IMG/VR virus record: IMGVR_UViG_3300022752_000169
Location: 1-39,304 of that record
DNA from: a virus
Length of the DNA stretch: 39,304 bases
Direction: 5' to 3' (one strand)
Positions 1-39,304 of this stretch are shown one piece after another (position 1 is the stretch's first letter; each line of letters starts with the position of its first letter). The position numbers and the translations under genes were made by a program. The notes under the pieces were generated by a model. That model worked only from the letters and a program-made list of their open reading frames with translations, did no database searches and was not told the DNA's origin.

Positions 1-1
1 T

Positions 2-10
2 CGACTGGGG
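2..10. repeat. 9-bp terminal repeat, left copy (possible cos end)
   Basis: CGACTGGGG here is repeated exactly as the last nine bases of the window (39296-39304). Collapsing the two copies into one places CTTCGC (39291-39296) and GCGAAG (10-15) as perfect 6-bp inverted half-sites around a 7-bp centre. That resembles the dyad symmetry of a terminase nicking site. The large terminase is of the lambda gpA type, whose relatives cut cohesive ends. The leading T at position 1 is unexplained, so this remains an inference. Confidence 0.4.
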
Positions 11-334
11 CGAAGGCTGTTGGGGTCAATGTCCGGGAGGTGTCCTAGTACCGGGGGGCCTATAATGTCAGAAATGCGACGGGATACACGGTTTTCTCAC
101 TTGTGATGTCAGCAAGGGAACGGGTAGGCACTGGCAGTTGTCATTATCTCCCAGCTTCTTTTAAGCACCCCAACAACTCTGGTTACCCCATCCCACCGGT
201 TACTACCAATTCCCAAAACAACGTAAACCACTGATTCACACAAAGAAACGTGGGGTAGTGGTGAGCTATGAAAAAGGCAACGGTGGGCAGGGGTCGTTGT
301 CTCATACAATAGAGAGCGCGAGAGACGCGCCCAA

Positions 335-432
335 GCCTGCGCGGAAGCGCGCAGGCAGGAGCCGCTTGTGCGGCTCGGATCGAGCTCGCTTCGCTCGACC
401 GTGTTACAAGAGCCGCGTTCGCGGCTCATTTT
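335..432. terminator. Cluster of four short hairpins downstream of the helicase gene
   Basis: Four hairpins follow one another: 335-343/348-356 (9-bp stem, loop GAAG), 359-365/370-376 (7-bp stem GAGCCGC, loop TTGT), 380-385/393-398 (6-bp stem TCGAGC) and 410-416/421-427 (the same GAGCCGC stem, loop GTTC). The last is followed by ATTTT on the plus strand; read on the minus strand the T tracts are weak. They lie just past the stop of the minus-strand replication operon, so a transcription-ending or RNA-protecting role is likely. The repeated stem could alternatively be a protein-binding or REP-like element. Confidence 0.5.
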
Positions 433-450
433 GCTCGCTCCGCTCGGCTC

Positions 451-2133
451 CTACTTCCCGCCCACCGCCGCGACTACCTGCAGCACGTATTTCCGATGAC
501 GATTCTTGCCGCGCTTGTCGAACACGACACGCTGCCCTGCCTTTGTGACGAACGACTTACCGCCATAACGACCAAGGAGCTTCCCGAGGCTGCTGTTGGT
601 TTCATCGCTCGGGACAAAGACCTCGCGCTCGTAGCCCGCTTCCTTCTCCTTCACCAGGCGCCCTTTGATCAAGTGGCCGAAGCAGTTCAGCTCGCGACAC
701 GTGTTGACGATCTCGCCAAATTCATACTCGGCGCTCTTCTCGACACCCTCTGCCAGCTTCGAGATCAGCTCCCTCATATCGCCATACTCCGTGTTCCCAT
801 ACCCGTCCGATTCACGGGCAGCGCATGGATCTCCAAAGCCTGCATGCATGACGATGCCACCGAAGATCCGACTCCATTCGTGATACCCCGCTACGATCCG
901 GCCCTCATGCTGACGGCCGTTGTCTCGCCAAGCCTTGATCAGCGCCCACAGCGCCGAGCAAAGCTGACGGTGCACTGCCGGCGTGCGGATCCACTCAGCG
1001 TCGATCGGCCGCGAGATCGCGCGCTCCTGGGCATCTGCCTCAGCCGTGAAAAGGTCACAAGTGAGCGTACGGCCGGCGATGTCCGGTGTCACTTCCAGGT
1101 TGTTTGCCGTCAGAAAGACAACAGGCGTCTTCGGCTCCTGAAACTCCTCCTGGGAATGAAACTTTCGCCCCGACCACCAGGTCGCCGTCATAAAGGCGTT
1201 CAGCGTTCCCGATCGCAGGAAGGTTTGCTCGAGATCATCGAGCACGAGATACGTCTTTGCCTCGCGCACGGCCGTATCGAGCCGATCCCGCAGCTTCGCC
1301 GTATCGTCCGGCATAGCGTCAATGCTGGCGTAAGACCACGCCAACGTCAGCACGATTTCCACCAGCAGCGTCTTACCCGACCGAGGCGAGTTGGCGTGAA
1401 AAAGAAAGTTTAGCCGTTTCGCATCCAACTGCTGCAGGAAATACCCAAACTGGCTCAAGAGCGCAGCTCGGAACACAGCCTTCGATCTCGGATCCTGAAA
1501 CGGAAACTCTCGATCCAGATCATCCAGCACGTGCACCGCTTGCTCGGCCGTCATCTCCTCATCGTAATCCCATTTCGGCGCGATCGTCAGAATGCAGCTC
1601 GCGCTATCATAGCCATCGGGCAGCAGATCGATCGAGCCATCCGCTCTCTTGATCGGCAAGCGCACCGTATTCACCCGCAGCAGGCGAGGCTGCAATCGGC
1701 GGAATTCATCGCTTTCCAGACACGTCTGCGCCATGTCCACACCCATGGTCTGACGCACCTTCTGCGCCCCGTGCTTCGAGAACTGATACCGAAAGCAGAC
1801 CAGGTAGGCTTCCACCCACGACCGAAACCGATGGGCCGTCATTTCCTCGATCTCGATCCGACCCGTCACGTCGTTCACGTTCACCGTCACGATCCTCTGC
1901 TTGTACCGGTACAGCCTTCGGACAGCGCCCTCCTCACTTGCCTTCGGCGCAATTAGCGATCCAAGCTCAGAGTTGAAATCCCGGTTGATCCTCCCGTCCA
2001 CCGGGAGCTGGACCCAGGGCAGCTCGGGCCGTTGCGGCTCACCCTCGCCTGACTGCAGCGAGCCCGGCGCTGGCTGAGTTACCAAACCCGCCTCTAGAGC
2101 CTTAGCGGTAAAAGCGTCCGTCTGATCACTCAT
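451..2133 (-). CDS. Phage SF3/D5-like replicative helicase ATPase
   Basis: Predicted DNA helicase of 560 aa acting with the primase-like protein encoded just upstream. Visible motifs are a Walker A NSPRSGKT (residues 248-255), a Walker B with acidic pair LVLDDL (296-301), a sensor-like FLTANN (about 340-345) and a following AGRT arginine (about 355). This order fits the D5/P4-type superfamily 3 ATPases of phages and plasmids. The start at 2133 was chosen because its ATG overlaps the upstream TGA as ATGA, implying translational coupling; the open frame runs 29 codons further upstream but only inside the neighbour. It is the last gene of the left operon, followed by the hairpin cluster. The helicase family is an assignment by motif; activity is inferred. 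Confidence 0.8.
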   Translation of the reverse strand: MSDQTDAFTAKALEAGLVTQPAPGSLQSGEGEPQRPELPWVQLPVDGRINRDFNSELGSLIAPKASEEGAVRRLYRYKQRIVTVNVNDVTGRIEIEEMTAHRFRSWVEAYLVCFRYQFSKHGAQKVRQTMGVDMAQTCLESDEFRRLQPRLLRVNTVRLPIKRADGSIDLLPDGYDSASCILTIAPKWDYDEEMTAEQAVHVLDDLDREFPFQDPRSKAVFRAALLSQFGYFLQQLDAKRLNFLFHANSPRSGKTLLVEIVLTLAWSYASIDAMPDDTAKLRDRLDTAVREAKTYLVLDDLEQTFLRSGTLNAFMTATWWSGRKFHSQEEFQEPKTPVVFLTANNLEVTPDIAGRTLTCDLFTAEADAQERAISRPIDAEWIRTPAVHRQLCSALWALIKAWRDNGRQHEGRIVAGYHEWSRIFGGIVMHAGFGDPCAARESDGYGNTEYGDMRELISKLAEGVEKSAEYEFGEIVNTCRELNCFGHLIKGRLVKEKEAGYEREVFVPSDETNSSLGKLLGRYGGKSFVTKAGQRVVFDKRGKNRHRKYVLQVVAAVGGK

Positions 2134-3359
2134 CGAGCCGCTCCCTCCTTCCACGCTTGGAGCTCGGCCGCACACTCGGCACTCACCCCGGCGTAATAGC
2201 CCAGCCCGTTCGCGATCCATTCTCCTCCAGTCTCATCGCTATCCGCTGCCCCATTGCCCGCCAGCGTGCACCAATCCTGCACCACATCTCGACGGGCAAA
2301 GACATCGATCAGCGGCGCCAGATCCGGCCGCGCATTCACATACAGCAGCTTTTGCAGCTTCGGTCTCGGGAAACGATCGTAGCGCTTCTTCTTTTGCCCG
2401 TCTCCATCGACGAAGTTCACCATCTTCCCGTGACGCAGACAGCCGGGCAGCCGCGTCAATCGCACGGCCGTGAGCGTCTTCGGATCCGCCCCGAGCACCG
2501 TGAGCGCTGTCCGCAGCTTATCCCGCTCCGCGTCCCATTCGCCTTTTGTCCGCGCGTCGACCCTCACCAGGGCATGCACCGAACGGCCGCCGCTCGAATA
2601 CATCGCCGCGATCCGGAGCGGTAGCTGCACGATCGCGCCCAGCCATTGCCTCGTATCCGCTTCGTCGCTCTCGATCACGAGATAGCGCCAGGCTGTCACC
2701 GCTCGGTGATTCCGGCAGCTCATCTTGTCACCCTCGTCCGTCGGATGATATCGACCGTCCACCGGCTGCGCCATGTACCACACACCACACGGCCGCGGCT
2801 CCGGGCCTGCCTCCGGTGGAGGCGTGTCTGGCCACAGCGTCACACCAGCCCCGATCGTCGCCGAGTACTCCTGCGTGAAGACGCACACCTTCTCCCCAGG
2901 CGCATAGAGCAGCTCGAGGAATTTCGCCGCACTCACCGTCGCCGGATCCAGGCTCGATCGATTAGCGAGCCAGACCAGGTCGATCCTTTTAGCCCATTCG
3001 CCCGAGAATTTAGCCAGCTTCTCTGCCTCAAATTGCGGCTTGGGCGGCTCCGGGATCGCATGATAGTCACGCCAATCCTTGCTCGGCGTCCATTCAGCAC
3101 CCTTCGCCAGCCAGCCACGCCCTTTCACGGATACCGCTCGATCCGCCCCCGTCAGTTTGTGCCTCAGCTCCTTCTCATTCCACGGCGGACTGCAACGCTG
3201 ATTGTACTCTGCGAGAATTGGGAAAGCCTGCTCAGGCGACAGCCCGAACCCCTGCACCAAGATGCAGGCGGCGTGAAAGGTCAGATTGTGGCCACCTTGG
3301 CCGCTGATCGCCGGAGGCATCTTGCCGATGTACCGTGCAGCGCGTTCGATTAGGTCCAT
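2130..3359 (-). CDS. Primase-like replication protein (AEP-like core)
   Basis: A 409-aa protein directly upstream of the helicase and overlapping it by four bases. Residues about 15-75 resemble the small helical domain found beside primase cores of bifunctional primase/polymerases (HNLTFHAACILVQGFGL). Further on, VIESDEAD (228-235), SSGGRSVHALV (255-265) and TRLPG (302-306) match the order of archaeo-eukaryotic-primase-like motifs: an acidic strand, the histidine strand and a basic turn. It probably makes primers for phage DNA replication. No ribosome-binding site is evident upstream. The domain order (helical domain first) is unusual for bifunctional primases, so family membership is moderately certain. 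Confidence 0.65.
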   Translation of the reverse strand: MDLIERAARYIGKMPPAISGQGGHNLTFHAACILVQGFGLSPEQAFPILAEYNQRCSPPWNEKELRHKLTGADRAVSVKGRGWLAKGAEWTPSKDWRDYHAIPEPPKPQFEAEKLAKFSGEWAKRIDLVWLANRSSLDPATVSAAKFLELLYAPGEKVCVFTQEYSATIGAGVTLWPDTPPPEAGPEPRPCGVWYMAQPVDGRYHPTDEGDKMSCRNHRAVTAWRYLVIESDEADTRQWLGAIVQLPLRIAAMYSSGGRSVHALVRVDARTKGEWDAERDKLRTALTVLGADPKTLTAVRLTRLPGCLRHGKMVNFVDGDGQKKKRYDRFPRPKLQKLLYVNARPDLAPLIDVFARRDVVQDWCTLAGNGAADSDETGGEWIANGLGYYAGVSAECAAELQAWKEGAAR

Positions 3360-3526
3360 GAGTCGGGAAGGGGTGTCATCGGTGGGAAGGGGTAAACGCT
3401 AGGAGCGTGTCGAAACCTCGCCCCGCACCAGCGGAGCAAGAGAGCACTGGGACAAAGCCGGACGCGGCCGCAGCCAGCGCCCTTCTCAACCCTAAAATGT
3501 CTGCCGAATACTGACCGTCGGACCCA
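3360..3526. other. Gap between acyl carrier and primase genes
   Basis: A 167-bp intergenic stretch in an otherwise tightly packed operon. I see no hairpin followed by a T tract and no clear promoter. Together with the 170-bp gap on the other side of the acyl carrier gene it marks that gene as an insertion into the operon. Confidence 0.4.
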
Positions 3527-3805
3527 TCATTTATCCGCGGCCCGTTTGTTCAATACACTGTTCCCCATCCGGCTTTCCAGATAGCCCACGATGTCTTTGA
3601 CGGTCCGGATTCTCTCGGCGTCCTCGTTCGAGATTTCGATGCTGTATTCTTCCTCGAACGCCATGATGAGTTCCACGTCGTCCAGCGAGTCTGCTCCTAG
3701 TTCACGGAGTGTTCGTTCCGGAGTGATTTCACATTCATCGACGCCGAGTTGATCCGCGAGGATGGTCTGCTTGTGTTTCAGGTAGTCGTGTTTGTAGTGT
3801 CCCAT
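3527..3805 (-). CDS. Acyl carrier protein, phage-encoded
   Basis: A 92-aa protein with the full acyl carrier fold signature. The motif [12 protein letters not shown] has Ser40 in DSLD, the site of 4'-phosphopantetheine attachment. Helix III/IV regions ([19 protein letters not shown]) closely follow bacterial AcpP. In cells such proteins carry acyl chains for fatty-acid, lipid A and related syntheses in the cytoplasm. The gene sits alone between gaps of about 170 bp inside the replication operon and looks less GC-rich than its neighbours, suggesting recent acquisition. No ketosynthase or transferase lies nearby, so it must work with host enzymes, or serve a non-lipid role (E. coli ACP binds several unrelated proteins). 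The family call is secure; the phage role is unknown. Confidence 0.92.
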
Positions 3806-3975
3806 AAATGCGAACCAGTCAGTGCTCGCGAACTCGGCACCGCTCGCTGCCAGACGGCGGCGAAGTGTGCTCGCTGCTCATGGCCGCATGTGCAGGAGGG
3901 TGGTCCCTAGCTTGCTGTTGAAGTCCCACCATGCGCCTCTGGGTAGTGGCGGCAGCGCTGACGCTGGCACGGAGG
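3806..3975. other. Intergenic gap upstream of acyl carrier gene
   Basis: A 170-bp stretch upstream of the acyl carrier protein gene. One short minus-strand frame (3932-3819) could encode 37 aa and has AGAGG five bases before its ATG, but its composition is not convincing. A promoter for the acyl carrier gene may lie here; none could be assigned. Confidence 0.3.
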
Positions 3976-4155
3976 CTATAATGCGCAGGTAGACCACGCA
4001 GCGCAGACTCGCGCGATCGCAGGCAAGGCATCGATGGCGGTGGCGGCGGAGTAAAACCGCGCCACAATCTGCCCGGAGGAAGCATACACGATCGCCTCTG
4101 CCCTATCGCAGAAAACGTATTCGTCCGGCTCATCACTATACTCGTCGAGGCTCAT
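3976..4155 (-). CDS. Small acidic hypothetical protein, 59 aa
   Basis: Begins with ATG at 4155 overlapping the upstream TGA (ATGA), which is the pattern of the whole operon and the main support for it being real. The protein begins MSLDEYSDEPDEYVFCDR and is acidic at its N-terminus, with an Ala-rich hydrophobic second half. No family is recognised. It is the last gene before the gap that precedes the acyl carrier protein. Confidence 0.6.
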   Translation of the reverse strand: MSLDEYSDEPDEYVFCDRAEAIVYASSGQIVARFYSAATAIDALPAIARVCAAWSTCAL

Positions 4156-4457
4156 CGGTTTGACTGGTCTCCTGTGGTCTGCGGATTGCTCCCATCCCCT
4201 TGGTCGTCGTAGCCCGGCGGGCGTGGGAAAGTGCGCTGCCTGGACGTGCCGCCGATCGCCTGCGCTGCGGTGACGATGCGGGCGCAGTCTCGGCGCGTGC
4301 ATTTGCGGGTGGTGTGCTCGACTGCGCGAGAGATGACGAAGGTCATCGCGCCGCCGCAATCGGGGCAATGGTCGGGCCAGTAGCCGGTGCCGAGCTTGCC
4401 GCGGGGTTTGCTGGGCTTCGGCTGCTTGCGTGAGGTGGTGGCGGCGCCCCTTTTCAT
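4152..4457 (-). CDS. Small zinc-finger-like protein, 101 aa
   Basis: The 101-aa product has a very basic N-terminus (about the first 20 residues) followed by CPDCGG and then CTRRDC. This CxxC...CxxxxC arrangement could bind one zinc ion. The C-terminus is polar and disordered-looking. It is translationally coupled on both sides: its ATG overlaps the ParB-like stop, and its TGA overlaps the next ATG. A nucleic-acid-binding role in replication or regulation is inferred from the basic tail and Cys pairs only. Confidence 0.65.
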   Translation of the reverse strand: MKRGAATTSRKQPKPSKPRGKLGTGYWPDHCPDCGGAMTFVISRAVEHTTRKCTRRDCARIVTAAQAIGGTSRQRTFPRPPGYDDQGDGSNPQTTGDQSNR

Positions 4458-7123
4458 AGCGTGCCCTCTCCATTCGATGACACGGCGTAGCCGGCATCCT
4501 CAGGCATGACGACCACTTTGCCATCCTTCATGCGTCCCACCAGTCTGCCCTGCTTCACGCACCCCAAGTGCAGCAAGGTTCCCATGGCCTTTTGCGCAGC
4601 CAACGGAGATAGGTCCAAACGCTTCACAATCTCCACCGAAGAGATCTCATCCCCAAATTCGAAGCAGGCCAGAACGGATCGTAAGGTCGTTTCCGAAGTC
4701 TCATCGGACAACCCAAGCTCATCGCCCGGCTCTGCCTCATCCTTCGCTCGTCTCCCCTTCTTCGCCTTCCTCACTTCCGGCACCTCGGGCATCGCTTCGA
4801 GCAGCTCGATCACCTTGGGCAGATCCTCTTGCGAGCACGAGGCGTACTCCTTGCCGCAGACCTGGCTGCAGATTTCATCCAGAGCAGCCAAGCTGATCAG
4901 GCCTCGCGACTTCATCAGCTCGGCGATCGTCGTCGAGCGCGTGAGACGGCTCTCCGCAAGCCGACCCACGTAGCCACACGCTGGCGCACACGCCACCGTG
5001 TTGAGCCCAGCAAAGGTCCGCTGATCCTGCCGACCACCACAGCGCGGACACCGCACCTTGCTACCCTCCAGGATCCAGCCTTCCTCCGGGTCATGCTGCG
5101 ACAGCTCCTCCATCTCCTCGAGGATGTGATTTAGCTCTCCACCCTTCGCCTGCTCCCAAGGCTTATCCTCGAACCGTTTGCCGAGCACTCGGCTCGCCAA
5201 AAGATTGAGCGCGGACGTGGTCATCTGCCGCGGATTGGCCAATCTCTCGATCCGCTGCCTAACGGTCTCGACCTCGGTCGCTTCCTGAGTCTTTTTGGCT
5301 GGTTTCTTGGCCTGTTTCTTCTCCTCCTTGATACCCGCTTTCACGCGGGCCTTGATGTCTTTCACATCCAGCCCGTAGACCTTGGCCAGGGCGGCAAACC
5401 CGCGGCACTCCACTCCGGAGCTTTTCACCCAGCCAGCCAGCAGCAGCTCGACCACGAACGCTGGCAGTCGATCACTGCCGAGCGATTCGCCGTGCGCTCG
5501 TAGCGCCTCGTTGCGCATCGGTTGGCCGTACTGGTTCTTTTCCCACTTCAGCTCTCGGCGATTGCACACAAAGGCCTCGGTGTCAGCCCCAGCGTGAAAC
5601 AGACCGAGCTCGAGCATGGCCTTCCACCCGTCGGCATCCACCCCCTTCTTTGAGATCTCGCCGACCAGCGCACCGATCGCCGCCTTAGCCGTGTCTAGCT
5701 CCAGCTTGTTCTTTGCTCGCTCCTCCGCTTCGCGCTGCATGCGATCCGCGTGCTCAGGGCTGCTCGCCCGCATCGCCCTGGCTGAGAAGAGGTCCTCATA
5801 ACCATTCTTGCGCGCGGCCTCGATCGCCAGCTTCCGCTCGACCAGTTCGTGCGCTTTGCCACGATCGTCGATCACCACGATCGTCTGCGGCTTTACCTCG
5901 CCAGACAGCAGCTTCTTCCACGTCGGTGCTTTCCGCCCTCCGGTCACTTCGCCCTCCGACGGCTGACTATCCAGCCTCACCATGCCCGATTCATAATGCG
6001 GCGTGCCGTCAGGATGCACATAGCGTCTTGCCTTTTGCCCCTCGATGACCAGGTTGCCCGCAGCCAACGCTTTGTCCTTCGTGGCACGCACTTGCGCGGT
6101 CACTTTCGCCTCGTAGCAGGCAGGGTGCGTGCAGAGGCGGGTTTTCACGTGCCCCTCACCCTGCGTGGCCCAGGGACAGCCCACGCACGAGCCTCCCATC
6201 ACGCGCTCACCGTCTTCCAGTTTCTCCGGTACCAAGCTCGCATCGGTTTGATCAAAAGGACAGTTCCTCAGCTCCACGACATAGGACCGGCGAATGTGAT
6301 CCAAGACCTCACGCTTGCTCATCGGGCCGCTGCCAAAGCCACGCAGCACCTCCTCTGTGAGCGACTTGCGCCGGGCCTCGTCCGGCACTCGCGCAATGAG
6401 GTAACCAATCGACGCTCCGATCAACTTCTCCTCGAGCGCCTCTCTCGCCTTTGGCGGCAGCCTCAGCAGTCGCAACGTGTTAAGCACGTGCTGCTCGCTC
6501 CTCCCGAGCTTGGCTGCCACCGAGGCTACGCTGTAGATCGGCGAGCCTTGCGCATCGCGGAGCTGCAAGAGCGACTGAATACCCTGCGCTTCCTCGATCG
6601 CGTTCAGATCCTCCCGCTGAAGATTCTCGCTCAGCATCAGATCCAGCGCGGCCGTGTCACTGATCTCGCGCACGACCACTGGCACAGTCTCCAGCCCAGC
6701 CAGCACGGCCGCACGCAAGCGGCGGTGCCCTGCCACCACCTCATACTGAGGTTGCTCGTGCGGCCGAGGCACCGGTCGCACCAGGAGCGCATGCACGATG
6801 CCCACTGCCTTTAGGTTGGCAGCCAACTCTTCAAGAGCCGTCTGGTTATACCGAGTGCGAGGGTTTAGCGGACTCGGCACCAGTGCCGAGAGCGGCAGCC
6901 TCACGATCCGATCCTCCAGCTCCACGCTCTGCGACGACGACGAGGTCGGCAAGGTCGGCGCAGCCTGCTTCACGCTCGCCGGCGCGACACGGCGCACCAG
7001 CTTCACGCCAAACTCGGCAAACTCATAGTCAGCAATATTGGTCTGCGGATCCGAAGCGCACAGCGCTCGCGCTTTCTCCTGCTGGTCAGGCGTCAATTGA
7101 TCGATTGTCTTCCAGTCACTCAT
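4454..7123 (-). CDS. Giant ParB-like protein with two Cys clusters, 889 aa
   Basis: The N-terminal third is a ParB/RepB/Spo0J domain: NPRTRYNQTALEELAANLK, then AGHRRLRAA (the GxRR loop that binds CTP in true ParB), then SENLQREDLNAIEEA, then a helix-turn-helix (YSVASVAAKLGRSEQHV). A Cys cluster follows (roughly residues 285-345: CPFD, CVGCPW, CTHPAC), then a Lys-rich linker (KKQAKKPAKK), a zinc-ribbon-like CPRCGG...CAPACG segment and a possible winged helix near the C-terminus. Usual ParB proteins are 250-350 aa, so this is about three times longer. No ParA is present in the window, so classic partition is unlikely. A DNA-binding clamp, nuclease or replication accessory role are alternatives. 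Confidence 0.8.
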   Translation of the reverse strand: MSDWKTIDQLTPDQQEKARALCASDPQTNIADYEFAEFGVKLVRRVAPASVKQAAPTLPTSSSSQSVELEDRIVRLPLSALVPSPLNPRTRYNQTALEELAANLKAVGIVHALLVRPVPRPHEQPQYEVVAGHRRLRAAVLAGLETVPVVVREISDTAALDLMLSENLQREDLNAIEEAQGIQSLLQLRDAQGSPIYSVASVAAKLGRSEQHVLNTLRLLRLPPKAREALEEKLIGASIGYLIARVPDEARRKSLTEEVLRGFGSGPMSKREVLDHIRRSYVVELRNCPFDQTDASLVPEKLEDGERVMGGSCVGCPWATQGEGHVKTRLCTHPACYEAKVTAQVRATKDKALAAGNLVIEGQKARRYVHPDGTPHYESGMVRLDSQPSEGEVTGGRKAPTWKKLLSGEVKPQTIVVIDDRGKAHELVERKLAIEAARKNGYEDLFSARAMRASSPEHADRMQREAEERAKNKLELDTAKAAIGALVGEISKKGVDADGWKAMLELGLFHAGADTEAFVCNRRELKWEKNQYGQPMRNEALRAHGESLGSDRLPAFVVELLLAGWVKSSGVECRGFAALAKVYGLDVKDIKARVKAGIKEEKKQAKKPAKKTQEATEVETVRQRIERLANPRQMTTSALNLLASRVLGKRFEDKPWEQAKGGELNHILEEMEELSQHDPEEGWILEGSKVRCPRCGGRQDQRTFAGLNTVACAPACGYVGRLAESRLTRSTTIAELMKSRGLISLAALDEICSQVCGKEYASCSQEDLPKVIELLEAMPEVPEVRKAKKGRRAKDEAEPGDELGLSDETSETTLRSVLACFEFGDEISSVEIVKRLDLSPLAAQKAMGTLLHLGCVKQGRLVGRMKDGKVVVMPEDAGYAVSSNGEGTL

Positions 7124-7839
7124 GCTTTTTTGCGGGTACGGGTGCGGCCCTTGCGGACCTTGGCTTTGTGTTTGTTGGATCGGTGTCCTCCCAGGCGATT
7201 GCTATTGCCCGCCTGGGCGCGGGCGTAATTGTCACAGGCCTCCTCAGTGCGTTGCCATGGCGCCTTTACCCCGTTCACCCCTTTGGCCCGTGCATAGTCG
7301 TCCAGTATCTTCGAGATCCGCCACTCCATCGCTGCGTGGGACTCGCCCAGCAGCACCGCCAAGTCACGATAGCCCATGTCCCAGATCGCCTCGGGCCGAA
7401 ACTTCTTCACCCACGCGTACAATCGCCGCATGACCTGCGCAGGATGCGGCCCCTCCGCAAAGAGGAAGTCCAGCAGCCAACCATTGGCCTCGATCCAGAT
7501 GCGGACGGCGTCCTCTCCCTCGACAGCCATGCGACCCTCTTCCTCGTCCATAGCCGCAAACGGATCGCTGCGCTCCCGGATCCCCAGCGCATCCTCTTTC
7601 TCTTCCAGCTCCGTCGCCGGCGTGGTGTGACAGATCCCGTTGCGAGCAGCAAACGATTCCCGGCGCTCCAGCGCATGCCAGGCGTCCCGCTCTTCCTTCT
7701 CCGTCAAGGCCTTGTCATTCAGCTTCACCCCCAACATGCCCGGCGGCAATTCGCCCCCGTGACGATGCTGATACCTCGCTGCGGCCTTATTCAGCGTCGC
7801 AGCAATCTCTCCCATTTTTTGCTGGGCGTGACTGCTCAT
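7120..7839 (-). CDS. Hypothetical protein, 239 aa, basic C-terminus
   Basis: The gene overlaps both neighbours by ATGA junctions. The product has an acidic middle (DEEEGRMAVEGED), a helical region rich in Trp and aromatic residues (residues about 110-190) and a strongly basic tail (HRSNKHKAKVRKGRTRTRKKA region). The basic tail suggests nucleic-acid contact. No family is recognised. Its place just upstream of the ParB-like gene suggests the two act together. Confidence 0.6.
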   Translation of the reverse strand: MSSHAQQKMGEIAATLNKAAARYQHRHGGELPPGMLGVKLNDKALTEKEERDAWHALERRESFAARNGICHTTPATELEEKEDALGIRERSDPFAAMDEEEGRMAVEGEDAVRIWIEANGWLLDFLFAEGPHPAQVMRRLYAWVKKFRPEAIWDMGYRDLAVLLGESHAAMEWRISKILDDYARAKGVNGVKAPWQRTEEACDNYARAQAGNSNRLGGHRSNKHKAKVRKGRTRTRKKA

Positions 7840-8180
7840 GCCAGCCCCCTTCTTTCCAGGGCTTCGAAAGCCTCATGCGGCGCCCGGCGTACAGCCGGCC
7901 GCAGATTCGGCCCACTGGCATCACGACGCGGCTTTCGCTCAAGCACAATCGCGAAAGCCGTGTGCTCATTACCCTCGCCATCGCGCCAGGTGTTCCTCCG
8001 ACACCATTCATCCGCCTCCTGATGCGACTCCCACACATACGCCTGGTCACGACTCCCCCAGCACCATTCACACTCGGCCAGCAGCGCCTCGACGCGACGC
8101 AGATACTCCTGAGTCACGCTACCTTCCGCAAAAACAAACCGCCCCACGATCGCGCGATCTTGCACAACAGCCTGGCTCAT
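7836..8180 (-). CDS. Hypothetical protein, 114 aa
   Basis: Second gene of the left operon, coupled at both ends by ATGA overlaps. The sequence contains a Trp/Cys-rich stretch (ECEWCWGSRDQAYVWESHQEADEWC) and a basic C-terminal third. Two Cys pairs are visible but not in a recognisable metal-binding array. Function unknown. Confidence 0.6.
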   Translation of the reverse strand: MSQAVVQDRAIVGRFVFAEGSVTQEYLRRVEALLAECEWCWGSRDQAYVWESHQEADEWCRRNTWRDGEGNEHTAFAIVLERKPRRDASGPNLRPAVRRAPHEAFEALERRGLA

Positions 8181-8344
8181 CGCCCTCCTCCCTTCCGACT
8201 GAGAAGCCAGCTCCCCAGCTCCCCTTCCACAATGCCCGTCAACTCACCCGGTTCCGGCAGCTTTCGAATGACCAAGAACAGCCCGAGCCTCGGCCCAGCC
8301 ACAATGCACAGCGGAAACTTTACGCGCCGGTGTGACATGCTCAT
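8177..8344 (-). CDS. First gene of the left operon, 55-aa hypothetical
   Basis: The start at 8344 is chosen because a strong ribosome-binding site AAAGGAGGA (8361-8353) precedes that ATG at good spacing, one of the clearest in the window. A longer frame would start inside the tRNA-derived attP core and is rejected. The product is a short basic-to-hydrophobic peptide (MSMSHRRVKFPLCIVAG) with no recognised family. It heads the minus-strand replication operon, and its stop overlaps the next start as ATGA. A TGTGACAT repeat lies directly upstream of the start codon, so the same factor may control this operon and the integrase. Confidence 0.6.
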   Translation of the reverse strand: MSMSHRRVKFPLCIVAGPRLGLFLVIRKLPEPGELTGIVEGELGSWLLSRKGGGR

Positions 8345-8352
8345 TGTGACAT
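8331..8352 (+). repeat. attP left arm: two TGTGACAT direct repeats
   Basis: TGTGACAT occurs at 8331-8338 and 8345-8352, 14 bases apart. The second directly abuts the start codon of the left operon (8344) on the opposite strand. Together with the right-arm pair, they flank the tRNA-derived core in the way integrase arm-type sites do. They could equally be operators for a shared regulator. Confidence 0.55.
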
Positions 8353-8368
8353 TCCTCCTTTGGAAGCC

Positions 8369-8416
8369 CAGCTTCCCAAGCTGCATACGAGGGTTCGATT
8401 CCCTTCACCCGCTCCA
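8369..8416 (+). other. attP: attP core: 3' half of a tRNA-Gly(CCC)
   Basis: These 48 bases form the 3' part of a bacterial tRNA-Gly. They contain an anticodon arm 8369-8383 (5-bp stem CAGCT/AGCTG, 7-base loop TTCCCAA, anticodon CCC), a T arm with the loop TTCGATT, an acceptor strand CACCCGC, discriminator T and encoded CCA ending at 8416. From the T arm on it closely follows E. coli glyU as I recall it. No matching 5' acceptor strand or D arm lies upstream, so it is not a working tRNA gene. The integrase adjoins it, as in many tRNA-integrating phages. Integration would restore the host tRNA-Gly(CCC) 3' end. Confidence 0.88.
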
Positions 8417-8440
8417 CTCCCACTCTGGGAATGGGCATGT

Positions 8441-8470
8441 TTAGAGGGCTGTAGAGGGTTGTGGAGGGTT
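8441..8470 (+). repeat. Three tandem 10-bp repeats beside attP
   Basis: TTAGAGGGCT, GTAGAGGGTT and GTGGAGGGTT follow one another without spacers between the core and the integrase gene. The 10-bp period places each copy on the same face of the helix, which suits cooperative binding of integrase or excisionase. They overlap a possible upstream GTG start (8461) of the integrase frame, which makes that start less likely. Confidence 0.5.
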
Positions 8471-8486
8471 GCTTTGGCGGCGAAAA

Positions 8487-8507
8487 TGTGACAGCCGAGT
8501 GTGACAT
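8487..8507 (+). repeat. attP right arm: TGTGACA/TGTGACAT repeats at the integrase start
   Basis: TGTGACA (8487-8493) and TGTGACAT (8500-8507) are 13 bases apart, mirroring the left pair and in the same orientation. The second contains the A and T of the chosen integrase ATG (8506). The symmetry of two sites on each side of the core favours an arm-site or joint-operator function. Confidence 0.55.
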
Positions 8508-9537
8508 GGCTGACGCTCACACTTCGAAACTGACTCGCGGGATTTACCGGCGGGGGAAAATCTTTTGGCTGGCCTTTCAGCGAGACGGGAAGCGGCGGTT
8601 TATCAGCCTCGAGACGGATGACCCTTTGGAGGCGGTGCGCAGGGCGAATGAGATGCGGGCGTTTCGTTTCCCGGACCAGCCCACGGCACTCTCGCGGGTG
8701 ATCGACCAGTACCTCGCAGAGAAGCGGCGACTGAACCTGTACTCGCCGGCGACGGCTCGCGTGCATGGGGCAGCTCTCCGGGAGTTTGCGATTCGCGTCG
8801 ACAGTCGTCCCATAGATGCGATCACCGAACGACTGGCCGAGGAGCACTACGCGGCGCTCCAGGCTCGCGTGTCGGAGACGACGGCGCAGATCCACGTCAG
8901 GGCGCTTCGAGCGTTTTTCGCGTGGGCCGTGCGGCAGCAGATCGTCCGCGTCAGTCCGTTTGGGCGTCTGCGCTTGGCTCGCATCACGCAGCCCGCTCGG
9001 GTGCGATACTGCACTCGGGCGGAGCGGGAGGCCCTGATCAAGGCGGCGACTGACGACGATCTGCGGTTCATCCTGCTTTGCGGTTTCGACGCGGGGATGC
9101 GGAAGAATGAGATCATCGAGGCCAAGGCGGGGTGGTTCGATTTGCACGCAGGCGCGGTTCACCTTCAGAACACACCGACGTTCAGACTGAAGGATCGCGA
9201 GGCGCGGACGGTGCCATTGACGAAGCGGTTCGCTCGGTTCCTGCAGCGTTACTTGAAAGGGCGGGCGCCCGAGGACTTCGCGGTGCGGCCGCAGATCGCG
9301 CACGGCCGCGGGACGTACCGCTGGGATTTTCATCGCCCGTACAATGATTTCATGACCAGCCAGGGGCGGCGCTGGGTGACTGCCCACGTGATGCGTCACA
9401 CGTTTGCGTCGCTGCTCGTGCAGGCGGGCGTGTCCATTTACAAGGTGGCCAGATGGATGGGCGACGGCGTCGCTGTGCTCGAGAAGCACTACGGGCATTT
9501 GGCTCCCAAGGACTCCGATATCGAAGCGGCAATGTAG
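8506..9537 (+). CDS. int: Tyrosine recombinase (phage integrase), 343 aa
   Basis: Catalyses attP x attB recombination at the host tRNA-Gly(CCC). From the ATG at 8506, catalytic residues are Arg199 (GFDAGMRKNEII), a lysine in the beta-hairpin (RLKDREARTVPL), His294 and Arg297 (AHVMRHTFASLL), and the nucleophile Tyr329 (LEKHYGHL). The usual second His of the LGH box is replaced by Asp (WMGD), a tolerated variant. An N-terminal arm-binding region and a SAM-like core-binding domain (about 60-150) precede the catalytic domain. The start could lie at GTG 8461 or 8488; no ribosome-binding site decides. It is one of very few plus-strand genes and converges on the excisionase-like gene with a 5-base gap and no terminator between. 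Confidence 0.93.
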   Translation: MADAHTSKLTRGIYRRGKIFWLAFQRDGKRRFISLETDDPLEAVRRANEMRAFRFPDQPTALSRVIDQYLAEKRRLNLYSPATARVHGAALREFAIRVDSRPIDAITERLAEEHYAALQARVSETTAQIHVRALRAFFAWAVRQQIVRVSPFGRLRLARITQPARVRYCTRAEREALIKAATDDDLRFILLCGFDAGMRKNEIIEAKAGWFDLHAGAVHLQNTPTFRLKDREARTVPLTKRFARFLQRYLKGRAPEDFAVRPQIAHGRGTYRWDFHRPYNDFMTSQGRRWVTAHVMRHTFASLLVQAGVSIYKVARWMGDGVAVLEKHYGHLAPKDSDIEAAM

Positions 9538-9542
9538 GGCGT

Positions 9543-9746
9543 TCATTGGCTGACTTCCGCCTCCCGCGCTTTGAGCGCGTCGATCGCGCGGTCGAGATCC
9601 TGGCGGTCGTAGAGCGTGCAGCTCTTGCGACGCGAGGTAGGCTTCACCCCGAGCTGCTTGAGCATGCTTTCGCCTCCGACGTAATCGGCTGCGTCGGCAG
9701 CGCTGAGCAGCCTGGGGAGCATACTGATGACGGCGTGATACTTCAT
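9543..9746 (-). CDS. Excisionase/AlpA-like small DNA-binding protein, 67 aa
   Basis: The start at 9746 overlaps the upstream stop as ATGA. The protein contains LLSAADAADYVGGESMLKQLGVKPTSRRKSCTLYDRQDLDRAIDAL, here quoted only in part by position (13-58). That pattern of a helix-turn-helix followed by a Tyr-Asp-x-x-Asp-Leu strand-helix is typical of the MerR-like fold of phage excisionases and AlpA regulators. It lies tail to tail with the integrase, so a role in directing excision is likely. Confidence 0.7.
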   Translation of the reverse strand: MKYHAVISMLPRLLSAADAADYVGGESMLKQLGVKPTSRRKSCTLYDRQDLDRAIDALKAREAEVSQ

Positions 9747-9979
9747 GGCTTGCGTCGGCTGAGCGCGGTTTTGCGTTTCGCAAGAGGGCTTTCGTGCCCG
9801 TCGCTCTCGCGAATGATGGCAGCGATGACGGGATGCGACTCGGGGCCGCAATCATTGAGGACCTCCAGCACGGCCTGCGGTGTGACGACCGGACGGCCGC
9901 TGTACAGTGCTCGGTTCGTCCGACGCACGATCTCCGCGATCGTCGGCAGCTTGCGCCAAGGCTTGCGGCGCTTACTCAC
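9743..9979 (-). CDS. Hypothetical protein, 78 aa, GTG start
   Basis: Start is GTG at 9979, supported by AGGAGG six bases upstream. The frame overlaps the end of the 48-aa membrane protein gene by eight bases and couples to the excisionase-like gene by ATGA. The product is basic at both ends with a helical middle (TPQAVLEVLNDCGPESHPVIAAIIRES). A small DNA-binding regulator is possible, but no family is recognised. Confidence 0.6.
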   Translation of the reverse strand: MSKRRKPWRKLPTIAEIVRRTNRALYSGRPVVTPQAVLEVLNDCGPESHPVIAAIIRESDGHESPLAKRKTALSRRKP

Positions 9980-10118
9980 GCAGTGCCTCCTGTCCTTCGT
10001 TAAATCCGCGACGCCGGCCGAGCTCGTAGCCGCGGCGGAAGGCGCGGCGTTGTTCGAGCACCGACAAGCCGAGACTCGCTAGCAGGGCGATGATGATACA
10101 CAGTTGCACGGCGATCAT
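9972..10118 (-). CDS. Small single-pass membrane protein, 48 aa
   Basis: A short gene from ATG 10118 to TAA 9972. It has GGAGG upstream and an ATGA overlap with the preceding gene, so it is well supported despite its size. Residues 2-21 form one hydrophobic segment (IAVQLCIIIALLASLGLSVL), followed by an Arg-rich cytoplasm-type tail (EQRRAFRRGYELGRRRG). Likely an inner-membrane peptide of the lysogeny/early operon; superinfection exclusion is one possibility, but nothing in the sequence proves it. Confidence 0.6.
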   Translation of the reverse strand: MIAVQLCIIIALLASLGLSVLEQRRAFRRGYELGRRRGFNEGQEALRE

Positions 10119-10804
10119 GCTGCCCTCCTCGCTGAGCGCGTCCGGGTGGTGACTTGCCGGGCGAAGCGATCCTCGATCTCGCGGAAGATCCAGTACTGCA
10201 CCAGGTGAGCATCGCTCATGATGTTATCCAGATGCGTCCACGAGAGGAAGGGGAAGAGGGCGCTGCCCTTGCGCCAGGCAAAGATGCCCTCGATGAACCG
10301 GCGCTGCAGCTCGGCGCGCTCAAGCAGCTCACGGTCGCTCATCTCGACAAGACGAGCCGGTAACGGCGGGATGTCTGCTTCCTGTCGGACTGCCGTATGC
10401 CAGCCTGGCACAGGGAGAGCTCCGCGACAGGGGCGAGTCGTGCGCTGCCTGGTTCGGACAGAGCCGACCAAGACGAACCGAACCTCGAGATAGGCCCAGT
10501 AATGGACGACAAAATCGTCTTCGAGACAGCAGACGACTGACAGCCGGCCGGACATCCAGCCGCAGGACGTGGTCTCATCATCGCGAACGATGACCAGCTT
10601 GGGGTCCCAATAGGCAAAACAGCGATAGGGCGTCACATCCACGAAGCAGCCGCGGCGCTCGATCAGGTTGCCTTCGAGCCACAGCTCGCAATCGCGCGGA
10701 GGCGGCGTGACCTGAGCATCGCGCAGGGTGCCGATGTACGCAGGGCGCTCGGCCATCTCGATCTCGGCCAGGAATTCGTCGTCGAGTAGTTCGGAGTCGA
10801 TCAT
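10115..10804 (-). CDS. Hypothetical protein, 229 aa
   Basis: Middle gene of the minus-strand operon that runs from the divergent regulator promoter toward the excisionase. The N-terminal 20 residues are acidic and the centre is rich in Cys, Trp and Tyr (SCGWMSGRLSVVCCLEDDFVVHYWAYLEVRFV), suggesting beta structure. The C-terminal third is helical and ends in Arg. No family is recognised. Confidence 0.55.
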   Translation of the reverse strand: MIDSELLDDEFLAEIEMAERPAYIGTLRDAQVTPPPRDCELWLEGNLIERRGCFVDVTPYRCFAYWDPKLVIVRDDETTSCGWMSGRLSVVCCLEDDFVVHYWAYLEVRFVLVGSVRTRQRTTRPCRGALPVPGWHTAVRQEADIPPLPARLVEMSDRELLERAELQRRFIEGIFAWRKGSALFPFLSWTHLDNIMSDAHLVQYWIFREIEDRFARQVTTRTRSARRAA

Positions 10805-10809
10805 AGCGG

Positions 10810-11142
10810 TCAGACTGGGCGGACCTCGACGAAACGGGCGAGACAGGGGCCGAGATCGGTGCCCGACGCTCGCTGATGGATGGCGAGGTGATGCCCGCCG
10901 ACGTAGATGTACAGCTCGCCTGGCAGGATCCGGCGGAGGTATCGTTTCAACAAATCTCTCCAGGACTCGGGATGCGGCCGTCGATAGAGCCGGTGGCCAT
11001 TTGCGACCATGCGGTTGGCCAGGGGCGTGCGGATCTGTCGGCGACTGCGCGCTTGGCGGAGTGCGGCGATGACTTGGCCGAGGATCGGCTCAAGGCCGAG
11101 ACCGGTGTCGATGAGTGAGATTTCGAGGGTCTGTTTTTTCAT
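10810..11142 (-). CDS. Hypothetical basic protein, 110 aa
   Basis: Its ATG overlaps the upstream stop as ATGA, and a 5-base gap separates it from the next gene. The product starts MKKQTLEISLIDTGLGLEP and is rich in Arg and His (MVANGHRLYRRPHPESWRDLLKRYLRRILPGE). A nucleic-acid-binding role is conceivable from charge alone. Confidence 0.5.
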   Translation of the reverse strand: MKKQTLEISLIDTGLGLEPILGQVIAALRQARSRRQIRTPLANRMVANGHRLYRRPHPESWRDLLKRYLRRILPGELYIYVGGHHLAIHQRASGTDLGPCLARFVEVRPV

Positions 11143-11372
11143 GCTGCGGTGGTCGGTTCGGTGGTCGGTTCGGTGGGCGCGGTGAGGCGCTCAAAAACGA
11201 GGACGGTCATGACCTCCTGGGCTTGCTGCGTGCGCGGCTCCTGCGGGTGAGCGACGAAGAAAGCGTCGACTTCGCTGCGCACTTGCTGCCACAAGCTCGG
11301 GTCGGCGAGCAGGGCACGCAGCGCCTTGCGGGCGCGATGCATCCAGGGAGCGATGACCGCGGGCTGGCTCAT
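11139..11372 (-). CDS. Hypothetical protein, 77 aa
   Basis: Second gene after the divergent promoter, coupled by ATGA overlaps on both sides. Mostly helical, with a Pro/Thr tail (TAPTEPTTEPTTAA). The DNA behind the tail is a short direct repeat (GGTCGGTTCGGT, near 11150-11175). No family recognised. Confidence 0.5.
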   Translation of the reverse strand: MSQPAVIAPWMHRARKALRALLADPSLWQQVRSEVDAFFVAHPQEPRTQQAQEVMTVLVFERLTAPTEPTTEPTTAA

Positions 11373-11560
11373 GCCTCCAGCTCGGCAAGCTCGCGCGCGA
11401 AGGCGATGCGGAGGGCGTCGTCGACCATCTGCTCGATCTTGCCGCCTTCTCGCACCTTCCGGAGGGCGATCGCGCGATGCACGTCGTGGGAGACCTTCAC
11501 GGCCGGCTTGGCTGGACCGGTCTTGTGCGGCGCAGGGGTTGTTGCTGTCTCAGTGCTCAT
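11369..11560 (-). CDS. Ribbon-helix-helix-like regulator, 63 aa
   Basis: First gene of the minus-strand lysogeny operon. Residues about 20-55 (VKVSHDVHRAIALRKVREGGKIEQMVDDAL) have the strand-helix-helix pattern of small Arc/CopG-type repressors. No ribosome-binding site precedes it. The predicted promoter would start transcription about four bases upstream of the ATG, so the message may be leaderless. With the divergent gene at 11644 it is a candidate for the lysis-lysogeny switch; no CI or Cro helix-turn-helix repressor is visible anywhere in the window. Confidence 0.6.
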   Translation of the reverse strand: MSTETATTPAPHKTGPAKPAVKVSHDVHRAIALRKVREGGKIEQMVDDALRIAFARELAELEA

Positions 11561-11570
11561 GTATGCAGGT

Positions 11571-11599
11571 TTTATATTGCGCTTAATAAGCAGCGTAAA
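11571..11599 (-). promoter_or_regulatory. Sigma70-type promoter with operator in its spacer
   Basis: On the minus strand, -35 TTTACG (11599-11594) and -10 TATAAA (11576-11571) are separated by exactly 17 bases. The spacer holds the perfect palindrome GCTTAATAAGC (11581-11591, with a single central base), so a bound dimeric repressor would block polymerase. The surrounding 11561-11643 stretch is the most AT-rich in the region. Confidence 0.65.
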
Positions 11600-11643
11600 G
11601 AAAAATTTTTGAATTTTTTCGTTCGTGCCATCATCCGATAAGC

Positions 11644-12072
11644 ATGAGCAAAAAAACTCGACCCATCGGTGATGGCGTCCGCAACATCACCGTTACTCTG
11701 CCGATACCGGAAGTGCTCCGGACTGAGCGTCAGGCCCGGATCTCGGGCGTCGACCGGAGCCCCTACATTCGCACGATCGTGGAATGGGCCAATGATCACG
11801 GGGCAATTGTGCGCCCCGAATCCAGTTCTTACGCGGCGTACGTGGCGGCTCTCGAGCGCAATCAATCGCCCCTGCCCAAGATCAAGTACGAGCTGGTCTT
11901 GACAAAGCTCCCTGCTCCTCTGCAGGTCATGCTCGATCCGCGCGAGCCGAGCACTCCGGTCGAGCGGCGGATCGTCTATCTTCCCGTGGCACAGCCCGAG
12001 ATGGCCCGCGTGGCAGAAGACCCCACCCACGCGACGGCGCCCCACCCAGCGTCGCGACGGGTCAAGGGCTGA
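11644..12072 (+). CDS. Divergent regulator candidate, 142 aa
   Basis: Transcribed away from the ribbon-helix-helix gene across an 83-bp AT-rich gap. The N-terminus (RNITVTLPIPEVLRTERQARISGVDRSPYIRTIVEWA, about residues 13-49) fits a strand followed by two helices, as in longer ribbon-helix-helix repressors. The C-terminal part is polar and Pro-rich. Its own promoter could not be assigned. One of the two divergent proteins probably maintains lysogeny and the other relieves it. Confidence 0.6.
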   Translation: MSKKTRPIGDGVRNITVTLPIPEVLRTERQARISGVDRSPYIRTIVEWANDHGAIVRPESSSYAAYVAALERNQSPLPKIKYELVLTKLPAPLQVMLDPREPSTPVERRIVYLPVAQPEMARVAEDPTHATAPHPASRRVKG

Positions 12073-12206
12073 GGCGCGCGTTCCTCGAGCGGCTGGGCAG
12101 CAGGTGTTCTCCCGAATGGGTTGATAGTGAGCCCCCGAAGGTCTTCCTCGTGATCGACGCCGATGGCACTAGGCGATGGGTCGCCGTGCATCGACGCGCC
12201 AGGTGA
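12069..12206 (+). CDS. Possible small protein, 45 aa, non-ATG start
   Basis: An open frame follows the divergent regulator with a CTGA overlap. Its translation ends in a plausible strand pattern (KVFLVIDADGTRRWVAVHRR). There is no ATG, GTG or TTG at the proper place, so a CTG start would be needed. It fills part of the 146-bp gap between the regulator and the endolysin gene; no terminator is visible there although the genes converge. Low confidence. Confidence 0.25.
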   Translation: MRRAFLERLGSRCSPEWVDSEPPKVFLVIDADGTRRWVAVHRRAR

Positions 12207-12218
12207 GATGGCTAGCCG

Positions 12219-12836
12219 CTACGCACTGGCTGCGAGGACGAGCTGCGCTTCGCCATCGCGGCGACGAAGCAGCCCGTCCAAGCCTTGGCCTTCCCAGAGG
12301 CGTTTCATCTTTCGGATTAGATCCGCAATGATGATCAGGAGCCCACGCAGCTCCCGCTTGCGCTGCTCTTCTGCAAGGATTCGCCAAGAAGCCACAGCGC
12401 GGTTGATGCCCAGCATTTCCACCCTCCGCGGGCCGGTGAGGTCGGTGCCGCGGTTGAAAACCAGGCTGACTAACGCACCACGCGCATCCTCGGGGAGTAG
12501 CTCGACGCCGGGGAAGGTGCGACGGGTCGCGGCGATCCACTTGGGCAACGTGCGCTCCGTGAAGACCTTCATGGCCTGCTCCTTGGTCACAGTGATCCCG
12601 CGGAAACGGCCGGCGATCTGCGCGGCGGCTCGGCCCGTGAGTCCGCGGGCCTGCTTGAGACTGGCCAGAGCAAGCGGGTCAAGCACGCCCTGCCAATGGT
12701 CCAGAGCCTCCGGATCGGCGCCGATGTCCGACCCGACTCCCAGCGTGATGCCGGACCCGCCCCCGGGCCATTTCCAGGGCTGATCAATGCCTTCCATCTC
12801 CACGATGAAGGCGATGGAGCGCGGGGAGATAGTCAT
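12219..12836 (-). CDS. Endolysin, pesticin/T4-lysozyme-like
   Basis: A 205-aa muramidase candidate that would degrade host peptidoglycan at lysis. The N-terminus shows IVEMEG (Glu13/Glu15), then KWPGGGSGITLGVGSDIG with Thr31 and Asp37. This Glu...Thr/Asp arrangement and the G-x-T-x-G-x-G-x-D-x-G pattern match the lysozyme fold of pesticin and related phage endolysins. A second conserved-looking segment is ALVSLVFNRGTDL (about residues 126-138). It has no signal peptide, so it depends on the overlapping holin gene upstream (ATGA). It is the last late gene. Confidence 0.82.
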   Translation of the reverse strand: MTISPRSIAFIVEMEGIDQPWKWPGGGSGITLGVGSDIGADPEALDHWQGVLDPLALASLKQARGLTGRAAAQIAGRFRGITVTKEQAMKVFTERTLPKWIAATRRTFPGVELLPEDARGALVSLVFNRGTDLTGPRRVEMLGINRAVASWRILAEEQRKRELRGLLIIIADLIRKMKRLWEGQGLDGLLRRRDGEAQLVLAASA

Positions 12837-13189
12837 GACCGCACGTCGTCAGACGGGACTACCAAGTCCGCACGGCCGGCCGCTTCGATCAGACGTTCTC
12901 GCGATGACTCCACGATGCGCGACGGGCCTGGAGGAAGATGAAGGATCGTACCTCCGCTGACTACTGCGTCCTTGCTGACGTGTGCATTGACCAGCTTGAG
13001 GACAAAGGCGGCCGCAGCCGACACGGCGAAGAGTCGCGCTTTCCACTCGGGCGGGATGATGGTGGCGAGATCGCCGAGCTCGTAAGGTGCTGCAGCCAGG
13101 GCGGCGAGGGTGGCGAGGATGGCGGTGCCGTAACCGGTGAGGGTGGTGCGCCAGTTGGCGCCGATGAGACGTTCGAGCAGTTGGACCAT
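12833..13189 (-). CDS. Holin-like membrane protein, 118 aa
   Basis: Two hydrophobic segments are visible: residues about 15-35 (TTLTGYGTAILATLAALAAA) and about 52-68 (ARLFAVSAAAAFVLKLV). A charged C-terminus ends the protein. This size and topology next to the endolysin, with ATGA coupling, supports a pore-forming holin. Its start is preceded by the repeated TTTGACAG element with a 15-base spacer. Confidence 0.7.
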   Translation of the reverse strand: MVQLLERLIGANWRTTLTGYGTAILATLAALAAAPYELGDLATIIPPEWKARLFAVSAAAAFVLKLVNAHVSKDAVVSGGTILHLPPGPSRIVESSRERLIEAAGRADLVVPSDDVRS

Positions 13190-13204
13190 GACAGCTTTTG
13201 CCCG

Positions 13205-13212
13205 CTGTCAAA
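13205..13212 (-). promoter_or_regulatory. TTTGACAG start-proximal element (holin gene)
   Basis: TTTGACAG with a 15-base spacer to ATG 13189. CCTCC precedes it on the same strand, so it does not act as a Shine-Dalgarno. Confidence 0.6.
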
Positions 13213-13217
13213 GGAGG

Positions 13218-13469
13218 CTATCGCCGCTCGATCCAGCCCACGTATTGCTGCCAAAGCTCGCGGCGGTCCTTTTCACACTCGTCGACCTTGCGCTCCAGGA
13301 CGACGATGCGGTCCCGCATTTCTGCGATATGCTCGCGCATGTCGCCGATGCGGCCCTCCATGGCCGTGAGCATCAGCCGGCCCACGATCCAGAGCGCCAA
13401 GATCAAGCACAGGACGAGGAAGCCCTGCCCGGCTGCTTCTTTTAGGAGCATCTGGAAGGCGGGGTCCAT
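13218..13469 (-). CDS. Membrane-anchored coiled-coil protein of lysis cassette, 83 aa
   Basis: One N-terminal transmembrane helix (GFLVLCLILALWIVGRLML, about residues 16-34) is followed by a long charged heptad-rich helix (MEGRIGDMREHIAEMRDRIVVLERKVDECEKDRRELW). An N-in membrane anchor with a periplasmic coiled coil is the layout of inner-membrane spanins; a second holin or antiholin is the alternative. No outer-membrane partner lipoprotein is recognised nearby. Confidence 0.55.
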   Translation of the reverse strand: MDPAFQMLLKEAAGQGFLVLCLILALWIVGRLMLTAMEGRIGDMREHIAEMRDRIVVLERKVDECEKDRRELWQQYVGWIERR

Positions 13470-13472
13470 GGA

Positions 13473-13688
13473 TCAGCCTTGGCGCATGATGTCTAGGAGA
13501 GCCCCCCGGTGGACCTCCTCATCCGGGAGGAGGTCGAGTCGCTCGAGGTAATCGATAGCGACGGCATCGTCTCCGATATTGCAGGCCACGTAGAGCGCGG
13601 CGTACTCCCGCAGCAGTCGACCTCGAGTCGCTGCTGAGACATTGGCGAGCCAGTACGCTCGCAGAGCTTGCATGGTCTGAGTGGACAT
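13473..13688 (-). CDS. Hypothetical protein downstream of tail fibre, 71 aa
   Basis: Starts two bases after the tail fibre stop and ends three bases before the lysis gene. The product is helical and soluble (MQALRAYWLANVSAATRGRLLREYAALYV). Small genes in this place often encode tail-fibre chaperones; that is inference from position only. Confidence 0.5.
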   Translation of the reverse strand: MSTQTMQALRAYWLANVSAATRGRLLREYAALYVACNIGDDAVAIDYLERLDLLPDEEVHRGALLDIMRQG

Positions 13689-13690
13689 AG

Positions 13691-16078
13691 CTAGTTGTAG
13701 GCTCGCGCGGTGATGGTCGTGCCGGCCTTGACGGTGACGGAATTGCTCCCGCCCGTGGAATTGCTCCCGCCCGTCTCCGCCCGGAAGCGAAGCGCGAGCG
13801 TGCCATTGGCGGAAGGCTTGAGGTGACCGCGGATCTCGAAGGCGCACACCGTCCCGTTGGGCGTCGGGCCGGACGTGCGGACGGTCATGCCGTCGTAGCT
13901 GGTCACCACATCGCACCGCGGAGCCGCAGAGCTATCGGTCACCGTGTAGGAGGTGACGTTGTAGCTCAGGCGCGTCTGTGCCGGGCCATTGAGCGCGAGG
14001 CCGATGCCTTCGGTACTGGTATTGGTGGTGTAGCTGCCCCGGACGACTACCTCGTAGTCCACACCGGAGAGAACGCTCACCGTCGCTCCCGTCACGTCCG
14101 TATAGCTGGTGCTGCTGGTGGTCTGGTCGCTGGCCAGCCAAGCAAAGAGCGGCATGCGCTGATAGTCAGTGCCCGGGGAAGCTGGCACTAATTGCCCTCG
14201 ATTTACACTACCGACCACAGGCGACACCTTCATCAGCGCGGCATTGCCGCTATTGTACCAGCCGGACGAGCCAATGAAGTCGGTGTCCAGGTAACAATAG
14301 CTCGAACCGCCTCCGGAATTGTAGATGCGGAAATCATTGCCGCCCGCGGAGCCCAAATAGGCGCCAAAAACGTCGCTACCATTGTCCCCGTCCCACAGCA
14401 CCCATTTTTGAGGGAGCCGGCGATGGGAAAGTATGCCCGCGGAGATATTCGCCGCGTCTGTCGCATCGGTCGTGGCGCTGGCGGCGAGGCCGGCGATTTT
14501 GCTCGCGGAGATTGCGGCAGTCGGGGAAATTTTTGCGTTTGTAATGGTTCCATCCGCGATCTTTGCGGCGGTCACGGCACTGTCCGCAAGCTTCGCCGTG
14601 GTGATGGCGCCGTCGCTGACCGTGAGCGCGCTCAAGCCAAAGACGCCCGAGCCTTGATACGTGACGACCTGCCCCGTGGTGAGCGTGGTGCCGGTGGGGA
14701 TCTGCACGAGGTAGGCTGTACCGGTGCCGTCGTGGACTTGGAGCGCTCCGCGGCCGGTGGCCAGGGCGTTTGCGCGGAAGCCGACATCGCCCGCTGCAGC
14801 CGTGGCCGGCGGGTTCTGCGGGGTAAATTGCAGGAGGCCCTCCGTGCTGATGTTCGCCGGGGCTTCGATCCCACCGTCTCTCAGGGTGACGCCGCCGATT
14901 TCTGCGGCGAGGCAAATCGTGTAACCGTCCTTTTGTACCGCAAACAAAGGGCCGCCCCCACTTGCGTCTTCTACTGCGAGAACAAGACCAGAGGACGCCG
15001 CATTGGTGTTGCGGAGAATTAGCGCCGGTTCATTCAAGGTCGGTGTAAAGATCGACTTGCCCCGGGTAAACGTCTGCACCGTGCCCAGCGTGGCATAGCT
15101 AGCCAGCGTGCTCGTGAGGGAGCTGCTGGTCACATAGCTGGCGAGCGTGCTTGTGAGTCCGCTGCTGGTCACATAGCTGGCCAGCGTGCTCGTGAGTCCG
15201 CTGCTGGTGACATAGCCAGCGAGCGTGCTCGTGAGTCCGCTGCTGGTGACATAGCTGGCAAGCGTGCTCGTGAGACCGGAGGGCGAGACGTAGTCGGTGC
15301 CGGCGGCCGCATCCGCGAAGCCTCCGCTTCCATTGCCCTTGAGGATCGCCGTACTCGTGCCGGTATCGATCCCGCCTCCGCCAGTGACCGTGCCAGGCGC
15401 CCACGTCGAGCCGGTCCATTTGATGACCTGCCCGGTGCTCGCTCCGGTCTGCGCGAGCTGCGAGAGGGCGATCGTGTCGCTCGTCGTGGCCACGGTGCCG
15501 GACTTGTTTGGGAGCGTCAGCGTGTAGTTGCCGGTCAGCGAGCTCGGGGCCGTGATGAGCACGGTATTGCTCCCCTGCCCCAGCACGACGCCAGCCGGAC
15601 TACCGGCGACCGAGGCGACGGTGAGCGTATTGCTCACGCGGAGTGCGCCCCCGGCTCTCAGGGTCAGCACTTTACCTTCGTCGTCAGCGCCCTCGCCGCC
15701 ATTCGTGGTGGCGAGCGTGGTGATACTCGGCGCATTAGCGATGTACTGCCAGTCGATCGGCGTGGCATGCCAGGTGCCGGTGGTGATGACTCCGAGGGTG
15801 TCGATCTCCTCGGAGCCGGTCCACAGCGCGAGGCCGGCGGGCGCGACGTAGTCGGTACCGGCGACGGCATTGGCGAAGCCGCCAGCGCCGTCGCCTTTCA
15901 GCAAGGCGGTAGTGGTGCCGGTGGTCGCTCCTCCCCCGGTCACGCCCAGATGAGTGATGAAGGCGGCCTTGTGCGACGGCGAGAGAAAGACGATCGGCGA
16001 CCGAAGCTCGATGGTCGAGATGCCCGTGGGAGCGCCGATCGAGGCGGCGAGGAGTTTAGGGTCGGTGGGATTGCTCAT
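13691..16078 (-). CDS. Tail fibre / receptor-binding protein, 795 aa
   Basis: A long modular fibre. It has two copies of a Gly-rich module ending AGTDYVAPAG / AGTDYVSPSG, then five 13-residue repeats of the type LTSTLASYVTSSG. An intramolecular-chaperone-unlike middle follows (KLADSAVTAAKIADGTITNAKI), with the alternating AKI/AKL repeats common in phage fibre shafts. A beta-rich C-terminal head completes it, ending in two NSTGGSN copies. It probably trimerises at the tail tip and contacts the host surface. It is the last of three very large tail genes. Confidence 0.8.
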   Translation of the reverse strand: MSNPTDPKLLAASIGAPTGISTIELRSPIVFLSPSHKAAFITHLGVTGGGATTGTTTALLKGDGAGGFANAVAGTDYVAPAGLALWTGSEEIDTLGVITTGTWHATPIDWQYIANAPSITTLATTNGGEGADDEGKVLTLRAGGALRVSNTLTVASVAGSPAGVVLGQGSNTVLITAPSSLTGNYTLTLPNKSGTVATTSDTIALSQLAQTGASTGQVIKWTGSTWAPGTVTGGGGIDTGTSTAILKGNGSGGFADAAAGTDYVSPSGLTSTLASYVTSSGLTSTLAGYVTSSGLTSTLASYVTSSGLTSTLASYVTSSSLTSTLASYATLGTVQTFTRGKSIFTPTLNEPALILRNTNAASSGLVLAVEDASGGGPLFAVQKDGYTICLAAEIGGVTLRDGGIEAPANISTEGLLQFTPQNPPATAAAGDVGFRANALATGRGALQVHDGTGTAYLVQIPTGTTLTTGQVVTYQGSGVFGLSALTVSDGAITTAKLADSAVTAAKIADGTITNAKISPTAAISASKIAGLAASATTDATDAANISAGILSHRRLPQKWVLWDGDNGSDVFGAYLGSAGGNDFRIYNSGGGSSYCYLDTDFIGSSGWYNSGNAALMKVSPVVGSVNRGQLVPASPGTDYQRMPLFAWLASDQTTSSTSYTDVTGATVSVLSGVDYEVVVRGSYTTNTSTEGIGLALNGPAQTRLSYNVTSYTVTDSSAAPRCDVVTSYDGMTVRTSGPTPNGTVCAFEIRGHLKPSANGTLALRFRAETGGSNSTGGSNSVTVKAGTTITARAYN
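15123..15278. repeat. Four tandem 39-bp repeats within the tail fibre gene
   Basis: Units begin at 15123, 15162, 15201 and 15240, each 39 bp long and differing at only a few bases. A degenerate fifth copy precedes them (from about 15096). They encode the 13-aa fibre repeat. Near-identity at DNA level suggests recent expansion and a capacity for copy-number change by slippage. Confidence 0.85.
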
Positions 16079-16090
16079 TCGTTAAGAGGG

Positions 16091-18343
16091 CTAGTCGGCG
16101 ACATCCTCGGCGATCTGGATGAGGAAGCTGTCGGAGGACAGCGGGTGCCCGTCGAGCGTGCAGCGGATCTCGGCGACCACCGAGATGGGCTCGGAGAGGA
16201 TGCCATCGTCGCCGAGGAGGTCGGTGAGGAGGTCGGAGGTCACGTCGAGCTCGACGAGGAAATACTCGTGATCGTCCACGGTGGTGGGCGTGGCGCTGAC
16301 GTCGAAGAGGAAGTCGGTGTCGGCGCTGTCAGCCAGGCGCATGGCCAGCTTCACGTCGGCGATACCGTCCGCAGTATCGAGCACTTCGCGCCCGTCTCGA
16401 GGCACGAGCGCGAGGCGGACTTCGTCGCCGCGCTTCACCACGAGCACCCGAGGGGCGCGGCCGCCTAGGCGGAGACCGCTCTGCGTGGTGGTGGTCTTCT
16501 TGTCGCCGCTGGTCTCTTGCGTGACCACGTCGACCGGCGTGCCAGCCTCGGCCGGCAGCCCGAAATAGCTGCGCACCGCGCGAGTCGGCACGGGGCCACG
16601 CACTTGCCACTGGAGATCGTAGAGCGTGCGATCGGCGTGCAGCCACGGGATGTACAGGTCGCCGGAAATCAAGAACGTGACCTGGATGGACGTGGCCGCC
16701 GACACTCCCGCCCGGACGTAGGAGACCACCAGGGTGGAGACGAAGCGCCCTTCCACCGTGGGCTTGCCGTCGAATCGCCTGAAGTCGATATTGTCCGTGA
16801 AAGCGGCGGCAGTGAGCTGGACGCCCGCGGGCGCATTGCCGAGATCCCAATTGTAGGCTTGGCCGGTGCCCGCGTAGGTGACCGGTACGGCGAGCGGAGC
16901 GCCGACCTCGCCGGTGATGGTGGTCGGCACGTCGATCAACGGGGCCGCTGTGACGGTGATGGTCTGGCTCGCGCCGAGGTCCTCGCCGATCGTGGCGGTC
17001 ACATCGAAGTCAGTCGAGCCCGGCGCGGGCGCGAGGATGGTGAGGCGATTGCCTGCGAGCGTGACCCACGCCGGTGCCCCGTCCTCGAGCGCCCAGACCA
17101 CGGCGGGACTCGTCGCGACCAGCGTGTGCACGTAGGCCTCGCCGGCGAAGACGTCGAGCGTATCGTCTGACGTGATGGACAGCCCGGGCACGGTGATGGT
17201 GAGCAGGGCGGAGACGGTGCGGGTGCCATCGGTGACCACGGTGGTCACCCCATAGACGCCCTCGTCCGTGGGCGTGCCGGTGAGGACTCCGGTCTCGTCG
17301 TCGACGCTCAGCCAGGCGGGAGCATTCACGAGGCTCCAGGTGAGCGGGGCATTGCCGAGCCGGACGGCGCGGAGCGTGAAGGTGAAGGGCGCTGCGAGCA
17401 CCGCATTCGCCGTGCTCGCCGAGGTGATGCGCAGACTCGGCGGGATAACCTGGAGACGCAGGGTCAGGCTACCGGTGGTGGTGCCGTCCGTGGCGGTGAT
17501 CGCAATCGTATAGAAGCCCGTCGCAGCCGTGACCGTCCCGGAGATGGTGCCGTCCGTGCGGGACAGTCCCGCGGGGAGCTGCTGACCCGCGGAGCCGGGA
17601 TTGCTATCTGCCGTCCAGCCGGTGGCCGTGATATTCGTCGTGATGACGTACTCGAACGGCTGGCCTTGCTCCGCGACCACCGAGGCCGCGGACGTGATCG
17701 CCACAGCAGGCGACCCGGTCTCGAAGGTCACCTCCGCGCTCCAGTCGGAGCCGATGGTCGGCTTAGCCCGGGCCGTGCCTTTGCCACCGATCGCGCGCAC
17801 GCGAGCGGTGAAAATGCTATTGGGCGCGTCGGCGAAAGCGGAGTCGAGCGGGAGCGAAAGGGACTCGACGAGTCCCTCGACGAAGTAGCTTTTCACCTCC
17901 ACACCGCGGCGAACCTGAATCTCGAAATAGGCTTCGTTATTGCTTGCGTCCTCCCACGTGGCGGTCGCCGAATAGCCAGTGATGTCGCTGATAGCTAGAC
18001 TGGTCGGAGCCGTGGGCGGGCTGCCCGTGGTAGCGAGCGCGCCCGTGGTGACGCTGACGCCCGTCACGTAGCTGGACGCGCCTCCGCCATCTTCGGAGCG
18101 GATGCGGAAATTGTAGGCCGTCGATAGATCGAGCCCGGTGATAGTCACGGTGGCCACTTGGGCCGCGGTGATGGCCGCGAGCGTCCAAGCACCCGAGCCT
18201 TTTTGGATCTCCACCCGATGCTGAGCAGCGATCTCGTTTACCGTCCAGGTGAGCGAGACGGCGGCTTTGTTACTGAGCCGACCCTTGACGAGGTGCAAGA
18301 TGGCGGACTCACCGAGCGAGAAAGCGGAAGGGGCGAGTGGCAT
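16091..18343 (-). CDS. Tail protein with FnIII and Ig-like domains, 750 aa
   Basis: Two fibronectin-III-like domains open the protein (VSLTWTVNEIAAQHRVEIQK ... AYNFRIRSED; SATATWEDASNNEAYFEIQV). Several putative-Ig (He_PIG-like) repeats follow, with LPAGLSRTDGTISGT and APAWLSVDDETGVLTGTP as their signatures. The last 190 residues (from about LYIPWLHADRTLYDLQW) are a separate domain resembling phage baseplate upper proteins. Such domains usually mediate weak surface adhesion. It sits between the baseplate-size protein and the fibre, separated by 3 and 12 bases. Confidence 0.78.
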   Translation of the reverse strand: MPLAPSAFSLGESAILHLVKGRLSNKAAVSLTWTVNEIAAQHRVEIQKGSGAWTLAAITAAQVATVTITGLDLSTAYNFRIRSEDGGGASSYVTGVSVTTGALATTGSPPTAPTSLAISDITGYSATATWEDASNNEAYFEIQVRRGVEVKSYFVEGLVESLSLPLDSAFADAPNSIFTARVRAIGGKGTARAKPTIGSDWSAEVTFETGSPAVAITSAASVVAEQGQPFEYVITTNITATGWTADSNPGSAGQQLPAGLSRTDGTISGTVTAATGFYTIAITATDGTTTGSLTLRLQVIPPSLRITSASTANAVLAAPFTFTLRAVRLGNAPLTWSLVNAPAWLSVDDETGVLTGTPTDEGVYGVTTVVTDGTRTVSALLTITVPGLSITSDDTLDVFAGEAYVHTLVATSPAVVWALEDGAPAWVTLAGNRLTILAPAPGSTDFDVTATIGEDLGASQTITVTAAPLIDVPTTITGEVGAPLAVPVTYAGTGQAYNWDLGNAPAGVQLTAAAFTDNIDFRRFDGKPTVEGRFVSTLVVSYVRAGVSAATSIQVTFLISGDLYIPWLHADRTLYDLQWQVRGPVPTRAVRSYFGLPAEAGTPVDVVTQETSGDKKTTTTQSGLRLGGRAPRVLVVKRGDEVRLALVPRDGREVLDTADGIADVKLAMRLADSADTDFLFDVSATPTTVDDHEYFLVELDVTSDLLTDLLGDDGILSEPISVVAEIRCTLDGHPLSSDSFLIQIAEDVAD

Positions 18344-18346
18344 AGG

Positions 18347-20719
18347 TTACGGCTTGTCGATCGTTAGCTTGCCCGAGGAAATGACGTGGAGCAGACCGGT
18401 GGGACGCGTGACGGTGTCGACCGGATCCAGATCGACGAGGCGGGCACGCAGGGCGAGGTTGGCGCTGGTAGGGACGGCGCCGGCGGCAATGGTGGAACCG
18501 TAGAGCTGGCCGAGCGCTTCGAAGGTGGCGTCTGCGGTGCGGCGGACTTGAGCGCCGAAGCGCACGAGGCGCGGCGTGGGCATGACGATGATCTGCTCGC
18601 TCAGGAGCGGCGTGGTGTTCCACTCGATGTCGCGGAGATTGAGCGCAGTCGGGTTCGGGCTGCTCTGTGCCGTGGCCGTGCCGAACTCGAGGACGATCCG
18701 GGCCTGCATGGCGGTATTGGCGGCAAGCGTGCGGACCTTGAGCTCGCAGTCGACGTAGACGCGCCATTTCACCCGCAGCTCGCCTTCTTTCACAAAGGTC
18801 TGCCAGAGCGTGGTCTCGAAATCGCGCGGGAAGTACGAGTTGCTCGTGCCGCGTCGGGTGAGGCGATAGAGCTGGCGGCCGTCGGAGCCGAAGAACTCGC
18901 CAGCGGCGACAATGGGCCGATCGATGCCGGAGCGAAGGGGGAGCGTGATGGCGCTGCCCGTATTGTTGCGGTAGACCTTGCCGGCAGCCGTGGAGACGGA
19001 GGGCAGCGGGAGGGCATTGAGATCGTCCACGCTGGCGTCGTGGATGGCCGGGAGGAGCTTCTGGCCCTTGTACAGCGAGAGCTTGGTCTCGTCGACGGGC
19101 TGTGCATCGGAGGCAGTCTTGCTGGGAATGACCAGCGTTCGCTTGGGCAGCTCGAGGTCGATGCTGCCTGGGGCGGGCAGATCGCGGGCGGGCGAGGCCT
19201 CGGGGAGATAGGCTTCGAGGGCTTGCAGCCGGGAGACGATGCTGGCCAGGTCGCTCTCCAGATCGACGATCTGCGATTTCGTGTGCGTGTGGGCGTTGTA
19301 GAAGGCCCCATCTTGCAAAGCCATGAAAAGGACTTCGACGCCATTGCTGGCCGGCGGCACGGCGAAGGTGAGAGCGATGGCCGAATTGCTGGGGAACGAA
19401 TAGATGTACTCGCCGCCGAACTGCAGCGTGCGGCGATTGGCGTCGTTGACGTAGACGGCCACGATGCCTTTCCGCGTATTCAGCGTGTGAGTGATGGTGA
19501 ACTCCTTCAGCGTCCCATTGCCAATGACTTGGGAGAAGCCCGGAGCCGCGTAGAGGATCTGATCGGTGGTGGCCTGGACGTAATCGCGCGCGGCGCCCGG
19601 CACGAGGAAATCGACCACGCGCACGGCCGTGAGCTCCTTCCACTTTTGCTCGCGGACGATGCGGATCGGGTGCTGGCAGAGGGTGACGATCTTGCCCGGC
19701 GTCTCTTCGTCTTCTGGATCCTGCTCGTCGTCGAGGACCTCGGCTTCGATCTCGAGCGTGGTGTCGATGAAATTGACGACGTTGCCGTCGGCATCGAGCG
19801 GATTGCGGAGCTCAGTGTCGAGGTTCTCGCGATCGTACGGGATGGAGAAGTGCACGGTACCGGGCGGGAACGATTGCACGATGACCTCGATGATCGACTG
19901 CTCCGCGCCGGCGAGCTCTCCGACGAATTCCACGTGCTCGTAGTTGGTCTCGACATTGCTGACGCGGAACCGCTCGGCCTTGTCGGAGTACATGGCATTC
20001 AGGGCGGCGGCAATGTCGGCCGGGCCATCCTGCGGGCCGAGCACACGCGTGGTCTTGAGCGCCCAGCGGAGCGAATAGGTGCCGCGAAATTCGGGCGGAT
20101 AATAGATGCGCTGGATCTCATTGACCGCGTCTGCCTCGCCGCTGCTCGGCGCTCCGGTGACGAGACGCTCGACGCTGGGGGCGGGCGCGAGCTTGCGCTC
20201 GAAGCCGTCGACGTTCCAAGCAAGGGGCTCTTGGATGAGGCGGATCTCGTACCAAATGCGCCCTGCGCGCTGTTTGCGGCGGATCCGCACGAGGGACTCG
20301 GGGGAAAGGGTATTCACGTCGCCGGTGACGACGGCCAGCTCGGTCTGCTGGGTGAACGAGACGAGCCAGCATGCCGGCGCGCCGAGCTCGGAAAGGGCGA
20401 CAGCTTCGACGGCGTTTACGGCCGTGACAAACTCGGAGATCGTGGCGTCCCAATCGATCGGGCCGACCTCGGTGCCCTCGATCTTAATGGAGAACTGTCC
20501 GCTGGCCGGAGGAGCCATGATTTTCCCCACGGACACGTTGAGATTGCGGATGCGGAGATCCTGCTCAACCAGGGTATTGGTCTCGTCGAGCGCGAGGAAG
20601 CGGAGGGAATAGGTGCGCGTGTCGCCCAGGACGTGATCGGGCAGGAGGAGCTCTCCCCCGGTCGCATCGGTCAACGTGCCAGTGCGGAGATTAGCGAAGA
20701 GGGACAGGACGACGCTCAC
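18347..20719 (-). CDS. Large tail tip / baseplate protein, 790 aa, GTG start
   Basis: Begins with GTG at 20719, with TTTGACAG 12 bases upstream and no Shine-Dalgarno. The protein is beta-rich without obvious transmembrane segments. It has an N-terminal region of about 300 residues, a central VVAVYVNDANRRTLQFGGEYIYSFPSN stretch like fibre-shaft domains (about 420-450), and a helix around ALEAYLPEASPARDLP. Position and size suit a tail hub or baseplate component. No enzymatic motif is recognised. Confidence 0.55.
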   Translation of the reverse strand: MSVVLSLFANLRTGTLTDATGGELLLPDHVLGDTRTYSLRFLALDETNTLVEQDLRIRNLNVSVGKIMAPPASGQFSIKIEGTEVGPIDWDATISEFVTAVNAVEAVALSELGAPACWLVSFTQQTELAVVTGDVNTLSPESLVRIRRKQRAGRIWYEIRLIQEPLAWNVDGFERKLAPAPSVERLVTGAPSSGEADAVNEIQRIYYPPEFRGTYSLRWALKTTRVLGPQDGPADIAAALNAMYSDKAERFRVSNVETNYEHVEFVGELAGAEQSIIEVIVQSFPPGTVHFSIPYDRENLDTELRNPLDADGNVVNFIDTTLEIEAEVLDDEQDPEDEETPGKIVTLCQHPIRIVREQKWKELTAVRVVDFLVPGAARDYVQATTDQILYAAPGFSQVIGNGTLKEFTITHTLNTRKGIVAVYVNDANRRTLQFGGEYIYSFPSNSAIALTFAVPPASNGVEVLFMALQDGAFYNAHTHTKSQIVDLESDLASIVSRLQALEAYLPEASPARDLPAPGSIDLELPKRTLVIPSKTASDAQPVDETKLSLYKGQKLLPAIHDASVDDLNALPLPSVSTAAGKVYRNNTGSAITLPLRSGIDRPIVAAGEFFGSDGRQLYRLTRRGTSNSYFPRDFETTLWQTFVKEGELRVKWRVYVDCELKVRTLAANTAMQARIVLEFGTATAQSSPNPTALNLRDIEWNTTPLLSEQIIVMPTPRLVRFGAQVRRTADATFEALGQLYGSTIAAGAVPTSANLALRARLVDLDPVDTVTRPTGLLHVISSGKLTIDKP

Positions 20720-20731
20720 GTGGGCGCGCGT

Positions 20732-20739
20732 CTGTCAAA
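20732..20739 (-). promoter_or_regulatory. TTTGACAG start-proximal element (baseplate gene)
   Basis: TTTGACAG on the minus strand, followed by 12 bases and the GTG start at 20719. No ribosome-binding site lies between. Member of the repeated late-gene element. Confidence 0.7.
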
Positions 20740-20760
20740 GCGAGCGCGGTGGTCGCGAGT

Positions 20761-20940
20761 CTACTGGAGCAGGGTGGACTCGGGCGGCTCAGGCTGGAAA
20801 TCGAGACCGAAGAAGAAGGGATCGAGGCTCAGTTTTTCAAAGGGCCACTCGGGATTGAGCGGCTTTTCCTCGAGCTTCTTGGCCTTGGCCTGCTCGGCAT
20901 CGCGCGTGAGGCGATTGGTGAGGGCATCGTGGGCGGGCAT
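20761..20940 (-). CDS. Small hypothetical tail-region protein, 59 aa
   Basis: A complete small gene from ATG 20940 to TAG 20761, starting three bases after the upstream stop. The first half is a charged helix (ALTNRLTRDAEQAKAKKLEE); the second half is aromatic (PEWPFEKLSLDPFFFGLDFQ). Its place in an unbroken tail operon supports expression. Function unknown. Confidence 0.6.
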   Translation of the reverse strand: MPAHDALTNRLTRDAEQAKAKKLEEKPLNPEWPFEKLSLDPFFFGLDFQPEPPESTLLQ

Positions 20941-20943
20941 GGG

Positions 20944-22038
20944 TCACACGGTCCAGAATTTGCCCGTGACCTGCGAGCGATTGAGCGAGGCGAGGGCGAG
21001 GGCGATCTCGGTATTCACGCGGGCGAGCTCGGCGTTGACGATGGGCTGGGCGAGGCCTTCGCCGATGGGGACCTGGAAGGTGATGGGCTCGTCGGCGAGC
21101 GGATCGACGAAAGTGCGGGTGGCGTGGTGGAGGTTCCAGAAGACTTTGTACTCTGCGTAAGGCGTCCACGTGCCGTCGGGCTCGGCGCCGGCGCCGGCGT
21201 CCGGCGGGGAGACGATCCAGAGCGTGGCGAGATGGATCTCGTCCTGCTCGGTGTCGCCTCCCTGCAAGAGGAGGCCGAAGAGGGCGTCGAGCGAGCGATC
21301 GGTGCTCGGCGGCGTGTACTTGCTGACGACTCGAAGCGTGGCGCGATTGCCCCGGGCGCTGGCGTAACCATTGGCGTAGGTGACCTGCACGTCGACCACC
21401 GCTTCTCCGGTCTCCAGGACAGTGTCGCTCGGGGTGTAGCTGAGGCGCTGGGCCAGGCGCGGCTGGGAGAGGACGAGATCGACGGCGCGGATCTCGCGCG
21501 TGCCTTCGGCGACGGCCGTGGGAGCAGTGAGCGAAAGGAGATCGCCTCCGCCCTCGGGCGTGCGGATCCCGAGCCGGCGGAAGGCGGCCGGAAAACCTTC
21601 GGCGGGTGCCAGGCGGAGATCGCCCGTCTCCGGCGACACGAGGCTGGACGAGGCCAGAGGATTGCGCCAGGCGTTGACCCGCAGGTACGGCGCGGGCGAA
21701 GCCGTGAGCGGGACGTCGCGCACGGCAGGGACTTCGAGCGCTCGCTCGGTCCACCAGGCGGCGGGCATGACGATGTGAGCGTCGGCTTTTCCCACGAAGC
21801 CAGGCTCGATGCTCAGGCGCCACTCGCCGCGCACCTCGGCATCGCGCGGCACGTCGAGCACCGTCCACTCGGCGCGGATGGTCCAAGGATGGAGCGGCGC
21901 GGCGGGATCGCCCGTGGCGGAGATGAGAAAGGCTCCGCCATTCTCGCGCACATCGACGCCGAGGCCGGAGATCGGCCAAGCATTGGCAATGATGGCGCGG
22001 GCTTCTTCCCACTCTTGCACCGGGATTCCGACAGCCAT
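20944..22038 (-). CDS. Tail structural protein, 364 aa, unknown family
   Basis: The gene lies in the tail-tip block with gaps of only three bases on each side. The product is mixed beta/alpha with no membrane segment; its C-terminal 60 residues are helical (EGLAQPIVNAELARVNTEIALALASLNRSQV). A baseplate or tail-tip role is inferred from order after the tape measure gene. Confidence 0.5.
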   Translation of the reverse strand: MAVGIPVQEWEEARAIIANAWPISGLGVDVRENGGAFLISATGDPAAPLHPWTIRAEWTVLDVPRDAEVRGEWRLSIEPGFVGKADAHIVMPAAWWTERALEVPAVRDVPLTASPAPYLRVNAWRNPLASSSLVSPETGDLRLAPAEGFPAAFRRLGIRTPEGGGDLLSLTAPTAVAEGTREIRAVDLVLSQPRLAQRLSYTPSDTVLETGEAVVDVQVTYANGYASARGNRATLRVVSKYTPPSTDRSLDALFGLLLQGGDTEQDEIHLATLWIVSPPDAGAGAEPDGTWTPYAEYKVFWNLHHATRTFVDPLADEPITFQVPIGEGLAQPIVNAELARVNTEIALALASLNRSQVTGKFWTV

Positions 22039-22041
22039 TGG

Positions 22042-22671
22042 TCAGTAGAAGAAGTGGCGCACCGCGGTCTTGCCGTCTTTGCCAAAGGCGAGGCGATGCT
22101 GGAGAGGGAAGTGGGTCATCTGAAAGACGGCGACGGATCCATCGGCGCGGCGGCGCAGCATGGCCAGCGGGTGCCGGGCTTGCAGGCCGCCTTCGCCAAA
22201 GGCGCGAGCGGCGCCCCCGGTGTACGGCGTGCTCGTCGCGCGGCCGTCGTCGGTATCGGGATCCGCGACCTGGACGATCTCGGCCGAAAGGATGGCGTAG
22301 CTCTCGGCGTCGCAGCGGACGTGCAGGGCGATGTAGCCGCGATCCTGCTCGTCGAGCTCGAGCTGCTCGAACTGCAGGAGGGGCGCGGGACGCGTGGCGA
22401 GATCGACGCCATCGATCGTGGCCGGGACCTTATTCACCGTGCCGGGGCGCACCATGGCCTGCGTACCTCCCCGCAGGGTCACTTGCCAATAGCCGGAGAA
22501 GCTCTGCGGTTGCTGGACGAAGTCGATGATGGTGCCGCGGCCGGTCGGCTTCAGGCGGCAATTGGTGCCAGACTTCAACTGAAGCTGCTGGACTGCGGCG
22601 CGCATGGCATTCCAAGCGCCGGGCTGTACGGGCTCGCCCGAGCGGGCGACCGGGATCTCGATGGGCGTCAT
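22042..22671 (-). CDS. Tail-region protein, 209 aa
   Basis: The ATG at 22671 overlaps the upstream TGA as ATGA, which fixes the start; a longer open frame upstream is only overlap. The protein begins MTPIEIPVARSGEPVQPGAWNAMRAAVQQLQ and is otherwise beta-rich. No family recognised; presumed tail-tip component. Confidence 0.55.
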   Translation of the reverse strand: MTPIEIPVARSGEPVQPGAWNAMRAAVQQLQLKSGTNCRLKPTGRGTIIDFVQQPQSFSGYWQVTLRGGTQAMVRPGTVNKVPATIDGVDLATRPAPLLQFEQLELDEQDRGYIALHVRCDAESYAILSAEIVQVADPDTDDGRATSTPYTGGAARAFGEGGLQARHPLAMLRRRADGSVAVFQMTHFPLQHRLAFGKDGKTAVRHFFY

Positions 22672-23453
22672 AGACCGCCGGTCGTGAGCGAGCCGGTACT
22701 GAGGCCAGCCGCCCGCGTGGAAGAGCCAAACTGCGGCTCCTTGTAGACGAGGGGATTGACCCCACGCGGGCCAGACATCTTGAAGCGCATGGAGATGCTC
22801 TTGGCATTGCCCTTGCGGGTCACGTCCGGCATGAGCTTGAGGAAGTTTCGCCCTTTGGGGAGCGGGATGCCCAGGAGGCGCCAATAGGGAGGCACGGCCA
22901 CGGCGACGCCCACGCCATCGAGGAGGTTATTCGGCACGATCCGTACGGTCATGCGGACTTCGTACATGCCTTCAGCGACAAGCCAGGAATCGACGCCGTA
23001 GAGTTCATTGGGGATCTGGCCGGTGGTGGTATTGCCTCCGCCCGCGTGGACGTTGGTGGAGCTGGCTTTTTGGCGGAGGAACTCGGGGAAGCCGACGACT
23101 CCGTCTTCCTGCTTTTCCCACGGGCCGTAGGTGGCATTGAGCTCGGCCCAGTTCGGATTGCTTTTGATGGGCTCTTGCGAGTCGGAGCCTTTGAGGGAGA
23201 CCTCGATGCCGTCGTCGCCGCGGGGAGCGTCGCCGTGGAGGCCTTCGTAGTTGAGGTCGAGCTTCCAGCTCCCGGTCTCCGTCTCGGCGTAGACGCGGTC
23301 CTTGTAGAGGAGCTGGACCCCGTCGGGCGGGCGCGGCGTGTAAGTGAGCGCATCGGCGAGGGTGTCCACTTCCCAGGACACGGTGAGCTTGGCCAGTCCG
23401 GTGGTGTCCGATGCTCCGCGAGCACCGAGCATGCGGAAGGGTGAGGTCGACAT
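22668..23453 (-). CDS. Tail-region protein, 261 aa
   Basis: Preceded by ATTGACAT with exactly 12 bases to the ATG, a diverged copy of the TTTGACAG element. The product is soluble and beta-rich, with a Gly/Thr-rich loop (HAGGGNTTTGQIPNEL). A distal tail or minor tail role is inferred from position between the tape measure and baseplate genes. Confidence 0.5.
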   Translation of the reverse strand: MSTSPFRMLGARGASDTTGLAKLTVSWEVDTLADALTYTPRPPDGVQLLYKDRVYAETETGSWKLDLNYEGLHGDAPRGDDGIEVSLKGSDSQEPIKSNPNWAELNATYGPWEKQEDGVVGFPEFLRQKASSTNVHAGGGNTTTGQIPNELYGVDSWLVAEGMYEVRMTVRIVPNNLLDGVGVAVAVPPYWRLLGIPLPKGRNFLKLMPDVTRKGNAKSISMRFKMSGPRGVNPLVYKEPQFGSSTRAAGLSTGSLTTGGL

Positions 23454-23465
23454 GCAGGAGGCTGC

Positions 23466-23473
23466 ATGTCAAT
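23466..23473 (-). promoter_or_regulatory. Diverged TTTGACAG element (ATTGACAT)
   Basis: ATTGACAT with 12 bases to the start codon at 23453. It keeps the TTGACA core and the exact spacing of the better copies. Confidence 0.45.
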
Positions 23474-23491
23474 CGGGCGCAGGCTGGGCTG

Positions 23492-24007
23492 CTACTTCTT
23501 CCAGCCCCAGCCCTGCTGGATCTCGCGCGAGGGGTTCGGCGGCGTGGGCTGTGGTGCGATGGGACCGCCCCCGAGGCCGAGGCGTTGCGCCTGGGTGACG
23601 GAGCCGGCCGTGACGGCGCGCCCCGGACGCAAGGCGAGGAGGGTGCTCCCGCGGAGGTAGGCAGTGGCCAGCTCGGGCTGCGCATAGCCGCCGAGGCTAT
23701 TCTTGGCCCGATAGCTAAACTCGACGACCCAGCAGGGCTCGCCCTGCCAGTCGCCGGTGCGAGGCGGGACGATCTGCACGACCTGAAGGGAGTCGGGATC
23801 CTTGAGCTGCTGCTTGAGGGCGCGGACGACGGCGGAAGGGAGCGTGGTGCCGTAGGCGACAGGCGGCGCGCCATGGATGGCCTCGGGCGACCCGGGAGCG
23901 GGCGTGGGAGAAGCCGTGGCAAGAGAGCCGAGACCCTGGAGGGCGAGGACGATAGCGATGGCGGCAAGCGCGGTCATAACGAGGAGGACTTTCAGACAGC
24001 CTTTCAC
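23492..24007 (-). CDS. Exported or membrane-anchored tail-region protein, 171 aa
   Basis: A GTG start at 24007 is preferred because it yields a textbook Sec signal: MKGCLKVLLVMTALAAIAIVL followed by Ala-rich ATAS and a Pro-rich linker. An inner ATG (start of MTALAAIA) is the alternative. The mature part has one Cys (GEPCWVVEFSYRAKNSLGG) and a Pro-rich C-terminus. A secreted protein between the tape measure and tail-tip genes is unusual. It could be a moron acting on the host envelope or a virion component matured in the periplasm. Confidence 0.55.
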   Translation of the reverse strand: MKGCLKVLLVMTALAAIAIVLALQGLGSLATASPTPAPGSPEAIHGAPPVAYGTTLPSAVVRALKQQLKDPDSLQVVQIVPPRTGDWQGEPCWVVEFSYRAKNSLGGYAQPELATAYLRGSTLLALRPGRAVTAGSVTQAQRLGLGGGPIAPQPTPPNPSREIQQGWGWKK

Positions 24008-24053
24008 GAGCGGGAAGGTGACTCGAAAATGGCGCGGAGCAAGGACCAGCGCG

Positions 24054-25604
24054 CTAGATGAAGACGAGCGGGGCGACCACCGTCTGCGGCTTCTGATTGC
24101 GCACGGTGCGATCGATCGAGGCAAGGAGCGCGGTGTGCCGCTTGTTTTCGTCGAGGAGCGGATCGGCACCATAGCCCCCGAGAGCGATGCGCTGGAGACT
24201 GGAGACGCCTCGCGGAGTGAGCTCGCCAGACACGGTGCCGCCTGGGGCGCCACTCACGGTGGGATTGGCGGCGAGCTGGGCGACGCTGGTCTGGTTGACC
24301 TTTTCCATGGCGGCGGCAAATTGGTCGGCGAGGCGATCGTTCAACGCCTTGGTATCGAAGAGGGTCTGCCCTTCGCGAAAGCCACGAGTGATGGCTGCGA
24401 CGGTGTTGCCGATGGTGGCCTGGAGCCGTTGGTTGGCCAGGTCGACGGTCGGGGCCAGGCTTTGACTGGCGCGGCGATCGAGTTCGCCGGCGGCAGTGCG
24501 CTGTTGAGCAGCATTGTCGCGGGCCGCGGTCGCTCCGCTACGGAGGAAACCGAGCCCGGGCGCAGAAGCGAGGTAGTCGATGAGGTTGGCGACGCCCTCG
24601 AGCATGAGAGCATTGAAGCGCGAGGCCGCAGCGAGCAGGGATTCGGCAAGGCCAACCCAGAAGCTCGGAGTGACCAGCGTCTGCAGGACGGCGACGGCAT
24701 TGTTTGCGCCCTCGACGAGGTACTGCCAGATCCCCTGCCCAAGGGCATCGAAGACGCCGGCGAGGAAATTGCCCAGCTCCGCAAGAGCGATCTGGCCGGT
24801 GGTGAGGAGTGCCTCCCAGATGGAGCCGTCGGAGAAGGACTGGATGAGGACGGCGATGACTTCGCCGACTTGCTGCCCGAGCTTGGCGAGGTCGAGCTTG
24901 GCAAACCCGTCGAGCAATGGGAGAAGGACCGGGGCGATGCGCTCGGCGGCACCGACGAAGAACGCCTGCGTCTTGAGACCGGCGAGGGCGAGCTTGTCGG
25001 AGACGGCGTCGAAGAGACCGGCATTGCGGCTGAGGATCTCGGCTTGGCTGCCTACTTGCTCGGCGGCGTCGCCGAAGCCTTTGCTGGCAAAGGTGGAGAG
25101 CAGCGAGGCGCCTTGCTTGCCAAAGAGCGCCATGGCGACGGCGGTCTTCTCGGCCGGATCCTGTAGGCCATCGATGGCGGCACCGAGCGCGCGAAATTGC
25201 TCGACGGGCGTGAGCTGGCGGAGCGTGTCGAGCTCCAGACCGAGACGGGCGATCTCGGCATTGGCCGTGCCCTCCTGCAGGGCCTTCTGCATCTTGTTGA
25301 TGGCTGGCGCCACGTCCTCGGCGGCCTTGCCGGAATTGCGAAACTCCTGCTGCAGGATGAGCATCTGATCGACGGCGATGCCGGTATTGGCCGCGAGGTC
25401 GTTCAGATTGCCGCCCACGTCGAGCGCGGCGGCAAATTGTTCGCCCGCCTTGGCAATGAGCGCACTGCCAAGGATGGCTTTCACGGCGCCCATGGTGCGG
25501 GCAAAGCCGCCCTGCAGATCGCGCAGGCGGCGGTCGATGCGCTCGACGACTGCCGCCAAACGCGAGTCGTCGCCGTCGAAGATTGCAGTCGCCTTGCTGG
25601 CCAT
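24054..25604 (-). CDS. Tail tape measure protein, short
   Basis: A 516-aa protein rich in Ala, Leu and Gln with long helical stretches. The N-terminus (VVERIDRRLRDLQGGFARTMGAVKAILGSALIAKAGEQFAAAL) is followed by LAANTGIAVDQMLILQQEFRNSGKAAEDVAPAINKMQKAL, a pattern common in tape measure N-termini. Hydrophobic segments lie near residues 250-340. Position just after the frameshifted chaperones fits. The length implies a tail of only about 75 nm by the usual 1.5 angstrom per residue rule. Start is ATG 25604 with TTTGACAG 12 bases upstream. Confidence 0.8.
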   Translation of the reverse strand: MASKATAIFDGDDSRLAAVVERIDRRLRDLQGGFARTMGAVKAILGSALIAKAGEQFAAALDVGGNLNDLAANTGIAVDQMLILQQEFRNSGKAAEDVAPAINKMQKALQEGTANAEIARLGLELDTLRQLTPVEQFRALGAAIDGLQDPAEKTAVAMALFGKQGASLLSTFASKGFGDAAEQVGSQAEILSRNAGLFDAVSDKLALAGLKTQAFFVGAAERIAPVLLPLLDGFAKLDLAKLGQQVGEVIAVLIQSFSDGSIWEALLTTGQIALAELGNFLAGVFDALGQGIWQYLVEGANNAVAVLQTLVTPSFWVGLAESLLAAASRFNALMLEGVANLIDYLASAPGLGFLRSGATAARDNAAQQRTAAGELDRRASQSLAPTVDLANQRLQATIGNTVAAITRGFREGQTLFDTKALNDRLADQFAAAMEKVNQTSVAQLAANPTVSGAPGGTVSGELTPRGVSSLQRIALGGYGADPLLDENKRHTALLASIDRTVRNQKPQTVVAPLVFI

Positions 25605-25616
25605 GCCGGAGCGCGG

Positions 25617-25624
25617 CTGTCAAA
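25617..25624 (-). promoter_or_regulatory. TTTGACAG start-proximal element (tape measure gene)
   Basis: TTTGACAG with a 12-base spacer to ATG 25604. The short palindrome AGCCAG-G-CTGGCT (25624-25636) directly precedes it on the minus strand. Confidence 0.7.
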
Positions 25625-25642
25625 GCCAGGCTGGCTCGGTCT

Positions 25643-25849
25643 TTAGCCAGAGACCTTCTTTTGCTTTGCCTCGTACTCGCGGTCGGCTTGCTCGCGGGCG
25701 ACATTGCAGCTTCCTTTGCCGGATCGGCAGTAGCGGCAGCTTTTGCACGTCTTGCAATGCTGACAGGGGGTCTCGCCTTTGCACGTGCCGGCGTGGGACT
25801 GGCCGAAAAGGAAGAAGAATAGGAAAAGGAAAAGGAGGAAGGGAGGCAT
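25643..25849 (-). CDS. Small secreted Cys-rich protein, 68 aa
   Basis: The N-terminus is a strong Sec signal peptide (MPPFLLFLFLFFFLFGQSHAG, cleavage likely after SHA). The mature part of about 48 residues packs seven cysteines, mostly in CxxC-type pairs (CKGETPCQHCKTCKSCRYC), then a charged helix. In the periplasm these would form disulphides or bind metal. A Cys-rich exported microprotein inside a tail operon, between a tail gene and the tape measure gene, is not a standard virion component. Its product may be a host-modifying factor; an aligned family is not recognised. Confidence 0.6.
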   Translation of the reverse strand: MPPFLLFLFLFFFLFGQSHAGTCKGETPCQHCKTCKSCRYCRSGKGSCNVAREQADREYEAKQKKVSG

Positions 25850-25859
25850 GGTGTGACCC

Positions 25860-26537
25860 TTACGTAAGGCCCGAGTCGCGGAGGGCTTTCTTGATCATGG
25901 CGTCGGCAACACGGTCCAGCTTGCGCGCCTGGTAGTCGATCACTTTTTGAACCCGGCGCTGGTAGTCGCTGACGTTGCCGACGAACTTCACGGCGCTTTC
26001 CAGCTCGAGACGGAAGAGGCCGAGGCGATCGATCTTGCGCAAGTCGCCCGGGGAGGTGGGATGGCGACGCACCCAGGCAGGCAAGGCGACACTGAGACGA
26101 GTGGCTGCGGTGATCCAGCCGGCGGCGAGCCAGCCGACCTCGCGCTTGAGGCTGGCGATGATGGCCAGCACGACGTTCTGTGCGGCAAAGAGCTTGTCTT
26201 TGCGATTGCGCGGGTTGACGCGGCCGCTGGAGGGGACGCGGGCGCGCTCGTGCGCGGCGAGGATCTCTTCCTTCGACGCAAGGGCCGCTCGAGCCCCGCG
26301 GCCGACGGCGAGCACGGGCTGGACGATCTTGAGCAGATCGGTCTGCACGATGGTCTCGCCCGCTTTCCGGGCGGCGGTACCGGTGACACCCTGCGAAGCC
26401 GGCGGGGTGATGGCCACGATATCGCGGATGAAGCCTTTGGCTGCCTGGGTGACCAGCTCGTTGCGGCTCTTTTTCACATACGGTTGCACGCGCCGAATGG
26501 AGGCGCGGAGCTTGGACATGTCGAAGGAAGAGGCCAT
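25860..26537 (-). CDS. Tail-region protein, 225 aa, basic and helical
   Basis: Start chosen at ATG 26537 (MASSFDMSKLRASIRRVQPYVKKSR), four bases after the chaperone stop. The product is basic and mainly helical with no membrane segment. Its position between the frameshifted chaperones and the tape measure gene is odd, since these are usually adjacent. A tail assembly role is possible; family unknown. Confidence 0.5.
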   Translation of the reverse strand: MASSFDMSKLRASIRRVQPYVKKSRNELVTQAAKGFIRDIVAITPPASQGVTGTAARKAGETIVQTDLLKIVQPVLAVGRGARAALASKEEILAAHERARVPSSGRVNPRNRKDKLFAAQNVVLAIIASLKREVGWLAAGWITAATRLSVALPAWVRRHPTSPGDLRKIDRLGLFRLELESAVKFVGNVSDYQRRVQKVIDYQARKLDRVADAMIKKALRDSGLT

Positions 26538-26541
26538 GCTC

Positions 26542-26823
26542 TTATGGGGCGGCGTCGAATCGGGCGAAGACCTCGGCCAGATCCGGGTGGACCTCTGGCG
26601 CAAACGCAAAGGGGAGATCTGCTGCTGCGAGCCGCTCGAGCTGGACCTCGGCACTTTCGCAGGGCTCGTAGGTGAGGCAGCGATGCTTGCGCAGGATGCT
26701 ATGCCAGAGCTGCTCGCCGACAGCGACGGGCAGGTGAAGCAGGAGGTACTCGAGATCGCCTCCTCCGATGTTGGCTTCGGCCATACTGGTGACCCGGGAG
26801 GCCAGCCAGTATGGCTCGATCAG
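26542..26823 (-). CDS. -1 frame extension of tail chaperone (gpGT-like)
   Basis: An open frame of 93 codons entered from CTG 26823-26821 after slippage, giving a predicted fusion of about 244 aa. The segment reads LIEPYWLASRVTSMAEANIGGGDLEYLLLHL and continues in natural composition. Independent start at ATG 26784 (MAEANIGG) is possible but lacks a ribosome-binding site. In lambda the T part links the chaperone to the major tail protein during tube assembly. Confidence 0.62.
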   Translation of the reverse strand: MIEPYWLASRVTSMAEANIGGGDLEYLLLHLPVAVGEQLWHSILRKHRCLTYEPCESAEVQLERLAAADLPFAFAPEVHPDLAEVFARFDAAP

Positions 26824-27275
26824 TTTGGGTCTGCGGCTTCCGGCGTGGCGTCCGCTGGCGGCCTGGCGACGACGCTGGCCGCGTCGATCTCGTCGAGGGT
26901 GTCGAGCTGAGCCATGGCCTGCTCGATGGCCTCGACGGGCACGTCGGCCAGCCAGGGCTCGACGACCTGCACCATGAACTCGACAAAGGCGGCATCGTCG
27001 TCGCCCAGCTCGGTGCGGAGACGCTCGTGCTGGCGGATCCCTCGCGAGACTTGGTCGAGCGGCGCAATTTGAAGCCACATGAAGGCGTGGATCTGGTCTC
27101 GCTGCTGGAGCGGCGTGAGCGTGGCAATCGCCTGCTGACCTCCGCCAATCTTCAGCCCGAGGAGCTGCATATTGCTAAGCTGCAAATAGCCAATCGGACC
27201 AAGGCGTGGGGCGCCTTTGGCGTGCGCGACGGCGTCGAGGAAGGAGAGGGCGTTTTTGCGGTGGCGAGGGGTCAT
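26820..27275 (-). CDS. Tail assembly chaperone, short form (gpG-like)
   Basis: A 151-aa acidic protein (LRTELGDDDAAFVEFMVQVVEPWLADVPVEAIEQAM) upstream of the tape measure gene. Its reading frame ends at TGA 26822-26820 immediately after the heptamer CCCAAAC in the correct phase for -1 slippage. Known siphovirus tail chaperones are made as a short form and a longer frameshifted form in just this place. Its start lies 1 bp from a 15-bp direct repeat that bounds the methyltransferase cassette. Confidence 0.68.
   Translation of the reverse strand: MTPRHRKNALSFLDAVAHAKGAPRLGPIGYLQLSNMQLLGLKIGGGQQAIATLTPLQQRDQIHAFMWLQIAPLDQVSRGIRQHERLRTELGDDDAAFVEFMVQVVEPWLADVPVEAIEQAMAQLDTLDEIDAASVVARPPADATPEAADPN
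26823..26829 (-). promoter_or_regulatory. -1 ribosomal frameshift heptamer CCCAAAC
   Basis: On the minus strand the zero-frame codons read ...GAC CCA AAC TGA, so C-CCA-AAC is an X-XXY-YYZ slippery heptamer directly before the stop. After -1 slippage, translation continues as LIEPYWLASRV for 93 codons. Slippery site, stop position and gene context all match the tail chaperone frameshift of many dsDNA phages. Confidence 0.72.
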
Positions 27276-27311
27276 GGATTTAGCATTGGGGATTTAGGAT
27301 TTAGCATTGGG
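27276..27311. repeat. 15-bp direct repeats at the cassette's left edge
   Basis: GGATTTAGCATTGGG occurs at 27276-27290 and 27297-27311. The methyltransferase stop codon lies between the copies. The core TTAGCATTG reappears inverted as CTCAATGCTAA at 28100-28110, beyond the methyltransferase start. Confidence 0.75.
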
Positions 27312-28067
27312 AAACAAATCCCCTTGCGCGAGTTCGCGCCGGATTCGTTCCACAGCAGTCTTGAAGTGTTCGGGGTCTTTCTCGATCCCGATGAAGTTGC
27401 GCCTCTGGCGCACACACGCCGCCCCCGTAGATCCGCATCCCATGTAGGGATCGCAGACCGTTTTGCCTTCGATGTATTTCAGGCACCACGCCATGAGCGC
27501 TATGGGTTTTTGTGCGGGGTGGAGTTTCGGGCCGTTTCCCACATTTTCTTCCCCTTCGCGGACGATTCCCCGCCATAGCTGGCGGTGAATTCGCGTGCTC
27601 ATATCCTTGTTTGTCCAAGCGATTTCCACGTCCCCGAAAGCGCACGGTGCCTTGTCACCGAGCTTGTCCCATATCAGCCACCCCCGAGAGTTGGGCAGCT
27701 TGGATGCGTAGTTATTGGCCCCCCATAGGAGGACTTCATTGTAGCCGAGCAAGTGGGACGGGTCGAATGGCTCATCGTCGTGCAGCACGTTCCGCCAGCC
27801 GCGATCATGCTTTCCGTCCCCGCTATTTCCGGCACCCCATGAGAGCCCTATTTTTCTGGACCGATTCGCGCCGTAGTTGAAGTTTATTCCATAGGGAGGA
27901 TCGCTGACGATTGCGTCAATCCCATCGAGTTGCGGGAGGATTTCCCGGCAGTCGCCAAGATAGAGAGTCACGCCGCTGCCGACAAATTCAGGCGAACAAG
28001 ACGAGTGAGCCAATACATGCCCGCCGGTCACGTCTTGGGTGGTAGCGGAGTCAAGCGCGGCGGTCAT
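27294..28067 (-). CDS. DNA methyltransferase (N4/N6-type), 257 aa
   Basis: Transfers a methyl group to an exocyclic amino group of adenine or cytosine. Motifs run DPPYG (56-60), HPAQKP (183-188) and DPYMGCGSTG (206-215), the beta-type order with the catalytic motif before the AdoMet-binding one. ATG 28067 is chosen because AGAGGAG lies seven bases upstream; a TTG start further out is weaker. No restriction enzyme or specificity gene accompanies it. It interrupts the tail operon between a tail gene and the chaperones and is bounded by short inverted repeats, so it is an acquired moron, likely protecting phage DNA from host restriction or altering host methylation. Confidence 0.9.
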   Translation of the reverse strand: MTAALDSATTQDVTGGHVLAHSSCSPEFVGSGVTLYLGDCREILPQLDGIDAIVSDPPYGINFNYGANRSRKIGLSWGAGNSGDGKHDRGWRNVLHDDEPFDPSHLLGYNEVLLWGANNYASKLPNSRGWLIWDKLGDKAPCAFGDVEIAWTNKDMSTRIHRQLWRGIVREGEENVGNGPKLHPAQKPIALMAWCLKYIEGKTVCDPYMGCGSTGAACVRQRRNFIGIEKDPEHFKTAVERIRRELAQGDLFPNAKS

Positions 28068-28099
28068 GTGTGGCTCCTCTCTGCGTTCAATGATCAATG

Positions 28100-28110
28100 C
28101 TCAATGCTAA
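28100..28110. repeat. Inverted repeat at the cassette's right edge
   Basis: CTCAATGCTAA is the reverse complement, with one mismatch, of TTAGCATTGGG at 27301-27311. A partial extra copy (ATCAATGC) lies at 28093-28100. The two edges bracket the methyltransferase gene almost exactly. Confidence 0.6.
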
Positions 28111-28113
28111 CTA

Positions 28114-28683
28114 TCACGCGGCTCTGAGGATCTCGGCTCGCTTGCTGGGGTTCTCGACGAAGCGGAGGAAGCGGGTGCGGTCTTTTTCGCCCAGGGTGCG
28201 GGGGACCATGGCGGCGTGCCGGGGGCCAAAGCGGACGATGCCGTCGGGGACGGCGCGCGGGATCTCGCGCAGGAGCCAGATGAGATTGCGGATGGCGGCT
28301 TCGAGCCAGGTCTCCGGGCGCTCGATGTTCTTGAGCTCGGCTTGGGTAAAGCGCGGGGTGTAGGAGAAAGCGCGCTGATAGGTGAGGGCCGTGCGGATGA
28401 GGGCGAGCGGGTGGCGCGGATTGGCGCAGAGCCAAGCGTGATCGTCCCAGGCGTCCTGCATGGTGACGGTAGCGAAGCGGCCGTCTGCGCTCATGCTTTT
28501 GAGGGTCCAAGTGCAATCGAACCGAGTCTCGCCGCGGACCACTTCGTAGACGCAGGTGAAGAGCTGCTGGCCGTGCGGGGGAATGCCCAGGGCCAGCAAG
28601 GCCGCGACGAGTAGCGTGGTGTCGCTGCGGAGCGGATCGGTGCGATCGAAGATCTGCACGAACGATCCTCGAAAATCGGCCAT
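28114..28683 (-). CDS. Tail-region protein, 189 aa
   Basis: Lies between the tube-like gene and the methyltransferase cassette. It is mixed alpha/beta with no membrane segment; the C-terminal half is helical and basic (WLEAAIRNLIWLLREIPRAVPDGIVRFG). No family recognised. By order it could be a tail completion or assembly factor. Confidence 0.5.
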   Translation of the reverse strand: MADFRGSFVQIFDRTDPLRSDTTLLVAALLALGIPPHGQQLFTCVYEVVRGETRFDCTWTLKSMSADGRFATVTMQDAWDDHAWLCANPRHPLALIRTALTYQRAFSYTPRFTQAELKNIERPETWLEAAIRNLIWLLREIPRAVPDGIVRFGPRHAAMVPRTLGEKDRTRFLRFVENPSKRAEILRAA

Positions 28684-28701
28684 AGGGAGAGCGCGCGAAA
28701 C

Positions 28702-29028
28702 CTAGCTGGCGCCCGGGTAATGGGTGCCCTCGGCCATGGATTCGTCGAAGTCGGTGCTCTTGAGCGTGTGCTCGTACTTCTTGACGACCTTCACCCCTCC
28801 GCTGAGCCCGGTGATGGTGAGGGTGGCCACGCCCACGGCAGTGGCGGGGTCGCCGCCGCCCTTGAACGAGAAATCGTTGGTCGGGTTGAAGGCGTTCACC
28901 TTCTTGATGGCGCCATTCGTGCCCCGACGCTCAGCGACTTCGGTATTGTTCGTCACCTTGACCTCGTCGAGATAATCGCCCAGGCCGGAATCTGGGGAAC
29001 CGATGGAACTAGTGATCGTGGTAGGCAT
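28702..29028 (-). CDS. Small major-tail-protein candidate, 108 aa
   Basis: The 108-aa product is beta-rich with Gly/Thr-rich turns (ATLTITGLSGGVKVVKKYEHTLKSTDFD). It lies downstream of connector-type genes and upstream of the chaperones, as a tube protein should. Tube proteins are often 130-250 aa, so it is short. The TTTGACAG element lies 30 bases upstream of its ATG, overlapping the stop codon of the preceding gene. Confidence 0.5.
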   Translation of the reverse strand: MPTTITSSIGSPDSGLGDYLDEVKVTNNTEVAERRGTNGAIKKVNAFNPTNDFSFKGGGDPATAVGVATLTITGLSGGVKVVKKYEHTLKSTDFDESMAEGTHYPGAS

Positions 29029-29058
29029 AGCGAAAAGTGCGAGTACGTGTGAAACGGG

Positions 29059-29066
29059 CTGTCAAA
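29059..29066 (-). promoter_or_regulatory. TTTGACAG element, distal copy (tube gene)
   Basis: TTTGACAG 30 bases upstream of ATG 29028. Its TGA is also the stop codon of the upstream gene, so this copy could be partly coincidental. Confidence 0.4.
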
Positions 29067-29499
29067 CAAAGGCCCAGGCGACACGGAGCTGGATGCGGGT
29101 GACGAGATCCTCGCCATCGACGCTGGCTGAGAGGAACTCCGAGGCAGCGCCATAGGTGGCCACGGTGACGGCTTGGCGGGCCGCGAGCGCGTCGAGCAGG
29201 GCCTCCTGCGCAGCAGTATCGGCCAAGAGGGCGGCAAGGAGGGCATCGACGCGAGCCTGGTGCTCGCGCTGCGCGGTCTCGTCGCCCATGCGGCTGCGGA
29301 GCTCGAGCGTGAGGGTGCCTTTGCGCCGGGGGCCATAGGGCGCGTACTCGCCGCTGATGGTGAGGCAGGGACGAGCCAGATCCGCCCCATCCTGCGCGGC
29401 ATGGATCTGCGGCGGCTGACCGAAGAGCTCGCGGAGATCCTCGTACTCGTCGCTGCTGAGGACGGCGGCGAGCTCGGCGTGGAGCAAGTGATCATTCAC
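29062..29499 (-). CDS. Tail terminator/completion-type protein, 145 aa
   Basis: A soluble alpha/beta protein of 145 aa; the centre has GDETAQREHQARVDALLAALLADTAAQEALLDAL and the end is beta-stranded (LVTRIQLRVAWAFV). Size and place between connector and tube genes fit the tail terminators of siphoviruses, whose sequences are poorly conserved. Confidence 0.45.
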   Translation of the reverse strand: MNDHLLHAELAAVLSSDEYEDLRELFGQPPQIHAAQDGADLARPCLTISGEYAPYGPRRKGTLTLELRSRMGDETAQREHQARVDALLAALLADTAAQEALLDALAARQAVTVATYGAASEFLSASVDGEDLVTRIQLRVAWAFV

Positions 29500-29502
29500 G
29501 GC

Positions 29503-29823
29503 TCAAGCCTCCTTGCACTCGAGCATGAGCGCGGGATCGCCGATGGCATCGCGGACCTTGAGGACGCGATAAGTCTTAGCGCCCTCGACGACAAGCGTGC
29601 GCTCCGGGGTGATCGTGATGCCGGCGAGGAGCGTGCGGCGGATCCGAAAGGCGACATCGCACGAGGGGAGGATGCCGGCGAGCTCGGTGGTGCCTCCGGT
29701 GCTGCGCGTCCAGCGTGCGGCGGCGAGGTCGGCACTGGCTCCCACGCGGACGGTCGTGGGGAAGAGAGACTCCAGCTCGGTCTGCACGCGACCGCGAAAC
29801 CGGGTAAGCTGCCCGGGATTCAC
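29503..29823 (-). CDS. Head-tail connector-type protein, 106 aa, GTG start
   Basis: Begins at GTG 29823, overlapping the exonuclease stop as GTGA, so it is probably translated by coupling. The product has an N-terminal helix and a beta-rich rest (RRTLLAGITITPERTLVVEGAKTYRVLKVRDAIG). Size and place match head-closure or joining proteins; the assignment rests on order. Confidence 0.45.
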   Translation of the reverse strand: MNPGQLTRFRGRVQTELESLFPTTVRVGASADLAAARWTRSTGGTTELAGILPSCDVAFRIRRTLLAGITITPERTLVVEGAKTYRVLKVRDAIGDPALMLECKEA

Positions 29824-30560
29824 TTGTCAGCGACCGGGATGACGGGGAAGTCGCACTCGGCTTCCTCCTGCTTGACCTTGTGGGCCTTGACCTTCTTCAG
29901 CCAAGCCTTTTGGTTAGCCGACCAGCGATAGCCTCGGGCCTTGGCCAGCTCGCGATCGTCGAAGCTGACGAGGGCCTGCAGGGTGACGATGGGCTGCATG
30001 GCGCACTCGAGGATGGGCTGGAGCGGATAGGCATCGAGGATGCGCAGCATGGTGAGCACATCGAAGATGGCCCGATGAGCAAACGGATTGAGGAAGCCGT
30101 GCTCGGCCGCGAGGTGGACGAGCTTGCGCGTGGTGATGTGAGGGGGGAACTCGATATCCATGCACGTATCGATCCAGGGCGTCGTCCAGGGATACGTCTC
30201 GGCGACGTGATGAAACGACTCGTCCTCATCGTACCGGCGCATCTGCGCCTCGAGCATGGGGCGATCGAAGCCGGCACCATTGTGGGCGACGATGAACTCG
30301 CACTCATTGATGAGGGCAATGAGATCGCGGAAAGCTTCGTACGGGGAGCGACCGTGGAGGCGCAGCATGCTCTCGGTGATGCCGGTGAGCTGCGCGATCT
30401 CCGGCGTGATGACCGGCGCATCGTCATGCGCGACCAGCGCGGAGAAAATCTGGACGGGCTGACGCTGATCGGTATCCCAAAGGACTGCGCCGATTTCCGT
30501 GATGCGATCGGTCTGGAAGTCCAAGCCGGTGGTTTCGAAGTCGAGGCCAAGTAGCAGCAT
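29820..30560 (-). CDS. DnaQ-family 3'-5' exonuclease, 246 aa
   Basis: A DEDD exonuclease with ExoI DFETTG (7-12), ExoII AHNGAGFDRP (Asp99) and ExoIII HRAIFDVL (His162, Asp167), making it DEDDh type. All metal ligands are present. The C-terminal 60 residues are an extra Lys-rich segment (RWSANQKAWLKKVKAHKVKQEE). Such enzymes proofread or trim DNA/RNA ends in the cytoplasm. Its place among head genes, behind an intrinsic terminator, rather than in the replication operon, is unusual and suggests separate expression. Start ATG 30560 has TTTGACAG 12 bases upstream. Confidence 0.9.
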   Translation of the reverse strand: MLLLGLDFETTGLDFQTDRITEIGAVLWDTDQRQPVQIFSALVAHDDAPVITPEIAQLTGITESMLRLHGRSPYEAFRDLIALINECEFIVAHNGAGFDRPMLEAQMRRYDEDESFHHVAETYPWTTPWIDTCMDIEFPPHITTRKLVHLAAEHGFLNPFAHRAIFDVLTMLRILDAYPLQPILECAMQPIVTLQALVSFDDRELAKARGYRWSANQKAWLKKVKAHKVKQEEAECDFPVIPVADK

Positions 30561-30572
30561 GCCCGTGAGTGC

Positions 30573-30580
30573 CTGTCAAA
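30573..30580 (-). promoter_or_regulatory. TTTGACAG start-proximal element (exonuclease gene)
   Basis: TTTGACAG with a 12-base spacer to ATG 30560. Its three T residues are the end of the terminator's T tract, so the two elements are fused. Confidence 0.7.
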
Positions 30581-30621
30581 AAAACTACAGCCCGCATCCG
30601 TCGACTCTCGGATGCGGGCTG
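30578..30621 (-). terminator. Rho-independent terminator before the exonuclease gene
   Basis: A 13-bp perfect stem (30588-30600 with 30609-30621, 8-base loop) is followed on the minus strand by TAG and seven T residues. It would end transcription from the head genes. Since the exonuclease and tail genes lie beyond it, they need read-through, antitermination or their own promoter. Confidence 0.88.
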
Positions 30622-30656
30622 CGATGACCCCGAACAAAGTGAAGGTTAGCCTACCG

Positions 30657-30983
30657 CTAAGCAGGCGAGCCGCGCGGCGACTTGGGCTGCTTGGGCGGTG
30701 CCGCGGGTACGTGTGCGGCGGGCGGATCGATGTCGTCGGCGAGCTCGGGCTCGGGGCTCGGCTCGGGCTCAGCAGCAGGCTCGGGCTCGGCCATTGCCTC
30801 CTGACGGAAGACCTTTTTTTTGATGACGCCCTGATCGGACATCAGCAAGTGCAGCTCGGCCAGCTCGGGAGGCGCCTCCGTGACGGTCTTTTTGTACAGC
30901 TCATTGGCTTGAGCCACTTCCATGACCTCGGCCTGGAACCGAGTTTGCCCGTGCAGACGAGCGACGAGGACGGCGTAGCGCAT
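30657..30983 (-). CDS. Small protein with Glu/Pro-rich tail, 108 aa
   Basis: ATG 30983 lies two bases after the upstream stop; a TTG start at 30989 overlapping it is the alternative. The N-terminal 60 residues look folded (MRYAVLVARLHGQTRFQAEV). The rest is a disordered EPEPSPEPE- and Pro/Ala-rich tail ending in a basic patch. It precedes the terminator and is the last gene of the capsid block. Function unknown. Confidence 0.5.
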   Translation of the reverse strand: MRYAVLVARLHGQTRFQAEVMEVAQANELYKKTVTEAPPELAELHLLMSDQGVIKKKVFRQEAMAEPEPAAEPEPSPEPELADDIDPPAAHVPAAPPKQPKSPRGSPA

Positions 30984-30985
30984 GA

Positions 30986-31591
30986 TCAATTTGAGCCCTT
31001 GATCAGGCCTTTTTCGACCAGCGAGGCCCGGAGCTCATTGGTGAGGTCCGTGAGGGCCAGCACGTCCGCGCGAAGCTGATTGACCCGCGCGACGAGATCG
31101 GTCGCTTGCGTCTGACCAAAGCCGTAGGGCGAAGAATTCGTCGGAGCCGTGGTGGCAACGGCAGCGCCTACGGTGGTCGTGACTGCGGCCTGCGCCGTGC
31201 CCGCCCGCTGAATGACGGGCGTGGCTCCGTGGAAGGCGAGCTTCTGCGCCGTGGCCGTGGCAACCTTCGTGCCGGTACTGGTGCCGACGGCGAAGTCGAC
31301 GCCCTCGGCCAGGGTGGTATCGGCGGCGGAGGAGACCACGTCCGAATCCTGCGCTCCACCGGCCGCGAGCAGGCCGAGGTCTTGCATGGCCTGGCGTGCG
31401 GTGCGCGTATTGGCCGGCTGGGCGACGGGCGCGACGCCAAAGAAGCCGAGCGTCTGCTGCGCGGTGGTGGCGATCTGGTAGCCGGCGCCGGTGTCGCGGA
31501 TCTGCGTGCCAGCAAAGGCGACGTAGCCGAGGAGGAGCGCTGCTGCGACTAGCAGCGTGATAGCGGTGAGGTTGGCCTTGAGTTTGTGCAT
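30986..31591 (-). CDS. Capsid-associated protein with N-terminal anchor, 201 aa
   Basis: ATG 31591 gives MHKLKANLTAITLLVAAALLLGYVAFAG, a signal anchor (residues about 8-28). Two related segments follow: TTAQQTLGFFGVAPVAQ and TATAQKLAFHGATPVIQ. That repeated pattern (T-A-x-Q-K-L-x-F-x-G-A-x-P-V) is, to my knowledge, common in phage head fibre or head accessory proteins. The C-terminus is a helix (LVARVNQLRADVLALTDLTNELRAS). A membrane-anchor N-terminus on such a protein is unexpected. Located directly after the major capsid gene. Confidence 0.55.
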   Translation of the reverse strand: MHKLKANLTAITLLVAAALLLGYVAFAGTQIRDTGAGYQIATTAQQTLGFFGVAPVAQPANTRTARQAMQDLGLLAAGGAQDSDVVSSAADTTLAEGVDFAVGTSTGTKVATATAQKLAFHGATPVIQRAGTAQAAVTTTVGAAVATTAPTNSSPYGFGQTQATDLVARVNQLRADVLALTDLTNELRASLVEKGLIKGSN

Positions 31592-31628
31592 AGCGAGGTG
31601 TGGAGCGATGGCGCCGGTGAAGACTGGC

Positions 31629-32921
31629 CTAGGCGGAGACGATGCGCTTGAGGGCGAGCTTCTCGCCGAGCGCCTTGCCGTAATTGACCTCAATGACGCG
31701 CTTCATCGTGTCGGTGTCCGGGTCGAACCACATGCGGTACTCGAACGCAATGCCGGTGTCGGGATCGTCGATGATGCGGTAGTCGACGATCTTGCCATTG
31801 TCGGCCGGCGCTACGGGGCTGGTAGCCACTAGGATGGCGGACTTGAAGCAGGCCATGCCGACAAGGTTCTGGCCATTGCTGGGAATGGCGGGGCTTGTGC
31901 CGTAGTCGAAGCCGTAGACGCGGGGGAGGACGCCCGTATTGACGGTGGTCTGGCCGGCGACGGTGAGGTCGCGGCGGAAATTTGCATCCTTGAGCAGGGC
32001 GCCGTCGTAGTCGGGATTGACCAGGAGACCGCGGCCGGTCTCAGGCCAGGGGACGGTGGCCCGACCCAGGGTAAAGGTGACGCCGGTAGCGGTGGCCGTG
32101 GCATTGGCGGACAGTGTGACGGTGGTCGCATTGGTGTAGCCAGCAATGGTGGTATTGGCCGGGATGCCGTTGCCCGAGATGGTGGTGCCGATATCGCTCG
32201 GGGTGAAGCGAGCAGTAGCGCTGGTGACCGTGGCGGACGTGTCCGTGGTGGCGCCATCGGTGACGCTGGTCGGGCCGGTCTTATTATTTCCGCAGGCGGT
32301 GCGGATATCGACAATGTCGTCGCTATCAAAACCGGAGGCAGCGCCGGTGAAGACGGCCGGGCCGAAATTTGCGGCGGTGACAAGGCCGAGCACATCCTGG
32401 ATGAGATCGTAGGCGAGCTTCTCGCCCTTCATCATGCCCATCTGCTCGACATTCAGTCGGGGCTGGCGAGCCAGCTCCGCGGAGGTCGCCTTGAGCGGCT
32501 GATAGGCGCGCTCCGAGACCGTGATCTCGCGGAAGTCGGTCTTGCTGCCTGCACCGGTGGCGAAGTCGTAGGTGCCATTGAACGACTTCGACGCGATGCC
32601 CTGCAGCGGGATGTAGGGGACGCGGACCTTATCGTCGCCCTGGAGCTGCACATTGCGGAAGACGGTGGAGAAGACCATGAGCGGGGCGATGGCCCGCTTG
32701 TAGCTCATGAGGGCGGCACCGAGGAAGGCACTGAGCTGGAGCTCGGAGGCGATGTCGTTCGTATTCGGCGCAGCATTCAGCTCGCCGCGACGGAGAGAGG
32801 CGGTGCTAAGCGTGGCCAGGACGAGGAAGCCGAGGGTGAGCGCGGCAGCAAAACCGTGAGTGGTGGCGATGCTCACGAGGAGCAGCGCGGAGAGGGCGGC
32901 GAAGAGTTGCTTGTGATTCAT
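31629..32921 (-). CDS. Major capsid protein candidate with hydrophobic N-terminus and inserted domain, 430 aa
   Basis: Position after portal, protease and scaffold genes, plus a stretch LSAFLGAALMSYKRAIAPLMVFSTVFRNVQLQGDDKVRVPY (residues about 65-105) typical of phage coats, support the call. Two features are odd. Residues 5-43 are almost wholly hydrophobic (LFAALSALLLVSIATTHGFAAALTLGFLVLATL region), like a signal or double anchor. No ATG, GTG or TTG lies between this segment and the coat domain, so it is not an annotation artefact unless CTG is used. Also, a Thr/Ala-rich module (about 210-290, with FTPSDIGTTISGNGIPANTTIAGY) is inserted in the coat fold, probably displayed outside. Confidence 0.72.
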   Translation of the reverse strand: MNHKQLFAALSALLLVSIATTHGFAAALTLGFLVLATLSTASLRRGELNAAPNTNDIASELQLSAFLGAALMSYKRAIAPLMVFSTVFRNVQLQGDDKVRVPYIPLQGIASKSFNGTYDFATGAGSKTDFREITVSERAYQPLKATSAELARQPRLNVEQMGMMKGEKLAYDLIQDVLGLVTAANFGPAVFTGAASGFDSDDIVDIRTACGNNKTGPTSVTDGATTDTSATVTSATARFTPSDIGTTISGNGIPANTTIAGYTNATTVTLSANATATATGVTFTLGRATVPWPETGRGLLVNPDYDGALLKDANFRRDLTVAGQTTVNTGVLPRVYGFDYGTSPAIPSNGQNLVGMACFKSAILVATSPVAPADNGKIVDYRIIDDPDTGIAFEYRMWFDPDTDTMKRVIEVNYGKALGEKLALKRIVSA

Positions 32922-32961
32922 AACAAAGAGGCGTGACGAGTGAGCTATAGGGTGGAAAGAG

Positions 32962-32969
32962 GTGTCAAA
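32962..32969 (-). promoter_or_regulatory. TTTGACAC element, distal copy (capsid gene)
   Basis: TTTGACAC 40 bases upstream of ATG 32921, with TATAGC 13 bases downstream of TTGACA. This copy is far enough from the start to act as a -35 box, though the spacing to the -10-like sequence is short. Confidence 0.4.
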
Positions 32970-32975
32970 GGTGGG

Positions 32976-33596
32976 TTAGCCAATCTTGGCGCCGGCAGCG
33001 CGTGCGGCTTTGTAGATGGCGTCTCCGTCGGTGCGGAGCATGGCCGTGCGCTCCCCCGGGGTAGCCGCCATGAACTTCTCCAGGATGCCTTTGCCAGTCT
33101 CTTCGGCGGAGGGAGGCACGACTTGGTCGGCTTTGATGCCCTTTACCTGCAGGGCAGCCTCCGCGAGAGTGAGCATCTCCTTGGTCCTGCCGTGAGCCTT
33201 GCGCTCGGCGTCGCGCTCTTCGATGGCCGTGGCCAGCTCGGTCCGGGCCTGATCGCGCTCCTGAGTCGCGGTCCGGGCCGTCTCAATGGTGGACGCAAGC
33301 AGACCCTTGGTCTTGCCGTGATCGGCTTCCTCGGCGCCGAGCTTGGTTTCGGCCGCGTCGCGATCGGCGCGGGCCTTTTGCAGCTCGGCCAGGGCCTCGG
33401 GGAGCGTCTTGGGCTCGATGTCCTCGCGACGCGCCGCAGGCTTGGGCGGCTGCTGCTGCGACTGAGAAGGGGGAGCCTGCTGCTGCTGACTGGCGCCGGG
33501 TGCCGGCGGAGCGTCGACGGCAGATGCAGACGCAGTGCCGAAGAGACAGAAGAGGGTGGTGACGAGAGCGAGAATGAAGAGGCGGGCTTGCAACAT
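32976..33596 (-). CDS. Scaffold-like coiled-coil protein with a Sec signal, 206 aa
   Basis: The N-terminus MLQARLFILALVTTLFCLFG plus TASASA is a classical cleavable signal peptide, followed by a Gln/Pro-rich linker. A long charged coiled coil fills residues about 65-150 (LAELQKARADRDAAETKLGAEEADHGK). The short C-terminal region (ILEKFMAATPGERTAMLRTDGDAIYKAARAAG) may bind coat protein. Place between protease and major capsid genes, and the coiled coil, indicate a scaffold. A scaffold should stay in the cytoplasm, so the signal is a real puzzle. Start has TTTGACAG 12 bases upstream. Confidence 0.6.
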   Translation of the reverse strand: MLQARLFILALVTTLFCLFGTASASAVDAPPAPGASQQQQAPPSQSQQQPPKPAARREDIEPKTLPEALAELQKARADRDAAETKLGAEEADHGKTKGLLASTIETARTATQERDQARTELATAIEERDAERKAHGRTKEMLTLAEAALQVKGIKADQVVPPSAEETGKGILEKFMAATPGERTAMLRTDGDAIYKAARAAGAKIG

Positions 33597-33608
33597 GCCC
33601 GCCGAGGC

Positions 33609-33616
33609 CTGTCAAA
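33609..33616 (-). promoter_or_regulatory. TTTGACAG start-proximal element (scaffold gene)
   Basis: TTTGACAG with a 12-base spacer to ATG 33596, just downstream of the palindrome at 33624-33643. Confidence 0.7.
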
Positions 33617-33623
33617 CCTGCGG

Positions 33624-33643
33624 CAGTAAAACCGGTTTTACTG
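33624..33643. repeat. 20-bp perfect palindrome spanning the protease stop codon
   Basis: The two 10-base halves, beginning CAGTAAAACC, are exact reverse complements. The protease stop codon (33638-33640) lies within it. It could form a cruciform or RNA hairpin, or bind a dimeric protein. It sits 7 bases before the TTTGACAG element, the same order as at 36396 and 30588. Confidence 0.75.
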
Positions 33644-34510
33644 ACCGTCGAACTTGCCTTTCGCCAAGGCGGTGAAGAAGGCCTGAGCGGAGGGGACAAA
33701 ACGGTCGACGAGATTGGCGTCGAGGGCGGCTTTGTTGTTCAACGTCTGGCCCTGCATATGAGGCACGTCGATGGCGCGCATATTCGTCACGTCGCGGGTA
33801 AAGAGGCGGTAGCCTGCATCGACATTAGCCTGGAGATAGGCGCGGTCTTTGTCGCTCAGCGGCTTGCCCATGAGGCCGAGCGCCTTTTGATCACCGGCGC
33901 GGAAGAGCTCGAGCCGCACGCCACGCTGGCTGAGGTATTCCACGAAGTCGTAGAGGGCGATATAGACGCCGATGGAGCCGACCTCGGCGGTGGGGGTGGC
34001 GACGATCTGCTCGCACTGGCTGGCGAGCCAATAGGCAGCGGAAGCGCACAGGTCGTCGGTGAAGGCGATGAGGCGACGCGTCTTGCCCGCCTGGCGAAGG
34101 GCGGCGGCGGTCTCGGGGATCCCGGTGATGATCCCGCCCGGACTGCGAAACCACAGCACGACGGTGGATCCGGCGGGCGCTGCGCTGACGGCGGCGGTGA
34201 TCTCGTCGACCTCGACGGCGTCGAACCAGTAGCGATCGGTGGTGGTCCAGCCTCGTCCTACGGCGCCCCAGACGAGGAGGACGGTGAGATCGGCGCTGAC
34301 CTCGGGCAGCAAGCCCTGATTGGCCGTGATGTAGCTCTCGTCATTGAGCGGGACATAGCCAGCTTGCGGGGTACCCTCGCGATCGGTGAGGGCGCGCTGG
34401 CGCACCTCGCCGCCGATGATGAGCTGGCTGAGGGCGACAAAAGCCTCGGGCCGGATGGCCCAAGGCTGCGCGACGGTGCGGGTGAGGAGCTCGACATTCA
34501 GGGGTCTCAT
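33638..34510 (-). CDS. Head maturation protease, S49/SppA-like
   Basis: A 290-aa serine protease of the ClpP/SppA fold. Ser157 in CASAAYWLAS is the expected nucleophile and Lys209 in FRAGDQKALG the general base, the S49 Ser-Lys dyad. FRSPGGIITG (121-130) forms the oxyanion region and AEVGSIGVY (175-183) is typical. Like lambda gpC, it would cleave portal, scaffold or coat proteins inside the prohead. Overlaps the portal stop by ATGA. No in-frame scaffold extension is present; the scaffold is a separate gene. Confidence 0.9.
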   Translation of the reverse strand: MRPLNVELLTRTVAQPWAIRPEAFVALSQLIIGGEVRQRALTDREGTPQAGYVPLNDESYITANQGLLPEVSADLTVLLVWGAVGRGWTTTDRYWFDAVEVDEITAAVSAAPAGSTVVLWFRSPGGIITGIPETAAALRQAGKTRRLIAFTDDLCASAAYWLASQCEQIVATPTAEVGSIGVYIALYDFVEYLSQRGVRLELFRAGDQKALGLMGKPLSDKDRAYLQANVDAGYRLFTRDVTNMRAIDVPHMQGQTLNNKAALDANLVDRFVPSAQAFFTALAKGKFDGQ

Positions 34511-36087
34511 GGCTGCTGCTGGGCTGGATCGGTGGACGGCTGCGGATCGGGGTTGGCAGGGGGCGAGCCCTGGGTGGTGGAAGTAGGCCAGGTCTGGTCG
34601 TAGGTGCGCGGCGGCAAGCCGAGGCCCTCCAGCTTGGCATTCATGCGGGCGAGCTTTTCATGCCGGCGCTCGATGACGGAGAGGTTTTCATTTTCGACGT
34701 CTTCGTCGTCCTCGCCGGTGAGGCCGTGGAAGGAGCTGATAGACATCCGATTTGTGGCGACGAGGTCGGCGTAGAGCTTGCCTTCGCGACCGAAGTCGAC
34801 GGTAAGATCCGGAAGGGGAACGGTCTTGTGCTTCAACCAATCGCGCGGGATCGGCCCGGGGATGGCGCCGGCGCGGATCCGATTCCAGGCGAAGAAGAGA
34901 TTCCAGCGCTCGCAGAACTGCGGCTTGAGCTGGAACTCGCGGGCGTGAGTATTTGCGCCCTTTACGCGCTGAAGCTGCATGCGGACCTCGGTACCCTGGG
35001 TGAGGCCGGCGAGAAAGAAGACGTAGGCGGGCGGACGCTTGGTGGAGTAGGCGACTTCGCGGAGGATGTTGTCGAGGAAATCGGTGACGGCCGTCCCGGG
35101 GCGATTGCTCTCGATGGTCTGGAGCTTGGTGCCGGGCGGGAGCGTGGGGATCTGGACATCGTCGGTGCCACGCTCGCCAAAGAGCTTCTGCACGGTGTAC
35201 TTGGTGCCGTCGGGATTCTCCACCGTCTCGACTGAGCCCTCGCCGCCGAAGATATTCTGCGGCTTGGCCATGGCGGAAGTCGGCTGGGCCTCGATGGCAA
35301 AGCCCATGCGCTCGCGGGCGAGCGTGCCATTGGCCAGGGCCTTGTGAATATCCTCGCGGCGAAAGAGGCGCTTGGCGACGGAAGCGAGGGCGGGCACGCC
35401 TCGGATCTCGCCCGGCAAAAACGGGTCGTGGAAGTGCAACATCTCGGAGGCCGGGACGGTGATGGATTTGCGCTGGCCGGCATAGTCGACCACGATGACC
35501 TTGTACTCGATCGGGCGGCCGCGGGAATTGCGACGGACGCCATCGCGCCAGCCGCTCTCAGGGCTCTCGGTGCCGTCGCATTCCACGCGATAGCCGGGGA
35601 TGAAACTCATGGCGGGCATGCCGGTCTCGGGGAGCGACTCGATGAGCTGGCCAAACATGTCGCCGTAGAGGCGGATGCCGCGGCGGATATTGTACTGCGC
35701 GGTGTAGACGTCGCTCTGGCCGTCGGCAGAGAAGATGAACGGATCCTTATTGGCGGCGTGGAAGAGATCGGTGATGGTGCGATTGTAGTCTGGATCGCTG
35801 CTGGTCCACTTCGGCCAGAGCCCGGTGCCGACCTCGTCGAGGGCGAGGCCGTCGATGACCATGGTGACGGCGCCGACGTTCTTGTACAGCCAGTCGGAGC
35901 GCTCCTGCAGGACGGCGCGTGAGCACGAGTCGAACTGGTCGGACGGCTCGAGGCTCGGCACGTAGAAATAGCCGCGGAAGTCGGAGCGATTGGCGGCTTC
36001 GTAAATCTGCCACCAATTGGTGGCGGCCTGCGGACGAGGGGACGAGCGGCGAGCGGGCTGGCCGTCGGGAGCGAGGATGCTGCTCAT
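34507..36087 (-). CDS. Portal protein, lambda gpB-type, 526 aa
   Basis: Forms the dodecameric DNA gate at the capsid vertex. Characteristic features are AATNWWQIYEAANRSDFRGYFY near the N-terminus, then DYNRTITDLFHAANKDPF, YNIRRGIRLYGDMFGQL, VPASEMLHFHDPFLPGEIRGVPAL (a conserved block of lambda-type portals) and TEVRMQLQRVKGANTHAREF. The C-terminus is Pro/Gln-rich and disordered. Coupled by ATGA to the genes on both sides. Confidence 0.9.
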   Translation of the reverse strand: MSSILAPDGQPARRSSPRPQAATNWWQIYEAANRSDFRGYFYVPSLEPSDQFDSCSRAVLQERSDWLYKNVGAVTMVIDGLALDEVGTGLWPKWTSSDPDYNRTITDLFHAANKDPFIFSADGQSDVYTAQYNIRRGIRLYGDMFGQLIESLPETGMPAMSFIPGYRVECDGTESPESGWRDGVRRNSRGRPIEYKVIVVDYAGQRKSITVPASEMLHFHDPFLPGEIRGVPALASVAKRLFRREDIHKALANGTLARERMGFAIEAQPTSAMAKPQNIFGGEGSVETVENPDGTKYTVQKLFGERGTDDVQIPTLPPGTKLQTIESNRPGTAVTDFLDNILREVAYSTKRPPAYVFFLAGLTQGTEVRMQLQRVKGANTHAREFQLKPQFCERWNLFFAWNRIRAGAIPGPIPRDWLKHKTVPLPDLTVDFGREGKLYADLVATNRMSISSFHGLTGEDDEDVENENLSVIERRHEKLARMNAKLEGLGLPPRTYDQTWPTSTTQGSPPANPDPQPSTDPAQQQP

Positions 36088-36368
36088 GGCTCGAACCGAA
36101 TGGCGAAACTCTGGGAGGGCTCGCGTGGCGCACTGGGGTCCAGCTCGCTGAGGAGCTCCTCGACGGCGGCGAGCATCTCGAGCTTATTGCCCGTGACGAC
36201 TCCGGATCCGCTGCCTCCTTCCATATTCGTCGCGGTGATAGTGACGACCTCGCCAGCCTCGGAGGCGATCTCGTCCGACAGGGTCGAGAGGCCGGCGAGA
36301 TTGGAAGCGTACTTGCGTCGGAAGCGCCGCTTCCAGACATCGATATTGACTCGGGAGACTTCGGGCAT
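36084..36368 (-). CDS. Small head-joining-type protein, 94 aa
   Basis: Lies between terminase and portal genes, where lambda has gpW. The N-terminus is basic (VNIDVWKRRFRRKYASN), the middle has a Gly-rich loop (MEGGSGSGVVTGNKLEM) and a C-terminal acidic helix. Clear gpW homology is not evident. Start ATG 36368 follows TTTGACAG by 13 bases. Confidence 0.5.
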   Translation of the reverse strand: MPEVSRVNIDVWKRRFRRKYASNLAGLSTLSDEIASEAGEVVTITATNMEGGSGSGVVTGNKLEMLAAVEELLSELDPSAPREPSQSFAIRFEP

Positions 36369-36381
36369 TGGACTCGGGCCG

Positions 36382-36389
36382 CTGTCAAA
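36382..36389 (-). promoter_or_regulatory. TTTGACAG start-proximal element (head-joining gene)
   Basis: TTTGACAG with a 13-base spacer to ATG 36368 and a strong hairpin immediately before it. Confidence 0.7.
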
Positions 36390-36395
36390 GGACTA

Positions 36396-36429
36396 GAGCG
36401 CTGCCAGCTTCCCACGGCTGGCAGCGCTC
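36396..36429 (-). terminator. 13-bp hairpin downstream of large terminase gene
   Basis: A perfect 13-bp stem (36396-36408 with 36417-36429, 8-base loop) lies 44 bases after the terminase stop. On the minus strand it is followed by TAGTCCTTTGACAG, not a T run, so it is a weak terminator at best. It could be an RNA processing or stabilising hairpin. Confidence 0.6.
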
Positions 36430-36472
36430 CGCTTTATCCGTGACGCTGCTTCCTGCAGTGGAGCGAGAAGTG

Positions 36473-38287
36473 TCAAGCAGCAACGGGACGAGCAAGCTCG
36501 TCGCCGAAGTCGCCGCCCTCGGCAGCGTCTTGCTCAGTCACATCGGAGACGAGTCGCGAGCGGCGGCCGCCGATGAGCCAGTCGATGGCGGTAAGCACGA
36601 TCTTGGTCGCGTCGCCGTAATGATTGGGGCGCTTGTGATCATCTTCCCACACGACGCGATTGGTCCGCTTGTGGCGGATGAGTCGCTCGGCGCTGTGCTC
36701 GCGGACGAAGATTTCGTCGATATCTTCGCAAAGGTGAAGGCCGGGGGGCTTCTGCTCCTTGATCCGGTCGATGTAGAGATCGAACATCGCGTCGCGATTG
36801 ATGAAACTTAACAGACCGAAGCCGACGGGCTTGTCCGGAATCTGCTGATAGCTAATGCTGCGGGCGGCGAGACCTTTCTTGCCCATGGTCGGGAAGATCT
36901 GCGTGGGCGCGAGCAAGCAGGTCTCGTAGACCTCGTCCGTCCGATAACGAGCGTCGATGAAGGCGAACTGGATCGACTGCTTGGCTCCGGTCTCGGCGCA
37001 AGCGTAGCGCTTGGCACGCATGAGGCTGATCATGTCGGCCGGGCCGGTGGCGACGCCCCAATCGACCAGCCACATCTCGCCCTGGCGATTGAAGGCCCAG
37101 ACGACCCATCGCGTATTTGTATACAGACCGATGTCCATGCCGGCGATGAGAGCGCACTTGCCGTGCGGGATCGTGCCGCGGCGGTAGGGCTTGCGCAGTT
37201 TCAGCACATCGGGGATCTCGATCCGGCGGATTTTCTCTTCCCAGGCTTCGCCCAGGCGTTGCTGGCGGAAGGTCTGGCGGAGCTGGCGATCGTCATTGGC
37301 CTCGGCGCGGATCCATTCATTGGCCAAGTGCCCCCAGGTCGACCCGCTGAGCATGGACGGCAGATCGCTCATATGCTGCGTGACGATCTCGGGATCTCCT
37401 TTGGCCGTCGGGATCCAGACGCCGTTGTCATTCATCCACTGTTTGTGGCGATCGTAGATGGGCTGTCCGCATTTGCGGCAGCGGTAGAAGGTCTCATTGA
37501 GGACCCGCTCTTTGTCCCAGCCGGTAGCGAGGTCGCGGCAGTGGCCGAACTCGACGCGCGACCACTCGAGCGGCTGTAGATCGTGGCAGCCTGGGTGCGG
37601 ACACGGGACGTGCCACAGCTCTTTGTTGCCCAGCTCGTAGAACGAATCGATGGGTCCGTCCTTCTCGGCGGGCTTGGACAGCACGACTTGGAAGGCGTCG
37701 TCGGCTTGTTTGGTCCGCGACCAGTAGTTTTCTACCGTATTGCCTTCCTCGCCTACTTCGCCATAGAGGTCGATCTCGTCATTGAAGACCCAGGGGGCAA
37801 ACTTGTTCGAGAAGCCGCCGGCGGTGAAGGATCCGTCGAACCAGATATCCATGCCCCGGAGCTTGCACTTGAATTTGCTAAGGTCGTCTTTGTTATCGGT
37901 GAATAGCTCCTGGCCGAGATCGAGAAGCGTCGGGATGAGACGGTCGCGGACATTGCCCACCTCTTTCTGGCTATCCAGGCTGATGATGCAATTGCGCGGG
38001 CGATACTTGGCAGTCCAGCGAATGCTATTGAGGATGCAGCTCTCTGTGTAGCCAGACTGCGACGATTTTTTCGATCCGAAGCGGCGGATCCGGCGACCGT
38101 TGTGCCACGGCTTGCGGAGCAGATCTCCCGCTCGGCGCGTCCATGGGGTGCGCTTGCTGCGGTAGGTGGGCTCGGGCGATTTGCGAAGGGTGAATGCACC
38201 GGATTCGGCCCATTGCCAGATGGGCACGTCCGGGATCTCAGCAAAGGCGCGAGCGAAGAGCTCAGGCAGCCAGGGCGAAGAGAACAT
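36473..38287 (-). CDS. Terminase large subunit, lambda gpA-like
   Basis: A 604-aa packaging ATPase and nuclease. The ATPase has a gpA-type phosphate loop GSKKSSQSGYTE and a Walker B-like WVFNDEIDLY. A Cys4 zinc motif (CPHPGC ... CRKCG) and the nuclease segment ALIAGMDIGLYTNTRWVVWAF follow, all in the order of the lambda gpA family. It translocates DNA into proheads and cuts at cos. ATG 38287 (MFSSPWLPELFARAF) was chosen; it overlaps the small subunit by 26 bases, and the frame further upstream is only overlap. No ribosome-binding site is visible. Confidence 0.92.
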   Translation of the reverse strand: MFSSPWLPELFARAFAEIPDVPIWQWAESGAFTLRKSPEPTYRSKRTPWTRRAGDLLRKPWHNGRRIRRFGSKKSSQSGYTESCILNSIRWTAKYRPRNCIISLDSQKEVGNVRDRLIPTLLDLGQELFTDNKDDLSKFKCKLRGMDIWFDGSFTAGGFSNKFAPWVFNDEIDLYGEVGEEGNTVENYWSRTKQADDAFQVVLSKPAEKDGPIDSFYELGNKELWHVPCPHPGCHDLQPLEWSRVEFGHCRDLATGWDKERVLNETFYRCRKCGQPIYDRHKQWMNDNGVWIPTAKGDPEIVTQHMSDLPSMLSGSTWGHLANEWIRAEANDDRQLRQTFRQQRLGEAWEEKIRRIEIPDVLKLRKPYRRGTIPHGKCALIAGMDIGLYTNTRWVVWAFNRQGEMWLVDWGVATGPADMISLMRAKRYACAETGAKQSIQFAFIDARYRTDEVYETCLLAPTQIFPTMGKKGLAARSISYQQIPDKPVGFGLLSFINRDAMFDLYIDRIKEQKPPGLHLCEDIDEIFVREHSAERLIRHKRTNRVVWEDDHKRPNHYGDATKIVLTAIDWLIGGRRSRLVSDVTEQDAAEGGDFGDELARPVAA

Positions 38288-39230
38288 CGGCAGTGGTGCG
38301 GAAAGCGGACAGATTGCGGAGCGCCTGCTCCTCTGCGCGACCGACTTGGTCGAGCACCGCGCTAAGGCGGTCGAGCGTCTCCTGGGGAAGGTCCGAGAGC
38401 TCTGCGCGGACACGGGTGATGCGGTGCTCGCGGAGAAGGGCGAGGGTGCGCAGGGCAGTCATGACCTCATTGATGACTTCGCTTTTGTCGAGGTATTCGC
38501 CCAGGCGCTTGGCCCGGGCCTCGGCAGCGACCTCATGTTTGCGCAGGGATTCGCCTACTTTTTCCAGCCGGCCGTGCAGCACGCGGATACGCTCTTCGGT
38601 TCCGGAGGCGTAGGCCTCTTCGAGTTGGAGTTTCACGCCGGCGAAGACGCGGCGAAAGAAATCGACGCTCTCGCCTTCGACTCCTCCGACAGTAGCCAGG
38701 TCGAGAGGCGCAATCGTAGGAGCTGCATGGGGTCGCTGAGGCTGCGGTGCTTGCGGCGGATCGGCGCAAGCATCATGCTTGCACGGCTCAGGTGCAAGCT
38801 TGGGCGCGTCGCGCAGGGCGGCGTCCGCAGCCGCTTGGACCTTTTCACGCATGGCACTTCGCACTTTGTCCAGGTGCTTGTCGACCCATGCAGGCATGCG
38901 GGCTGGATCGTCCAGGGGACAGGGGTCGCCGCGCTCTTTTCCTCGAGCGATCCAACGACGCAATTGGCGATGCTCGACTCCGTATTGACCAGACCAGCGC
39001 TCGAGCTGGACGCGGCTCAGCTCGGCCTCTCCGAGGGCGGGAGATGGTTCCGGGGTGAGATGCAACGGCGGAGCCGCCGAACCACCAGCGGTTTCGTCCA
39101 AAGCAAACTCGGGGTCAACTTGGCGAATCTCGCTCAGCTCCTCCGGCGTGAGGCATGCGCCCGCCCCGTACCGCGCGATCAGGGCAGCGACTTTCTTATT
39201 CAAAGACAAGTCGACGGCTCTTTCGCGCAT
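38262..39230 (-). CDS. Terminase small subunit candidate, 322 aa
   Basis: First late gene, directly upstream of and overlapping the large terminase. Residues about 72-115 (VQLERWSGQYGVEHRQLRRWIARGKERG) form a helix-turn-helix like the DNA-binding domain of lambda Nu1. A Pro-rich linker and long C-terminal coiled coil (VKLQLEEAYASGTEERIRVLHGRLEKVGESL) follow. It would recognise the packaging site and recruit the large subunit. At 322 aa it is larger than the usual 160-200 aa. TTTGACAC lies 14 bases upstream of ATG 39230. Confidence 0.72.
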   Translation of the reverse strand: MRERAVDLSLNKKVAALIARYGAGACLTPEELSEIRQVDPEFALDETAGGSAAPPLHLTPEPSPALGEAELSRVQLERWSGQYGVEHRQLRRWIARGKERGDPCPLDDPARMPAWVDKHLDKVRSAMREKVQAAADAALRDAPKLAPEPCKHDACADPPQAPQPQRPHAAPTIAPLDLATVGGVEGESVDFFRRVFAGVKLQLEEAYASGTEERIRVLHGRLEKVGESLRKHEVAAEARAKRLGEYLDKSEVINEVMTALRTLALLREHRITRVRAELSDLPQETLDRLSAVLDQVGRAEEQALRNLSAFRTTADVLFALAA

Positions 39231-39244
39231 TTAGCGGCGGGAAG

Positions 39245-39252
39245 GTGTCAAA
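39245..39252 (-). promoter_or_regulatory. TTTGACAC start-proximal element (small terminase gene)
   Basis: TTTGACAC with a 14-base spacer to ATG 39230. A second related sequence, CTGACACT, lies just upstream (39251-39258). This is the only candidate signal visible upstream of the whole late block within the window. Confidence 0.5.
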
Positions 39253-39295
39253 GTGTCAGAAAGAAAACGGCACAGAGTCACGGAAACAGGCTTCG

Positions 39296-39304
39296 CGACT
39301 GGGG
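39296..39304. repeat. 9-bp terminal repeat, right copy (possible cos end)
   Basis: This is the right-end copy of CGACTGGGG, matching positions 2-10. It lies 66 bp beyond the start codon of the small terminase gene, which is where cos sites commonly lie in lambda-like packaging modules. The preceding CTTCGC forms one half of the inverted repeat completed by GCGAAG at 10-15. Confidence 0.4.

Follow-up and report, generated by a model that had tools for sequence, protein, structure and literature searches.

A hydrophobic hairpin ahead of the HK97-fold coat protein core in viruses of Verrucomicrobiota-type bacteria

Late genes of the window

The viral record analysed here (the window, meaning the whole stretch of 39,304 bases) carries all of its late genes on the minus strand, in the order terminase large subunit, small protein, lambda-type portal, S49 head protease, coiled-coil protein, capsid, third protein, and 110-residue protein. 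The head genes and the elements between them were placed as follows.

36473..38413, minus strand: terminase large subunit (PF20454 and PF05876)
34507..36087, minus strand: lambda-type portal protein (PF05136, E 1.4e-33)
33638..34510, minus strand: S49 head maturation protease, N-terminus not hydrophobic (PF01343, E 3.9e-25; phrog_53, E 2e-47)
33610..33616, minus strand: TTTGACA element, 13 nt 5' of the scaffold ATG
32976..33596, minus strand: scaffold-like coiled-coil protein, related by homology to the C-terminal region of protease open reading frames (ORFs) in relatives; signal-like start at 33522-33596
32963..32969, minus strand: TTTGACA element, 41 nt 5' of the capsid ATG (32 nt in locus L016, 42 nt in L017)
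31629..32921, minus strand: capsid gene, extension and core
31629..32765, minus strand: capsid core, HK97 fold (phrog_283 and phrog_267, major head protein; model and Foldseek)
30986..31591, minus strand: third protein, head-fibre-like; signal-like start at 31511-31591

TTTGACA recurs on the minus strand of the window, at 39252, 36389, 33616, 32969, 30580, 29066, 25624, 20739, and 13212. Across the window and 231 related viral loci, the heptamer was counted 811 times in the sense of the late-gene strand versus 53 times antisense (60 shuffled heptamers as control: median, 37; maximum, 183). Of 535 unique contexts, 180 place it exactly 13 nt 5' of a start codon and 104 more at 14 to 17 nt; 13 nt is the modal spacing in these phages and the one found at the scaffold ATG. 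TTTGACA-N13-ATG was rare in six Verrucomicrobiota genomes (0 to 11 per genome), and no -10 box was seen by eye near TTTGACA. The heptamer may be an element specific to the phages that acts as a promoter or in translation.

Elsewhere on the minus strand, the window encodes a phage acyl carrier protein (3527-3805; phrog_5934, E 1e-18) and, adjoining a tape-measure-like gene, a protein with a strongly hydrophobic stretch close to the start (23492-24253; phrog_2320, E 1e-9, function not assigned). A weakly matched holin-like gene (12833-13189; phrog_1356, E 0.04) adjoins an endolysin-like gene (12219-12836; phrog_7, E 2e-4).

The capsid extension and its relatives

Three consecutive head genes encode hydrophobic N-termini: the scaffold-like protein begins with MLQARLFILALVTTLFCLFGTASASA followed by VDAPP, the capsid with MNHKQLFAALSALLLVSIATTHGFAAALTLGFLVLATLSTASLRRGELNAAP and then its core, and the third protein with MHKLKANLTAITLLVAAALLLGYVAFA followed by GTQIRD. 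When 36 hand-picked window genes were ranked by the best 15-residue Kyte-Doolittle mean within the first 45 residues, the three took ranks 1, 3, and 2, respectively (2.57, 2.36, and 2.50), and a mean of at least 2.0 was reached in only 4 of the 36. These top three places confirm the hydrophobic run noticed in a preliminary description of this DNA, and the role names given there were broadly right (capsid, HK97 fold by model; scaffold, by homology; third protein, head-fibre-like). With four hydrophobic N-termini among 36 genes, we estimate the chance of the named trio at ~6e-4 and that of any run of three at ~2%.

The capsid is a phage major head protein by profile (phrog_283, E 8e-9; phrog_267, E 1e-8). 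An AlphaFold2 model, the check proposed earlier, gave a helix-break-helix extension and then an HK97 fold (pLDDT, 78), with phage capsids as top Foldseek matches (E down to 2e-12). An Ig-like insert of low confidence at about residues 217 to 289 (about 32055-32273) is common to L016, and similar repeats occur in unrelated large phage and host proteins. The extension was divided as follows.

32766..32921, minus strand: capsid N-terminal extension, residues 1-52, with basic start, TM1, HG, TM2, and basic junction (alignments and hydropathy; AlphaFold2 helices 3-22 and 24-38)
32859..32909, minus strand: TM1, residues 5-21 (hydropathy; helix in model)
32853..32858, minus strand: HG turn, residues 22-23, invariant across all hairpin-bearing capsids (alignment and shuffles)
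32793..32849, minus strand: TM2, residues 25-43 (hydropathy; model helix 24-38)
32766..32792, minus strand: junction RRGELNAAP preceding the core, putative maturation cleavage region (compared with relatives' junctions)

By comparison of sequences, the extension clearly appears to be translated and under purifying selection as a protein, though it evolves faster than the core. Its codon-position GC resembles that of the core. Between L239 and L267, two other hairpin-bearing loci, dN was 0.116 and dS 0.744 for the extension (dN/dS, 0.16) and 0.030 and 0.677 for the core (dN/dS, 0.04); the ratio in the extension points to translation and constraint as protein. The only possible starts 5' of the core in the window's capsid frame are the ATG at residue 1 and a GTG at residue 16, both before TM2, so no ordinary downstream start would drop the hydrophobic part. 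The scaffold stop lies ~210 nt from the core, while extension-less capsids begin at most 77 nt past the upstream ORF.

Verrucomicrobia phage P8625, Verrucomicrobiota metagenome-assembled genomes (MAGs), and many viral contigs yielded homologues of the capsid. In a class-level sample around an Opitutales MAG, 63 of 384 genomes had capsid matches, some of them via the Ig-like insert only. Nearly all of the more than 200 homologous capsid loci begin directly at the core. Among 164 loci with a capsid match, all entries but eight start there with a MANTI- or MATTIS-like sequence (long extensions printed for L034-L037, L065, and L072 are parsing artefacts, the ATG actually lying at the core). Four of the eight have a hydrophobic extension (the window, L002 and L016, which are the same contig, and L017); in the other four (L022-L025), protease, scaffold, and capsid share one frame or are cut by the contig end. 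The preliminary description would have been contradicted by homologues that all begin past the hydrophobic segment; comparison of N-termini found such starts in most, and not in L016, L017, L231, L239, and L267.

The hairpin thus recurs in the window, L016, L017, L231, and L239/L267. The L016 and L017 capsids are 62% and 49% identical to that of the window, and no resolved grouping was obtained for monophyly of these three. L231, in bacterial genome G372 of the class-level sample, places MNPLNKLRVLALVTAVMSLGVALQHGPGLGLVVLFAAAASLAPSAHTQCLGAN ahead of a core distant from the window's (E 1e-12), whereas among its relatives L247/L248 (40% identical) begin at the core, as do several dozen further distinct sequences; between these related cores the hairpin has been gained or lost. 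L239 carries MKKLFASFLVLLFVLSLAITARVALEHGPLAALTVFIVLDAAIASIGVVGFQMREYR ahead of its capsid core, and the L239 and L267 capsids are 90% identical. It took profile-profile comparison (hhalign, with a probability of 85% and E 7e-6) to link their core to the window's, apart from a model that resembles P22-like and other HK97 coats; the alignment behind this model included known family capsids, so the model is not wholly independent evidence.

When the extensions were aligned alone, M1 and the HG between the two hydrophobic helices were invariant; of random shuffles, 0.4% had any dipeptide that includes a rare or polar residue in common across four lineages in that region. The helix break falls at or beside HG in both capsids modelled with AlphaFold2 (those of the window and of the L239/L267 type). 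Basic residues precede TM1 in all four lineages and follow TM2 in three, and the stretch between holds few charges, a pattern that fits an N-in/C-in hairpin; crude membrane-insertion energies were borderline for L017. Searches for a widespread host or phage membrane module that matches the hairpin, covering Pfam, PHROGs, phage records, and the 384 related genomes, gave no convincing hit except L231 itself, and scans seeded with the L239 or L231 capsids found no more hairpin capsids apart from L267. No membrane-anchored HK97 coats were found in a search of literature mostly available without subscription.

Other relatives carry different sequences at the same site. A hydrophilic extension of about 50 to 70 residues, ending in a motif like V(L/M)NA(A) followed by (A/T)TNTID, was found in genome loci L190, L191, and L194, and L212 has a looser version of it. 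A similar junction occurs in two fused polyproteins, L186 and L192. Single frames of 634 to 820 codons end in the capsid core in L023, L024, L025, L186, L192, L217, L220, L232, L235, and L236; where read (e.g., L023-L025 and L186), such frames open with a Clp-like protease and are protease-scaffold-capsid polyproteins. Tandem capsid genes occur in L027, L041, and L042, where the ORF directly upstream ends in the same capsid C-terminal sequence. The window shares with L190, L191, L194, and L212 and with L186, L192, and L023 a pre-sequence at the same position and a partly similar junction, but the former have a hydrophilic helix-like extension and the latter the whole protease-scaffold fused, where the window has a hydrophobic hairpin. 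Counterparts of its RRGELNAAP are RGQLGAAP (L016), RGQCLGDN (L017), and HTQCLGAN (L231), and capsids of the hydrophilic-extension and fused types end their pre-sequence in PVMNAA before AANTID, with the wider form PVxNA(A) before A(A)NTID; the junction is loosely conserved and weakest in L239. The HK97/lambda-type head module of Verrucomicrobiota phages, known from P8625 and from prophages, has the same order of terminase, portal, protease, scaffold, and capsid, and P8625 gp11 is homologous to the window's capsid core, but gp11 begins at the core (MATNTIAG...) and a coiled-coil scaffold-like region forms the C-terminus of the Clp-like protease ORF in P8625.

A hydrophilic extension or fused protease-scaffold at this site in relatives argues that the hairpin occupies the position of a delta domain. 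The site ahead of the core is thus a slot for delta- or scaffold-like pre-sequences, filled in the window by a hydrophobic hairpin. Like a delta domain, the window's segment lies N-terminal to the core and is absent from the conserved core; its character is that of a TM-like hairpin, not of a hydrophilic, coiled-coil, or helical scaffold. Nor does it read as a Sec type I signal peptide: its two hydrophobic helices are flanked by basic residues on either side, and a cut after TM1 would leave TM2. The existence, conservation, modularity, and position of the extension are well supported.

The scaffold and the third protein

The coiled-coil protein is a scaffold, as judged by homology: a profile of the window protein and two counterparts matches the C-terminal part of many relatives' protease ORFs (E 1e-14 and weaker). 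By eye, its start fits n-, h-, and c-regions (MLQAR, LFILALVTTLFCLFG, and ASA-VD) with an AxA-type site, but this start is not conserved in relatives. The N-terminus is signal-like only in the window, partly hydrophobic in L187 and L239, and weakly so in L016 and L017. L267 starts with VKFTHYSIIGLSHKFFAADKG, which is not clearly hydrophobic, even though its capsid is so close to that of L239. Since the same domain is fused to the protease polypeptide in most relatives, export of the scaffold would make no sense, and its signal-like start is probably an incidental, window-specific elaboration. In the N-termini of the stand-alone scaffolds of L016, L187, and L188, a short sequence resembling (F/M/L)L(A/S)P(D/E) precedes a Gly-rich linker.

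The small-protein family of the third protein shows repeated xFHGATPVIQR-like and NELRAxLVEKGLIKG motifs, and a short relative matches head fibre proteins. The signal-like start of the window protein, followed by GTQ(I/V)xDTxxGYQ(I/V), is common to L043 and more loosely to L187, the conservation expected of a Sec signal; members of lesser length, among them the L017 protein of 94 residues, have no signal-like start.

The three features were seen together in the window alone. As far as these comparisons reach, the trio of hydrophobic starts as such is no conserved system, and the single pattern for all three proteins assumed in the preliminary description falls with the scaffold start, which is not conserved; a single shared mechanism for the three was likewise ruled out. 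The delta-type propeptide or membrane-nucleated assembly proposed there fits the capsid and is partly supported for it, the extension being conserved, modular, and in the slot of relatives' hydrophilic pre-sequence or fused scaffold; it is weakly supported for the third protein and not supported for the scaffold.

Possible roles of the hairpin

We tentatively read the hairpin, with confidence somewhat below even, as a delta-type propeptide of hydrophobic character that probably serves as a membrane tether and would insert coat subunits and be cut off on maturation; from its composition and position we infer insertion, topology, cleavage, and role as follows. The 52 residues would form a two-helix hairpin with the N-terminus and the core both cytoplasmic and the HG turn between the helices. 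Newly made coat subunits would insert as hairpins into the inner membrane while the core stays in the cytoplasm, which may concentrate subunits for prohead assembly, and head maturation would cut the hairpin at RRGELNAAP and release the shell. For the third protein, the signal-like start may serve this membrane location too.

A prohead-type protease gene lies upstream in every hairpin case inspected. S49 proteases are related to signal peptide peptidases, and the window's enzyme would suit a hydrophobic substrate, but the pairing is not required: L231 has the same hairpin beside a Clp-like protease with fused scaffold (identified by reading), not S49. The link to the neighbouring S49 protease suggested earlier is therefore not specific, and S49/SppA-specific removal as a candidate mechanism is weakened by the same locus.

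The T4 portal initiator is known to contact the membrane as heads assemble. In HK97 gp5 and T4 gp23, a delta domain or propeptide likewise stands N-terminal to an HK97 core beside a prohead-protease gene, but it is a coiled coil or hydrophilic helix, where a TM-HG-TM hairpin is predicted here. T4 proheads begin at the membrane and leave it once a protease has trimmed N-termini, among them the N-terminal region of the coat protein (PMC9958956). The tether proposed here would share with the membrane-bound T4 proheads (portal gp20, chaperone gp40) assembly at a membrane site and release after proteolytic maturation (PMC9958956); in T4, the contact is made by the portal initiator and not by the major coat protein, which here carries the hairpin.

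Geometry is a serious difficulty for the tether, because a shell with every subunit anchored in an outer membrane would be awkward unless cutting precedes closure, and the great majority of homologues assemble without a hairpin. The N-terminal arms and delta domains of HK97-fold procapsids normally face the lumen, so the hairpins would have to be removed ahead of shell closure or else make up a hydrophobic core in the interior. The latter describes a delta domain that works without a membrane, in which hairpins pack together, perhaps with the scaffold's hydrophobic start, as a procapsid lumen core later degraded by the head protease. We consider this rather unlikely. It accords with the inward-facing coat N-termini, with the presence at this site in relatives of hydrophilic delta-like extensions about as long, and with the hydrophobic scaffold starts of the window, L187, and L239. 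Against it, a pair of TM-like helices flanked by positive charges and joined by an HG turn resembles a membrane hairpin, one would expect N-termini of this kind to engage SRP or YidC while they are being translated, and the L267 scaffold start is not clearly hydrophobic.

The patchy distribution and the faster evolution of the extension would also suit sporadic hydrophobic N-termini that are merely tolerated and trimmed by the head protease or host peptidases, with no special mechanism, but an HG turn common to four lineages and a dN/dS of 0.16 make this improbable. Highly improbable is a freed hairpin that takes on a separate function once the head has matured, such as that of a peptide of class II holin-like or superinfection-exclusion type linking maturation to a membrane event: maturation cleavage would free the hairpin, and its N-in/C-in two-helix topology and size are like those of class II holins, but the window has a separate weak holin-like gene beside its endolysin-like gene, and no database match ties the hairpin to holins. 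Scarcely credible is an artefact in which translation begins at the core, as in most homologues, and the upstream frame is non-coding, with a downstream start ruled out by the lack of ATG, GTG, or TTG near the window core, by dN/dS, and by the gap lengths, and with coding-like codon-position GC and recurrence also against it.

To our knowledge, tailed-phage coat proteins are held to be soluble and cytoplasmic. The hydrophobic hairpin would be a new form of HK97-fold capsid pre-sequence, found in viruses of Verrucomicrobiota-type bacteria. Returning to the tether, its fullest form is possible though doubtful: a tailed-phage family would assemble its HK97-fold shell from coat subunits that a TM-HG-TM hairpin, conserved and moving horizontally, anchors in the inner membrane, and proteolysis would release them as the switch to maturation. 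A recurring membrane-hairpin pre-sequence on a coat protein would raise the question of where and how such heads assemble. It would also show that the delta-domain slot of HK97-fold capsids takes very different modules (none, a hydrophilic helix, a fused protease-scaffold, or a membrane hairpin), and TM-xHG-TM ahead of an HK97 core would offer a simple signature to search for in other phages.
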